Source: Escallonia rubra
Lineage: Eukaryota; Streptophyta; Magnoliopsida; Escalloniales; Escalloniaceae
Length of the DNA: 64,000 bases
Assembly (NCBI GenBank): GCA_033065855.1
Contig: JAVXUO010002361.1
Location: 232,400 to 296,399 of the forward strand
Reading direction: 5' to 3'
Below the pieces are notes generated by a model that was not told the DNA's origin, did not search any database, and worked only from the letters and a program-made list of their open reading frames with translations. The translations under genes were made by a program, and so were the position numbers. This document shows positions 1-64,000 of the stretch, piece by piece (position 1 is the first letter of the stretch; the number at the start of each line of letters is the position of its first letter).

Positions 1-402
1 CTTGTCTTCGTCACTACAAAACTTGGGCTCATCACAACTTGTTCGTCAAATAATGCAAGCGGAGTTCAAGCTTCTAAACTCGTCCTCGTTCTCAACCTTA
101 TATGAAATCCAAAAATCACAAACCTAGAATTCTAGATCCCATCGACCTAATTGATGATAATCAATGAAGTGGCCACCATGGATTTCTAGATCTTAGATTT
201 GGAGTTGCAGTCATGAGAGGATGTTATCTGCTCTAAGTCTGATTGTTATCATGGCTTCAACGAGAAGCATGTATGCGTGTTGTGTCAGTTTTAGTTCGAA
301 TGGTGCGAGTCTGCGTAGTGTGTGACATTCTTCACCACATATAATGTGTGTGCGACTGTTAGGATATCAAGATATTGTAAGGTTTTCAATACGCATACCT
401 GT

Positions 403-800
403 AAAATGATTGTGCTTTGAAATAAATTAAACATAAATGATTGTGCTTTTAAATAAAAATATTAATTTGTTATTTAAACAAACCGTTCATGACATTGCTG
501 GTTCATTAAATTAACAAACTATAAAATACTATTCTTATTCAACTCAAATGGTAACAATAAAAATGAACGAATTCTTTAGAGATCTAGGCTCTAAACATGT
601 ATATAATATATACATATTTGTAAATGATTGTGCTTTAAAATAAAAATATTACAGTTTGTTATTTAAACAAGCCGTTCATGACATTGCGAGGTTCATTAAA
701 CGAACGAACGTAAAATGTTGACGAGTAAAAAATTACTCATCAATCTAATTAAAGGCTCTAGTTGGACGGTTGATGTACGAACTTAATTAGTTAATTTTGG
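403..800. repeat. Direct duplication of hAT-derived AT-rich sequence
   Basis: A segment at 435-510 (AAATGATTGTGCTTTT, then ATATTAATTTGTTATTTAAA, then CCGTTCATGACATTGC) is repeated with few changes at 622-700. The same string of words recurs inside the hAT element at 6169-7182 (around 6955-7015). This suggests that 403-800 is a degraded relative of that element. No termini or target duplication could be identified here. The first 400 bases show no recognisable gene. Confidence 0.6.
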
Positions 801-1031
801 TTTAAACTCTGTGGTCCCGTTCCGACAAGGATGTCTCCAGCCAAACATGAAGATCAAAAAGACATGAATACGCGCGGGACCTCAAAAAATTCGAAACTCA
901 AAAACCTCAATCTCCTTTCCCGCCCAAAAATTTCCTCTTCAATCCTAAAATTCATTTCTTTACACCATTACCAGAACCCCAAAAAAAGAGAGAACACATC
1001 TTTTCATCGCCAATATCGCCCCCCCCCCCCA

Positions 1032-4000
1032 ATGTCCACGTCATCAGTTCGCCGGACCAAAGAACGGGGCGGCGCCGGAGGCAAGGTCGCTGCCGCCGCT
1101 GCCACCTCCAGACCCTCCAAAGTCCTGACCCCAATCTCCAAGAACCCTACCGGCGGCGGCGGCGAAACCCTCAAGAGATCCACCGGCAAAGAGAACCCTA
1201 GACCTACTTCCCGGATCCGGGCCGCTTCCTCTGGCCCAACCCAGAAGCCCGCCATCCGGCCAATGCCCCGCATCGACAAGTCCACGGCAGCGGAGAATCC
1301 CGAGTCACGTGTCCGGCGGTCCACGTCATCGGTTCCGAGAGGTAGGAGCTCTAGCCCATCTGAGTTTAACCGGGTCTTGTCAGATTTGCGTAAAGATAGG
1401 GTTTCTAGGGTTTCCCTTGACCGGTCAACGGCCAGGTCTCACTCAAAGAAGGCTGCTTTTAGTGATTCAAACGGAAATGGGACAAGGGTTTTTAAAATAA
1501 GCGACAATTGTAAGCAGTTGGAGTCGAAACCTGAAGAAAGTGTGATTATGAAACCTAGAATCAATAATTTGGATAAATGTAGTAAAGAGGTGAATTTGAG
1601 CTCGGATTCGATGAAATCGTTTTTAAAAAGTTCAATCATGGAGACTGGTGAAGATATTGGTACGAAAGTTTTTGAGAGTGTGCAAGCTGTTGATGAATTA
1701 ACGAATGGAAATGCCGATTTGGATTTGAAAGAATCTGGCGGAAAACCGTTGATTAGATCGAATGGTAGTTCAGAGGCTTCGAAGGAGAAAGGCGTAACGA
1801 TTAATAAGTACCAGAGCAAAATACATGAGAAGCTTGCGTTTTTGGAAGGGAAAGTGAAGCGGATTGCGTCGGACATTAAGAGGACAAAGGAGATGCTGGA
1901 TATGAATAATCCGGACGAGTCAAAAGTGATACTTTCTGATATTCAGGAAAAGATTTCGGGGATTGAAAAAGCTATGGTTCATGTTAGTGGCGATGATGCA
2001 ACGACTGATGCAGCCATAGGAATTGGAAATGATAGGCTGCGGATGAATGTTATGGGAGAGAGTCAGAACAAGGTAGCGGAGCCTGTGGAAATTCCGGTTG
2101 ACAAAACTGATACCCTGCTGCAGATCGGCATTTTCGATAAGAATGACAAGAAGGTAGCGGATTCTGTCAAAGGCACGACTAAGAGCTTGAATACTGATGA
2201 GTTAGAAGCGAGATTCTTTCCTCACCATAAGTTACTTAGAGATAGAACTTCACTGAAAGCATCATCAGGAAGCTCTTTGCCTTGCGAGCCTATAGTTGTA
2301 GTGTCTCCTAACAGGTCGAAGCTGGAGGAAAAGCCGTCCATTCCCATTGAAGAGAATTCAATTGCATTGGAGTTCCTGGCTTTGCTGAGTAATGAGCAAT
2401 CTAAAGTAAGCACTAGGGGTGATGATGTCGGCATGGAGGTCTGTGAAGTTCAGGAAATGGATAGTGGTGCAAATTCAGCAGTACAGGGCTGTTTAAACAT
2501 GTTTAGCAGTGAAGGGGGATTTGAGCTCACGACAAGTGAAACACTTGACGAGTTTGATGATCAAGAAAACGACCAGGCAATGGCAATTGAAGAAGAAGAA
2601 ACTGAAGATAGTTGCATGAACCAACTAAATGAAATCGGCCGTAAGGTCTCAACAGGAGGATGGTTTGTATCAGAGGGGGAGGCAGTTCTTCTTGCCCATG
2701 ATGATGGTTCATGTTTGTTCTACGATATTGCCAACTACGAGGTAGTGCAATCTAGCTACTTCATATGTTTGAACCTCTGTCCATTGCAATTCCGATATCC
2801 AATTTTCTTTGCACCAAACATGTACAAGTTTACCTCTAAGGCTAGAGCTTGATCATAAATATTGACCTTACTCATCATGTTTACCTTGTTTGACTTGGCA
2901 TAGGTTTAATTATTAGGTTTGATTCAATGGTGTCCTGATTTTCAAACCCCAGAATCTTCTACCTTTCAAGTTTGTAAAAGAGTATCATAAACTAGTAGGT
3001 TGCATATAGATGAGGGGACGACAACATACTAGTTGAGTGCCTTACCAGCATATTATCCAATTAACGTTATGCCGTTGTTTCAGGAGAAGGCTGAATACAA
3101 GCCTCCAGTTGGAGTCTCGAGTAACTTGTGGAGAGATTGTTGGATAATCCGTGCCCCTGGTGCAGATGGTTGCTCTGGAAGATATGTTGTGGCTGCATCT
3201 GCTGGTAATACCATGGACTCTGGTTTTTGCTCGTGGGATTTCTACACTAAGGACGTGCAAGCATTTCATATCGAGAACGGGAGCTGCAATAGTAGAACTG
3301 CCCTTGCTCCTTTGCCTAATAACACTCTCTACAAACGGAATTCTCTGTCTACTCTCATGGCTCCAGAAAACAGACAATGGTGGTATAAACCTTGTGGACC
3401 ACTTATTGCATCAGCAGCCAGTTCTGAGAGAGTAGCAAGAATCTATGACATACGAGACGGAGAGCAAATTATGAAATGGGAGTTGCAGAAGCCTGTGCTG
3501 GCAATGGATTACTCAAGCCCGTTGCAATGGAGAAATAGAGGAAAACTGGTTGTAGCAGAGGCTGAAACCATCTCTTTATGGGATGTGAGCTCTCTTAGTC
3601 CGCAAGCCTTGCTGTCTATTTCAACGTTAGGTCGAAAAATTACTGCAGTCCATGTGAATAACACTGATGCTGAATTGGGTGGAGGAGTTCGGCAGAGGTA
3701 ACTCTTCATGATGCCTCCTTTTGCTGCTCCACATTCTTAATTTTACACTTTCACTGGCTTGCATGCCCCTTTCCTTATTAGTTAATCTTGGCATATTTGT
3801 TAGGTATTAGGACATGAATATGCATTCTTCGTTAATCTATTTATCATCTATGCAGGGGTCATTGATTTTTCTTTTTCATGTACGGCATAACTGGTTTCAT
3901 TTTTTCTTTTTCTGCGGGTGGTAAATCCTTCAAGAACTTTACTACCCAAACAAGAAAATTGGCTTCCCTCATCCCCCAGGCATTGAACCAATTGAAGCAG

Positions 4001-4710
4001 CGTGTAGCTTCACTTCACTGTTTCAATGCCCATAACAAGTTATAATAAGAAGATCTGCAAGAAATTAAAAGGCTCTAGAAAAGCCTAAACAGCCTTCTAT
4101 CCCACCCCTTTACAAAGCACTTGCTAGTTTCAGATGGTTTATGGAATTCATGCATGAGCTCCTATCTTTTTGATGCAGAGTAAGTTCATCTGAGGCAGAA
4201 GGAAAAGATGGTGTATTCTGCACTCCTGATTCGATCAATATAATAGACTTCCGAAATCCATCTGGTATAGGTCTTAAGATACCAAAAATTGGTGCAAACG
4301 TGCAGTCAGTTTTCTGTCGGGGGGATGGTATATTTCTTGGCTGCTCCAGTTTAAGGTCAGTGGGGAAAAAGCAGTCCAGCTCCCAGGTACAGCAGTACTC
4401 TATGCGCAAACAGAAGCTTGTCAGCAACTACGTGCTGCCTGAATCAAGTGCTCACTCCCATCACACAGCTATTACCCAAGTTTGGGGAAATTCAAACTTT
4501 GTCATGGGAGTTTGCGGAGTGGGGTTATTTGTTTTTGATGCCTTGAAGGAGGATGGGCTGCAATTTTTCACCAACGGTAATGGCAACATACCAACGGTTA
4601 GAGAGGTAATTGGGCCGGATGACTTGTATTCCCCTTCTTTTGATTACTCGGGGTCTCGAGTTTTGCTCATATCAAGAGATCGCCCAGCGCTGTGGAGGTA
4701 CTTATCATAG
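1032..4710 (+). CDS. WD40-like / KIN14B-interacting-type protein, three exons
   Basis: Three exons can be joined: 1032-2741 (donor GAG|GTAGTG), 3084-3697 (acceptor CAG|GAG, donor CAGAG|GTAACT) and 4179-4710 (acceptor GCAG|AGTAAG, stop TAG). The phases fit and give about 951 residues. The N-terminal 570 residues are basic, Ser/Pro-rich and apparently disordered (SSVRRTKERGGAGGK, SKVLTPISKN, repeated RPTSRIRAASSG-type stretches). A possible coiled coil starts near YQSKIHEKLAFLEGKVKRI. The C-terminal half is WD40-like (APGADGCSGRYVVAASAG, FCSWDFYTKD, KWELQKPVLAMDYS, ISLWDVSSLSPQALLS). This architecture and wording match the plant family of Arabidopsis At4g14310, annotated as a transducin/WD40-like, KIN14B-interacting protein; I rely on memory of that family. 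A link to kinesin or microtubule function is family knowledge, not visible here. An in-frame ATG at 831 would add 67 residues. I prefer 1032 because the conserved text begins there. It looks intact and single-copy in the window. Confidence 0.85.
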
Positions 4711-5505
4711 GTGTTTGTCTGCCTGAAAACTTAATCCTCATATTTGCCTGAATTGGAGGCCTATCGGCTGCTTTGTGCCTTGTTTATCTATTTTTGCCTG
4801 TCGTGAGACGTCAAATCGTTTTGCTATTTATTGTACTATATCAGCTTCTAATGTTAATTACATGTAGGCTTTTTCTTCTTCTATTGCCGCACATTTGTAG
4901 TCTGTTTATGTATCATACAATATCACAATTTGGAGAATGAAAGAGAATAAGTCCGAAACTGTTTTCCCCCAAGAATGGTAATTCTTGTGTCTGTTTGAAG
5001 TATTGCACTTGGAAACTTGGCTTCCACTTTATAATCATCATATGTTCTCTTTGTGGGATCTGCAAAAAGGTTGAAAATGAGTTTGGCTCTTATCCAAGAT
5101 TTTGGTGGTCGTGAGCCCGAGGTAGTCGCCCTTGCGGTCTTGCCCTTGGCTCTGAGCATTCAGCATAACCACATATAAAAGTAGGTGACTACAGAGTTTC
5201 AAAGTAGTCGTTTATGTTTAAACTTTGCTGTACCTTAAGTTTACAACTCTCTCACAAGTAACAAATGATGATTGCTAAAATACGTTTAGTTGCTTTTAAT
5301 TAGCAACTTTAAAATGTGTTACTAAGATTTGTTGCTATAAAAGTTTGCAACTGTAGTTGCAGATAAAATCTTTCCGTTTATGTTAGCATGATTTTTTTAT
5401 CTTTCAAGTTTTGAGTTCTTACAATTAAACAACTTGAATCGCCAAAAAGGATATTTTTTTAAAGGCATTTTTTTTCCCGTGTAAAAAAAGAGAACTGCAT
5501 TGATA
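4711..5505. other. 3' flank of the WD40-like gene, no gene seen
   Basis: AT-rich sequence follows the stop codon, with T-rich runs and no credible ORF. Near 5260-5360 a short phrase built on TTAGTTGC/GCAACT recurs. No RNA gene or element termini were recognised. Confidence 0.4.
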
Positions 5506-5507
5506 AT

Positions 5508-5972
5508 TAAGGTCCTGTTTGAAAACTATTTGGTTTTTAGTTTTTTTTTTCAATTTTATAAACTGGAGAAAAAAACGCGTTTGACACATTCTATGCTTTT
5601 TTTTTTCTCCAGTTTTGAAAATCAGTTTTTAAAACAGAGCTGTTTTTGAAAACTTTTGGAGTTTTGAGTTTTGAGCCCCCCCCCCCCCCCACCCACACAA
5701 CCACTGTCTGTCGCGCGGCCACCACCACCGGCCACTGTCTGCTGCGCGGCCACCGCCGGTCACCGTCACCGCCACGCTCCACCACCGCCGCAACCACCAT
5801 TAAAGAAAAAACTCAATAAAAACTGGGTAGTAAAAAATAAAAATAAAACTCAAAATAAACATTGGATAATCAACACCTACTTGTTTTTGTAAAAAATAAA
5901 AACTAAATTGATTTTTTTTTTATTTTTTTGGAAACAAAAAATTAAAACTGGAAGCGATTTCAAGCCCACCCT
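5508..5972. repeat. Possible MITE, AT/C-rich
   Basis: The stretch begins GGTCCTGTTTGAAAACTATT and ends near TTTCAAGCCCACC. These ends are weakly complementary, and TAA/TTA flanks are possible. Inside are opposed T-rich and A-rich segments around a (CCACCG)-type GC-rich core at 5676-5800. The structure suggests a PIF/Harbinger- or hAT-type MITE, but the termini are too weak to assign a superfamily. Short ORFs in the CCACC core are compositional. Confidence 0.3.
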
Positions 5973-6168
5973 ATTAAGATTACAGGGTTATTTCAGATCG
6001 TTCTAGGACACAACTAACATACATTGAGCCACAACATTCCCTATGACTCTATCTATGACTCTGGATCCAATATTGACAAATCCAAGTTGTAGTATCTGTC
6101 CTTTCCGTACTTAAAGATCATATGTTACCAACATCATTTTGTTGATAACGTAGTATCACTCCTATGGC

Positions 6169-7182
6169 TAGGGCTGTATACGAACAGAGTTCGAGCCGAA
6201 CATGGATGTGTCCGGGTTCGGTGCGTAAAGCTCAGGCCATGTTCGAACTTGGTTCAAGTTTGTAAAAGAGACTGAAATGTTCATTCAAACTCGGTTCGTG
6301 AAACTACTCACAAAGTTCGGGCTCGTCTAGGTTCTTTCGTTTAACATATATAAACCAAAGTCGAGCATTGTTGCTCGTTCGTTTTTTGGTTCACTAAGAC
6401 CAAAAGAAACCTAGATCTGAAACTTCTAAATATTCCAACCACTCAAAAGTTGGAAAAAAAAAAACTAACAGGAAAACGATCGAACGGTAGATCTCTCATA
6501 TTGTTGTTGACCAAATCGTGAGAAATGCAGCTATTCAATATATATGGATGAGTCTCTAAATTTGTATGACGAACCGAACCGCATTGGGAAGTGTCTGCGA
6601 TGTTATGATGGTTGGTGCATGAGTCGTGTTGGGTGTGTTCGCTGCCAATGGAGGCGACGGTGTTGTTGGTTGCTCTGTGTATATCTGAGAAAGAGGCGAG
6701 TGCGCGTCGCTGAGAGAAAGAGAGAGTCAGAAGATTTGAGAAAAAGGAGAAGATAGAGAGGTGCAGTTGCCGGCTAGAATTAAAGAACAAGGGTTTGGGA
6801 GAATAAGGGTATTAGGGTTTGGGGGTTATTTTTGGACTCGGACTCGGGCTTGGGCTTGGGCTTGGCTTATATTTGGATTTATAAGCGGGCTTGGTCTTTT
6901 AGCTAATTGGTTTTAGGTTATTAAGTTTTTAAAGCTTATTTTACATGGATATATTTGTAATTAGTTATGCTTTAATTATAAAAATATTAATTTATTATAC
7001 AAACATTATGTTCGCGGACACAATCGTGAACATTTTTAATTGTTCATGTTCGGCTCGTTTAATAACGAGTTCTATAAATTTGTTCATGTTCGGTTCGTAT
7101 ATTATATAAAAGAACATGAACGAGCTTTTTAAAGAACGAACCACGAGTTGTTCGTGAACAACTCTGTTCATTTACAGCCCTA
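6169..7182. mobile_element. Non-autonomous hAT element, 1.0 kb
   Basis: The termini are TAGGGCTGTATACGAACAGA on the left and the complement of TAGGGCTGTAAATGAACAGA on the right, giving TIRs of about 23 bp. The flanks are 8-bp near-identical duplications: CCTATGGC at 6161-6168 and CCTGTGGC at 7183-7190. An 8-bp duplication with a TAGGG-type terminus is characteristic of the hAT superfamily. Subterminal regions are rich in short GTTCG/CGAAC words (GTTCGAGCCGAAC, TTCGGCTCG), which is common at hAT ends. No transposase is present; ORFs at 6443-6790 and 6544-6756 overlap on opposite strands and match nothing I recognise. Confidence 0.85.
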
Positions 7183-7472
7183 CCTGTGGCTATTTCTTCT
7201 CGTCAACATCTTAATTAAGGCAAGAAGTTGCAAAAAAAATTGGAACCCCATCTCAAGAAGCTGTGTTTTCCTCCTCAATTGCCGATAATCAGATGAGGTA
7301 ATTACAAAAGTAGATCATATTGTTCTTTTGCCTTGTAACGTCATTGTCGTCACTACCCTATTTGGTCATATGTGTACTTCTATTCTAGCTATGTATACAT
7401 GAAAGTCGAAGTTGAGAGAATGTTATCCAGTCACTACCTACTATTTTGTGCTTGTGCAAGTTATTTTAGCAT

Positions 7473-8327
7473 GAGTTAATTACGCGGTTGACCACTGTAC
7501 TATTAGGCAAATTCCACTTTGACTACTGGACATCGATTTGTGTCATAGTAACCACTAAATTTTGAAATTCGTTTCAATCAGGTCGCTCCGTCAATTTAAG
7601 TCCGTTTATTTAGGGGTACAACCGTCCATTCACTGTTCACCTTCTTCTTTCTTGTTCTTCTTCTTCTTCACACACACACACACACACACACACATAAACA
7701 ACATTCTTTCATTACTAGAACACTGAAGCACTCAAGACCTTGAGCCACAACCATCATCCTTTCTCTCATCCATCATCCCCCAACCAACCTTTACAGAACT
7801 TCTCTCTGTCTCTCCCTTCTCGTTTGATCAAACTTTGCTCTGACACACTCTAAGCTCCTTTCTTCCCTTGTCCCTCCCCCCCTCTGCACGCACTTCCCTT
7901 GTCCTTTTTCTCAGATTTTGTCAAATTCTCACTCGAAAGCTTCCCCAGGGAACCTTCCCCTTTTCAATATTCCACCGATCATGCTTTAAAGTTTGGCCTT
8001 TCAACCACCAATCAGCCCCAATTCACCACCCATGAAAAGCAAACGCGCCATCGACATCGTTGCCGGAGAATCTTCCGGCGACCACGACGACGACCTCTCC
8101 AACAAGCGCCGTTACTTCTCCGGTGAGGCCACCGTTTCCGACAAAAAGGCCGCCGCCGAGCACAAGGAGGGGGAGGAAATCGCCGCCAGAACGGAGTCCA
8201 CGGGGCTGAGGCTGCTGGGCCTGCTGCTGCAGTGCGCCGAGTGCTTGGCCGTGGACTTTCCTCTAGTTTCCTCTCCCTTTTCCCTCTCTAATTTGACTTT
8301 CCAAAATTAAAGAGTTGACAAAATGAG

Positions 8328-8373
<46 letters not shown>

Positions 8374-8592
8374 GGAATGAGGGAAAAGATAGAAAGAAAA
8401 GGAAAATTCATAAAGACTAGCGTAAAAAGACCAATATACCCCTGAGTAACCTAACTTCGTCAAGATTAATTTGACGGAGTGACCTGATTGAAACGAATTT
8501 CAAAGTTTAGTGGTTACTATGACACAAATCGATGTCCAGTGGTCAAAGTGGAATTTGCCTAATAGTACAGTGGTCAATCGCGTAATTAACTC
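7473..8592. mobile_element. Mutator-like element with gene fragment (Pack-MULE)
   Basis: Inverted repeats of about 122 bp face each other: GAGTTAATTACGCGGTTGAC at the left and its near-exact complement ending AATTAACTC at the right. The element is bracketed by a perfect 9-bp duplication TTTTAGCAT (7464-7472 and 8593-8601). The unoccupied allele is preserved in the second copy of the segmental duplication at about 29692-29715, where TTTTAGCAT occurs once. Long TIRs with a 9-bp TSD define the Mutator superfamily. Inside are a (CA)n tract (7671-7694), part of a GRAS-family reading frame and a (GA)n tract followed by a G run (8329-8376). Confidence 0.93.
8032..8310 (+). pseudogene. GRAS (SCARECROW-like) 5' gene fragment captured in Pack-MULE
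   Basis: From ATG 8032 the frame reads MKSKRAIDIVAGESS, an acidic/basic linker, then GLRLLGLLLQCAECLAVD near 8204-8256. That last phrase is the start of the GRAS domain (first leucine heptad) and most resembles SCARECROW-like 23-type proteins. After codon 8256 the homology stops abruptly. The frame runs through Ser/Leu-rich filler to a stop at 8308-8310, so about 75 of the roughly 400 residues expected are present. The remaining GRAS motifs (VHIID, PFYRE, SAW) are absent. Some 5' UTR-like sequence upstream (about 7700-8031) may have been captured with it. It could be transcribed as a chimera but cannot encode a functional GRAS regulator. Confidence 0.8.
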
Positions 8593-8601
8593 TTTTAGCA
8601 T

Positions 8602-9874
8602 AGATGTTGTGTTGGTTGTGGCCTTATTATTTAGTTAAATTTTTTGAATTGACACTATGTAACATAGTGTGGGTTTCTTGCTAATTACATGCAAGTGGTT
8701 TTTGAGTTACTAATTTTGGTAGCGTGACGAAGAGTTCTATGGTTAAAAATGCAATTAATTTGACTTCTTAATATCGTGTCAAGGCGCTTTTGTGTGATAT
8801 TTTATATCTATTCAGTTTTGTATGAAATATTTTTTATTTGTGCCAATTTTCCTGGACTTCACCTTTGTGCTAATGAGCTCATTTTAAAATGCCTAAAAAT
8901 TACGTGAAATTTAGTTTTCATGACCACCTAAAAATAGTTTATAACAATCGTATTTTAAAGGGACACCTTTTCTTTTGGTAAAAATATTTAGGAAAAAAAG
9001 AATGAGGCTTCATTAAAGCTGGTTTTGTTTTTATGTCCTTACAAACTATGTTATATATCACAAAATAATTTAACTTTAGTGTTTGCTAATGTTGGGTATA
9101 ATGCTAACTACGTGATTTAAAAAGTATATGTTTTAGATGAAGGGGTAAATTTTTTTAAAGAATGATGAGCGTATATCTCTTACTCGCATTAGATGTTTTC
9201 TTGAGCTACCACTTTTATCTGACTCTTTGTTTTGTGGAATATCAAATGGAGAAAAGCAAAGGAACAATAAAATGAAATTTAAAAGGTATACGTTTTAGAT
9301 GAAAGGGCAAATTTTTTCAAAGTATGATGAGTGTATGTCTCTTACTTGCATTAGATGTTTTCTTGAGCTACTGCTTTTATCTAACTCTTTGTTTTGTGGA
9401 ATATAAAATGGAGAAAAGCAAAGGAACAATAAAATGAAATTTTGCTAGATATTTTTGTGTGTATGAATTGGATTCAAAAATTAAAATATTAGTTTGATAC
9501 GGTTTTAAATATAAATTGAATAGTTTGATACGGTTTTAAAAATAAATTGAATAGTTTTCAAAAGGTTTATGCTGAACTAAAAAAGAACTTAATACTAAAA
9601 CATAGTGATAGCATGTTATGACCTTTTCAGGACATAATATTTAGTGACAATAACAATGATGCTTTTACTTGTAGATTATTTGTTTGTGTAAGCTGTTGTA
9701 TCTTGAAAAATATATACAGTTAATCTTTTCTAATTTTGGACACATGGCTTTGGTTAGAAAAAGAAAAAGGAATTTTTGAGATTTTACACATAGAGTTATA
9801 ATTTGGTAAACCACCTAAAATCAGTTTATGGAGTCCTCTTTAAAGAGAGGAAAATTTTCATGGGATTACCGGCT
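8602..9874. repeat. Unit I of the segmental duplication: non-coding AT-rich part
   Basis: This stretch aligns end to end with 29711-30780, for example TAATTACATGCAAGTGGTTT, then GAGTTACTAATTTTGGTAGC, and TTTTGGACACATGGCTTTGG in both. No gene is visible. A head-to-tail duplication of about 162 bp (9119-9280 and 9281-9443, both containing GAAAAGCAAAGGAACAATAA) is present only in this unit. It therefore arose after the large duplication. Confidence 0.8.
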
Positions 9875-10090
9875 TTTGCAAAAGGGATAATATTAGTTTG
9901 GTCCATTGTAGTTTACCCACTTTTTTAATTTAGTCCATGTAGTTCTAAATCCTTAAAATTGATCACTATACTTTGTTTCGTCATCAAATTAGCCCTTTCA
10001 TTAACATTTATGTTAAAATTTTGGGGGCATTTTTGTCATAACAGCATTCCCTCACCGCCTAAGTCTATTTCTCCCTACTTTCTGTCTCTC

Positions 10091-11446
10091 ATCTATTCGC
10101 AGAATGGCAAGTCCATATCCTTTTGGCAAGACTGGTGGGCTGGATTTGGGCCCATTAATCCCAACCCTGAGTATGAGACTAACTTGACGGTTGATAAGTT
10201 TATTTCACAAGATGGAAGTTGGAAGGTTCAGGACTTCTCTAGGTATATCCCTAACACTGAGATTCAGGCCATTACAACCATCCACCTACCTATACATCAA
10301 CTTGAAGTGGACTCTCCTTTTTGGGGTGTTGTGAGAACTGGCAAGTTCTCTACCTCTAGTGCCTATAGAATAGCTTCTTCTCTGGATGTGCACACTACCA
10401 CCTATCCTGATTTTGTTTGGATATGGAGGCTCAAGATCCCCCCAAAATTTAAATTCTTCCTTTGGACTATCAATCACGGAAGGCTTCTCACCAATGAGCT
10501 GAGAGCTATTAGGAACATCATCCCGAGTGCCATTTGTAGCAGATGCAAGAAAAAAGCTGAGACCATAGACCACACCCTCAGAAAATGCCCCAAAGCTAGA
10601 AGCCTATGGACTAAATTGTTTGACTCTAATCTATTTGAGCAGGACTTGAGATTCAACATAATAGATTGGATAAAAAGGAATTTAACAATAGGTGATAACC
10701 AGTTTTTCATGAATTTTAAATGGAAATCTGTTTTTTTAGCTTGTTTGTGGCAAATTTGGAAGGAACGCAACAAAGAAAGCATCGAAGGGATCACATTGGC
10801 TGTGTGGCAAACCTGGAAATGAGTTCTGGACCTGGCCAACGATCTGGATATTGCTAACAATAAGCCTTCTCTCCTTCCTAGTAAAACTTCTATGCTAATC
10901 AAATGGTTGACGCCACCTGCAGATACCCTCAAAATTAATACTGATGGCTATGCTAAAGGAAGTCAAAGATGAGGATATGGGGGTGTGATCCGTGATGATC
11001 AAGGACAATGGAAAGGAGCATTTTTTGGAAGCCTGCCTACTGATGATAGCCTGGAGGCCGAAATACATGGAGTTTTCAAAGCGTTACAAATTATCAAAGA
11101 CCAACAACTTTGTGAAGCTACGGTTGAAATGGACTCCCTCATGGCGCAACAGTTGATGACTACGTTTGAGATCGAATCCTTTCATCCTTTGTGTACTATT
11201 GTGAGAGATTGTCGCTTTTTGCTCATAGCGACTAAGTCTAGAATAATACATGTTTTTAGAGAGGGCAACCAATGCGCTGATATGCTAGCCAATCTAGGAA
11301 CTAAACATGATGGGGCTTTTATTTATCTCAACCAACCCCCTGTGGAACTTAGACCACTGCTTCTAGCAGATGTAATTGGGGTGGAATACCCTCGTAGCTA
11401 AGTTGTATTTCTGTTCCGTTCAATCAAAAAAAAAAAAATCTATTCG
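10091..11446 (+). mobile_element. 5'-truncated L1-type LINE with poly(A) and TSD
   Basis: ATCTATTCG occurs at 10091-10099 and again at 11438-11446, directly after an A run (11426-11438). Between them lies the 3' end of a LINE, about 1.34 kb. A poly(A) tail, a 9-bp target duplication and a severe 5' truncation are the hallmarks of target-primed reverse transcription. It inserted inside the MULE 9884-13777. Confidence 0.93.
10100..11401 (+). pseudogene. LINE ORF2 C-terminus: zf-RVT and RNase H
   Basis: One frame is maintained for 434 codons from the truncation point (QNGKSISFWQDWW) to the TAA at 11399. Only two nonsense codons interrupt it: TGA at 10820-10822 and TGA at 10970-10972. The first half matches the reverse-transcriptase zinc-binding region of plant LINEs (VWIWRLKIPPKFKFFLW, AICSRCKKKAETIDHTLRKC). 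The second half is a plant RNase H domain with acidic residues in INTDGYAKG, AEIHGVFKAL and VEMDSLMAQ. The endonuclease and polymerase core are missing, so it is dead on arrival. The near-open frame implies a recent insertion. Confidence 0.9.
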
Positions 11447-11792
11447 GATACTGCCGACCCTAACCATACCCAACAAACATTGGCCCACCACACCTACCAC
11501 GACATCACCCAACTATTGATCCAGCCATGGTGGCGATGAAGGCGGAAGTGGTGATCGTCGAGAGCAAAGAGGAGATCCGTGGCTGAATCAACGTCGCCGA
11601 GCTCTGACGATCTTCTAATCTTTTTGGATATAAAGGTTTTTTATCATTCAAGTTTATCCTACCCAAAACCCACACACATGTTGTATTTGGAGAAATTTGG
11701 GAAGTTCGTGTCATGGTTGAGTTCTAACGGTTGTGATTATGGAACATACTAAGTGGAAAAGAGTATTGCACTCTACCCAGGGGCGGACCTAC

Positions 11793-11931
11793 TGTAATAT
11801 CCCACATCAATTGTGGGAGAGTTTGCGATTGGCCTTATAAGATCCTGCCTATGAACTCATAAGTACCTACTTGGCTAGCCCTTTTGAGGGAGGCAATGCC
11901 CTGTGGTGGGGCCGTGGACCGGGTCGTTACA
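11793..11931 (+). repeat. TRIM LTR 1
   Basis: This is a 139-bp direct repeat with TG...CA ends, paired with 12153-12291. The visible differences are few (ATCAATTGTGGG versus ATCGATTTTGGG; CTAGCCC versus CTAGCAC), so insertion was fairly recent. GGCCTTATAAGATCC holds a TATA-like word. Confidence 0.93.
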
Positions 11932-12152
11932 GATGGTATCAGAGCCGACTCTCGAAAGCTCGGGCTGGGCTGTCCAGTCGGGTTGCCAATGGTTGGGGGA
12001 AACGAAGGCAAGCCCCGGTATATCCCACATCAAGAGGATGGTTGAGGCAACGAAGGGTGAATCGGGTATATCCCACATTGGCTAGAGAGGAAGATTCTGG
12101 GCTATGTGTGATCGAGCCTTAGCGAGGACGCTAAGGAATAAGGTGGGGAGAT

Positions 12153-12291
12153 TGTAATATCCCACATCGATTTTGGGAGAGTTTGCGATTGGCCTTATAA
12201 GATCCTGCCTATGAACTCATAAGTACCTACTTGGCTAGCACTTTTGAGGGAGGCAATGCCCTATGGTGGGGCCGTGGACCGGGTCGTTACA
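12153..12291 (+). repeat. TRIM LTR 2
   Basis: This is the downstream partner of the repeat at 11793-11931. It is preceded by a polypurine tract and followed by the CCTAC target duplication. Confidence 0.93.
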
Positions 12292-13786
12292 CCTACTTTG
12301 TGGCAAGGGGGGGCTGAAGCACCCCCTGACTTTTGGGGCAAATTTTTTGTTTTTTTTTTGGGAATCACACCACCTCGTTCCCCCACCCCGATACCCCGTT
12401 CTTCGAGACCACAACTCTCTCTCTCTCTCACCGGTGGACAGTGAACGTAACGACCGACGACTAAATCTGACATATTGCCAGCGACGCCACGCGACTGAAC
12501 GGTCTGAACCCATCTTGTAGATCTCCGACCGACAACCAGATCTTGAAGAAATGGCACTCTGCCGGTGACCAGATCTACGAGTCTTTGTCCGACGTCCGAC
12601 CACGTGACCAGTCACCAGATCTGCTTGACGGAGTGCCACTGCTTGACGCTGTTTGACCACGCGACCAGATCTGCTTAACGGAGTGCCTCACCCAGTCACG
12701 CTGCTGGCTGTTGGCGACCGCGAGCTGCTGCACGGACGATTGCTGGGATTTGTTGCTGGGAATTTGTCTGTTGTATGTTGCTTCGTCCCAATTCGTGGTG
12801 GAGCTGAATCCAGCCGTGGTGAATTTGTCTGTTGTCTGTCGAGTGTTGTCTACTTGAGACTTGAGTGCTTGACGGAGTGGCCCACTGCTTTGGTAAATTA
12901 TCGTTAATTTATTGTTATTGTTTATTATATATTTGTATGTCGATGCTTATGCTACAGACTTGGGTTATTTTACATGTATATAGATATCAATACAAATATA
13001 TTTGTACATTAAAAGTATCATAAACCTAGAGTTTAATTCTAAAATTTTCATTGGTATAGTTTAATTTTAGTGATTATATAAAGATTTAAAAAATTTTCTA
13101 TATAATATTATTTTACTCTAATTTTTTTGGGTGCATTCGATAGAATTTTTGCACCCCTGAAAAAAATTTCTGGTTCCGCCCCTGACTCTACCTGTTTAAC
13201 AAAATGCTTTAATGTCATCCCATGCACATGTGCTGCACAAGCAAAAACTGGGTCCTCTTGGGATTTTTGCTCCAGTCTTTGTCGTGCTTTGAAGCTCAAG
13301 ATTGGGGGTGTTTTGTTTGGGTCATGGAGCTGAGATTTGGATTTTTGTGTGGTGGGCTTTGTTTGTGCTTTACTGGGTCTGAAGAGTATACCGCTTTGAG
13401 CAACTGGGAGTTTGTTTTGAAGCTTTGAGTTGTTATACTTTTGTGATATGAAATTCTTGAAAAAAGATTGGTTGTTTGGATGATGGGTGTGGAGGCAGTG
13501 ATGGCGGGGTGGGTTTGTTTTGGGGAAGGGGTGTGCGGCAGCAGTGGTTACAAGCGGCGGTTGTAGCGGAGAAGGGGTGTCACGTGTATGGCATGTGCCA
13601 ATTTTACCTTAAAAAATATGAAATAACGAATTCACCTTTTAATTTAATAGGAAAAACTAACGGAAGGACCGGAATGGTGACGGGATGTAGTACAAGGATA
13701 AATTTCACGAAAATATGAGTTCAGGAATTGGTTTAAAAAAGGGGACAAAGTATAAGGGAACAAAATGAGAGTATCCCTTTGCAAAA

Positions 13787-14375
13787 CAAGTAACTTGAAA
13801 CTGATTTTACTTTGTTGAGTGTGTCTATGAAATAAATCTTATTTGATAAACTTGTTAAAAAAATAATATAAAATCCTTATTTCAATGTTAAATTCTTTGA
13901 GGCTATGAAATGTGGGGTTACAGAATACGATGATAATTCTGATTTCTTGAGCCATGTATAAACAAAGAAGATCTTAATAGCGACGACATAAAGAATATAT
14001 ACTTAGTATATACATATCTATAGTATGTTCTTGATTTTTAAGTCTATTTTAGCATGTTGCGTGCATGTACGCGTAGTAAGATTATACAGTATATCTCATG
14101 CATGTACTTTCTGTTCCTTGCACTTAACTTTTCTAGTTTGGATCTTTGGGCATGTATAGCTGTTTTGCATAATTGAGGTTAAAACGTCAAAAAAAATATG
14201 GCTGTGTCAAATTTTAGAGAGCAATATCTACTCCTTTTAATTGTTTAAGATTCTTAAAAGTCTTTCTGTTTTGAAAATACGAAGGTAAAAAACTTGTTCT
14301 TCTCAAACTGTAAAGTTTAATTGGAAGAATACCAGTGCAATATGTATCATATCATAATACCCTCTTAATTAGTCG
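13787..14375. other. Unit I non-coding spacer
   Basis: The first 110 bases align with 30788-30890 of unit II. The rest (about 13900-14280) has no counterpart there, because unit II holds a 3.9-kb insertion in its place. No gene was seen. Confidence 0.5.
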
Positions 14376-14384
14376 AATTTTATA

Positions 14385-15363
14385 GGGATAATTACAGCAA
14401 TGTCCCTGAGGTTAGGGTAAAATTACAGTCAAGGACACTAAGTTTCAAATGTAACATACCGTGACAAAAAATATTAAAAAGGTAACACTCGTGTCCATCC
14501 GTCAGGTATCCGTAAAAAAATGTACCTTTTTAATGATATCATCATTACGCATTTTCAAAACGGCAACGCCAGCCTTGTACGGTATATACTGAATAATTTT
14601 TAAAAATTTCAAATTAGGATTTCAAACCCTATTTTGAAAATTAGGGTTTACAAACCCTAATTTTTAAATTAGGGCTTCAAACACACACTATCACACCCCC
14701 TTTCCCCGCTGCTGCCCCCCTCCCTCTCCCCACGCCACCACCGCCGCCTTCACAGCACCTCAATACCATGGGCTAATTGCACGACTTATTACTAGAAATC
14801 TTGTCCAATTTCGGCCAACAGAGAAGGTATTACCTCAAGAGAGAGGGACTGAAGTAACTTGCATATCTTGGGTGACGGAGGGGCTGCGGCGGGGTTGGGC
14901 GAGGAATGGGGTTGCGGTGGGGTTGGGTGAGGTAGGGGCTGCGGCTCTACGTTGCGATGAAGGGAGGGAGGGTAGCAACGACGGGGTGGGGGGATGGTGG
15001 TGGGCGGGGTGGGATGGGATGGGTGGTAGGGAGAGAGAGGGAGAGATGGGGCGGCTGATGCACTACGGTGCGATGATGGGATGGGGGGGGCAGCAACAGC
15101 GAGGCGGGGGGAGGGTGGTGTGCGGGGTGGGAGGGGAAGGGTGGGGGGAAGAGAGAGAGAGAGTAAAGTTCAGAGATGGAAGTAATGGCATTTGAAAAAA
15201 AAAAATAGCTTTCTAACTTAAGGGCAATAAGGTCATTTTCTTAAAACCGTTTGGATTTTTAAGATGATTCCTTTTGGTCAACAAATAAAAGTGTAATTTG
15301 TCCAAACTAATGGACACACATGTAATTTCACCCTAACCTCAGGCACTTTGTTGTAATTATCCC
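14385..15363. mobile_element. Non-autonomous Mutator-like element
   Basis: The left end is GGGATAATTACAGCAATGTC and the right end is the complement of GGGATAATTACAACAAAGTG. The TIRs extend through CCTGAGGTTAGGGTGAAATT-like text. A perfect 9-bp duplication AATTTTATA flanks it at 14376-14384 and 15364-15372. Unit II has the empty site, AATTTTATA once, near 34861-34869. Internal sequence is a C-rich stretch followed by a strongly G-rich stretch (14870-15170). The ORF there is low-complexity and not credible. Confidence 0.92.
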
Positions 15364-15831
15364 AATTTTATATTGATCTAAGGAAAAGAAACAAATAGAG
15401 TGCTTGAGTTTATAGGAAAAAAAATTGCAAAGTGTGGCCAAAGTCTAGTGATTGAAATTATACTTTGTTAACGACGTTAAATCATGATAAATGAGGTCTT
15501 GGACTTCTAATTATCTTGACTATTTGATATTTTCATACTTGTGGTATTTATATCTATTTCAAATGGCATCTAAGTTTTGATTTCTAAAATGTGAGGTACG
15601 TTGAATTATTTTATATTTTAAGTCTTCAATACCAAATATTTATCGCAAATTTGAAACTATGTTTATAGGTGGGTTTTATCTAGCTCGGTCAAAGCTTGAG
15701 AATTGAAATATAATTCCTTGGAACTTATTAGAGGATTTTTATGAAGTTGCTATTGATAAGAGATTTTGTTAGACGAAACATGATTAATGTTGAGAAGAAT
15801 GTGGCTCTTAGACTCTTAGTAGGTCACAATA

Positions 15832-16230
15832 TGTCAAAGACTAGTTCCTAATAGCAGAGTACTGATCAAAACGCTTGATTCATATAGTAGTGAGGCTACT
15901 GATTAGTATTATCTTTGATGCTAAGCAAAATGGATGTTACCACCGAAACTTGATTTACTTGATGAGATTGATAATGTTGCTTCGATGTGCACTGTTGGGT
16001 CATTAAAATTATGGAGATTTGTAATACTACTGGTTAGAATATGTCAAAGACTAGTTCCTAATAGTAGACTACTGATCAAAATGTTTGATTCATAGTAGTG
16101 AGGCTACTCACTAGTATTATCTTTGATGCTAAGCAAAATAAATGTTACCACTGAAACTTGATTTACTTGATGAGATCGATACTATTGCTTCGATGTGCAC
16201 TATTGGGCCTTTATAAGTTTGGAGACTTTT
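15832..16230. repeat. Tandem duplication of about 200 bp in unit I
   Basis: TGTCAAAGACTAGTTCCTAA begins both 15832 and about 16037, and each copy runs to GATGTGCACT(A/G)TTGGG. Unit II (35345-35512) has one copy only. The local duplication therefore followed, or was lost after, the large one. It is non-coding. Confidence 0.8.
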
Positions 16231-16369
16231 AATGCTTCATTGATGAAGAAGAATAAGTTATAGAGGCTTCATAAAAATTTGTGCAATTTGCCTCCGGACT
16301 AACGTAGAGGCTAGATCCTTTATCACCTAAGGCGGATGGGGTGAGCCCACAGGGAGTCACCCCATAGAG

Positions 16370-19300
16370 CGTGACTCGTGATAAAGTAGTACCCTTTTGT
16401 TAATAGGAGGGTGTCTCCTCCTCATCCGCGTTATGTTTGTGCTACTTAATGTGACGTCCAGGAAAGGGTTCTCCTTGCATGAGTCCGAGGCGAATATTTT
16501 TGTGAGGTACATGTCACATGTACCCTTAACAAACTCACCTAAGTGAGAGAGGTCGTAAGGTTGCCATTGTGGGAACCATTGGCCTTTCCCTAAAAGACTC
16601 TCATGAGAATCAGATAAGACCGCATGGCCATTAATAGTGCTAACCCGCGAACCAAATCCCATATCAGTATTGTGTGTGTGACAACTGAAGCTTGGCCGAG
16701 TGACCTAATTCAAGGCTTAGTCCATTATGACTCTCTCAAATGGATGTTGTCAACACTAAGTGTTGGTTCAAGCCCAAAAGACACCAACACCTATTGCACA
16801 GTACAAGTTACCCAAATTATTTATGTATTTTATATTTTTATTACTTTATGAGATTATAATGTTCGACAACCATGACTTTATTTTGTGAAAGGAAAAATAG
16901 TAATAATAAAAAAATGGTTTATGAATTTTATCATGATTTTCATCAATATGTGTCTTTTTGTTTTGATTTTTTTAATACTTTAAATTTTGTGGGAATAATG
17001 AGACTTTATAAACATTTCATCAATGTCTTTTTAAATATTTTAAATTATCATTTTATTTTATCAAAATATTAAGGGATTGATGGAATATTTAAATAAAATA
17101 AAATGTACCTTATATCGTTATAATTATATTGCAAGTCGTGGCTACATGGTATTTACTTACATGTAAATTATGAAATGAGTTACAAATACAATAAAGAGTA
17201 TTATTAACTCATAATTGTTTATGCAGTATATAATGTGTTTTATTGTTTGGCATTATCGAGAATGGTTATCATTATTCCATAATTAGTACAAAGCTTTTAA
17301 GCATATTTATGTGACCCAATAAATGATTTATGATTGGCCATGTGCATAAGGCCATACATAGGGTGTAACATAGAGATAGCTTCCTTCTCTCCTGGACTGA
17401 CGGCGGGGACCCTGGGATCCCTACCCTCGTCGGGCCTCCAATCCTCCTAAGTATACACCTGCACATACATAAGGACGCGAGATAACATAATATTATCTAG
17501 AGTTCATACCGTATTACTTTCAATTATTTACTACTATTTTGCTATGTTTAACCACCTAGAGTTGCTCATATTCTTGTTGCACCCTAAACCTTCCAAGTTC
17601 CAACAGTACAATGCAAATTAACAAGCACCTCCACTCACCTGACTCTAGTACATCTATTCGACGGTGTTCTGGAACATTTTAGAGGGCTTTTAATTCACTG
17701 ATACTTGAAGCAATACCATATGCTAAAATCGCTTATAAACACGATGGATATGAGTGAATTAGGAAAGTTACCAGCAACATAGGATGACAAAAGGTAGTTT
17801 TGAGGAGCTCTTTGATGTCTACCCTGGCTCTCTTCAGCTGATCGGAATTGGAGGCGAAGCATTTCGCAGATGCCGCGGTGCTGTAATTGCCGGCGGAGGA
17901 CACTTGGGCCGTCTATCTTTTGTGCTAAATGGTGATAGAAAAACACACATGGGTTTAAGTTGAATTGCAAGAAACACTTATATGAGACCAATATGCTTGT
18001 TAGAACGAAGGTCTCACGGTAGAGATTGGCCGGGTTGGTTTCAGTGAATCATCGAGACAACTATGTTGAAGAGGTATGGCAGTGCGAAGAAGATAGTCAT
18101 GGGGAATGTATTCTTTCACTCAATTATGGCGGGACAACCAGTTGCGTGCACGCGAGGGAGTGCATGCTAAAGGAGCAAAGTTGACAGATTATGTATAATG
18201 TTGTTGTAATGCTGTCAATTTTTTTTTCCTTCCAGAATCAACCCTGTTTGTTGTTACTAAGAACAAGCTTCACCGAAACTAGCTAATCATCCCGTGCATT
18301 AAGTAATTTAGTCGGGTTGAGATGCAATTTGGTTTATACGTCAATTCAGATTTATCCAATCCAGATTTATACCATTTGTCAACCAAAACTATCTTAATAC
18401 CTCCAATAACTATCATCACTTTCGTTACTGAAATTACTATCAATATCAAACCTGCATTATTAACCACTATCACCTCTATCCACCATAACTGTTACCACTG
18501 TCATAATTATCACAACCACGTACTTGCAGCTATCTTCACCCGATCACAACCACCATTATACCAATAAATCACTTATCACTTTAATTTACCGTCACCCTTA
18601 CTACCACCGCCACTACCACATTACAACTACCATCTTGCTAGCATGAGTACCATAACTACCACCATGGCAACTAGGCTGCCACTACAGCATTGGAACCGCT
18701 TGTCATGGCTAAAGTTGTCAAACGGTGGTGAAAATTTGTCTTAGAGCTCACTTTTGACTTACCTTTAAATTTGTGTATTTATAAAATTCATTCTTAGCTT
18801 GTCACGACTTAGTATCTAACCAGTTTCAGTTCCATTTTATATAACCTACACCATGATAGAATAAATAATTCTAAAAATCAGCTATCTCTTACCACATTGC
18901 AATGCCTAATTGGTTCTAATCGAAATCATACACTACGGTCCGCAAAGTTTTTGCCTCTCTCCCTGCTTCACCACTCCCACTCTCCCTCTTCACCACTACA
19001 ATTCTGCCTATAGGGTTCCTTACATTGGCGAGTAATTGCAAGCCCTGCCATTAATAAAAGTGCTCCAATTTTCGTTGCCTTTAGCCCTAAGATTTTTTTA
19101 AACTTATAGCCATCAAACTCTATTTACCCTAAATTTTTGCTAAGCGATTCCCATGGGGACATCATCCAACTATTTCGAAACCACATTCTGACATTAAAAT
19201 ATCTCATGCAAAGCGATTTGCTATCCCTTCGATTTAGGATGGGACCAATGACGCCAAAAATATCATCTCTATAGTCATGGTTGCTCAAAATTCCAACAAA

Positions 19301-20550
19301 AAAGAAAAAAGAAAAAAAAAATCTTTCTTCTGATTCCTCCAATCATAATAATGTTTAATAAAACAAAAGGTACCTAAAGTATGCCATAGTAATCGTGGTC
19401 AGAACATGCAATAAAATCAAAGGTCATATATTGCCTATCCATCAAAGCAAACTACGAAAAAAAAAAAAAAAAAAGATATAAAAGTAACCTCATCACGTTG
19501 ATATTATTCTCCAACATAAATGACTATAAGCAATCAAATCTCCAAACAACCCTGACGATGATAGTGTCAACGGACTCTCCCAAGCCTGTCATTCTTTAAT
19601 ATTAAAGACAAACTAAATTTTAGAGTGACCAGATTCGGCAGGGACATACCATAGTAGTGTTTTATTATAATGCATGAAATTGATGACCTTTCATCCTTAT
19701 TTACCCATTTATGTGGTGAACTTGAACAGAGTTAATTAGGCCTTGATGCATGATTGTGCAACATACCTATAGCTCTTAGTTTCTTATATTAACACCGATA
19801 TAAACCAATCTATAGACTTAATTTCACCAACTTGTTACATGTATTTAGGTTATCAACTATCAACTAAGAAATAATAGGAATTATAGGCATATAACGCAGT
19901 TCAATACTTACTTTGTATCTAATGGAGACCGTGCCAACAAAAAAGTTGTTGGTATGACCTGTAGCCCGTAAACCAAACGAAGCAATTCAAGATACAATTC
20001 AAGATATAGAACAGAACAATATATACATGCCAATTTAAGATATTATGATGCTGCACTTAAGGTCGTCCATTTTGCTACTATGATCATGTTAAAGTGCCAG
20101 CATTGTTCATTTGCCATCGGTATCTAGTTAATGATAATAACAATCCCGCATTAGTTTCGTATTACTTGGTGCATAGTTTAAACAGCCACGAGAAATAGAA
20201 GAAAGGAAGTGAGGAAAAATAGAGCCGAAAGAGAGAACTGTTGAAAGGAGCAGATTTACTTCGTATGGAGACGGTGAGGTTGAGTGGAATCTGTCGAGAG
20301 AATTTGAGGCCGTGGAAGTGGGGAGGTAATATTGATCTGTGAATTTAGTATCTTTTTTTACGTCCGCCACATGAAGAGGGCAAACTGAAATGGGAGACTT
20401 TGTGGATCAAAGTTGAAGAAGCTGATGTTTGCTTGGTTGCTAGCATGAAAGAGTTTTGTTTAAGAAGGGACTCTGGGAATGAAAGTTCAATCTTATGTGG
20501 CAAGCAATAAATAATTCAAAAAATTTGATGCGACGTAATTAGAGAGTTTT
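16370..20550. other. Unit I-specific region, no intact gene
   Basis: This stretch has no counterpart in unit II, where the junction at about 35630 skips it. It contains old repeat sequence. 16370-16840 and 17330-17530 look like retroelement-derived DNA but show no matching LTR ends. 17795-18125 is a copy of a repeat also present at 25305-25640 and 40500-40790. 18350-18660 is a degenerate ACY-rich tract. A-runs occur at 19301-19321 and 19456-19474. No protein I would defend. Confidence 0.4.
17795..18125. repeat. Copy 1 of the SPH-locus repeat with copia-like remnants
   Basis: It shares AAAGGTAGTTTTGAG, CTCTTTGATGTCT, GCGAAGCATTT and GAAGAGGTATGGCAGTGCGA with 25305-25620 and 40500-40760. In those two copies the adjoining minus-strand text encodes a Ty1/copia reverse-transcriptase phrase. 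Here that phrase has been lost next to 17795. Confidence 0.55.
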
Positions 20551-20846
20551 TAAAATCCTATGTGTCGTAATTCTACGAGGCCATGGATATGCTCATTTGA
20601 AGAACATGTGTCTCTAAAGGAGCATGTGGACTCTTTTGCTCTGCCAAGGGTGGACACAGAACACAGGAGCAACGTAAATAGCCTTCCAAAAATGCACAAT
20701 GTGGTCCAATTGATAGGTGCAAAATGGCAAAGAATTGGCAGACAAACCTAAATTTATTCTCATCCTTTTGACGAAAGGATGAGAATAAATTTCCTATATG
20801 GACCCAACCTGACCCCATTATTGACCCAATATTCCCGTCCCCCTTA

Positions 20847-21838
20847 CGGTCTGTTTTGGAACCAATTCTTTCAAGATTTAGATTTTAAATTTGGAATTGG
20901 AATTGGAATTGGAATTCAATTCAATTTTTTTTTTTGTTTGGAACAGAAGGGAATTCAAATTACAAAATTCATATTTTGTGTTTGGAGAACAAATAAAATG
21001 GAAACGCAACAAATTTTTAGACAAAATATCCTTGACTTACGATGAAAAATAAATTACGGTAGATGGTTTCAAGTGTGCTAGTGCCACCACATAGTGGTGG
21101 TGGTGGCGGCGGCACCACACAAGGTAACCGCATCGATGGTGGAAGTGGTGGAGTGGTCAAGTGATGATAATGATGGTGGCGATGGTGGTATTGAGGTGTA
21201 ACTGGTGGTGGTCAAGTAACGCCAATAGTGATGTCGGTGGCAGTAGTGGTGACAATGGCGGCAATGGTGGTGGTAGTGATGACAATGGCGGTGATGGTGG
21301 TGGCGACGGTGATGGCAATAATTGTGGTGGTGACAATAGTGGTGGTGCAACAGTGATGGCAGCAATTGTAATGGTGGTAGTAGTGGTGGCAGTGGTGATA
21401 GTGGTTACGGTAATGGTGGCGCTGGTGATGGTGGCAGTAGGGTGGTAGCGGGGGGAGGGGGGTTTGGGGTGGTGGTGGTAGCAGTGGTGGTTGCGGGGTG
21501 GTGACAACAGTAGTGGTGACAGTGGCGATAGTGGTGGTGACGACAGTAGTGGTGGCGGCGGCGGTGGCGGTAGTGATAGCGGAAATAAAGACGGTGGTGA
21601 TGAGTTCATTATTGGAAAGATTCAGAAAATGGTAAGATATGTAAATAATTACTTTTGAGTTAAGTAAATCCAAATCTCATGAAATATGACCATTTTTTTT
21701 ATCGAATTTCACACTATAGAAACAAATCTAGTCAAGTCCCATAAAATCCAATTCCAATTTCTTTTTTTAATATTCCAAATAACAAAATTTGCGTATTTGA
21801 AATGAAATCTCATCAATTTCATGGTTCCGAACGCACTC
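20847..21838. mobile_element. PIF/Harbinger-like element with GGT-rich core (unit I copy)
   Basis: The ends are CGGTCTGTTTTGGAACCAAT and the complement of GAGTGCGTTCGGAACCATGA. They are flanked by the 3-bp TTA at 20844-20846 and 21839-21841. The two related SPH upstream regions at about 26686 and 41052 read GTCCCCCTTAATATT without interruption and give the empty site. A TTA duplication with GG..TGTTTGG-type ends fits PIF/Harbinger. The core (21095-21600) is an imperfect GGN trinucleotide array that produces long, spurious Thr/His/Pro or Gly/Val ORFs on both strands. Confidence 0.8.
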
Positions 21839-22043
21839 TTAATATTTATGTGATTTTTTCTCTTCTCTCTTTCCCTATTTAGATAATCCAATGACGTATA
21901 ACATTAGTTGCTAGATTATCTACACAGAGTGTTAATTGCAATCCTATTACGAGTATAGCAAATAAAACGTAACTCTTTACGCAGATTCTAAGAATTCTAA
22001 ACAAGATCACCAAGGAATTCTAAACAGGATCACCACATAGCAA

Positions 22044-22050
22044 TATATAA
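22044..22050 (+). promoter_or_regulatory. TATA box of SPH gene A
   Basis: TATATAA stands 84 bp upstream of the ATG at 22128, inside CAATATATAAGCAGAATGG. The phrase is conserved upstream of B (26862-26875), D (41240-41253) and, as TGTATAAG, C (about 36920). The spacing leaves a leader of about 50 nt. Confidence 0.65.
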
Positions 22051-22080
22051 GCAGAATGGCTCGCTTCCTTGCTTCCTAGC

Positions 22081-22131
22081 ATGCATTACTCTGCAAACAA
22101 AAACTCAGGCCATATATGCTTTGTGCCATGA
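22081..22131 (+). promoter_or_regulatory. uORF overlapping the SPH A start codon (ATGA)
   Basis: An upstream ATG opens a 16-codon frame (MHYSANKNSGHICFVP) whose TGA overlaps the SPH ATG as ATGA at 22128-22131. A shorter upstream frame, MARFLAS, ends just before it. If these are transcribed in the leader they would be expected to lower translation. The first frame is preserved in C (MARFLNS), but the second reads on past the start codon there. Confidence 0.4.
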
Positions 22132-22562
22132 GAAGCCTATCCTTCTTTGTTGTCTTAGCATATTGCCTTGCTTGTATAACACATGCTACGAAGGATGAGG
22201 TTCATATTGTTGACCTACTCCCTGCTAATTCTCCTGCGCTATTACTAATTCATTGCAAATCTAAAGATACCAATTTTGGGTATCGATGGCTCCATGCCGG
22301 TGATTCTTTCATGTGGAGATTCACACCTTACCCCATTCTGCCCATCACGGTTTACTTTTGTTACTTCTGGTGGGACATCAAGTATCAAACGTTTAAAGTG
22401 TACGATGAATACAAAGTTGCTAAGAAGTGTACCGTACAAGACAGCAAGAAAGCTACGTGCTATTATTATGTGCTGGCCGATGGTTTTTATTTTGCAAACA
22501 AATATAGCACTAATCAGTCGGACTGGATAAAACTGAGAGACTGGCAGGGGACTGGTTTATGA
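22128..22562 (+). CDS. S-protein homolog (plant self-incompatibility S1 family), copy A
   Basis: This is an intronless 144-residue secreted protein. Residues 1-21 (MRSLSFFVVLAYCLACITHA) form a signal peptide. The rest is the S1 domain: DEVHIVDLLPANSPALLLIH, CKSKDTNFGYRWL, GDSFMWRFTPY, TVYFCYFWWD and FKVYDEY. Four cysteines in the mature part (IHC, YFC, KKC, ATC) match the family's two disulfides. NQS near the end is a possible glycosylation site. S1/SPH proteins are small, secreted, cysteine-paired polypeptides. In Papaver one member is the pistil S determinant, but most SPHs have unknown or reproductive/developmental roles, so no self-incompatibility role is claimed. The ATG at 22128 was chosen over 22116 because the paralogue at 37008 can start only there. 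C is the closest relative. Confidence 0.92.
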   Translation: MRSLSFFVVLAYCLACITHATKDEVHIVDLLPANSPALLLIHCKSKDTNFGYRWLHAGDSFMWRFTPYPILPITVYFCYFWWDIKYQTFKVYDEYKVAKKCTVQDSKKATCYYYVLADGFYFANKYSTNQSDWIKLRDWQGTGL

Positions 22563-23809
22563 TTGAATAACCACATAGATGGGGCTTATATGATGATATT
22601 ATGTGTTGCAGTCTGTCTGGCAATTGTGTTAGACTTCTATTTTATTTCACTCAAAAGGGAGAGACTATTAAGCTATTATTTGGCCCTTTTTCTTTGAGAA
22701 AGCATTTAGTAGTCCTTCTCCTCGCAAGGTTTCCAATTCTTTATTTTTCTTTGCTTCGTACCAAACACAATTATTAGAGCTTAACTGGACAAGTTGGTCA
22801 AATTGATTTAACCAGGATGTCGTGACTAGTAAAGCCTGGTATTCAATTCAAAAGCAATCTCATGAGGAGGAGAAGCTCGCCAGGTATATATGACAATCGG
22901 TCACAATCTCCGTGTATAATTGATGTGAGACTTTAGGAGTGACAACTGCGTTTTAATTTTGTAATTGGTTTGTTACGGCATGTTTCAAGTTAAAATTAAT
23001 ATGGACTAAAATAATGTGTGAATGTGTCACGATCAGACTGATCCAAGTATTTTGTAAAGCAATTCCCGTGAAACTGTTTCAAAAATTGAGCAAAGATGCC
23101 CATTGTCTTCTTTTAGAGCAATTTGTGAGAACTCGGGAGTATTGTGCAGGTTATTTTTGCCTAGTATTCTAGGACTGTTAAGTGCTAAATATATTAATCT
23201 AAGCCTAACTTAATCTACTCCTAATTAATTCATTCCTGCTCCTAGTCAAAAACACATGCAAAGCATTGAAAAAATAAAAATAAAAACAAAAACCCTCAAA
23301 GTGTTTTATAGATCAGACATGAAATCACAGAACATTTAGTTCAAGCAAATACAACTTCAAATGTTTACGAAGATAAACACATGTTTGATTGCCTAAGATG
23401 GACTGTTTATTCCGAATAATTAATCAGGTTTTTGGAAAAAAAACCATATGCTAGTTTTGTAAACGATGCTGATAGTTCATATTCAGAGTAATTAATCAGT
23501 TGGTTGCCTTTCATACATCAAACCATATTAAGTAGTTCTTTTAAGATAGTTCATGATACGATGCATTGCATTCTAATGTTCAAGATTGGGTTTACTCGTA
23601 AATATACTAAGAATACCAACAACATGTGAAATATCAGGCCTCGTGCCATTAGTGGCATATCCAGAGTACCAGTTGTACTAGCATGTACTTTTGGTTCACA
23701 ACATCATTGTTCTCAATATAGTATAACTGACTTTCAAATAAGAAGGAGCGCATTCAGTTTTGCAACCAAAATATTTGAATGACTCAACATTTTTTTCACA
23801 TAATAAGTT
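22563..23809. repeat. SPH A 3' flank, duplicated downstream of SPH C
   Basis: This stretch aligns with 37458-38162 and 39471-40412, for example GTCGTGACTA, GTAATTGGTTTGTTACG and GTGTTTTATAGATCAGACAT. At 23262-23290 it preserves the uninterrupted target (AAAAATAAA) of the Mutator-like element that occupies 38163-39470 in unit II. No gene was seen. Confidence 0.75.
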
Positions 23810-24867
23810 GGGTTAATGACAAAATTGTCTCTTGAGATTTACACGTATTTGCACTTCACTCTCCGTATTTACAACTTTGGCAATAGTGTTCCTTGACGTT
23901 GACAAAATCATTAAAAACAAACTCAAAAAGTGGATGGCAGTTTAATTTTGGACGTTAAGTCCGCATGTGCGGTGCCGCACATGCCATTTTGACATGGACA
24001 AATCTGTCACTTTCCCTGCCTCATCTCCCCTTTCTCTTTGTTCCTCGGCTTCTTCTCCTTTCTCTTCACACACAGTAGATGTATATATTTGTATCTATCT
24101 CTCTCTAAATATCTACTCACCAATCTCTACTGTTTCAATAATTCCCTATAGCCTGGTTAATTATTTTCTGTTTCTTTATGGTTGAGAAAATTAAATCCTG
24201 TTGACTTGCTTGCTGAAATTGCTAGAAAGATTTTCTGGAAATTCTTTTCTGTTTATGGAAAACCAGAGCTGTGCAAGAGCTCCTACTATGTCATTTTGAC
24301 CCAGCTGAAATTCACTCCTAAGTACTTTCTTTATCCTATATTTTTCTCTCCCACTCTTTCGGCACTTTACTGCCAATCACCATGACTGCCAAAGGAAAAT
24401 CCGTGATCTTAAAGTAGCTGGCTATTGCAATAGGTGACTTTTGTCATATCTAATGTAAGTGAAGATATTTATGTTTAGTCAGCTCTTCAATCAGTAAATA
24501 CAATCTTTGTTAATGCCATATATCACCCACCTCCATAAGCTCCAGCGATGTAAACCCTATGGTTTCTTCCTCTTATATTATCTATGGAAATCATAGATCA
24601 AAATAACAGAACTCTAGTTTGTATGTCAATGAAAGGAAATGGAACTCTGGCGGTGGTGGTTGCTGTTACTTGATCTTAGATTTGGCTTGGATTGGTTGAA
24701 GATTACGTGGCGAACGGATGCCTTATGCTTGGGATTTTGCCTGGAGTTAGTCTTGGTATCGAAAGGAAGAGCAAGAAGAGGAAGCTGTTGGGGGTATGGG
24801 TCCGTCGCGGAGAAGATGGCAAGGATAGAGAAAAAGAATCATCCCCGCAATTTACCTCACAGTCCTC

Positions 24868-24908
<41 letters not shown>

Positions 24909-25214
24909 GAAGCAGCAGCAGAGGAACATAGCGAGAAAGGGAAATGGGGTCACAGGAAATGACAGATTTACCCATGCAAAGTGCACATGCGGGCTTAACG
25001 TTCAAAATTGAACGGTCATCCACTTTTGGAGCTGTTTGCAATGATTTTGTCAATCTCAACATGCGGGCTTAACGTTCAAAATTGAACGGTCATCCAATTT
25101 TGGAGCTGTTTGCAATGATTTTGTCAATCTCAAGAAACACTATTGCCAAAGTTGTAAATACGGGGAGCAAAGTGCAAATACGTGTAAACCTCCAGACAAT
25201 TTTGTCATTAACCC
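23810..25214. mobile_element. Mutator-like element with duplicated subterminal block
   Basis: The ends are GGGTTAATGACAAAATTGTC and its complement, with matching TIRs of about 85 bp that include TTTACACGTATTTGCACTT and GTATTTACAACTTTGGCAAT. The flanks TAATAAGTT (23801-23809) and TAATGAGAT (25215-25223) are a 9-bp duplication with two differences. Unit II around 40409 lacks the element. Near the right end a 74-bp block (GCGGGCTTAACGTTCAAAAT) is tandemly duplicated at 24985-25058 and 25059-25132. The interior (about 24000-24950) could be captured host sequence, but I recognise no family. A (GA)n tract lies at 24870-24905. Confidence 0.85.
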
Positions 25215-25243
25215 TAATGAGATTGATCAAGAAATATGACCCC

Positions 25244-25640
25244 TTAAGTTTTGAAAATTTTCATGCCAAGAAGAATAGTTGCTTCACCAAAATATTTCAT
25301 TTTAAAGTAGTTTTGAGAACCTCTTTGATGTCTTCCCTGGAGCTCTTCAGCTGGTCGGAATCGTAGGCGAAACCTTTTGGAGAAGCCGCCGTGCTCTAAT
25401 CTCCAGTGGAGGACACATGGACCGTCAATCTTTCCTGCTAAATGGCGATCGAAAACCACCGCAGATTTAAGTTGTATTGCAAGAAGTACTTATATGAGAC
25501 CAATTTGTTTGTTAGAGCAGAGTTCTCGCGGTAGAGATTGGCCCGGGTTGGTTTCAGTAAATCCTCGGGACAGCTATGTTGAAGAGGTATGGCAGTGCGA
25601 AGAAGATGGTCGTGGGGAATGTATTCTTTGAGTCATTTAC
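25244..25640 (-). pseudogene. Ty1/copia reverse-transcriptase fragment, copy 2
   Basis: The minus strand encodes FGEATILLGMKIFKT near 25260-25305, a copia reverse-transcriptase phrase (compare the family pattern LGEADVILGIKI.RT). It is joined to the repeat also found at 17795 and 40500. The fragment is about 20-25 residues and frameshifted, a decayed retroelement carried within the SPH duplication unit. Confidence 0.55.
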
Positions 25641-26029
25641 GAGAAACAAGCTGCGCAGTTTCATTGCCTGAAACAAGTCTACGAACATCTCAGTGATAGG
25701 TGTGAAGTCGAAAGGGTTTGAAGGATACACAGACATAAAGGAAAAGGGGGGAAGGGGGATAAAGATGACCTAATAATCTACCTGTTGCCATTGCCATTGG
25801 CGATTGGCCGCGGCACATCTCTACCTTTTTCTTTGTCCTTCTCTTGGGAAACCAAGCCATCGTCATACGCCCTAGTTGCATGCACGCGAGGGAGTGCATG
25901 CAAGAGGAGCAAAGTTGACAGATTCTGTATAATGTTATTGTAATGCTGTCAAGTATTTTTTTTCCTGAATTAACCATTTCTGTTGCTAGGAAGAACAAGC
26001 TTTACCGAAATAGGATGAGTTGGTATTAG

Positions 26030-26700
26030 GAAACTATCATGATGAGGCCATGGCTATGCAAATTTATAGAAAACCATGTCTCTGTTATGCTGAAGACTTG
26101 AAGCAAAGTTAGGAAAGAAGAGCATGTGGACTGTTTTGCTCTGCCAAGGGTGGACACAGTGTGAGCAGGGGAGCAACGATAATAGCCTTCCAAGAATGCG
26201 CATTTGTGGTCTGATCGATAGGTGCAAGAGGGCAAAGAATTGGCAGACAAACCTAACTTCCTTATGCTCTTTTTTATAAGGGTTACAGATTTTCAGAAGC
26301 ACAAGACTGCTACTTCATAATTAAAACAATAGAAAAAATAAATGAAAGCAAATTTGAAAAGTCAAAATTAAATTCTTCTCTATCTTGTTCTTCAACCTTT
26401 TTAGTAATGTTTGACCCATTTGAGTTCGATTGTGGTGTCAGTTATTCCAGTTAAATGAATCACCTCGCTCGTAGCAACAGGCCCCATGGGTGGAGTGCCT
26501 ACTTTAGGCTTTGCAGGGATAATATAGAGGGGGATTGAAACCTTGTCGATCGTGTAGCCTAGGCTCGAGTGACCTCTCAAGGAAGAAAAAGAAACTAAAG
26601 GTAAAACCTTTTGACGAAAGAACAAGAATAAATTTCCTATATGGACCAGCTGAACCCATTATTGACCCGATATTCGCGTCCCCCTTAATATTTTTATGTG
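26030..26700. repeat. SPH B upstream repeat, shared with A and D
   Basis: Parts match 20575-20840 (GCATGTGGACT, CTGCCAAGGGTGGACACAG, AAAGAATTGGCAGACAAACC). Others match 40795-41050 (GTGGTGTCAG, GGTGGA.TGCCTAC, GGCTCGAG). The minus-strand reading at 26401-26600 (KPKVGTPPMGPVATSEVIHL) looks protein-like but I could not assign it. The same text in the 40.8-kb copy is broken. Confidence 0.5.
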
Positions 26701-26953
26701 TTCTTTTTCCTCTCTTTTCCTATTTAGATAATCCAACGATGGATTACATGAGTTTCTAGATTATCCACAGAGTGTTAATTGCAATCTTATTACGAGTAAC
26801 CAAGCAAATGATACAAAACTCTTTATGCAGATTCTGAGAATTCTAAACAAGATCACCAAGGAGAAATATATAAGCATAATGGCTCGCTTACTTCCTACTA
26901 TGCATTACTCTGGAAAAAAAAAAAAAACTTACGCCATATATATGCTTTGTGCC

Positions 26954-27064
26954 ATGAGAAGCCTATCCTTCTTTCTTGTCTTAGCATATTGCCTTGCTTC
27001 AGTTGCTTGTATAACAGATGCTGTGAGGGATGAGGTTCATATTATTGACCTACTTTTAATTTAG
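26954..27064 (+). pseudogene. S-protein homolog, copy B, truncated
   Basis: The reading starts MRSLSFFLVLAYCLASVACI and continues DAVRDEVHIIDLLLI to a stop at 27062-27064, 36 residues in all. It equals the signal peptide and first strand of the SPH domain of copies A and C. Homology ends at GACCTACT. From about 27179 the sequence matches the 3' flank of the opposite-strand copy E. The remainder of the gene was therefore deleted by a rearrangement between neighbouring SPH genes. Three residues (SVA) are inserted in the signal peptide relative to A. The upstream ATG CAT TAC frame, which is out of frame in A, is here in frame with the gene. Confidence 0.85.
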
Positions 27065-27178
27065 TAGTGTAATGTAAAATGAGACGAGACTCTTTCTTGA
27101 ACTATATCATAAACAGATCTCCCCCTCCACGCAAATCACAAGTTTTTCTCCATTCCTCTCGTATATCGTCGTATCTGC

Positions 27179-27595
27179 GAGCGAAGCACCTTTTTTTCCC
27201 AGCGATGCAAGGTTTAATCATTTCTTTCCCCCCATCTATAGTATCAAAGAGAAAAACCAAAGATAAAACACAGATTGCAAATATTGCTCTTAGCCTCGTC
27301 TTGCATGTGACCAAACATTTGTAGCATACCCATACAGGTCAATTCTTAATCTCTTTGGATTGAGTTTTTCCAAATTTAAGCGAGGTTGAGCAATTCAAAG
27401 ATGCATAGAAGAACTTTAACATATATTTTCTTTGAAACTTTGCTTATTACAGTTAATGGAAAAGAACGATGTTCATACATAAGCCGGTAAGGAAGGGATT
27501 CGGAAGTGGCCAACCAAATGTAATGCACGATATATTTCCATGAGCAGTGGGAGGAAATCCCTCACCAGTTGTTCACTTTGACGCGTTGCAAATGT
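27179..27595 (-). pseudogene. Remnant of SPH E counterpart: 3' flank and last codons
   Basis: This aligns with 47529-47940: GCGAAGCACC, CCAGCGATGCAAGG, GTCTTGCATGTGACCAAACA, TTTCTTTGAAACTTTGCTTA and GGAAATCCCTCACCAG. The last bases correspond on the minus strand to the final codons of SPH E. Everything 5' of that is missing. It is the unit I equivalent of the 47.5-48.3-kb locus. Confidence 0.8.
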
Positions 27596-27875
27596 TGGAG
27601 TAAAAGTGCATAATGTAAGAAGAAAAACGAAATTATGGCTTGAGTCGCGTATAAAGACACTGTCTTTAAGGCGGTATTTGCCCCTACTCGTTCCAAGTTT
27701 GCTACCGGGTTAATGGCAAATGATTACTCAAACCAATAATCCGCCACCACCCTCCATCCTCCATATCGCCCTCATCCATCTCCATACCCCAGGCCACATA
27801 TCAATGGGTACCTGAACGAAAATAGAGGTCGCGCCGGTCACTGGCGTAACGCCAAGGTGACGACACAGTGAGGAC

Positions 27876-28379
27876 CAGGGGCGGAGCCACCCCATGACCA
27901 AGGGGGGCCATGGCACCTCCCAAAATTTTGAAAAAATCCTTTTCAATTTTCAAATAATGGATAATCGTATTTAAAATATTTATGAAAATACTATTATATT
28001 ATAAAATTAATGTATTAGGATTTTATTTTATAGTGTTTTTGAGTTTTTGTGCCACCAACCGTCACAATCTTTGTTTTTCTCGTTCCCGTACTCCATCTTC
28101 ATTCTTCAAAATTCCAAATTTAAATTTTCATATTACAAGGAAACACGAAATGATCAGGTTAGTTCTTTTTTTTATTCTAAATTCTTATAGTATGTTAACA
28201 TATATTCAATACAATTAGTAATTGTTGTTGACTAACCTTAACAATTTAAATAAATCACCATGAATAGTGAAATTATATTATTAGTAGTCAAATTGTGCAA
28301 TATATATTTTTTTATGTTAGCGATCATTTTTTATGACCTTTTTGGTCCCCCCAAATTGCATTTTCTGGATTCGCCGCTG
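27876..28379. mobile_element. Non-autonomous hAT element, 504 bp
   Basis: The termini are CAGGGGCGGAGCCACC and ...GATTCGCCGCTG. A perfect 8-bp duplication GTGAGGAC flanks it at 27868-27875 and 28380-28387. It is AT-rich and non-coding, of the same terminal type as 11778-13184. Confidence 0.92.
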
Positions 28380-29023
28380 GTGAGGACAATCTGAGACCAC
28401 TATTGCCGGCAAAGAGAAGACCACGGCACGGTCAGATCCGTGAACCAGCAGCCAAGGTCACGGTGTAGACCAGCAGAACCTGCCACCGCCCTCTGCCTTG
28501 ACACCGACGGCTTCTCCGCTGGCGAAGCCGCGACTATATCTATGACATCTTGACGCAGAGAAAGAAGAGAGCTTGAAGATTACTTCATCAATGAGTTTCG
28601 ACACAAGATTGCAGGAGACAAATATGTTGCGACCTTGAATTTGTGGTGGTTCAGTTGGTGACAAATGGCTCCTTGACGCGCTCTGTTGTAAAAGCAGATG
28701 CGCGGATGTAACTTCCGATGCTAATAATTATGGTTTGTGTGGGATTAGCTGCCTATTCACTTGGCAATGTTCTCATGGTTTATGCATTAATATGAATGTC
28801 AACCCATTTCACTGCGGCATTTGCGACCACAAATGCCCATGTATGAGCTATTGAGTCTATGGGATGTGCGGATACATGCAACCGATATTGCGTCTATGGT
28901 TCAGTTGGTTTCATAAATAAATCGGTGTTGGTGGGGTTTTATGGTAAAGGACGAAAGAAAGAAAAATTGAGTTGTGTGTGCGTATGGGTTGTATGAAACA
29001 GTGGGGTGGGGGTGGGGTGTGTG

Positions 29024-29027
29024 ATAC

Positions 29028-29093
<66 letters not shown>
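29024..29093. repeat. Compound microsatellite (TG)n(TA)n(GA)n
   Basis: Three consecutive dinucleotide runs (GT, then TA, then GA) total about 70 bp. Confidence 0.95.
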
Positions 29094-29659
29094 AATAGTG
29101 AGAGAAAAAAAGAAAGTGCCCACGTGGACAGACTTTATGTCCTTTTTTTTACAGTGACAATCCTACCTTTTGGACTTTTTAACGGCATCCGTGATCCATA
29201 AATCGATATACTAATTTGGGAATTTTTTCAAACCTAGGTATTTCTTAGGCAAATTTTCAAAGTTGGGTACTAACGCCGTACTAGAGATAAAGTTAAGGCC
29301 ACATGTTTGGAATTAGCCGTAAGTTCTAATTTGTAATTAACTACGTTGCACATTTGATATATGCATATGTATGGCAACAAAATGAGTAAGAAAATCAGCA
29401 TACTTTATGAATTGTGCTTTTAGAATGATCAAAACTTTGAAATGTAAATAAAATTGGGTTATACACCTGACATGAGGTTCCATTGTGTTCGCTTACTATT
29501 AGGATCATTTTGGTATGCCGGTTAGAAGACTAATAATAGCTCTAAAACTTTCTTTTATTGAGATTAGCATCCCAACAAAGATGTAAGGTTATCGAGAGTT
29601 GATAGTTTCACAAGTTAATTAAGTAATATGAAATGAACATCATATTGCAAAGCAAAAAT

Positions 29660-30885
29660 TAAGGATGTAGGGGTAATTTACTATTTTGTGCTTGTGCAAG
29701 TTATTTTAGCATAGATGTGTTGTTTGTGGTCCTATTATTTGGTTATATTTTTTGAATTGACGCTATGTGACGTAGTGTGGGTTTCTTGCTAATTACATGC
29801 AAGTGGTTTTTGAGTTACTAATTTTGGTAGCTTGACGAGGATTTCTATAGTTATAAAGGCAATTGCTTTGACTTCTTAACATCGAATCAAGGCGCTTTTG
29901 TGTGATAGTTCGTATGTATTCAGTTTTGTATCAAATATTTTTTATTTGTGCCAATTTTCCTAGACTTCACCTTTGCGCTAATGGGCTCATTTGAAATGTT
30001 GAAAATGATGTGAAAGTTTTTACGACCACTTAAAAATAGTTTATAACGGTTGTATTTTAAGGGGACACTTTTTTTTTTTGGTTAACATATTTAGGAAAAA
30101 AAGAATGAATTAAAGTTGGTTTTGTTTTGATAGTTGTACTTATAAAATATGTAATATATCACAAAATAATATAACTTTAATGTTTGCTAATGTCAAGTAT
30201 AATACGAACAACGTGATTTAAAAAGTATTACGTTTCAGATGAAGAGATAAACATTTTCTAAATATGATGAGCGTACGTCTCTTACTTGCATTGGATGTTT
30301 TATTGAGCTACCACTTTCATCTAACTCTTTGTTATATAGATGTCAAATGGAGAAAAGCAAAGGAAAAATATAATGAACTTTTGCTAGATATTTTTGTGTG
30401 TATGAAATGGATTCAGAATTTAAAATATTAGTTTGATACAATTTTGGAAATAAATTGAATAGTTTTCAAAAGGTTTGTGCTAAAATAAATAAGAACATAA
30501 TACTAAGATATGGTGATAGCATGTTATGACCTTTTCAGAACATAACATTTAGTGGCAATAACAATGATGCCTTTACTTGTAAATTATTATGTTTGTCTGC
30601 AGTTACATCTTGAAAAATATCTTCACTTAATCTTTTCTAATTTTGGACACATGGCTTTGGTTTAAAAAAGAAAAAGGACTTTTTGAGATTTTACACAGAG
30701 AGTTATAGTTTGGTAAAGCACCTAAAATCACTTTATGGAGTTCTCTTTAAAGAGAGGAAAATATTCATGAGATTACCGGCTTTTGTAAAACAAGTAACTT
30801 GAAGCTGATTTTACTTTGCTAAGTGTGTCTATAAAATAAATGTTGTTTGATAAACTTGTTTTAAAAAAAATAGAAATCCTTATTT
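29660..30885. repeat. Unit II of the segmental duplication: start
   Basis: This is the counterpart of 7430-7472 plus 8602-9874 plus 13787-13890. It reads straight through the sites occupied in unit I by the Pack-MULE (about 29700) and by the 9884-13777 MULE (about 30785). It is non-coding and AT-rich. Confidence 0.85.
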
Positions 30886-31859
30886 CAATGTTTCGAACCT
30901 ATCTTGGTTGCACCCATAGGCTCACTGGGGATCCCGTTTTGCACAACACGTAACCAGCAAAAATGCACACGCTCAAGGCACGTGCATTTTTTTGCCTTCT
31001 TACGATTTTTGACGCTAAGATTCATTTTTGGATGACTCACGAAACGTGCTCGTCATGCTTCGGCCATCCAACTCCTTTTATTCGCTAAAAAAATTGCACG
31101 TCAGCGCGCCTTGGCACTTGCCCAAGAAGGTTGGCCTCGGCCTTCTCTTGGGGGTTGACCTTGAAAACCCTTCAAGGGGGGCCTTCCCCTTGGGGTTAGC
31201 CTTGGCATTCCCTTAGGGGTTGGCCTGGGCCTTCCCTTAGGGTTGGCCTTGGCCTCCCCCTAAGGGTTGGCTTGCCTTCCCCCAATGCTTGCTCTCAACC
31301 TTAACCTTGCATCGTCTGTCGCCTATGGCCGCGCCTCGACTCTGCAGGGCTTGTCGCCCGTGGTAGCCCACCGTCTCTGCGACGCCACCCGTCGCCCACG
31401 GGTTGACTCCACGGCGCCCATAGCACGTGGTCGCGCGTCGTCTCTGTGATGCTCGCCATCGCCCGCGGTCACGTGCCGATCCCGCAGTGCCCGTCGCCCA
31501 CAGTCGTACTCAATCTCCGCGGCGTTCTCGTTGCCCGTGGCCGTGCCCTGTCTCCGCGGCGCCTTCCATCGCCTGTGGTCGTGCCCAATCTCCATGATAC
31601 CAGTCGCCTGCGGTCAGTGTCGTCTCCGCGGCGCCCTCTGTCGCCCGCGCATTAACTTCGCGACACCCGTCGCCCGCAATCAGGCACTGTCTCCGTGTCG
31701 ACTCTGTGGCACGTTGCCCGCGGTCGCATGGCATCTCAGCAATGCCTGCCGTTGCCCGTGCGTCAACTCTGTGGTGCCCGTCACCTACTACCGTGCAACT
31801 ATCTCTGCGACGCCCATCATTGCCCCCATGCGCCAGACGTGATCCATGACAGGTGCCCC

Positions 31860-32640
31860 TAGCACCAAGTATTATCTCGCGACAGTCGTCGCCTGCACCC
31901 ATGCTCCACTTTCATGACAGGTGCCCCCTTGCACCAAGTATTATTTCGCAATAGTCATCGTCACCATACACCAAGTATGGTCTTGTGACATTTGTCGTCC
32001 CTGGCACCAAGTATTATCTCGCGACAATTTTTGCCTACACACATGCGCCCTTTTCATGACAGGTGCCCCTGGCACCAAGCATTATCTCGTGACAGTCGTC
32101 ACCTGTGCCCATGAAACACTTTCATGATAGGTGCCCCTTGCACCAAGTATTATCTCGCGATAGTCGTCACCCCCATGCACTAGGCATGATCTCGCGATAG
32201 TCGTCACCCATGGCACCAGGTATTATCTCGCGACAGTCGTTGCCCCCATGCGTCAACTATGATCTGGCGACAGTCATCTCCCCTGGCACCTATTATCTCG
32301 TGACAGCCATTGCTCGCGCCCATGCTCCACTTCCATGACATGTGCCCTTGGCACCAAGTATTATCTCGCGACAGTCATCGCCTTTGGGACCAGATATTAT
32401 CTCGTGACAACCGTCGCCCACGCCCATGCACCACTTCCATGACATGTGCCCCCGGCACCAAGTATTATCTTGCGATAGCAGTCGGTTGTGCCCACACACC
32501 ACTTTCATCACATGTGCCCCTGACACTAGGTATTATCTCGCTACAGTCGTCGCCCGTGCCCACGTGCCACTTTCATCACATGTGCCTTTGGCACCAGGTA
32601 TTATCTCGCGATAGTTGTTGCTTGCGCTCACGCACCACTT
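31860..32640 (+). repeat. Degenerate minisatellite, 60-75-bp units
   Basis: More than ten diverged copies of a unit with CACCAAGTATTATCTCGCGA, CAGTCGTCGCCC, then CACTTTCATGACA and GTGCCCCTGG. A related shorter-period array (TCGCCCGTGGTCG, GTCTCCGCGGCGCC) lies at 31320-31800. Remnants (GCCACAATCATGTC) continue after the hAT insertion at 33725-33820. Confidence 0.85.
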
Positions 32641-32646
32641 CCATGC

Positions 32647-33724
32647 ATGGGCAGAACTACATGGGAATTGGGGGGGCTAGTGCACCCCCTGAACATTTGA
32701 TTTTTTTTTTAGGAATTGTAACTTTTCGGCCAGTCCCCACCTCTCAGCTCTATCTCCCCGTCCCCCGAGTCCTGAGACCTCGTCCTCTCTCACCAGTCAC
32801 CTCTCTCTCTCTCTCTCTCTCTGTGACTGGTGAGGCGGTGATTCACTCTGACCGACAACCGTGACGGACTGATGGCCACGGGTACCGAGATGCCGTGATC
32901 GGTGAAGCAGTGACCAGATTTGGAATGACGGAGATGAGTTAGACGACCTCATCGCGTACTACCGAGATGCCGCGACAGGGAGGACTGACCGACGGCAAAG
33001 GCGACGGTGACTGACTGACTGAGGACCTAACCGGCTAACCACTGTTCTGGTGACCAGTGCTCCATTGCTCCCTGACCCTGAGGCTACTGCTTCTTTGCTC
33101 TCTGCTCAGTTTGCTGAGGTGAGCTGCTTCTTTAACCTTAAGTTCTTAAATTTTAGTTTACTTTCAATGATTACAGATATTTTAAAAATATGTTTGGTTA
33201 ATTTGCTTGCTAATTCTTAATTGGTTGTTGGAAGAGTATGCCTTCATTATATTGCAAAAATTATTGGTGATTTGGTGGAAGTTGGAACACCTTAATTATT
33301 TGGTTAATTTGCTTTGCTAATTACTTTATTAATTCATAAATTATTGCATAGATAGTTTATAATTGTGTTGGAATGTGACGTTGAGCTTGAGATTGTTTGG
33401 CTATTTAATTTTAAAATTGGGAGGTTAAAAATGTCTTCAAAACTATTGAGAATGAGGCTATTATCAAGCGCTACCAATCTTTGGGGTCTCGTCGAGTAGT
33501 AATTTAGTTTGTAAACACTTGAATATCTAATTTGTATTTGCTCTTTTTTTTTTGTTGAACTTGTTCTGTCAAGAGTCTTTAATGGCTATCGTGAAACTTA
33601 ATAATACATTTTGTATGCTTTTTTAGTGCATTTTGTTTTTCTCTATTATTTTACTAATAAATTTTTTTGGTGAATTCGATATAATTTTTGCACCCCCTAA
33701 AAAATTTTTTGGTTTCGCCCATGC
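32647..33724. mobile_element. hAT-like non-autonomous element inside the minisatellite
   Basis: The left end CATGGGCAGAACTACATGGG with a G-run and GTGCACCCCCTGA resembles the left end of the element at 11778. The right end TTTTTTGGTTTCGCCCATG resembles TTTCTGGTTCCGCCCCTG. The 8-bp target duplication cannot be fixed because the flanks are themselves repeats. No transposase is present. Confidence 0.65.
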
Positions 33725-34443
33725 GCCACAATCATGTCTCGTGCCATTGGCACCGCGCCCATGCGCCACAATCATGTCTTGTGCCGTTAGCACCGCTCCC
33801 GTGCGCCACAATCATGTTACATGCTCGCAGACACTACACTCATTCACCATACCATGAACTCCCGTCACCATGGGTGTGGAACATGCTTCGACCCATTCTC
33901 CGGAGTGTACAACATTCCGAGGGGTTCCGCTCGCAATGCTCTGGCATGAGGACCCTTTGCAGCGGGATAGGCTCGCTACCACGGAAGCGATCTCCACCTG
34001 GGGAAACTTGCATGACACTAGGCACGTCTTAGCTGTGACCACGTTCACTCACGTTACTGATGATTGTTGGCACCCCTAGGAGAATGACCCCCGGGTCACA
34101 TCGAGACAAGGGCAGGTTTTTGGAAGGCATCACGCCTAGTCCGCCTGACAGTTGGGCACATGGACTCTTCCTCACCACTGTCAGGTTCTCTTCGCGTCTC
34201 TTGATGCACCCCCATGGGATTCAATAAGGGCTTGGACCTGTGGCCAGGGGAACAATCTTACTCTGATCATGCCGACACTTTATGGTCAGTCATCTTAGAC
34301 AAGTAGAGCGACGCTGTGCGGGACAAACATTGCAAATATGGGAATCGACAGTCCAAAGGAGCACCGACATTTGTAGACCCCCGATGACGTGTCACTCCCA
34401 AGGGATGACATGTGTCAGCTGATGACACATGCATACTTTTGCC

Positions 34444-34451
34444 TATAAATA
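34444..34451 (+). promoter_or_regulatory. TATA box of an LTR-like promoter
   Basis: TATAAATA occurs in GCCTATAAATAGAGGC, about 30 bp before a T-rich leader. This is typical of a plant retroelement LTR or gene promoter. No downstream gene was found. Confidence 0.45.
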
Positions 34452-34770
34452 GAGGCTTTGGACTTCATTTTAAGGATTTTTTTTCATTCTCCCAAAATCA
34501 CTTTCTCATTCTAGAATCCAAAGCTTTTGAATTCTAGAGAGAGAAACATAACTCGACCGTGACATTGGATCTTAGCTTGGACTGTCGACTGTTGGTCTTG
34601 TTCGTCTCCGCCCTCGTCTCCACAACACTGCCACTCCTCACGGCCTGTCTGGGAAGCCTTGCTCTCTGGCCTTACTCCACCCTCACTGCATCTCACTTTG
34701 TACATTTGGCAGCTGACGCATACTGTATCTTTTGTGGCACCTCCAGGTAACTACGAACCCACTTCCTTGG

Positions 34771-35630
34771 CATCAAAGGTTAAAAATTTTCTCTTCTTAA
34801 ACTGTAAAGTCTACGAACACTAGTATAATTTGTATCATGTCATAAAAACCTCTTAGTCGAATTTTATATTGATCTAAGGAAAAGTAAACAAATAGAATGC
34901 TTGAATTTCCAACCAAAAAATTTTAAATTAAAAAATTGCAAAGTGTTGCCAAAGTCTAGTGATTGAAATTATAGTTTGGTATCGATGTTAAATCATGATA
35001 ACCGAGGTCTTTGATTTTGATTATCTTTGACTATTTGATATTTTCATAGTTGTAGCATTTATATATATTTCAAATGACATTTAAGTTTTGATTTCTAAAA
35101 TATGAGGTACGTTGAATTTTTTTATATTTTAAGTCTTGGATACAAAAAAATATCGCATTTGAAACTATGTTTGTATGTGGGTTTTATCTAGCTTGGTCAA
35201 AGCTTGAGAATTGAAATTTAATTGCTTGGAACTTATTAGAGGAATTTTATTAAGTTGCTATTTATGTGAGATTTTGTTATACGAAGCAAGATGAATATTG
35301 AGAAGAATGTGGCTCCTAGTAGGTGAAAGACTACTGGTTACAATATGTCAAAGACTAGTTCCTAGTAGTAGACTACTGATCAAAATGTTTGATTCATAGT
35401 AGTGAGACTATTGACTAGTATTATCTTTGATGCTAAGCAAATTGGATGTTACCACTGAAACTTGATTTACTTGATGAGGTCAGTAATGTTGCGTCGATGT
35501 GCACTATTGGGTCCTCAAGAGTTTGCAGACTTGTGATACTTCACCGATGAAAAGAAAATAAGTTACAGAAGCTAGATCCTTTTTCACCTGAGGCAGATGG
35601 GGTGAGCCCACAAAGAGTCACCAGCGGCGG
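34771..35630. repeat. Unit II counterpart of 14280-14384 and 15373-16360
   Basis: Colinear with unit I: GATCTAAGGAAAAG, CATTTAAGTTTTGATTTCTA, GGTTTTATCTAGCT and CTAGTATTATCTTTGATGCT. It lacks the 14385-15363 element and the second copy of the 15.8-kb tandem duplication. At about 35613-35646 it jumps to sequence matching 20833, so 16.37-20.83 kb is missing from this unit. Confidence 0.8.
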
Positions 35631-35646
35631 TAACCCGTCCCCGTTA

Positions 35647-36737
35647 CGGTCTGTTTTGGAACCAATTCTTTTAAGACTTAGATTTCAAATTCGGAATTGA
35701 ATTTGGAATTCAATTCAGTCTTTTTTGTTTAGAACAGAAAGTAATTCAAATCACATAATTTCTATTTTGTGTTTGGAGAACAAAAGTACTGGAAATATAA
35801 CAAAATTTGAAACAATAATATCCTTGACTTACGATAAAAAACAAACTACGGTAGGTGATTTCAAGTATGTTAGTGCCACCACATGGTGGTGGTGGTGACG
35901 GCACCACACACGATTACCACATCGACGATGGAAGTGGTTAGGTGGTCAAGTGCTGGCAATGAAGGTGGTGGTAGTGGTATTGAGGGGTAACAAGGTGTAA
36001 ATCATGGTGGTCAAGTGACACCAATAGTGATGCCGGTGTTAGTAGTGATAGCGGTGGTGATAATGGTAGCGATGGTGGATGTAATGGTGGCGGCGATGGT
36101 GGTAGTGATGGCAATAATGGTGGTGGTGGTGGTTCCGTAGTGGCAATAGTGATGGCAACAGTGGTAGTGATGGTGGTGGTGGCGGCGACAACAGCAATAG
36201 TGGTGACGACGGTGGTGGTGGCAACAACGGTGGCAGCGGCGGCGGCGGTGGCAGCAATGGTGGTGGCAGTGATAGTGGTGGCAACAATGGTGGCGGCAAG
36301 GGCGGCGGCAACAATGGTGGCAGCGGCGGTGATGGTGGCAGTAGTGGTGGCAATGCTATTGGCGATGGTGGTGGTGATGACAGTAGTGGTAGCGACGATG
36401 GTGGTAGTGACGATGGTGGTAGTGGCAATGGTGGCGGTGATGGTAGTAGTGGTGACGGTGGTGATAGCAAAAGTCGTGTTGTGGTGGCGGCAATGAAGAC
36501 GGTGGTGGTGAGTTCTTTGTTAGAGAGATCTAGAAAATGATAAGATAGGTAAATAATTACTTTTGATTTAGGTAAATCCAAATCCCATGAAATCTAACCA
36601 TTTTTCATCGCCGCTACCACTATAAAAACAAATCCAGTCAAGTCCCATAAAATCCAATTCCCTTTTTAATATTTCAAATAACAAAATTTGCGTATTTGAA
36701 ATGAAATCTCCTCAATTATATCATTCCAAACACACTC
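35647..36737. mobile_element. PIF/Harbinger-like element with GGT-rich core (unit II copy)
   Basis: This is the same element as 20847-21838, with TTA at 35644-35646 and 36738-36740. The GGN core (35885-36500) is longer here and is the source of a 180-codon Pro/Leu-rich frame that should not be taken as a gene. Confidence 0.8.
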
Positions 36738-37007
36738 TTAATATTTATGTAGTTTTTTTATTCTCTCTTTCCCTATTTAGATAATCCAATGACAGATTAC
36801 ATTAGTTGCTGGATTATCCGCTTAAAGTGTTAATTGCAATCCTATTACAAGTATTTAAGCAAATGATACATGACTCTTTATGCAGATTCTGAGAATTCTA
36901 AACAGGATCACGAAGGAGCAATGTATAAGAAGAATGGCTCGCTTCCTTAATTCCTAGTATGCATTACTCTGCAAACAAAAACTTAGGCCATATATGCGCT
37001 TTGTGCC

Positions 37008-37457
37008 ATGAGAAGCCTATACTTCTTTGTTGTCTTAGCATATTGCCTTACTTGTATAACACATGCTACGAGGGATGAGGTTCATATTATTGACCTACTC
37101 CCTGCTAATTCTCCGAAGCTACTACTACTTCATTGCCAGTCTAAAGATACCAATTTTGGTTATCGATGGATCCATCCCGGTGATTCTTTCATGTGGAGAT
37201 TCACACCTTACATCTTTCCGCCCATCACGCTTTACTTTTGTAGCTTTTGGTGGGACTCTAAGTATCAAACGTTTAAGGTGTATGATGAATACAAACTCGC
37301 TGACAGGTGTACCAACACCGAAGAAAACACCACGAAAAAAGCCACGTGCTATTATTATGTGTTGGCTGATGGTTTTTATTTTGCGAACAAGTATAGCACT
37401 AATCAGTCGAACTGGAAAAAACTGAGAGACTGGCAGGCACCTGGTTTGTACGATTGA
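37008..37457 (+). CDS. S-protein homolog (S1 family), copy C
   Basis: This is an intact 149-residue secreted protein and the paralogue of 22128-22562. It has a signal peptide (MRSLYFFVVLAYCLTCITHA), then DEVHIIDLLPANSPKLLLLH, CQSKDTNFGYRWI, GDSFMWRFTPYIFPPITLYF, CSFWWDSKYQTFKVYDEYKL, a five-residue longer loop (TNTEENTTKKATC) and YYYVLADGFYFANKYSTNQS. All four family cysteines and the NQS site are retained. The start is fixed because the upstream ATG (36997) runs into a stop at once. It probably has a secreted signalling or recognition role, as for other SPHs. There is no evidence of which tissue. Confidence 0.92.
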   Translation: MRSLYFFVVLAYCLTCITHATRDEVHIIDLLPANSPKLLLLHCQSKDTNFGYRWIHPGDSFMWRFTPYIFPPITLYFCSFWWDSKYQTFKVYDEYKLADRCTNTEENTTKKATCYYYVLADGFYFANKYSTNQSNWKKLRDWQAPGLYD

Positions 37458-38162
37458 ACAGCCACATATATGGGGCTTAAGTGATGATATTATGTGTTGC
37501 AGTCTATCTAACACAATTGTGTTAGACTTATATTTTTATTTCACTTTAAGGAAGAGACAATTAAACTATTATTATTTAGCCCCTTTTCTTTGAGAATGCA
37601 TCTGGTAGTCCTTCTCCTCACAAGGTTTCCAATTCTTTATTTTTCTTTGCTTCATACCGAACATGGTTATTAGAGCTTAACCGGACACGTTGATCAAACT
37701 GGTTTAACCAGGATGTCGTGACTATTAAAGCTTGGCATTTCACTCAAAAGCAATCTCAATAGGAGGAAAAGTCCACCAGGTATACCAACCGGTCACAATC
37801 CCCATGTATAGTCAATGTGGGACTTTAGGAGTGACAACTGCATTTTGATTTTGTAATTGGTTTGTTACGTCATGTTTCAAGTTGAAATTAATATGGACTA
37901 AAATAATGTGTGGATGTCTCACGATCTGACTGATTCAAGTATTTTGGAAACAATTCCCATGAAACTGTTTCAAAAATTGAGCCCAGTGTCTTCTTTTTAG
38001 AGCAATTTATGAGAACTTGGAAGTAATGTGAAGGTTCTTTTTTCCTGGTATTCTAGGACTTTTAAGTGCTTAATATGTTAATATAAGCCTAACTTAATCT
38101 ACTCCTAATTAATCCACTCATACTCCTAGTCAAAACCACATGCCAAGCATTGAAAAAATAAA
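37458..38162. repeat. SPH C 3' flank, paralogous to the SPH A 3' flank
   Basis: Colinear with 22563-23268, ending exactly at the insertion point of the element 38163-39470. Non-coding. Confidence 0.75.
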
Positions 38163-39470
38163 GGGATAATACCATTTTACTCCCCTGAACTATCCCCGTT
38201 TTGTTATTTTGGTCCCTGCATTTTAAAATTCGTTAAATCAGTCCCTGTACTTTGTGCCGTCATCAATTTAGTCCCTCCCGTTAGCATTTCTGTTAAAACT
38301 CGGGGGTATATTAGTCAAATAATGAAAAAATATGAAATAATACCATTTTAGTCCCCTGAACTATCCCCGCTTTTTTATTTTGGTCCCTGTACTTTAAAGT
38401 TCGTTAAATCAGTCCCTGTACTTTGCATCGTCATTAATTTAGTCCCTCCGTTAGCATTTCTGTTATAAATTTAGGGATATTTCTGTCAAGCCCTAACCTT
38501 ATAGTCCTCAACCTCTCCCCCTTACCTTTCTCTCTCTTCTCCCTTCCCTATCTTCGTTTCCTCCCTCTCTTCTCCATCCTAGCAGCCACCACCAAAATAA
38601 TGAACTCCAAATTTTATCCCTTTAAAACTAAACCCATCAATCATCTTCCACTACAATTACATATGACTCACCACATGGAACATCTCTTACCTGATTTAAC
38701 ATACCCTTCCTCCTCCCTCTCAACACCAACACCCCAATTACATCAAATGAAACTAGGAAGCCCACCCAATTCCTTCCATTCTCAGATCTGCAACGAAAAA
38801 TGACAAGAATCTGCAAAGGAAACCCAGGAAGGTCACCCATCTCTATGGAGGGCTTATGCATTCCACCAATTGCTAGAGAAAAGGCGGAAGCGGTGATGGT
38901 TGATTTACGGTGGTCGCAGCAGATGTGGGGGAAGAAGAATGGGGGAGAGTGGGGGGTTAATGGTAGGTATGATGAATAGGTCTTCTTATGGCTGAGAATG
39001 ATGGTGATCGAACGGCTGGTGGTGATGGTTGATTTATGGTGGTGGTAGCAATGGTGGAAAGGCGGCCGCGGGGGGGGGGGGGGGGTGTGGTGTGTGTTGG
39101 GGGAAGGCAGAAAGGGAAGATATATGAAATATTTTTTCATTATTTGACTAAAATACCCCCGAGTTTTAACAGAAATGCTAACGGAGGGACTAAATTAATG
39201 ACGATGCAAAGTACATGGACTGATTTAACGAACTTTAAAGTACATGGACCAAAATAAAAAAGCGGGGATAGTTCAGGGGACTAAAATGGTATTATTCCAT
39301 ATTTTTTCATTATTTGACTAAAATACCCCCCGAGTTTTAACAGAAATGCTAACGGGAGGGACTAAATTGATGACGGCACAAAGTACAGGGACTGATTTAA
39401 CGAATTTTAAAATGCAGGGACCAAAATAACAAAACGGGGATAGTTCAGGGGAGTAAAATGGTATTATCCC
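38163..39470. mobile_element. Mutator-like element with two-layered terminal repeats
   Basis: The ends are GGGATAATACCATTTTACTC and its complement. The perfect 9-bp duplication AAAAATAAA lies at 38154-38162 and 39471-39479, and unit I keeps the empty site near 23270-23285. The inverted repeat of about 170 bp (CCCCTGAACTATCCCCG, TTTTGGTCCCTG, GTCCCTGTACTTTG, CGTTAGCATTTCTG) is present twice at each end: an outer pair (38163-38333/39299-39470) and an inner pair (38334-38490/39125-39298). The interior (38490-39120) holds a poly(G) run at 39069-39087 and no credible protein. Confidence 0.92.
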
Positions 39471-39479
39471 AAAAATAAA

Positions 39480-40400
39480 ATGAAAACCTTCAAAGTGTTT
39501 TATAGATCAGACATCGTATGCAGCGGTTGAAATAACAGAGCATTTAGTTCAAGCAAATACACGTTCAAATGTTTATGAAGATAAAAACAGGTTTGATTGG
39601 CTAAGATAGACTGTTTACTTCGAGTAATTAGGTTTTTTGAAAAAAACCATATGCTGGTTATAAATGGTAATGAGAGTCTCATCAGTGCATTATTTTTTAC
39701 ATTTATACCGAACAAAATCCCTGGTCTTCAATCTGTCTTGTCCATGTTTTGGAGCACATTTGCTAGGGCAAGATATCACAGTTTTATGTGTTCTTCTTAA
39801 CATTTGGATTTGCCATTACAATTAATGTTAGCTTTGCACTCTGCCAATTGCTACGGTACTATCACAATAGATCAAGACAGGTGGCACCTTTTTTTTTTTT
39901 TATAGAAGCATCTCGAACAAGAAATCACATTGTTAATCTACTTCTTCACTTTCTGAAGCCAAAGCATTGAGTTTAGCCCCTATGCTGAATTTGGCAATAG
40001 CATGCTGCCTTTTAGATCTCTAACGTATAGATCCACCACCTGCTGTGAACATATAGCATGTTGTTGATATGGAATCTTTAAATTCAGATCTTCAAATCTG
40101 CATCACTAAAATTTTCAGGATCAATTGGTTGTGTTTGGTACATCAAACCATTGTTATAGTTCTTTGAAGATAGTTCATGAATCGATATATTGCATTCTAA
40201 TATTCAAGACTTAGTTTACTTGTAAATATATTAAGAATACCAACATCGTATGCAATATCAGGCCTTGTGCAATTATCCAGACTACCAATTGTACTAGCAT
40301 ATTAATTTTGGTTCACAACATCATCATGGTCAACATAATATAAATGAATTTCGGATAAGAAGGAGCGCGTGCAGTTTTGCAGCCAAAATATTTGAATGGC
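39480..40400. repeat. Continuation of the SPH C flank
   Basis: Colinear with 23286-23800 (GTGTTTTATAGATCAGACAT, GGAGCGCGTGCAGTTTTGC), with about 400 bp extra at 39680-40110. No gene. Confidence 0.65.
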
Positions 40401-40613
40401 TCAACATTTATAATGAGATTGATCATGAAATATGCCCCCGTAAGTTTTGAAAATTTTCATGCCAAGAAGAATAGTTGCTTCACCAAAATCTTTAATTTTA
40501 AAGGTAGTTTTGAGAAGCTCTTTGATGTCTTCCTTGGTGCTCTTTAGCTGATCAGAATCGTAGGCGAAACATTTTGGAGAAGCTGATATGCTATAATCTC
40601 CGGTTGAGGACAC
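40401..40613 (-). pseudogene. Ty1/copia reverse-transcriptase fragment, copy 3
   Basis: The minus strand reads [33 protein letters not shown] and YGGIFHDQSHYKC. This aligns with the copia reverse-transcriptase region just after the active site (pattern KDLGEA..ILGI.I.R..DG....QSHY). Only about 45 residues remain, joined to non-copia sequence. It is the best-preserved of the three copies. Confidence 0.75.
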
Positions 40614-41321
40614 GCAGATTTAAGGTGTAATGCAAGAAGCACGTATATGAAACCAATATGTTTGTTAGAGCGGAGATCTCTGGGTAGAGATTGGCCAGGT
40701 TGGTTTCAGGGAATCCTCCGGACAACTACGTTGAAGAGGTATCGCAGTGCGAAGAAGATAGTCGTGGAGAATGTATTCTCTAAGTCATTTGACTTATATT
40801 GTGGTGTCAGCTATTCCACTTAATATAATCAACTCTCTCATAGCAACAGACCCCGAGGGTGGATTGCCTACTTCAGGCTTTGTAGGGTTCAGATAGAGGG
40901 GAATAAAACCTCAACGTGTAGCCCAGGCTCGAGCGACCTCTCATGGAAGAAAAATAAATTAAAGGTAAAACATTTTGATGAAAGAACAAGAATAAATTTC
41001 CTTTATGGACCAGCTTGACCCCATTTTGACCCGATATCTGCGTCCCCCTTAATATTTATGTTGTTTTTTTTTCTTTTTCTCTCTTTTCCTATTTAGATAA
41101 TCCAGTGGTGGATTACATTAGTTTCTGGATTATCCACATAAAGTGTTATTTGCAATCCTATTACGAGTATCCAAGCAAATGATACATAACCTTATGCATA
41201 TTCTGAGAATTCTAAACAAGATCACCAAGAAGCAATATATAAGCAGAATGGTTTGCTTCCTTACTTCCTACTATGCATTACTCTGCAAACAAAAACTTAG
41301 GCCATATATATGCTTTGTGCC

Positions 41322-41768
41322 ATGAGAAGCCTATCCTTCTTTGTTGTCTTCGCATATAGCCTTGCTTGTATAACACATGTTGTGAGGGATAAGGTTCACA
41401 TTGTTAACCTATTCCCTAAAAATTCTCCTGCACTATTACGTCATTGCCAGTCTAAGTATACCGATTTTGGTTATTGATGGCTCCATAGCAGTGATTCTTA
41501 CATGTGGAAATTCACACCTTATGTCTTTCCACCCATCACGCTTTACTTTTGTCACTTATGGTGGAACTCCAAAGGTCAAATCTTTAAGGTGTGTGATGAA
41601 ATACATACTCACTAACAAGTGTACCAACGACAACAACCAGAAAAAAGCTACGTGCTATTATAATGTGATGTCTGATGGTTTCTATTTTGCAAACAAGTAC
41701 AGTACTAATAAGTCCGATTCGTAAAAACTACGAGACTAGTGAGGGGCTCTTTTGGTTTGTACGATTGA
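41322..41768 (+). pseudogene. S-protein homolog, copy D, with stop and frameshift
   Basis: It starts MRSLSFFVVFAYSLACITHV and follows A/C (DKVHIVNLFPKNSPALLRHC). An in-frame TGA at 41475-41477 replaces the Arg of GYRWL. A shift within KVCDE.IHTH (about 41595-41615) then changes frame, and the end of the gene (NKYSTNKSDS) is read in another frame. The TATA region is conserved (41240-41253). It is the unit II counterpart of B. Confidence 0.9.
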
Positions 41769-41912
41769 GTAACCACATTCTTATGTGCATTGTTTACATT
41801 AGACACACCTAATTTGTTTGAAAATAATTTATTCTAAAAACTTGAGAAAAAGAAAAAGAAAAGGAAATTAGCTAATCATCCATAAATACTTCGATGTCCG
41901 AATCGTTGCTCC

Positions 41913-44900
41913 TCATATCATCAATCGGTTAATCTTGCTCGCGGTATTTTGCATCGAGATAATTCTTCTAACATACACATAACTCGAGCGACTTGGGGTT
42001 AAGAGGACTCTCCTATCATCCAATAGCCTCCTGCTCACTGAAAATGTCGACTCTGAAGCAACTGTGGAGGCTTGGACCGGTAGTACATCCCGAGCAATTT
42101 GGAATAAAATTTTATAAATTTTTTCATTTTATTTTTAAAAAGTTAACAAATTAAAATTTATCTTCTCTTCCATTGATAAAGGAAAATAATTGATTAGTAT
42201 TTGCATATAAACCAATTTTATCAAATGAGAAAAAATTAGACGAACCTATAGAACTACAAGTACCTTCCATTGGTAGTTGTCTTGCTACTAGATGTTCAAG
42301 ACCCTTAAGATATGACCAATAATATATTTCACCGCCCAATGATGTAGCTTGCCACACGTCAGCAGAATTTTGATATAGGTTATACAGATCCTCAAATATC
42401 ACGCTCACTTTCTTTGTGAAATTGGTTGTGGCCTCATCTTTGTAGCACATTAGTTTGAATATTTTTACTATCAAGACATTTGCGCCATTCAACCTTAACT
42501 TGGGATCCAAACAAGTGGCGACAACAAAAATAACAGGCAATTCCACCCGATATTTATTAAATTTAATGTCCATCTCTTTTGCTATTTTCTAAAAAGGTAC
42601 TATAAATCTCTATTTCGTTAACATTGTAGAGTTTAAAATTTATACTATAGGAATAGGGGAGGTGGGATAGTACGTACTAGATAATAAATTGATAGACGTA
42701 TAACATACCTCCAAAAAATCGGATAACAGTGTAGCTATCTGCCATTCTGTGTGACTTGGCAAGCCTTGTGGGAACAAGCTTAGTAGGCAGTGCGTATACA
42801 CTTTTTTGCATACCAAAATATGTAAAAGCATATGATATGTGAAGTTTCACCTATGCACGACATTTGTAAGTGGTATCCTACGAGGCAAATTATATTGAAC
42901 ACAAAAGACTTCAAAATTGTTGTACTCTCGGACCCGAACTATAAATATACGCTACCATAGCCCTCAATTTCTGAAGAATATCTCCTGCTGCAGCTAAACC
43001 ATCTTGAACAATTAAATTAATTAAAGGGTTAAATAGCTAATGACCCCATGTACTATACACGCTGTGCGATTTGCCCCCCTCAACTTCAAATTTAAACACT
43101 AAACCCCCCCCCCCCCCCCCGGGGGACAGTTACGGAAATTAGGCATAGTTAATGGAAAACATCCAAACTACCTGTGTTTTTTTTAGGGAATCATATGGCG
43201 CCCAAAACCTGATTTTTTTAAGGATCAAAATGCCCTTCTAGCCACTTTATAACGCATAAACGACAGTGGTTGTTAGTCGTAAATATATACATGGAGGACT
43301 GAACAGATTTAGCCATTTACTGGTTCTGGGTGGGGTTTGGCTCGAAGAATGAGGCTCCAGGGAGAATTGGGATGTCTCAGAGGGTGGTTGCCCCTCCCTG
43401 TCAATCTGATGATCCCTTCATTGGTCTCATCTGAGCCTGTGATTTCTGTATCCCTCAAACCAACAGCTCTCCAAAGAAGCCCATGAAAGAGAAATGAAAA
43501 TGGAAAGGAAACATCTTTGCTGCTGCTGCTGGTTGCTATAAACTCGTTCTTGGTGAAATTTAAGAGGCGGTGAAGATGTGTGTTGGCTATGAGCCGAACA
43601 GTTGGGCATTGAGGATTTGACCCGTATCTTGGCAGGGCAAAACCTAGGATGGTATGCGAGAGATTTGAATCTCTCGCGTGCAACTGGGTGCTGCAGCCAT
43701 GGCAGAATCTCACTCCTTGTTTGATCCCACTCAAATCTAAGCCTCGCCTCACTTTATCCATCTATCTATATGCTTTAGTGATGCACTCTAATTTTTGGTT
43801 TTTTTTTCTAAAAAATGAGGTATGTATTTTGGATTTTAGAAAAAGTTTGTGGCGCACTCTAATTTTTTGTCACTGAAGAAAAATAAGAGTTTAAAAAACT
43901 TTAAAAAGCGTTACCAAATATTGTAGGGTGTGGTTATCAAATTTCAATAAGTAGTGTGAAGATTTGTGTGTGTTACAGGTTGTTTGTTAGGCATTTCATT
44001 TTTTTGTTGTTGTAAACTTGTAACGAAGGCAAATAAGATTTTATTTTTGTGTTTTTTTTTTACAATTTACAGTGGCTAAAAGAGCATTATGGTTATTTTT
44101 CTCATTTGATTCAATCAAAATGGTTGGATCAAATGAGAATTACCCCGCTCTAATAATGCCCCCAACTGGTCAAGGTTGCGAGCTATTCTTTGTTGCTTGA
44201 TATTTGAAGATAAACCCTAGCTTAAGGAAATAAATTATGGACATAAACCTTAGTTTAATAAATTGTATGTTGTCGTGTAAATGGGGGGAGATGTGGGTGG
44301 AGAACCTTAATGTAGTAGGGAGGTTGGTAGAGGATGCAAAGAGGGCTACTGGAGGTTGTTAGGGTAAAAAATGAGAGTAAGGGAGAGGATTTATGTGTTA
44401 TAAAGTGGCTAAAAATGGCTAGAAGGGCATTTTGGTCCTAAAAATCAGGTTTTGGACGCCATATGGTTCAATTCCCTCCAAAAAACACAGCTAGTTTGGA
44501 TGTTTTCCATTAATTGTGTCTAATTTCCGTAACTAGGGGGGTGGTTAGTGCTTAAATTTGAAGTGAAAGGGAGCAAATCGCACAACGTGTATAGTACATG
44601 AGGTTATTAGGTATTTAACCTTTAATGAAATGGCAAACACATTAAACATGAAATAATTTGCTATTAAGTACAGGTCGAAGGCTCTCATTTAAGGCTTTAC
44701 TAGCAGCTACATTGTTAGAAGTATTATCAAAACTGATACTCATAATGCTCTTTATTTTAAAGGTGATACATGTATTGATTATAATAGTAGCAACGTTAGC
44801 TATATCATGCGGATAAGGAAAAAGTTCAAAAATGATGATTTTCTTGTTCATATTCCAATCAGAATCAATCCAATGGGCCGTCACACAAGCATAACTAGTT

Positions 44901-45629
44901 AGAGTAAAAGAAGATTTTCAAACATCAGAAGTAATACTAACTTTACCATCGAAATTATCAAAATAATCAATCAAGCGTGCTTTAGCAGAATTATACTCTC
45001 AAGTGCATCAGATCTAGTTGTGTTTTTATGAATCTTTTTATACAAAGTTTGCACATAAGTATTCATATACCTAGAGTGCTTAGCATTATCAGCAAAACTA
45101 AAAGCTTGTTCATCGAGAACAATAAATTTAGCAAGACCGTCTTTTTGGTCTCGCTGATTATAAATAAATAACTTATTGTCAAAAGATAACTGTGTTTGGC
45201 TAGTTTTGACATGGCCTTGGTTATGTGCACACAGAGGGTAATGCCTATTCAGATGTCCATTACGTTGACCACACGAAAATAATTTACCACAATACTTACA
45301 TTGAGCTATTCGAGCGCCATCGACCATAATATCCTCAAAATGATTCCAATATAGGGCTTTCTTTTTCTTTTTTCTTTTCCCTTTTGGACTTCTGGCGGAC
45401 TGGCGACAGGATTGATCGGTCCTTCACCATGATGACCGCTCATTGGGATAAAATTATGCCCCGGAGTAGTAGCACCGCTAACCGAGCTGTATATTCAAAA
45501 TCTGTAATATTTTGGTTAAACTGCCAATTGGCCTGGTACTATTGGTGGCAGATCTTGAAAATCGAATGGTTGTGGTGGTGCTTGTGATTGTGCTGAACGT
45601 TTGCCACGTGATTTAAATAATCAAGACAT
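41913..45629 (-). pseudogene. hAT transposase (BED finger, hATC dimerisation), decayed
   Basis: Read on the minus strand the gene runs from about 45629 to a stop at 41913. Recognisable pieces in order are a disordered Gln/Pro-rich N-terminus (GKRSAQSQAPPQPFDF), a BED zinc finger near 45327-45200 (IAQCKYCGKLFSCGQRNGHL), the transposase core at 44884-44642 (TAHWIDSDWNMNKKIIIFEL, SISFDNTSNNVAASKALNES), and then CVCHFI just before and NLIVQDGLAAAGDILQKL just after an inserted element (43026-44621). Later pieces at 42831-42151 include EWQIATLLSDFLEVCY and VIFVVATCLDPKLRLNGANV. The C-terminal dimerisation motif is at 42090-41913 (STVASESTFSVSRRLLDDRR). Several stops and frameshifts make it inactive. 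Confidence 0.88.
43026..44621. mobile_element. Mutator-like element inserted in the hAT transposase gene
   Basis: The left GGGTTAAATAGCTAATGACC and the complement of the right end (AGGTTAAATACCTAATAACC) continue as TIRs of about 110 bp sharing ATGTACTATACACG and TGTGCGATTTGC. The flanks TTAATTAAA (43017-43025) and TTAATGAAA (44622-44630) are a 9-bp duplication with one change. Removing it restores the continuous hAT text CVCHFI-NLIVQDG. Interior ORFs (43309-43761) are not assignable. C and G runs lie at 43103-43125. Confidence 0.88.
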
Positions 45630-46285
45630 ATTTAATGTTAAAATTATCTGAAGAGAATGAAAAATAAAACTAGTAAGAGTAGCTAAATGCAAAGAAATAA
45701 GAGTAGTTAGTAATTAAATAATATTTATAATTGAAAATTGGAGAGGATTAGTACTTAGTAACAAATAACAATGACAGCAAAGCTTGTAGAATTTAGATAA
45801 GAGAGAGTGATAAGATTGGTGTGAAAAATGTGAAGAATAGAGGATGAATTTATAGATTTTTCAATTTCAACAAAAGACCAAAATGCCACTGAAAACTAGT
45901 CGTTTATAGTTATTGGGAGGTTAAAGGTCTAAAAATGTATAAAAGAATTGTTAAAAACTTGTTGGACGAAAATACTCCTCAAACTAGCTGTTATATTGCT
46001 GTTGGAGGGTAAAAATGAAATTTTACACAAAAAAAAAAAGAGCCGTTGGAGGGAATTTTGGAAAAAGAAAAAAAAATTAAAAAACGCAGGTGGGGTCGGG
46101 CCGAATCCCGGTTCATTTAGGCCGGCCCTAAAAAACAGGCCGATTTCGGGCCAGGCCGTTTTTTAGGCCTGACCCAGACCTTACCAATTTTACGGCCTGG
46201 CCCTTGGCCCTGTGGACTAGGACCGTACTATTCACCTTGTAAGGCCGGGCCAGCCAGGGTCGTTTTAGGTTTGACACCACTACAG

Positions 46286-47270
46286 TTCCAACCAGCTAAT
46301 AAAAGCAGGATTATGTCTACTAATCTACCTTATATCATCTCACGCAGACTTATCTCTGTGCTGGTGAGTAGGAGAAACGAGTCATCATTTATCAGTTCCT
46401 ATTGTTTGAGTCTATCTCAAGTTCTAATCCTCTACATGGATCCAGAGTGTAACAAGTCACCATTTATCAACAGCAATTGTTCGACTATGTGTCAAGTTTT
46501 GATCCTTCCTCTACATGGGTCGAGAGCGCATGCACATTTGGAAATGGTACCATAGAACGACACCTGTTTCCACCAGCTAGCAAGAGGATTAGGGCCACCG
46601 GTCTCCTTTGTACATCCCCACAGACTGAACTGTGTACCACTGACTAGGAGTAACAAGTCATCATTTATTAATGCTATCCTTCGCGTTTATTTCAAGTTAT
46701 GAAATTCCTCCACACGGATCCAGAGTGTAAATGCACATTTAGGATTGGTAATAGAGAATGATACCAATTTCCACCGGCTAGCAGCATGATTAGTTCGATC
46801 AATCTACCATATATCATCTTACGCTGATTTAACTGTGTACTGGTGAGTAAAAGTCATCATTTATCAACTGCTATTGTTCGAGTCTATGTCAAGTACTTAG
46901 TCTTCTTTTACATGGATCCAGAATGTAAATGTACATTTGGAAATGGTACCAGAGAACGATACCAGTTCCACCGGCTACCAACAAGATTAGGTCTACCAAT
47001 TTACCCTATATTATCCTGTGCAAACTTAATAGTGTACTGGTGAATCAGACTAACGAGCCATCAGTTATCAACTGCTATAGTTCGAGTCTATCTCAAGTTT
47101 CGAGTCTTCCTCTACATTGATCCAGTTTGTGAACGCACATTTAGATGGTACCAGAGAGCGATACTAGCTTCCACTAGCTAGCAACACGATTAAGTAGGCT
47201 TTTCTACCTTATACCACCCCACACAGACTTAACTGTATATCATGAGTAGAAGCAACACGGTCTTGGATAT
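46286..47270 (+). repeat. Satellite-like tandem repeat, about 200-bp units
   Basis: Five diverged units begin near 46286, 46566, 46768, 46965 and 47169 with TTCCACCGGCTAGCAACA-type text. They continue through TACCTTATATCATC, CATCATTTATCAACTGCTAT, CTCTACATGGATCCAGAGTG and GAAATGGTACCAGAGAACGA. Spacing is 197-205 bp, except that the first unit is about 280 bp with an internal partial duplication. Non-coding. Confidence 0.88.
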
Positions 47271-47528
47271 TAGAATTAGTGAGGCCTTTAGGTTGATAAA
47301 TGATAAGTGGTGTTGATTTCATGAGTCAAACCAGATTTCATCTACGTGATTAAAGTGATTACAGCGGAATATAAGATCTGTTGCTTTTCAGGTATAATTA
47401 CTCTTTGATAATCGAATTAATTTGACCAAAAATATGCGAAACCACCCGTGAACAAAAATTGGACATTTATTCTATTTCTATAAAGTATGGTGGACTTTTA
47501 ATTTAGTGTAAAATAGGTTCATCCGGCC

Positions 47529-47905
47529 AGCGAAGCACCTTTTTTCCCCAGCGATGCAAGGTATAATCATTTCTTCTCCCCCCAACATAGTATCAAAGAG
47601 AAAACCAAAGATAGAACACAAATCTTGCTCCTAGCTTCGTCTTGCATGTGACCAAACATTTGTAGCATGTACGTCCATACAGGTCAATTCTTAATGTCTT
47701 TGGATTGAGCACTTCCAAATTCTGGTGAGGCTGAGCTATTCAAAGATACATGAAGAGCTTTAACATATATTTTCTTTGAAACTTTGCTTATTACAGTGAA
47801 CGGAAAAGAACGATATTCATACATAAGCCGGTAAGGAAAGGATTCGGAAGTGGCCAACCAAATGTAATGCAGGATATGTTTCCATGAGCAACGGGAGGAA
47901 ATCCC
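47529..47905. repeat. SPH E 3' flank, duplicated at 27179-27590
   Basis: High identity to the unit I remnant. This anchors the far end of the segmental duplication. Confidence 0.75.
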
Positions 47906-48328
47906 TCACCAGTTTACCAGGTTGATGCGTTCCAAATGATCAGTAGCATTATGATCTGCTAGATAAAAACCATCAGGCAATACGTACCAATAGCAGGTTG
48001 CCCTGGGTTGATTCTTTCCCTTACACAGGTTAGAGAGAAAGCCCTCATCGTATACCGTAAACATTCTGTCCTTTGGTTTCCACCAAAAGTGACAGAAAAA
48101 AAGGGTATTAAGGACGGGGAGTACATTAGGTCTGAACCTCCACATAAAAGTGTCACCATTGCGCATCAAATGATATCCCAAATCATCATCTTTGGATTGA
48201 CAATGAACATATAGTTCAGGGGAATCGGCAGGGAGTAGGTTGACAATACGAACCTCATCGTTGTAGCTGGCTATTCTTGTGAAAACAAGGCTACATGCTA
48301 AGACAACAAGAAGAAATGAACTTCTTAT
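47906..48328 (-). pseudogene. S-protein homolog, copy E, open frame without start codon
   Basis: The frame is open for 140 codons to a TAG-type stop at 47906: IRSSFLLVVLACSLVFTRIA (signal peptide), NDEVRIVNLLPADSPELYVH, CQSKDDDLGYHLMRNGDTFM, WRFRPNVLPVLNTLFFCHFW, FTVYDEGFLSNLCKGK, RATCYWYVLPDGFYLADHNA and LVNW. All four family cysteines are present. The position equal to the ATG of A/C is ATA (48326-48328), and no in-frame ATG precedes it before a stop. E is the most diverged copy and lies on the opposite strand. It is either a recent start-loss pseudogene or uses a non-AUG start. Confidence 0.85.
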
Positions 48329-48344
48329 TTGCAGTTCATATGGA

Positions 48345-51300
48345 GTGGGCTCATCAGCATGTTCATGATCCTATTTAAACTGCTCCTCGACAATCTTGTT
48401 TAAGATTCTTGTAATTTACGTGATGAGTTTCTTATGATCTGCCCAGCTACTCAATATATGGTTGCCGTAAAATTTTGACTGGTTAAAAGCGATTCACATA
48501 CTTTGTGTTTGGGAATTTTTATAAGGTATCATACTGTTTCAAATTCTCAATCAATTTGCAGGCAGCTGCTACAATTGATTAAATATGTGGGTTCCTTTTT
48601 GCTTATCTCTGAGAACTTCTTAGAATTATTTGAAAGAATGAAAGCTGTGATAAAATTGTAGAATGTAGAAGTACACCTAATTGTGAATTGAAAGCTTCTA
48701 ACTACTAAGAAGAATTTGATAAACTAATCAGTGAAACTTTTGTTATGAAGTGAAAGACTACATTATTCATCCCAACAAGGAAGGGAAAGAAAAATGATTT
48801 GATTGATGATGAAGATTCTTTTTACGATGAATCTTGCAACACATCTTTATAGCACAAAATAAAAGAATGTCAAAAAATTACTAAGAAAATAACAACGAAA
48901 TTGAAAATAACTTCTCCTATGACCACCTTCTAGAAAATAGGATCACATTTGACTTAACTTTCTTCACAAGAGAAATTAAGTTTCAAACTTGCATCTATCA
49001 TCATCTCCTTTTTGCACATAAGAAATTAACTTTCAAATAACTACGAAATAAAAAATAACTTCTCCTAACTTTTTCCTAACAATGGATAACTGTCGTCTAG
49101 AAAGTAGGATCACATTTGACTTAAGTTACTTTCTTCACATCAGAAATTAACTTTCAAATTTGCATTTATCATCATCATCATCATCATCGTCCAGTTGATG
49201 CAGATATATAAGTGTAGTTTTCAGTGTTGTAGTTAATACAGTACTACATTTCGATTCAACTACAACTAATTAAGACGGTCATTTGTGTGTTAAACTTTAG
49301 GAGGGTTTCAAGAGAGACTAGAATGATGGGATCTGCATCAAGGTTCCGGATGGCCAATATTAGGAAAAAGAGAAATGCAATGAATCAACGGAGTAAGAGC
49401 GGGCGACACTTCAAAACTAAATGGCGTAACCATGATGGTTCAAGGAAAGGAAGCCATAAGGTAAGGGAAAAAAGAAAGAGGACCTAGTTGTAGGACATAA
49501 TCACTTTGGTCGTGGTCATCCTCGAAGAAAAATGAATGATCCATGTCATTTCTTTAAGGTTGATGAGGCGAGTAAAGAAAAAGTCGTAAAGCCATCATCT
49601 TGTAGATAAAATTTAGAGGGATATCAAAGAGCTCAGGAATAGATCTGCATAGCACTATATGGACAGCGGTAACTCTTCGTATTCTCCAGCTGCAAACACC
49701 TCCAAAACTCTCAAAGCATTTTTTATTTTGCTCTGATGTGTACGTTATAGGTGAAAACGAATCCTCAAAGACTTATCTAAGGCAGCTCTAGTGGGCAGGA
49801 TCTTATAACATTTCAATTGAACAATCCGGATCAAAAGTGTCCTCATTACGCTCTGGATGCCTGCCACGACAGCGTAAAAGCACACATCTCTATAAACACA
49901 TTTTAGGAGATGGGGGCAAAATATGTCTTCAATAGAGCTAAAATTGTTCTCGTCTAGACGAACATGCAAGCTCATTCATGGGCTCAACAGTTTGCTTGTC
50001 CAGACAAGTGGACAAGTTCCTTCGTAGGCTCAACATTCTGCTCGCCAAGAAGAGCAGAAGATTTAATTGTGTATAAACTCGCTGCTTCAAGCCCCTTGTG
50101 TGGATAAAGTCACCGCTCGTCAAAGCATGCGAGCCCCTCTTATGGTTAAACTCACTCCTCAGTAAACCAAGCAGACAAGCTCCTTTTATTGTTAAATTCA
50201 TTGCTCCCCTGGATGAGCATAAGACTCGTAAAGGACACATCAGAAATGTTCCACATGTTAAAATCCTTCAGCAGAGAAAATTCCTACAATGGACACAAAT
50301 TCTGATATAGAATTAGATAGGTTGATAAGAGGCTTGCTTGCTTGCTACTAGCTATTGTTATTTCCTGAAGAGGAATAGACTCTCTTCAAGTTCTTCTCCT
50401 CAAGAACAAGGAAGTGCAGAGCAAATGATATTAGTAAAATGCACGTCTGATGCATGCATGACACTGTTCTTTGAGTATGACCTGGTCAATTTTAATAGGA
50501 GGTCTAAAACTCATTCCCTAATCATATCTTAATGCTTGCTCACCAAGGATACCCTTCCAATACGATAATTACCGAATAGGAGATTGAACCTTAGTAGGAG
50601 AACTAGTTTTGATCTCGTGCGTTGCACACGGGAACAATGACTATCAAAGAGATATCGTAATTGTATGTCTAATAACAATTACAAAATTGATAGTGACAAT
50701 AAGATAATCAAAAAATTATTTTTTTACCTTTTTAAAGGAGTTCTCTTACCAATTTTTATCGTTAGAAATGAATTTGAGCAATAATTATTAGTTTTTAGTG
50801 ACAAATAAAGATGAAAAATAGTGTACGAAATAATAAAAATAATATCTCCTAACTAATAGCAATTGCAGTGATAATATTAACAAAAATAACCTGTGTGTTG
50901 AGGCTGTATTACTCAAGATCAGCAAGAAAATAGTAACAGTATATAATGAATGATTGAAAAAAAATGGAAGCGTAAGCTATATATAAAACTTATAATGAAA
51001 TAAAAGGAAGGAGATTAAAATAGTTTAATAAAAAAATGGAGAATATTATGTTTCCCTAAACAATAAAAAATATTAAAATTAAAAATGAATATATAGAAAA
51101 TTACTTTTGTTAAAATCTATGAATTAATGGAATTGTAAAGATATAAATAAAATTTTTGAGTGAGACATGTTGACATAGAAGAGAGAGAAATTTAAAATCT
51201 AAATAATTAGTTGAATTTCAAATGGAAAAAAGGAATTCAAATCAATTTGTGTGTGAGAGTGAGAGAGATAATCCAAATCATTATTACAAAAGTAAGTAAA

Positions 51301-51399
51301 TTTAAAATATTTTAAAAATTCAAAATATGAAAGTCCATATGGCGAATTAAGAAAGTGTCCAAATAAGTGATGATTGAACAACATTCTCTCAACTTCGGC
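48345..51399. other. AT-rich intergenic region, no gene recognised
   Basis: A diverged local duplication (GTAGGATCACATTTGACTTA type, about 48900-49010 and 49065-49170) and a (CATCAT)n tract (49170-49188) are the only clear structures. Short ORFs at 49287-49487 and 49938-50240 lack family resemblance or neighbouring signals. Confidence 0.5.
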
Positions 51400-51427
51400 T
51401 TATATATATATATATATATATATATAT
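51400..51427. repeat. (TA)n tract at the left edge of the first palindrome-bearing MULE
   Basis: A pure TA run of about 28 bp abuts the element's terminal GGGAGC. Confidence 0.95.
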
Positions 51428-52855
51428 GGGAGCTGATCCATTGCTCGCGCTAGCAAATGGAGTTAAGTTGCCAACGCGATCTGGCCGTCCACGCGCGATC
51501 TGTGGACGGTCCAGATCTTTTTTTTACGATTTTTTTAAGTACGTCCGGTACATAATGTAGCGGACGATATTTTTGACGAATATACCCCTCTAACTTGAGG
51601 GAGTCAAAGATGCTGCAAAACCCATCCGCTACATTATGTAGCGGATGATGGATGCTCAATTTTGCCCATCATCTCCTTCCTTTCTTTTGACTCTGTTCTG
51701 TGCTTTGATGTTTGTTATTTGTTCTGTTATGTGTTCCTCCAGTTTCATCCAAACCATAAAATGCTCTTCCAGTTTCATCCAATAACCACACAATCCCATG
51801 AACAAAAAAAAAATCAGTTGTTGATGAGCTAACAAAAAACATAAAATTGGGAAAAGATCAAACAAAACTGATAGTAGGATCGAGATCAAATCAAACCCAA
51901 ATTGGTGGTGGCGGCGTGAAAGGGAAGAACGAGGCCACTACAGAACCACCGCCACTCCATCACAACCAAGAAACCTACGATCGTTCATCCCAAGCAGTGT
52001 CTCCATCGCCCACAACCACCACCACTCTGCCACCGGCGCTGAACCCATCACCACCACCATCCGAACCCATCACCACCGCGACAGAACCACCGCCACTCCA
52101 CCACAACCATCACCACCACGACAGAACCACCGCCACTCCACCACAACTAAGAAACCTACAATTGTTCATCCCAAGCAGTGTCTCCATCGCCCACAACCAC
52201 CACCACTCTGCCACCGGCGCTGAACCCATCACCACCACCATCCGAACCTCCGTAAAATAAAAAGAAATAATAGATGTGAAGGTTTGGATCGAAATAAAAT
52301 CCTGAACGTAGGCCTCGCTGGCTACAGCGGCGGCGACATGAAAGGGAAACTCGCGATGCTTCGTCAGATCTGGGATATCCTTCTTCGCGATGCTTCAGTG
52401 ATGGGAACTCGCGATGCTTCGTCAGATCTGGGATCTCCTTCTTCGCAATGCTTCGGCAATGGGAACTCGCGATGCTTCGTCAGATCTGGGATCTCCTTCT
52501 TCGCGATGCTTCGGCGATGCTTGGTCTCATGGGCGGTGGTGGCGAGAGAGAGAGAGAGAGATAGAGAGAACCTCGGGGACAGAGGAAACACAGAAAAGAG
52601 AAAGACAACGGGAGATGATGGCCAAAATTGAGCATCCATCATCCGCTACATAATGTAGCGGATGGGTTTTGCAGCATCTTTGACTCCCTCAAGTTAGAGG
52701 GGTATTTTTGTCCAAAAATCGTCCGCTACATTATGTAGCGGACTGACTTAAAAAAATCGTAAAAAAAAAATTTGGACCGTCCACAGATCGCGCGTGGACG
52801 GCCAGATCGCGTTGGCAACTTAACTTCATTTGCTAGTGCGAGCAATGGATCTGCT

Positions 52856-52858
<3 letters not shown>
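51428..52858. mobile_element. Non-autonomous Mutator-like element with ~250-bp TIRs carrying palindromes
   Basis: GGGAGCTGATCCATTGCTCG at the left matches the complement of the right end with few changes over about 250 bp, so the ends form one long inverted repeat. It lies between two (TA)n tracts, which hide the target duplication. Each TIR contains two palindromes of the form TCCGCTACAT..ATGTAGCGGA (51543-51565, 51623-51647; 52640-52664, 52721-52743). The interior has two local duplications: a CCACCACC-rich block at 51943-52063/52126-52246, and three copies of a GATGCTTCGTCAGATCTGGG unit at 52355-52510. The ORF at 51847-52260 falls on that low-complexity repeat and is not credible. Confidence 0.88.

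Positions 52859-52897
<39 letters not shown>
52859..52897. repeat. (TA)n tract between two related MULEs
   Basis: About 39 bp of TA separate the right end of 51428-52858 from the left end of the large element. Confidence 0.95.
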
Positions 52898-52899
<2 letters not shown>

Positions 52900-53011
52900 G
52901 AGCTGATCCGTTGAGAGCGCGGGCAAAATAGGAGAAGTTGCAAACGCGATCTGACCGTCCATCCCGAATGATGGACGGTCCAGATCGCGCCTTTTGAAAA
53001 AGCTGTCAGCC

Positions 53012-53320
53012 GTCCGCCATACTGTATGGCGGACGGTTTTTTTTACCTTTTTGCCCTCCGCCAGTGTCCGCTACACTGTATGGCGGAGGGCATTAAAGTC
53101 CTGATGGGAGACAGCAAAAAGTCGTCCGCGATACTGTGTAGCGGACGTCCCCTAGGCTGACCTGTCAGGGCCTGTCCCGTCAGTTTTTTCTGCAATGATG
53201 GTTATCTTGTCCTTATCTGTCACATCAACAGTTTCTGCTATACAGTTTAGCGGACGTAATAGCCATCCGCGCTATTGTATCACGGACGTAATAGCCATCC
53301 GCGGTACTGTATTGCGGACG
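53012..53320. repeat. Palindromes in the left end of the large MULE
   Basis: About six copies of the 23-bp palindrome occur in 300 bp. The clearest are at 53012-53034, 53066-53088 and 53124-53146, with more degenerate ones around 53230-53320. Here the core is often CATACTGTATG-like rather than TATATAGTATA. Confidence 0.85.
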
Positions 53321-53774
53321 TTCAATATACTTGCAAACAGCAGTACTACAACACTCTTCTTCAGTCTTTCTACTCACAAAATCTACACTTTCTACGCAAT
53401 ATCCACTCTTTCCCAGGGGCGTTGGCAAGCATATCGGCGCAATTCCGGTTATCTTGAACACCTTTAATACCCTAAATCGATCACGTAAGTTCACAAAATC
53501 TACATTTTTTTTGTCTGTAATATTCAGTTCTGATGAATATTGCGTTTTATATATGTATGTTTTTGTTCTTGTGCAAGCGTTTGCAAAATCCGATTCCGTA
53601 TATGTATATATATTTATACATATGAGTACATATGCTAACATTGTACGTATCATTCATGTGCTTGCGTTATATGTATTATGCATGTGCTAGCGTCGTATTT
53701 TCGCATTTTATTATCAAAATCCAAAACGTAAAATCCAAACTGAGAAGGTTTTTCCATAATTTCAGTCGCAAAAA

Positions 53775-56700
53775 ATGGAATTTAACCCTGGACCTGAAGA
53801 CCCATCCGTGTTATACGACCAAGCCAACCATATCAGTACGCTCATATGAGATGGTGGTGTAAGATACATTACTTATTGACTTTCTATCGCTTACGAACGT
53901 TGTATATACCGTTTGTTATGCTCAAATTGTATTTATTAATTCGTAGGAAAGAGAACTTCTCAACACCGTAGAAGTATCTCGCGATATAGTATCGTGGAAA
54001 CTGAACACCGCCCAGAAGAGGATACTGCGTGGAATTGGGTTTGGGATTTTCACGCATGGGCAGATATTTCAACAGCTTGATCGGGCCTTAATAGGTGCCC
54101 TTGTTGAGAGGTGGAGAAGTGAAACGAATACGTTTCACTTCCCGCTCGGAGAGCTGACAATTACCCTAGAAGATGTACGATTCATCTTAGGGTTGCCGGT
54201 GACGGGGCTGCCGGTAATTGCTCCTCCGTCAGAAGCAACGAAGACGAGAACCGCTAGGGACTTCCTCACTTCGATACCCCAGGATGGATTTAGCAATGGT
54301 GGTATAAAGTTGAAGTGGTTGGTAGATACGTACGGGGTATTGCCGGAAAACTATACCGGCCATGAGCTTGTGCTTTACACAAAAGCCTTCCTCTGGTGGG
54401 TGATGGGGGCAATTTTATTCCCAACGACGTCGAAGAACACGGCCAGCGTGAAATATTTACCGTTGTTGGGTAACCTGGATGAGGTTGGAGATTATGCATG
54501 GGGTGCAGCGGTTCTTTCGTATCTGTACCGAGCATTGCACAAGGCAACGAGGCCCGACTCCAAAGCCATATGTGCATGTCTCTCACTATTGGAGGTATAT
54601 CATATAAATCCTGTCTTCGTTATTGTTTTTTTTTTGTTTTTGCTTTTGTTGAATGGACGATATATATATAATTTCTCCATGTTCTCAGGTGTGGTCTTAT
54701 GAACACCTTGCTCCCGGTTCACCGACGCGTAGGGATGGAACCGATAGAGTGTGGCCTCGGTTGCGTGCTTGGGAGTACAGCCGGAAGAATAACCACTACC
54801 GCAGGAGAGTCGATCCCCATCACAACATCACGTTCTATCGAGGGGAGTTTGACCGCCTATCTTCGGGCCAATTGCGTTGGGCACCGTACATACGTTTGGC
54901 GCGACGGGTAGAAGAGTCGTTCATCTTCACGCTCTCCGGGTTGCAGCGCATACCCCTCATCCACTTCGAGGTCGCAGAGTGGCAGCTGCCAGACCGAGCA
55001 ATGCGCCATTTTGAGTTGGAGCAGGGTTTGCCCGCCGGTGCCCCAGATATAAGGGTTAACAGGGACCCACCGGATGTCGGGCGGTTTGGCAAGGCCAATG
55101 CGCAAGAATTGTGCGCGGCCGAACTAGAGCTCTGGACTTTTTGGCAAGACACACTGGCGGCCATCGTCTCGGAGCCGGACCCCGTTATCAGCATCGCGGA
55201 GTACGATGAGTGGTACTCCCGCATCACGCGGAGGAGAGTAGCCCCAGTGAACTTTGAACGCGGGGCGAGGTATGCGCCTAGGGGTCAGATCAACGAGCGT
55301 ATGGCATACAATCTCATAAGTTGCCCAACTTGTCTTGAATATAAATGTCTGATTAAAGTTACTTATTTGTTATCTCTTTGGATGTAGGTTAATGCCTCGC
55401 TTGCATTCTTCCAGAAGTTGAGTGAGCGGAAGGATCTGATGAGCGCAATGGGCGAGGATCTTCGCCAATAGGCTGCTGCACTGGCTATAGGCTGCGGGAA
55501 TTTTGTGCGGCAAGCATCGGGACAGTCTTCGGTCGACAGCCCGGGAATGGGTTATACGGGCGCCAGCCCGTATAACGTTGATCCCTCCGGGCAAGCTTTA
55601 GGGGTGAGCCAGGGAGTTGGTGGTCCCTCTGTACCGGGGATGGGACATGCTCAAGCGTCGTGGGCCGATTACAGCGGCCCGACCTTCGATTTGTTCCCGA
55701 AACCCCAACCCCTCTCTCAGAGTCAAGTCACGCAAGAATGGCCTTACGGTTACAACGAGGCACTGCCCATTGTCTCGTGGGCGGGACCACTTGGCGGCCC
55801 TGAAGCAGAATATCAGTCGGCGAAAGAAATGGCCGGCGAGCAATATCAGCCGGCCGGGGCCCCCGAAGGCGATTATCAGCCGGCCGGGGCCCCCCAAGGG
55901 GATTATCAGCTAGCCGATCTGTTGTTGGAGGCCAATTTCTTCCGTTGCTCTTGCCCCCCGGCGGAGGGCAAGAGCAACTGGTATACCCCCGAGGGCAATA
56001 TCTGAAAGGGCATCCAGCCAGGCCCCTGAAGCCGCATAAACGCCACCTAATCCATCACCGTTATTTTAGCGGCCCCCCCCAGACGGAGCGTCGTATGCCG
56101 TGGCTAACCCACAGGGCTTGGATTACAGTGTCTCGTGGAGAGAACTGTCCACGCTGGCGTCGGGGATGTGGTTAGACAACTTTGTCATCTCGCACTACGT
56201 GCAAATTCTGTGGCAAAGGAGTCGGGAGCAGCCTAACTTCGGTCCGCGCATTTTTATCCTCGATGCTTTCTTTCACAATATGCTAGTACAAGAGTTTAAC
56301 GAGTGGGACAAGGCGAGGAAGCAGGCGAGAAAGGTGAAGGCCGAGGTCAAGTGGAGACCGTCCGCTAACCTACTCGCATATATTGGTTGGCCGAGTCCAG
56401 AGCGCGCAAGTGTGGCAGATGTGTTTCTACTCCCAGCTATAGTGAATGCCCACTGGTTCTTGATTTGCTATGAACCGGTAACGAATACCGTATCAGTCCT
56501 CGACAGTCTCTACGATGATACGGGCGCGATTGGTGTGATTGAAATGTACGTTGGCTTAGGGATGTTGAATCCAATGGTAAGAGCCTGTTTACTTCTTATT
56601 GTAACTTGCATAATGTAGAACTGATTAATCGTATTATGTTTGCTATGTTTAATGTTTAATGTTTATCCTGTTACTCGCAGAATCTATTTGCTGCCATGGT

Positions 56701-56971
56701 CAATAGAGAGCGTTCTCGAGAGTCCCGAGGGAGGGCAGCGAGCGGTAGGGAGGTTGTTCTCCGATTGAAGAGGACTAGGCCCAAGCAACTTAATTCCTCA
56801 GACTGCGGCGTCTACCTCTGCATGTACATGGATTACATCTGTCGGTCGGAGAGCCTCAAGAAGACCGTCTGGACCCAAGACTGCATAGACTGCTTTAGGT
56901 ATAGGATGGCTTGGCAAATTATCAATGGCCGGCCTAGACCTATTAGATATATTGTAAATCCGTGTAATTGA
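53775..56971 (+). pseudogene. PMD (plant mobile domain)-Ulp1 cysteine protease fusion, damaged
   Basis: Inferred exons are 53775-53856, 53947-54594, 54689-55303, 55388-56576 and 56681-56971. The N-terminus (MEFNPGPEDPSVLYDQANHI) and NTFHFPLGELTITLEDVRFI plus GLPVTGLPV are the plant mobile domain. 54689-55303 (DRVWPRLRAWEYSRKNNHYR) completes it. A Pro/Gly/Tyr-rich linker follows, with a repeated YQPAGAPEGD motif. The C-terminus is a C48/Ulp1-type protease with His in NAHWFLICYE, Asp in VLDSLYDD and Cys in NSSDCGVYLCMYM. Damage: TGA at 53847 (probably TGG originally), a GC rather than GT donor at 55304, TAG at 55469, and a frame change between about 55980 and 56090. PMD and Ulp1-like domains are known transposon cargo. 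The catalytic residues remain, so loss is probably recent, or stop read-through or splicing occurs. Confidence 0.82.
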
Positions 56972-57204
56972 CAATGTTTGCGTATAATAACATTATATTC
57001 ACTTCTTTAATTGTCCTTAAACTTCTTGAATCTTATCGTTTGAATGCGATTGACGATTTCATCTGTGTTGACTGAAATGTGATCGTTGTTGAATGCGATT
57101 GATTTGATTCACTGATATCGTTGTGTTGTTCAGCTGAGTGTTTTATTTATTCTGTGTGATTTGCTTTCACCAGGGAAAACAAAGTGTTATAACCAAGTGA
57201 GACT

Positions 57205-57985
57205 GTTTCTGTTGGACTGTCCGCTAAACATAGATAGGGCCGAAAAAAAAACTAAGTGTTGGGGAGGCTACCTTCTGCTTGGCTGTCCGCGATATAGTAT
57301 AGCGGACGTAGGGCCGAAAAAAAACTAATTGTTGGGTCCCTTCTGCTTTACTGTCCGCTATATAGTATAGCGGACATAGATAAAAAACTAAGTGTTGGGG
57401 AGGCTACCTTCTGTTTGGTTGTCCGCGATATAGTATAGCGGACGTGAATAGGGCCGAAAAAAAAATTAAGTGTTGGGGAGGCTACCTTCTGCTTGGCTGT
57501 CCGCGATATAGTATAGCGGACGTGAATAGGGCCGAAAAAAAATTAAGTGTTGGGGAGGCTACCTTCTGCTTGGCTATCCGCGATATAGTATAGCGGACGT
57601 AGATAGGGCCGAAAAAAAACTAAGTGTTGGGTCCCTTCTGTTTTACTGTCCGCTATATAGTATAGCGGACATAGATAATAGGGCCTAAAAAAAACTAAGT
57701 GTTGGGGAGGCTACCTTCTGCTTGGCTGTCTGCGATATAGTATAGCGGACGTAGCTAGGGCAAAAAAAAACTAAGTGTTGGGTCCCTTCTGCTTTACTGT
57801 CCGCTATATAGTATAGCGGACATAGATAATAGGGCCTAAAAAAAACTAAGTGTTGGGGAGGCTACCTTCTGCTTGACTGTCCGCGATATAGTATAGCGGA
57901 CGTGAATAGGGCCGAAAAAAAAAACTAAGTGTTGGGGAGGCTACCTTCTGCTTGGCTGTCCGCGATATAGTACAGCGGACATAGA
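57205..57985 (+). repeat. Palindrome array 1: ten or more units in two alternating types
   Basis: Units of about 80 bp (AACTAAGTGTTGGGGAGGCT, ACCTTCTGCTTGGCT, palindrome with GCGATATAGTATAGC core, GTGAATAGGGCCG) alternate irregularly with units of about 70 bp (TGTTGGGTCCCTTCTGCTTT, palindrome with GCTATATAGTATAGC core, ATAGATA). About ten near-perfect palindromes start near 57285, 57351, 57421, 57501, 57578, 57647, 57728, 57798, 57880 and 57958. It sits between the 3' ends of the protease gene and of the minus-strand small ORF. Confidence 0.92.
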
Positions 57986-57989
57986 TATG

Positions 57990-58430
57990 TAATTTTTTTG
58001 GTCACTTTTTTTTTGCTCATTGCACCTTAGGCACGCTATATAGCCCATTTCTATGAATTTCGGCGAAAAACGAGACAATTTATTTTTTTGGTTTTCCTAT
58101 GAAGGGCCTATTCGCGCACACTTTAGCGCCAAATTCATAGCTTGCGAAAAATGTTGTAATTTTTTATGTCACTTTTTTTTTCTCATTGCACCTTAGGCAT
58201 GCTAGTTACCCCATTATAGTATGACGGATGTAGTTAGAAACATATATTCCCAACATTTTACATGCTTCAAAAGACGGGATACGCCAATTAGAATGACATG
58301 TGGATGAGTGCCGGTTGGAATGAAATCCTAGCATGCAGTAGGAAGAGATATATATATCACTCTTCATTTGACATATACTCATCAGATAAGTACTGATCAT
58401 TCGTTAAAATATTGTTTCTCTCGTTTGATT
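57990..58430. repeat. Spacer with a duplicated GCTAGTTA/GCTATATAG phrase
   Basis: Two copies of TTTGCTCATTGCACCTTAGG-like text (about 58012 and 58175) lie in 190 bp. A diverged palindrome half (ATTATAGTATGACGGATG) is at 58213-58230. No gene. Confidence 0.45.
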
Positions 58431-58434
58431 TGAG

Positions 58435-58791
58435 CTACCTCCCACTAACCTCGGCCATTTCTTCCGCAAGTTGAAGCATATAAAATCGTTTTCTACGCAG
58501 CAACATCCGGTTATTCTCCATACGAATTTGGCGCACAACTTTCTTACACTGCTTAACATTACGCCGCGACATAGTAAGTGAACGACGTTGCGGCACAGGT
58601 GCTCTCAGCGTGGTGAGATCTTGGTGTAGCGCTTCTGATTCCTTAACTCGATATGCCCATTCTCTCCGTAAACCGCAATAATACTCTCTGGGATCCGTGT
58701 ACTTCACTTCTTTGTAGTCGTCGTTCCTTTCACACAACAACCACACAGTCTCACGTCCCCGCAGACTAGAACTCCCAGGAACTCCTGCCAT
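58435..58791 (-). CDS. Small charged protein of unknown family, paralogue of 59179-59610
   Basis: This is a 118-residue intact frame from ATG 58791. I do not recognise a named domain. It is clearly homologous to the plus-strand neighbour: LRREWAYRVKESEAL against LRAEWSYRMNEREVL, then APVPQRRSLTMSR against IPIPRQKAINMPR, and RQIRMENNRMLLRRKR against HRIREENNRMRVRQSR. Both end in a basic, probably helical segment. The N-terminus has Trp and Cys (TVWLLCERNDDY). The shared 387-bp divergent promoter region contains repeated GGTGACAAGACAA words. Conservation of two diverged copies, both open, argues that the frame is or was selected. The role is unknown; position inside the MULE suggests a transposon accessory protein. 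Confidence 0.72.
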   Translation of the reverse strand: MAGVPGSSSLRGRETVWLLCERNDDYKEVKYTDPREYYCGLRREWAYRVKESEALHQDLTTLRAPVPQRRSLTMSRRNVKQCKKVVRQIRMENNRMLLRRKRFYMLQLAEEMAEVSGR

Positions 58792-59178
58792 TTAACTTTG
58801 TTTTGGTTCTAAAGCGATGAGCATGGCTAACATATATAAATAAGCCCACACACACATACACAATATATTGGTGTGATAGCTACACAATAGTCTGTCCATC
58901 TCTGGTGACAAGACAAGTCTCTGGACATTGAAGATGACAATAGTTGGAGACAATAGCATGCCCGTGTCATAAAGTTGACAAGTCTTTGGTGACAAGACAA
59001 TTCTCTTTGGTGACAAGACAAGTCTCTAGTCTATTGCCAACGTTGGGTCACATCTCATAAAGTTGAACCTGTAGCTCTTTCATAAATTGGTCCCGTTTCA
59101 AAGTATATATAAGTACATGCATTGCTCATTGCAAAGGGCATAGAGTGATATACTCCCAATTTCATAACAACTCTGGAA
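58792..59178. promoter_or_regulatory. Divergent promoter region with GGTGACAAGACAA repeats
   Basis: This lies between the two small ORFs. Three copies of (T)GGTGACAAGACAA followed by TCTCT occur at about 58909, 58987 and 59010. TATATAAG at 59105-59112 is 67-74 bp before the plus-strand ATG. ATATATAAATAAGC at 58830-58844 supplies a minus-strand TATA-like word. Confidence 0.55.
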
Positions 59179-59610
59179 ATGTCATATACTCCACGAGATA
59201 TTTTTGAAGCAATGGGTCGTTACTGGGCGGGCGAAGATGAATTTTACTATTCTTTGCGTCCAAGTTTGCGTTACTCATCAAGCTATGTGAATACATTACG
59301 TGCAGAATGGTCTTATCGGATGAATGAACGTGAGGTCTTAGTAGCTGATTCACGGAGCATGAATATACCCATACCTCGACAAAAGGCAATCAACATGCCT
59401 CGAATTACGCACATGGAGCTTGAAAGGGCACTGCATCGAATACGTGAGGAAAATAATAGAATGAGAGTTCGTCAAAGTAGGCATAACTTACGTCGTATGG
59501 CACGTGATGCACATGAAGATGGCAACAACAATGAAGCACAAGTATACTGGAACATGAGCTTCGAAGAAGGAAATGTTTCCGATGCTCCAGTTTCAGATGA
59601 AGATGACTGA
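59179..59610 (+). CDS. Small charged protein of unknown family, paralogue of 58435-58791
   Basis: This is a 143-residue intact frame. Aromatic-rich N-terminus (MSYTPRDIFEAMGRYWAGED, EFYYSLRPSLRYSS), then the shared core (LRAEWSYRMNEREVLVADSR, IPIPRQKAINMPR, LERALHRIREENNRMRVRQS), a basic helix and a strongly acidic tail (EEGNVSDAPVSDEDD). The basic helix plus acidic tail recalls nuclear or DNA-associated small proteins, but that is inference. The perfect 102-bp inverted repeat begins 13 bp after the stop codon, so the transcript's 3' end probably falls within it. Confidence 0.75.
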   Translation: MSYTPRDIFEAMGRYWAGEDEFYYSLRPSLRYSSSYVNTLRAEWSYRMNEREVLVADSRSMNIPIPRQKAINMPRITHMELERALHRIREENNRMRVRQSRHNLRRMARDAHEDGNNNEAQVYWNMSFEEGNVSDAPVSDEDD

Positions 59611-59622
59611 AGATCGAGTTCT

Positions 59623-59985
59623 ATAGCGGACATAAGGCCTCCGCTTAGGCCGGGGTTCGGGAAGGTCGGAACTAAGTGTCTGGTTCGTGCCAACCATTTT
59701 CTGGTCCAAGTTGCAGACAACCATTTTTCTCTCCTAGGTCCGCTATATAGTATAGCGGACAGCCCCGCAGAGGGAAACTCTCCAATTCTCTTGTTTTTTT
59801 TCCTCCTATCTATGTCCGCTATATAGTATAGCGGACTACCCCGCAGAATACATGACCAAGCTTACATCATAGTGGTGCAGCAGATGGTTGTCTGCAACTT
59901 GGACCAGAAAATGGTTGGCACGAACCAGACACTTAGTTCCGACCTTCCCGAACCCCGGCCTAAGCGGAGGCCTTATGTCCGCTAT
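59623..59985. repeat. Perfect 102-bp inverted repeat with palindromes in its loop
   Basis: The left arm 59623-59724 (ATAGCGGACATAAGGCCTCC...) and right arm 59884-59985 are exact complements by eye over 102 bp, with a 159-bp spacer. Each arm's outer end is half of the element's palindrome (ATAGCGGAC / GTCCGCTAT). The spacer carries two full palindromes at 59738-59760 and 59814-59836. A transcript through it would form a long hairpin. Confidence 0.93.
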
Positions 59986-59989
59986 GTAG

Positions 59990-60335
59990 TAGAGCTAGAC
60001 GTTGTAGCGTATTGCAGTTTTAATAAATTGGCGCCCAAAGGCTTGTTTTAGTCGCATTGTAGCATAATGCTGTTTTAATAAATTGGCACCCCGAAGACTT
60101 GTTTTGGCGTCAGAATCAACAATCTCAATATCGATAAACAATAAAGAACGTACGATTCACAATCAACGATCTCAATATATCGACGGAATCTCAAACGACA
60201 CAATTAACGTACGATTCACAATCAACGATCTCAATATATCGACCGTATCTCAAACGACACAATTAAGCACAATTAAGCGAGGAAAAATTTCGAAACACAA
60301 TCAACAAGAACATAAATTATTTTATTAATAATAAA
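59990..60335. repeat. Two short tandem duplications downstream of the B3 gene
   Basis: A diverged pair of about 55 bp contains TTTTAATAAATTGGC (about 60000-60105). Tandem units of about 62 bp contain GATTCACAATCAACGATCTC and TCAAACGACACAATTAA (60149-60270). They lie 3' of the minus-strand B3 gene. Confidence 0.75.
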
Positions 60336-60816
60336 TTAGGGTTCACATTGGGGGAAAGAAATTTTTTCACAAGTGCTCCGATCAAAGATTACAACTTGAA
60401 AATCCCACCACCCAAGGTGTTCAAACACTACAAAGTCCCCGAGTTCGAGGCCATGCTGGCGCACGAAGACGTTCCAACCCTCTGCGAATTGCTTTTTTTG
60501 GGGTCGGCCGGGCTTCAGCTTGATTTCAACCTGCCATGCCCCCTTGCGGCTATATAATCTTGCACTGTCATGAATTGTTGTAAATTGATTGGTCAAGGCT
60601 TCCGGTATGTCCTAACAAACACAATACAAAAAATAAGTTAGTTTATAGGTTAGTTTTTAACCAAAATATCAAACCTTTAACACACGAAATTACAGAGAAA
60701 GAGGGATCGCCTACAAGTTCATTCTCAAACCTCGGCATCATGACTTTGAAAAAGTGTTTGCCTGCCAGGTGCAAGTTGCCAATAAAATCGTTGGTGGTCT
60801 CCGATCCAGAAGCCAT
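60336..60816 (-). CDS. Single-B3-domain DNA-binding protein (REM-like), two exons
   Basis: The exons on the minus strand are 60816-60694 and 60611-60336, with a GTAATT...TTAG intron of 82 bp in phase 0. The result is 132 residues with no defects. The whole protein is one B3 fold: HFFKVMMPRFENELVGDPSF and DIPEALTNQFTTIHDS (first DNA-contact strand/loop region), YSRKGAWQVEIKLK, FAEGWNVFVRQHGLELGDFV and VFEHLGWWDFQVVIFDRST. The pattern W.V.....F..GW..F...L..GD..VF......V.IFD is diagnostic of the plant-specific B3 superfamily, closest in style to REM proteins. It has no activation or dimerisation domain. Array 2 of the palindrome lies just upstream (60995-61355), which puts the motif in its promoter. 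A B3 gene in a Mutator-like element is unusual; it could be captured host DNA or a true transposon gene. Confidence 0.87.
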
Positions 60817-60994
60817 CGAGGTCGGCGTTGAGGGGAGGACGGTTTAACGCCAGAGTTGTGGGCCACCGGAGATGTGGGTGCCGGAGATGGAGTAGCGGCC
60901 TGGGCTAGATGTTCGAGACAGAGAGAGTGCCTTCAGATAGGACTGATAACAGCTGATTGCCCGATATGATTAATATATATATTAGGATAGAGTT

Positions 60995-61355
60995 ATCCGC
61001 CACATTGTATAGCGGACATAAAAGAACACCAAAAGTTTTTCTTCTTTTACGTCCGCTATATTGTATAGTGGACATAAAAGAAGACCAAAAGTTTTACTGC
61101 GATGAAGTCCGCTATATTGTATAGCGGACATAAAAAGCAGACCAAAACTTTGACTGCTCATGACGTCCGCTATATTGTATAGCGGACATAAAAGCAGACC
61201 AAAACTTTTTCTGCTCATGAAGCCCGCTATATTGTATAGCGGACATAAAAGCAGACCAAAACTTTTACTGCTCATGACGTCCGCTATATTGTATAGCGGA
61301 CGTAAAATTACAAAAATTTTGCCTGCGATGACGTCCGCTACATTGTATAGCGGAC
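60995..61355. repeat. Palindrome array 2: seven units of about 57 bp
   Basis: Seven palindromes of form GTCCGCTATA-TTG-TATAGCGGAC (first at 60995-61017, last at 61333-61355) are separated by ATAAAAGCAGACCAAAACTT, TTTACTGCTCATGAC-like linkers. The array occupies the space between the B3 gene's start and the transposase gene's 3' end. Confidence 0.93.
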
Positions 61356-61499
61356 GGGGCTTACAAAAAAAAATTGCAATTAAGACTTTAGATTTGATTC
61401 GATGGCCTCTCATAGGTCCATTTTTTAAAAATTTCAGTATTCGGTGGAAAAATTATCCCTCCGAAAATTATTACAAATGTCATAACGTTGTACAAAAAA

Positions 61500-63723
61500 T
61501 TAAAGGTCCACTGCAGCTTGTTCGTCCTCATCTTCGGCGTCACCTTCTTCCCCGTCTTGCAAACCCCCTGAACTTATCCCCAGTGCCTTGTAATGGTTCC
61601 GCTTGTCGTGGTCGGTCATTTTGTTGCACAATGCACACCTTCGCAGCTTTTTAGGTTGAGTTGCCGTTTCAATAGAGCTTTTCATCCGCGTAGATCTCTT
61701 GCGGCCTTTCGTTTGCGATATAATTGGATCCAACATCTGGATATCATTGTCGTCTTCCTCCCCTGGCTCGTCATCTTCTGATCCCGTCGTAGGCTCGGTG
61801 TCAATCGCATTGGTGACTGAAGCTGCTTCCAACTGGTCGACGATGGGCTCTTGCTGCTGAGCTACCTCGAGGAGATGTTTATAACCGACCATTGAAGCAG
61901 CAGCCTTTACGGACAAACGGGTGAAACTCGTCACCAGATGATTATACCGCAACGTCTCCGATTCTTCAAAGTCAGTATACGGGTGCTCTGGAAAGGCAAT
62001 GGTACCGTGGCAAGACGTATTTATCGGGGATTGTCCTGATATTCTTCTGGGTGAAAAAGCACAGAATGTGTCTACACAGGATGCCATGGAACTCAAACTT
62101 CTTGCAAACACATGTCACCGAGTCCGTCAATGTGTCGTGGCTCACCGTATACATTCTGCGCAGCTTCTCAGGAACGAGGTCATTCACGAGCGAATAAACC
62201 TTGTACTGACGCGTAGACTTCTTCGCCACCTTGTTTATAAAGTACCGACCCGATTTCTGCAGCTCTACTTGGTATAGCAAGAAGATCTCCTTCGTATAGA
62301 CTTTGGCACCGTTCAGCTCCAGCGGGGTCTCAAGCAACCTTCTCCTCTGTTTGTACGTGGTTGCAAAGTCTGCAGCCCTTTCTTTCACGAACAACGACGC
62401 AACCGCTTTCTGTGCGGATGTGACGAAACTCTTCAAATTGGTAGCTGTACCCACGTAACTATCGAACGTGGCATTCATAGATTCACTCCTGCCCGTCGTT
62501 TTCATGCCCGCAGAAAAATGCCTCCTCGTGTAAACGCCAATCCATTGCTCTTTGAGCTCGTACAAGTGCTGGAGCCACCCGTTGTCTTGTAATGAGTAGT
62601 CCTGAACAAGCTTTTCCCACCTCTCTTCAAATTCCTCAATCGTTAACGACTTGCTAACGCACGTGTCAAAATCCTCTTTAAAGTCTGGAAACTTTGCGTA
62701 CACGTGATGCAAACGTTCGGGGTATTTGTTGCTTATGTGCCAAGTGCACAAGTTGTGTCGAGTATCTGGGAAGACGGTGGCAATAGCCTTCTTCATTGCC
62801 AAATCTTGATCGGTGATGATAACGTTGGGTGCTTTGAAGTTCATGGCTTCCAGCCACACACTAAACAACCATTCAAAAGAACTCTCGCTCTCGTCCCTTA
62901 ACAAGGCGAACCCGAACAGGATGGAGTGATAATGATGATTGACCCCCGTGAAAGGGGCAAACGGCATCGAGTACTTGTTGGTACGGTATGTGGTGTCGAA
63001 AGTCACGACATCCCCAAAATGCTTATAAGCAAGCCTGGAACGACCGTCGACCCAAAAAATTGTGCTAACTCGATGCTCGTCGTCAAGTTTATAATCGAAG
63101 GTAAACTGCGGGTCCTCCATCTGCATCCGCTTCAATAGGCTCATTGTGGCTTGAGCATCATTGAGGTCATACGCGGCTCGTCTATGGGTTCGGACCGCGT
63201 TGCGAACGTCTGTCGTGTTAAAGTTTAAATTTTGAATTCCCCCGGCCTGTTCAGCAAGAACATTAATCATGTCGGTAGGTCCTAGCCGCGCATCGCTCAT
63301 TGTGTGAATAAGGCTCCTCGCGACCTTTCCCATCTTCTTGTGTTGATGCATCTGACTCACCTTAGAAGGGGTTACTAACGGGTGATTGTGTGCCAGTTCC
63401 AGGCTGGTAATAAGCCAATGATCTTGCTTGGCTTTATAGCTTACGAACATCTTGACCTGGCAATTCGTTCGCGCAAAGAAGTCCCGTCTTCTGCGCGAAT
63501 ATCCTATTTCGTCATCACTGTCCTCGTTGCCTACGCGTGTCTCATTTTGCACTGGGTTTCTGCCCCTATGGCACTCGTATAAGCGAGAGCATATCTTTCT
63601 CGTTATGTTGCTCGTTCTTGAAGTCTTTATTCTAATGCCAAATCCAACCCTCAATGAATACGCTCGGAAACATTCTCCAGCTTCCTCCAATGTTTGAAAG
63701 GTTCGTCCACAGATCACTAGCAT
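61500..63723 (-). pseudogene. FAR1/WRKY-GCM1 + MULE transposase + SWIM finger, one frameshift
   Basis: From ATG 63723, 583 residues are open to 61972. The frame then shifts by one base, near 61980-62060, into a second open stretch ending at 61500. In order: FAR1-type zinc finger (about residues 15-115; CSRLYECHRG, RTNCQVKMFV, LELAHNHPLV), and the MULE DDE core with Asp243 (VVTFDTTYRTNKYSMPF), Asp305 (NVIITDQDLAM), the CxxH motif (NLCTWHI) and probable Glu414 (GRSESMNATF). Next is the SWIM finger (SVTCVCKKFEFHGILCRHIL). After the shift come DFEESETLRYNHLVTSFTRL, an acidic stretch and a CxxC zinc-knuckle-like motif (RRCALCNKMTDHDKRNHY). An upstream ATG at 63760 (MSDFVSSSNTLVDASDLW) is in another frame and may be the original start. 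It would catalyse cut-and-paste transposition at the element's TIRs. Confidence 0.85.
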
Positions 63724-63760
63724 CTACGAGGGTGTTGGAGCTCGACACGAAATCAGACAT

Positions 63761-64000
63761 TGTGAAACAGCTCCCTATATGTAGAAATATAGACTACGCT
63801 GAACAATCAAATGACATTTTCAACTGAAAATATTACCTTAAAATTATCTTGACGAATAGACAAATTTAAGATGACAAATATACCATATACATAATCTCAA
63901 AAGTCTCCCATTTTGCTAATTATAGATTTATTGAACATAACAAATTAAAATTACTAAGAGCGTTAGACAAATTCATCATGCCAAAATACAACAAACGTAA
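63761..64000. other. Upstream region of the transposase gene
   Basis: AT-rich, with no terminal repeat and no palindrome. The element's other end is therefore beyond the window. Confidence 0.4.

What the first reader, a model, noticed from the sequence alone, without database searches (positions are those of the whole stretch)
52898..64000. A Mutator-like element that carries protease, B3, transposase and two unknown small proteins together
Seen: one TIR at 52898, followed by PMD-Ulp1 (+), a divergent pair of small paralogues, a single-B3 protein (-) and a FAR1/MULE/SWIM transposase (-), all embedded in spacers with the same palindrome. Known: Ulp1-like proteases and PMD domains do travel with plant MULEs. 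Arabidopsis VANDAL MULEs encode proteins that bind repeated motifs in the element and relieve silencing. Inference: the B3 protein and/or the small pair may be the DNA-recognition or anti-silencing part of an analogous but unrelated system. I know of no described element with this combination.
Basis: partly seen in the sequence, partly recalled or inferred. Interest (0 to 1): 0.92.

Follow-up and report, generated by a model that had tools for sequence, protein, structure and literature searches.

The report
Jumping gene with a recognition-site kit
A plant jumping gene, with hundreds of copies, carries its own cutting enzyme, a protease, a DNA-binding protein and an old pair of small unknown proteins, and has repeated one mirror-image DNA site through its spacers, which makes it a promising place to study how such elements recognise themselves and may escape silencing.

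Summary
The window copy starts at 52898 and runs off the contig end. Five subtype-A copies fetched with both ends hold all five genes between matching TIRs; C85, also with both ends, lacks the small pair and PMD. It is a FAR1/SWIM-type MULE inserting in (TA)n with 9-bp duplications. Transposase and B3 tags occur 983 and 559 times. The set is modular: B3 was found in all three subtypes sampled; the small pair is missing in subtype B and inverted in C. The small pair is an old family: its two branches split with full support, each with relatives elsewhere. The palindrome is a 23-bp dyad, GTCCGC-N11-GCGGAC. All 25 full dyads of the window element lie outside genes; 295 dyads show no compensatory arm change, as for a protein site. 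Best reading: an element-encoded protein, transposase or B3, reads the dyad at ends and promoters. Anti-silencing with PMD-Ulp1, like VANDAL VANC, is plausible, unproven (about 0.3). My searches found no paper with this combination. New variant of a known kind.

The parts
52861..52897 (.). (TA)n target tract; 9-bp target duplication inferred from other copies
   Evidence: flank comparison of 9 elements
52898..53161 (+). left terminal inverted repeat (right TIR is beyond the contig end)
   Evidence: w 52859-53161 matches the right end of C26 at 97.7% over 303 bp, 39 bp of it the TA tract
53012..53319 (.). six dyads: three inside the TIR, three just inside it, 5' of PMD-Ulp1
53775..56971 (+). 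PMD-Ulp1 gene, exons 53775-53858, 53947-54594, 54689-55315, 55388-56576, 56681-56971 (spliced model, no RNA evidence); 946 aa in copy C77; damaged in the window copy
57285..57980 (.). array 1: ten dyads in 68-80-bp units between PMD-Ulp1 and small1
58357..58791 (-). small1 (S1), 144 aa in open copies, stop at codon 119 here
58792..59178 (.). stretch between the divergent S1 and S2 genes (likely shared promoter), no dyad, three 24-nt direct repeats at 58899-59027
59179..59610 (+). small2 (S2), 143 aa, open here
59623..59985 (.). perfect 102-nt inverted repeat (59623-59724 / 59884-59985) enclosing two dyads at 59738 and 59814
60336..60816 (-). single-B3 gene, exons 60694-60816 and 60336-60611, 132 aa, open in this copy
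60995..61355 (.). array 3: seven dyads in 54-58-bp units, 5' of B3
61500..63760 (-). transposase (FAR1, MULE, SWIM), 765 aa in open copies; frame broken near 62010 here
51428..52858 (.). neighbouring 1.4-kb relative with its own TIRs and dyads (no transposase match), in the same (TA)n tract

Best explanation
A high-copy autonomous-type MULE of the FAR1/SWIM (Jittery-like) sort, 11.4-12.4 kb in subtype A, inserts into (TA)n with a 9-bp duplication. Shown: the TIR-bounded unit, the gene set, a 23-bp dyad confined to spacers with arms kept by sequence, three subtypes, and mosaic divergence of modules. Inferred: the dyad is the binding site of an element-encoded dimeric protein (transposase FAR1 domain about 0.45, B3 about 0.35, other about 0.2). 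Binding at TIRs would help choose the ends; binding 5' of PMD-Ulp1, transposase and B3, and along the arrays, would mark the family's own copies for regulation. PMD-Ulp1 would act on host chromatin or SUMO-dependent silencing there (weaker inference). The small pair is an older cassette with a dyad-free stretch between its genes, added to or lost from this core.
For: Unit: five subtype-A copies with both ends match all five genes (not all frames open). TSD: 7 of 9 elements have identical 9-bp flanks, none identical 8- or 10-bp flanks. Dyads: 25 of 25 full dyads of the window element outside genes; 1414 consensus, 61 one-sided and 0 two-sided arm pairs in 295 dyads. In 52 sites with mutually dissimilar flanks, positions that the search pattern did not fix still carry information (A10 1.53, T14 1.41, T16 1.41, C23 1.14 bits; flanks about 0.1). 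Linkage: of 87 listed exact transposase tags, 47 have an exact B3 tag and 52 an exact small2 tag on the expected side (46 same orientation, 6 opposite). Dyads persist where the small pair is missing (5 of 8 fetched, and C85). pN/pS over 10 copies: transposase 0.34 (0.24-0.47), small1 0.47 (0.22-0.99), small2 0.43 (0.21-0.99). Modules differ in age within one pair: C26 vs C85 dS 0.00 in B3, 0.14 in transposase, 0.77 in PMD-Ulp1.
Against: No binding, expression or methylation data. B3 selection is not shown: 0.62 (0.28-1.50) over 10 copies; of the seven pairs of C26 with an interval in the B3 list, only C304 lies below 1 (0.27, 0.12-0.61); C173 0.70 (0.42-1.14), C9 0.62, C91b 0.82, C79 0.85, C89 1.14 and C95 0.44 all have intervals reaching over 1. 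PMD-Ulp1 is weakly constrained (0.77, 0.63-0.95). 28 of 87 exact transposase tags have neither exact B3 nor small2 tag; the one of them examined (C79) has a B3 remnant with a stop and other DNA in place of the pair. Three weaker palindrome matches do fall in genes of the window element. The arm information is inflated by the search pattern. Tandem expansion can spread a motif without selection. Which protein reads the dyad is a guess.
Confidence: 0.6

Rival explanations
1. The dyads serve transposition only: they are transposase-binding subterminal sites that spread inward by tandem duplication. B3 and PMD-Ulp1 do unrelated jobs and there is no anti-silencing.
For: In most copies three dyads lie in the TIRs at about 115, 170 and 228 bp from the end (C77 shows two on the left); the short neighbour also has dyads near both ends; the transposase is the most constrained protein while dyad arms hardly change between subtypes.
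Against: Most dyads lie in internal arrays, including 3' of genes; 19 of 25 in the window copy are over 4 kb from the left end.
Confidence: 0.38
2. VANC-like anti-silencing: an element-encoded protein (PMD-Ulp1, or B3 as guide with PMD-Ulp1 as effector) binds the arrays and keeps the family's noncoding DNA unmethylated.
For: Short motif in tandem repeats in noncoding regions, as for VANC targets (PMC5735166, passages). Host PMD proteins act in TE silencing and MULE-borne PMD was suggested for anti-silencing (PMC5418596, passages). CpG o/e is 1.02 over the element against 0.68 (sd 0.15) in 26 2-kb windows of 1-51 kb. CpG:other transition ratio is 1.34 pooled over 10 family pairs against 1.94 pooled over 10 control repeat pairs, and 0.8 inside dyads against 1.4 in other spacer.
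Against: Two of the 26 background windows reach 1.03-1.05. The control is small and more diverged (0.129 against 0.058), and one control pair (C116b/C89) gives 1.08. Spacers as a whole are not better protected than genes: raw CpG transitions 0.039 against 0.017, ratios 1.4 and 1.6. DUF1985, found in VANC, is only E 0.029 on one exon.
Confidence: 0.3
3. B3 and the small pair are captured host passengers (Pack-MULE style) without function in the element.
For: Small pair absent or inverted in other subtypes; the B3 selection interval includes 1 in the 10-copy set and in most pairs; plants have many host B3 genes (recalled).
Against: The 150 best-scoring B3 exon-2 hits (of 1394 candidates) are all at least 98% identical and 149 have no stop, though being the best they favour this. 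small1 dN/dS C26-C173 is 0.32 (0.11-0.74). The S1/S2 split is old and relatives are unnamed proteins, one carrot cluster holding 16 sequences.
Confidence: 0.2
4. The palindromes act as RNA or DNA hairpins (terminators, siRNA precursors, cruciforms).
For: 10-bp arms with a 3-nt centre; two arrays lie 3' of genes.
Against: No compensatory arm change in 295 sites; inner positions 7 and 9 are unpaired in 125 and 103 of 295: sequence, not pairing, is kept.
Confidence: 0.07

Closest known systems
MuTAnT / AutoMuTAnT of Medicago (PMC4486113; parts 1 and 2 of 4 of the text read)
   Same: MULE inserting into (TA)n, 9-nt TSD, long fold-back TIRs, Jittery-like transposase, many short relatives.
   Different: 4.9-kb putative autonomous element with a single ORF, the transposase.
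VANDAL elements with VANC of Arabidopsis (PMC5735166, PMC10398659; passages)
   Same: Extra element genes beside the transposase; short motif in tandem repeats within noncoding DNA.
   Different: VANDALs have degenerate TIRs and VANC carries DUF1985; here TIRs are long, the domain is PMD, and the motif is a 23-bp dyad, not YAGTATTAY.
Kaonashi/KIU Ulp1-carrying MULEs (PMC13317346; passages)
   Same: Ulp1/C48 protease gene carried by a MULE.
   Different: Described as non-TIR MULEs; no B3 or S1/S2-like pair in the passages seen.
PMD-carrying MULEs and host MAIN/MAIL1 (PMC5418596, PMC7156037; passages)
   Same: Plant mobile domain in a MULE.
   Different: The MULE cases in the passages are PMD-C fused to transposase in grasses and Amborella; here PMD is fused to C48 in a separate gene.
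Spm TnpA and MuDR MURA (named in PMC10398659, passage; TnpA site details recalled)
   Same: Element proteins linked to loss of DNA methylation of their own family.
   Different: Different proteins and sites; Spm is a CACTA element (recalled).

Membership tests
Mutator-like (MULE) superfamily | MULE transposase domain | tested here: met
   PF10551 1.5e-32
Mutator-like (MULE) superfamily | about 9-bp target duplication (9 nt called typical in PMC4486113) | tested here: met
   7 of 9 elements have equal 9-bp and unequal 8/10-bp flanks; C47 differs, and C85_B has only 6 bp before the next element
Mutator-like (MULE) superfamily | long terminal inverted repeats | tested here: met
   TIR alignments of 202-287 bp at 87-98% in 9 of 9 elements
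Jittery/FAR1-type MULE | FAR1, MULE and SWIM domains in the transposase | tested here: met
   relatives with the same domains; no tree with Jittery was made
MuTAnT family | insertion into (TA)n | tested here: met
   9 of 9 elements in TA tracts, that of C47 interrupted
MuTAnT family | transposase-only autonomous element | tested here: not met
   five genes
MuTAnT family | sequence relation of TIRs and transposase to MuTAnT | not tested
   no MuTAnT sequence was compared
VANDAL | degenerate or absent TIRs | tested here: not met
VANDAL | VANC with DUF1985 | tested here: not met
   DUF1985 E 0.029 on one exon, below cutoff; not listed for the full protein
VANDAL | element protein binds the repeated motif and lowers methylation | not testable with these tools
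   needs binding and methylation data
Ulp1-carrying MULE | C48 domain with His, Asp and Cys motifs | tested here: met
   C48 1.8e-14; AHWFLI, VLDSL and SSDCGVF seen in the C77 model; catalytic roles recalled, activity not tested
Pack-MULE | captured host fragments without transposase | tested here: not met
   transposase present and constrained; a host origin of B3 was not tested

The most novel reading that the evidence does not exclude
A self-marking MULE: one 23-bp dyad, copied into TIRs, promoters and arrays, is a family-wide address read by an element-encoded B3 or FAR1 protein, which brings in PMD-Ulp1, a mimic of the host MAIN/MAIL1 silencing proteins armed with a SUMO protease, to keep only its own copies open. 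An ancient S1/S2 heterodimer cassette, with relatives in other asterids, is swapped in and out of this kit. The kit has supported about a thousand transposase copies.
Probability: 0.25. Interest if true: 0.87.

Novelty: new variant of a known kind. Interest (0 to 1): 0.63.

Why it matters
If an element protein reads the dyad, this is a further MULE system, beside VANDAL, in which motif and reader can be tested directly, with a plainer target: a dyad of fixed spacing instead of a short degenerate motif. It puts a PMD-Ulp1 protein beside an element-wide address, so the printed guess that MULE-borne PMD counters silencing becomes testable. It also gives an unnamed small protein family (S1/S2) a home in a mobile element and shows that MULE gene sets can be swapped, lost and inverted as cassettes.

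Tried and rejected
Small2 alone found no relative; the S1+S2 profile then found 35. AlphaFold models: small2 helical, best model pLDDT 74.7 but the other four 52-54; small1 57.6. Foldseek of the small2 model against PDB gave no match at E<=0.001. The S1+S2 profile in viral contigs: none. Palindromes as hairpins: disfavoured by lack of compensation. Small pair as required reader of the dyad: disfavoured because dyads persist without it. CpG argument: suggestive only. Dropped before counts: C9, as rearranged, from the 10-copy pN/pS; the B3 exon cut was wrong and C9 was still in, so its B3 and small1 figures are not used. In one search, 40 palindrome matches without A10/T14 were dropped; three such matches lie in PMD-Ulp1 (two) and transposase (one) of the window element. 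P0151 (81 aa) was left out of the tree. One search failed in part and was rerun; its small1 rows for C91b and C53 are probably matches to small2 remnants and are not used. PMD-tag and TIR-end counts were never obtained.
Full report
What is there. The window copy begins at 52898 with GGGAGCTGATCC in a (TA)n tract and carries PMD-Ulp1 (+), two divergent small genes, a single-B3 gene (-) and a FAR1/MULE/SWIM transposase (-). The contig ends at base 64000, so its right TIR cannot be seen. It is a damaged copy: the transposase frame is broken, small1 is cut short by a stop, PMD-Ulp1 has stops and an altered splice donor; B3 and small2 are open.

The unit. I fetched ten other loci from the listed palindrome hits, choosing places with several dyads, most with the layout of the window copy, so this is not a random sample. 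Five have both ends (C26, C77, C47, C103, C116; 11,440-12,351 bp) and all five match all five genes; their TIRs align over 253-287 bp at 87-98%. Their frames are not all open: for instance C26 has stops in PMD-Ulp1, C47 in small2 and C116 in transposase. A sixth gene-bearing element with both ends, C85, lacks the small pair and PMD. Over nine elements (the five, C85 and three short ones) the flanks are TA tracts; seven have identical 9-bp flanks and none identical 8- or 10-bp flanks, so the duplication is 9 bp; C47 differs and C85 is cut short by the next element.

Numbers. Tags of 30 bases with up to 3 mismatches occur 983 times for transposase, 559 for B3 and 578 for small2 in 566 Mb. For B3 exon 2, the best 150 of 1394 candidates were scored, all at least 98% identical, 149 without a stop; for small1, the best 150 of 1349. 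These are tag or exon copies, not counts of intact elements.

Is the set fixed? The searches list only the first 100 exact places each. Restricted to contigs up to C739 these are 87 transposase, 99 B3 and 87 small2 tags. Of the 87 transposase tags, 46 have small2 in the same orientation (40 of these with B3 too), 6 in the opposite orientation, 7 have B3 only and 28 neither; a mutated tag counts as missing. Of the 99 B3 tags, 55 have small2 nearby. Of the 44 without, I fetched 8: five show no small pair (C17, C155, C259, C519, C696), C642 has none beside array-1 DNA, C53 keeps part of small2, C487 has the pair. Two more were already held: C85 has no pair, C89 has it. C85 is a 7.06-kb element with TIRs, C48 region, B3 and open transposase. 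C173 and C9 carry the small block inverted. C304 has open B3, small1 and small2; C91b is internally deleted; C79 has a B3 remnant with a stop. So B3, C48 and transposase were found in all three subtypes sampled, and the small pair is an optional cassette. Whether subtype B keeps PMD outside C85 was not seen.

Mosaic history. Between C26 and C85 dS is 0.00 in B3, 0.14 in transposase and 0.77 in the PMD-Ulp1 part; between C26 and C173 it is 0.43, 0.11 and 0.31. One shared history hardly gives such numbers; exchange of modules is the simplest reading. Dyad arrays lie between modules, but breakpoints were not shown to fall in them.

Selection. Pooled pN/pS over 10 copies (C9 dropped as rearranged): transposase 0.34 (0.24-0.47), small1 0.47 (0.22-0.99), small2 0.43 (0.21-0.99), B3 0.62 (0.28-1.50), PMD-Ulp1 0.77 (0.63-0.95). 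Across subtypes: small1 C26-C173 0.32 (0.11-0.74); small2 C26-C173 0.66 (0.36-1.30); B3 C26-C304 0.27 (0.12-0.61), but C26-C173 0.70 (0.42-1.14) and the other B3 pairs with an interval also reach over 1. Selection on B3 is therefore not shown. 20 of 24 sequences with B3 have no stop in the part held; indels were not counted there.

The small pair. Small2 alone finds nothing, but an S1+S2 profile finds 35 proteins, five with plant names (two Camellia, Rhododendron, Vaccinium, carrot), all without Pfam family. The tree of 40 rows splits S1 and S2 with 100/100 support; S1 holds Camellia, Rhododendron and Daucus, S2 holds Vaccinium and unnamed rows. So the pair is an old duplicate. Whether the relatives lie in transposons could not be seen. 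The nearest transposases are unnamed (46-47%), the nearest named ones from carrot and celery (about 40-45%); an asterid host is my inference.

The dyad. GTCCGC-N-AYA-N3-TRT-N-GCGGAC, 23 bp. The window element has 25 that also keep A10 and T14, none in a gene; three weaker matches without these fall in PMD-Ulp1 and transposase. Dyads lie in the TIRs, 5' of PMD-Ulp1 and B3, in other copies 5' of transposase, and 3' of genes, but not between small1 and small2. In 52 sites with mutually dissimilar flanks the arms keep 1.5-2 bits at ten positions, which the search pattern favoured; positions outside the pattern (10, 14, 16, 23) keep 1.1-1.5 bits and flanks about 0.1; a few of the 52 are chance matches in coding DNA. 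Of 1475 arm pairs in 295 dyads, 1414 are consensus, 61 changed on one side and none on both. Sequence rather than pairing is kept. Dyads persist without the small pair.

Silencing. VANC proteins of Arabidopsis VANDALs bind short motifs in tandem repeats of noncoding DNA (PMC5735166, PMC10398659, passages). Some VANC genes carry Ulp1 (PMC13317346, passages). Host PMD proteins act in TE silencing, and the authors speculated that MULE-captured PMD counters it (PMC5418596, passages). Here the element has CpG o/e 1.02 against 0.68 (sd 0.15) around it, two of 26 windows reaching 1.03-1.05. CpG:other transition ratios are 1.34 for family pairs against 1.94 for a small, more diverged control set with one pair at 1.08; spacers as a whole are not better protected than genes. 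This is compatible with low methylation but does not show it.

Against the literature. Full-text searches combining MULE terms with B3, Ulp1 or PMD gave no description of the combination: none with all four terms, one unrelated paper, four, and 27 of which 10 were listed. Papers outside the library could exist. MuTAnT is the closest in target choice and TIRs (PMC4486113, parts 1-2 of 4), VANDAL in the layout of motif and extra genes. By membership it is a FAR1/SWIM-type MULE; it is not a VANDAL (TIR and DUF1985 tests fail), though it may work like one.

Noticed in passing
window 51428-52858: A 1.4-kb relative with 92% identical TIRs, its own dyad variant GTCCGCTACATTATGTAGCGGAC and an interior with CCACCA-rich and 58-bp repeats sits in the same (TA)n tract, 39 bp from the larger element.
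   Followed up: partly
L031 and L033 (C85), joined positions 13490-13497: Two elements lie head to head with only TATATA between them, as if (TA)n were hit twice.
   Followed up: no
L042 (C173) and L027 (C9): The small1/small2 block is inverted relative to transposase; 6 of 52 exact transposase-small2 pairs show this and none of the 6 has the exact B3 tag.
   Followed up: partly
window 59623-59985: A perfect 102-nt inverted repeat encloses two dyads between small2 and B3; it lies close to one limit of the block that is inverted in C9 and C173.
   Followed up: no
window 52898-64000: No CpG depletion in a high-copy element: o/e 1.02 against 0.68 (sd 0.15) for 2-kb windows of 1-51 kb.
   Followed up: partly
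window 58899-59027: Three copies of a 24-nt direct repeat (TCTTTGGTGACAAGACAAGTCTCT type) between small1 and small2.
   Followed up: no
window 3033-3701 and 9959-10822: An At4g14310-like beta-propeller exon (Pfam 1.1e-63) and a zf-RVT reverse-transcriptase-type ORF; a search with the latter scored 40 of 115 candidates, 39 of them relatives at 69-90% identity besides the window itself.
   Followed up: no
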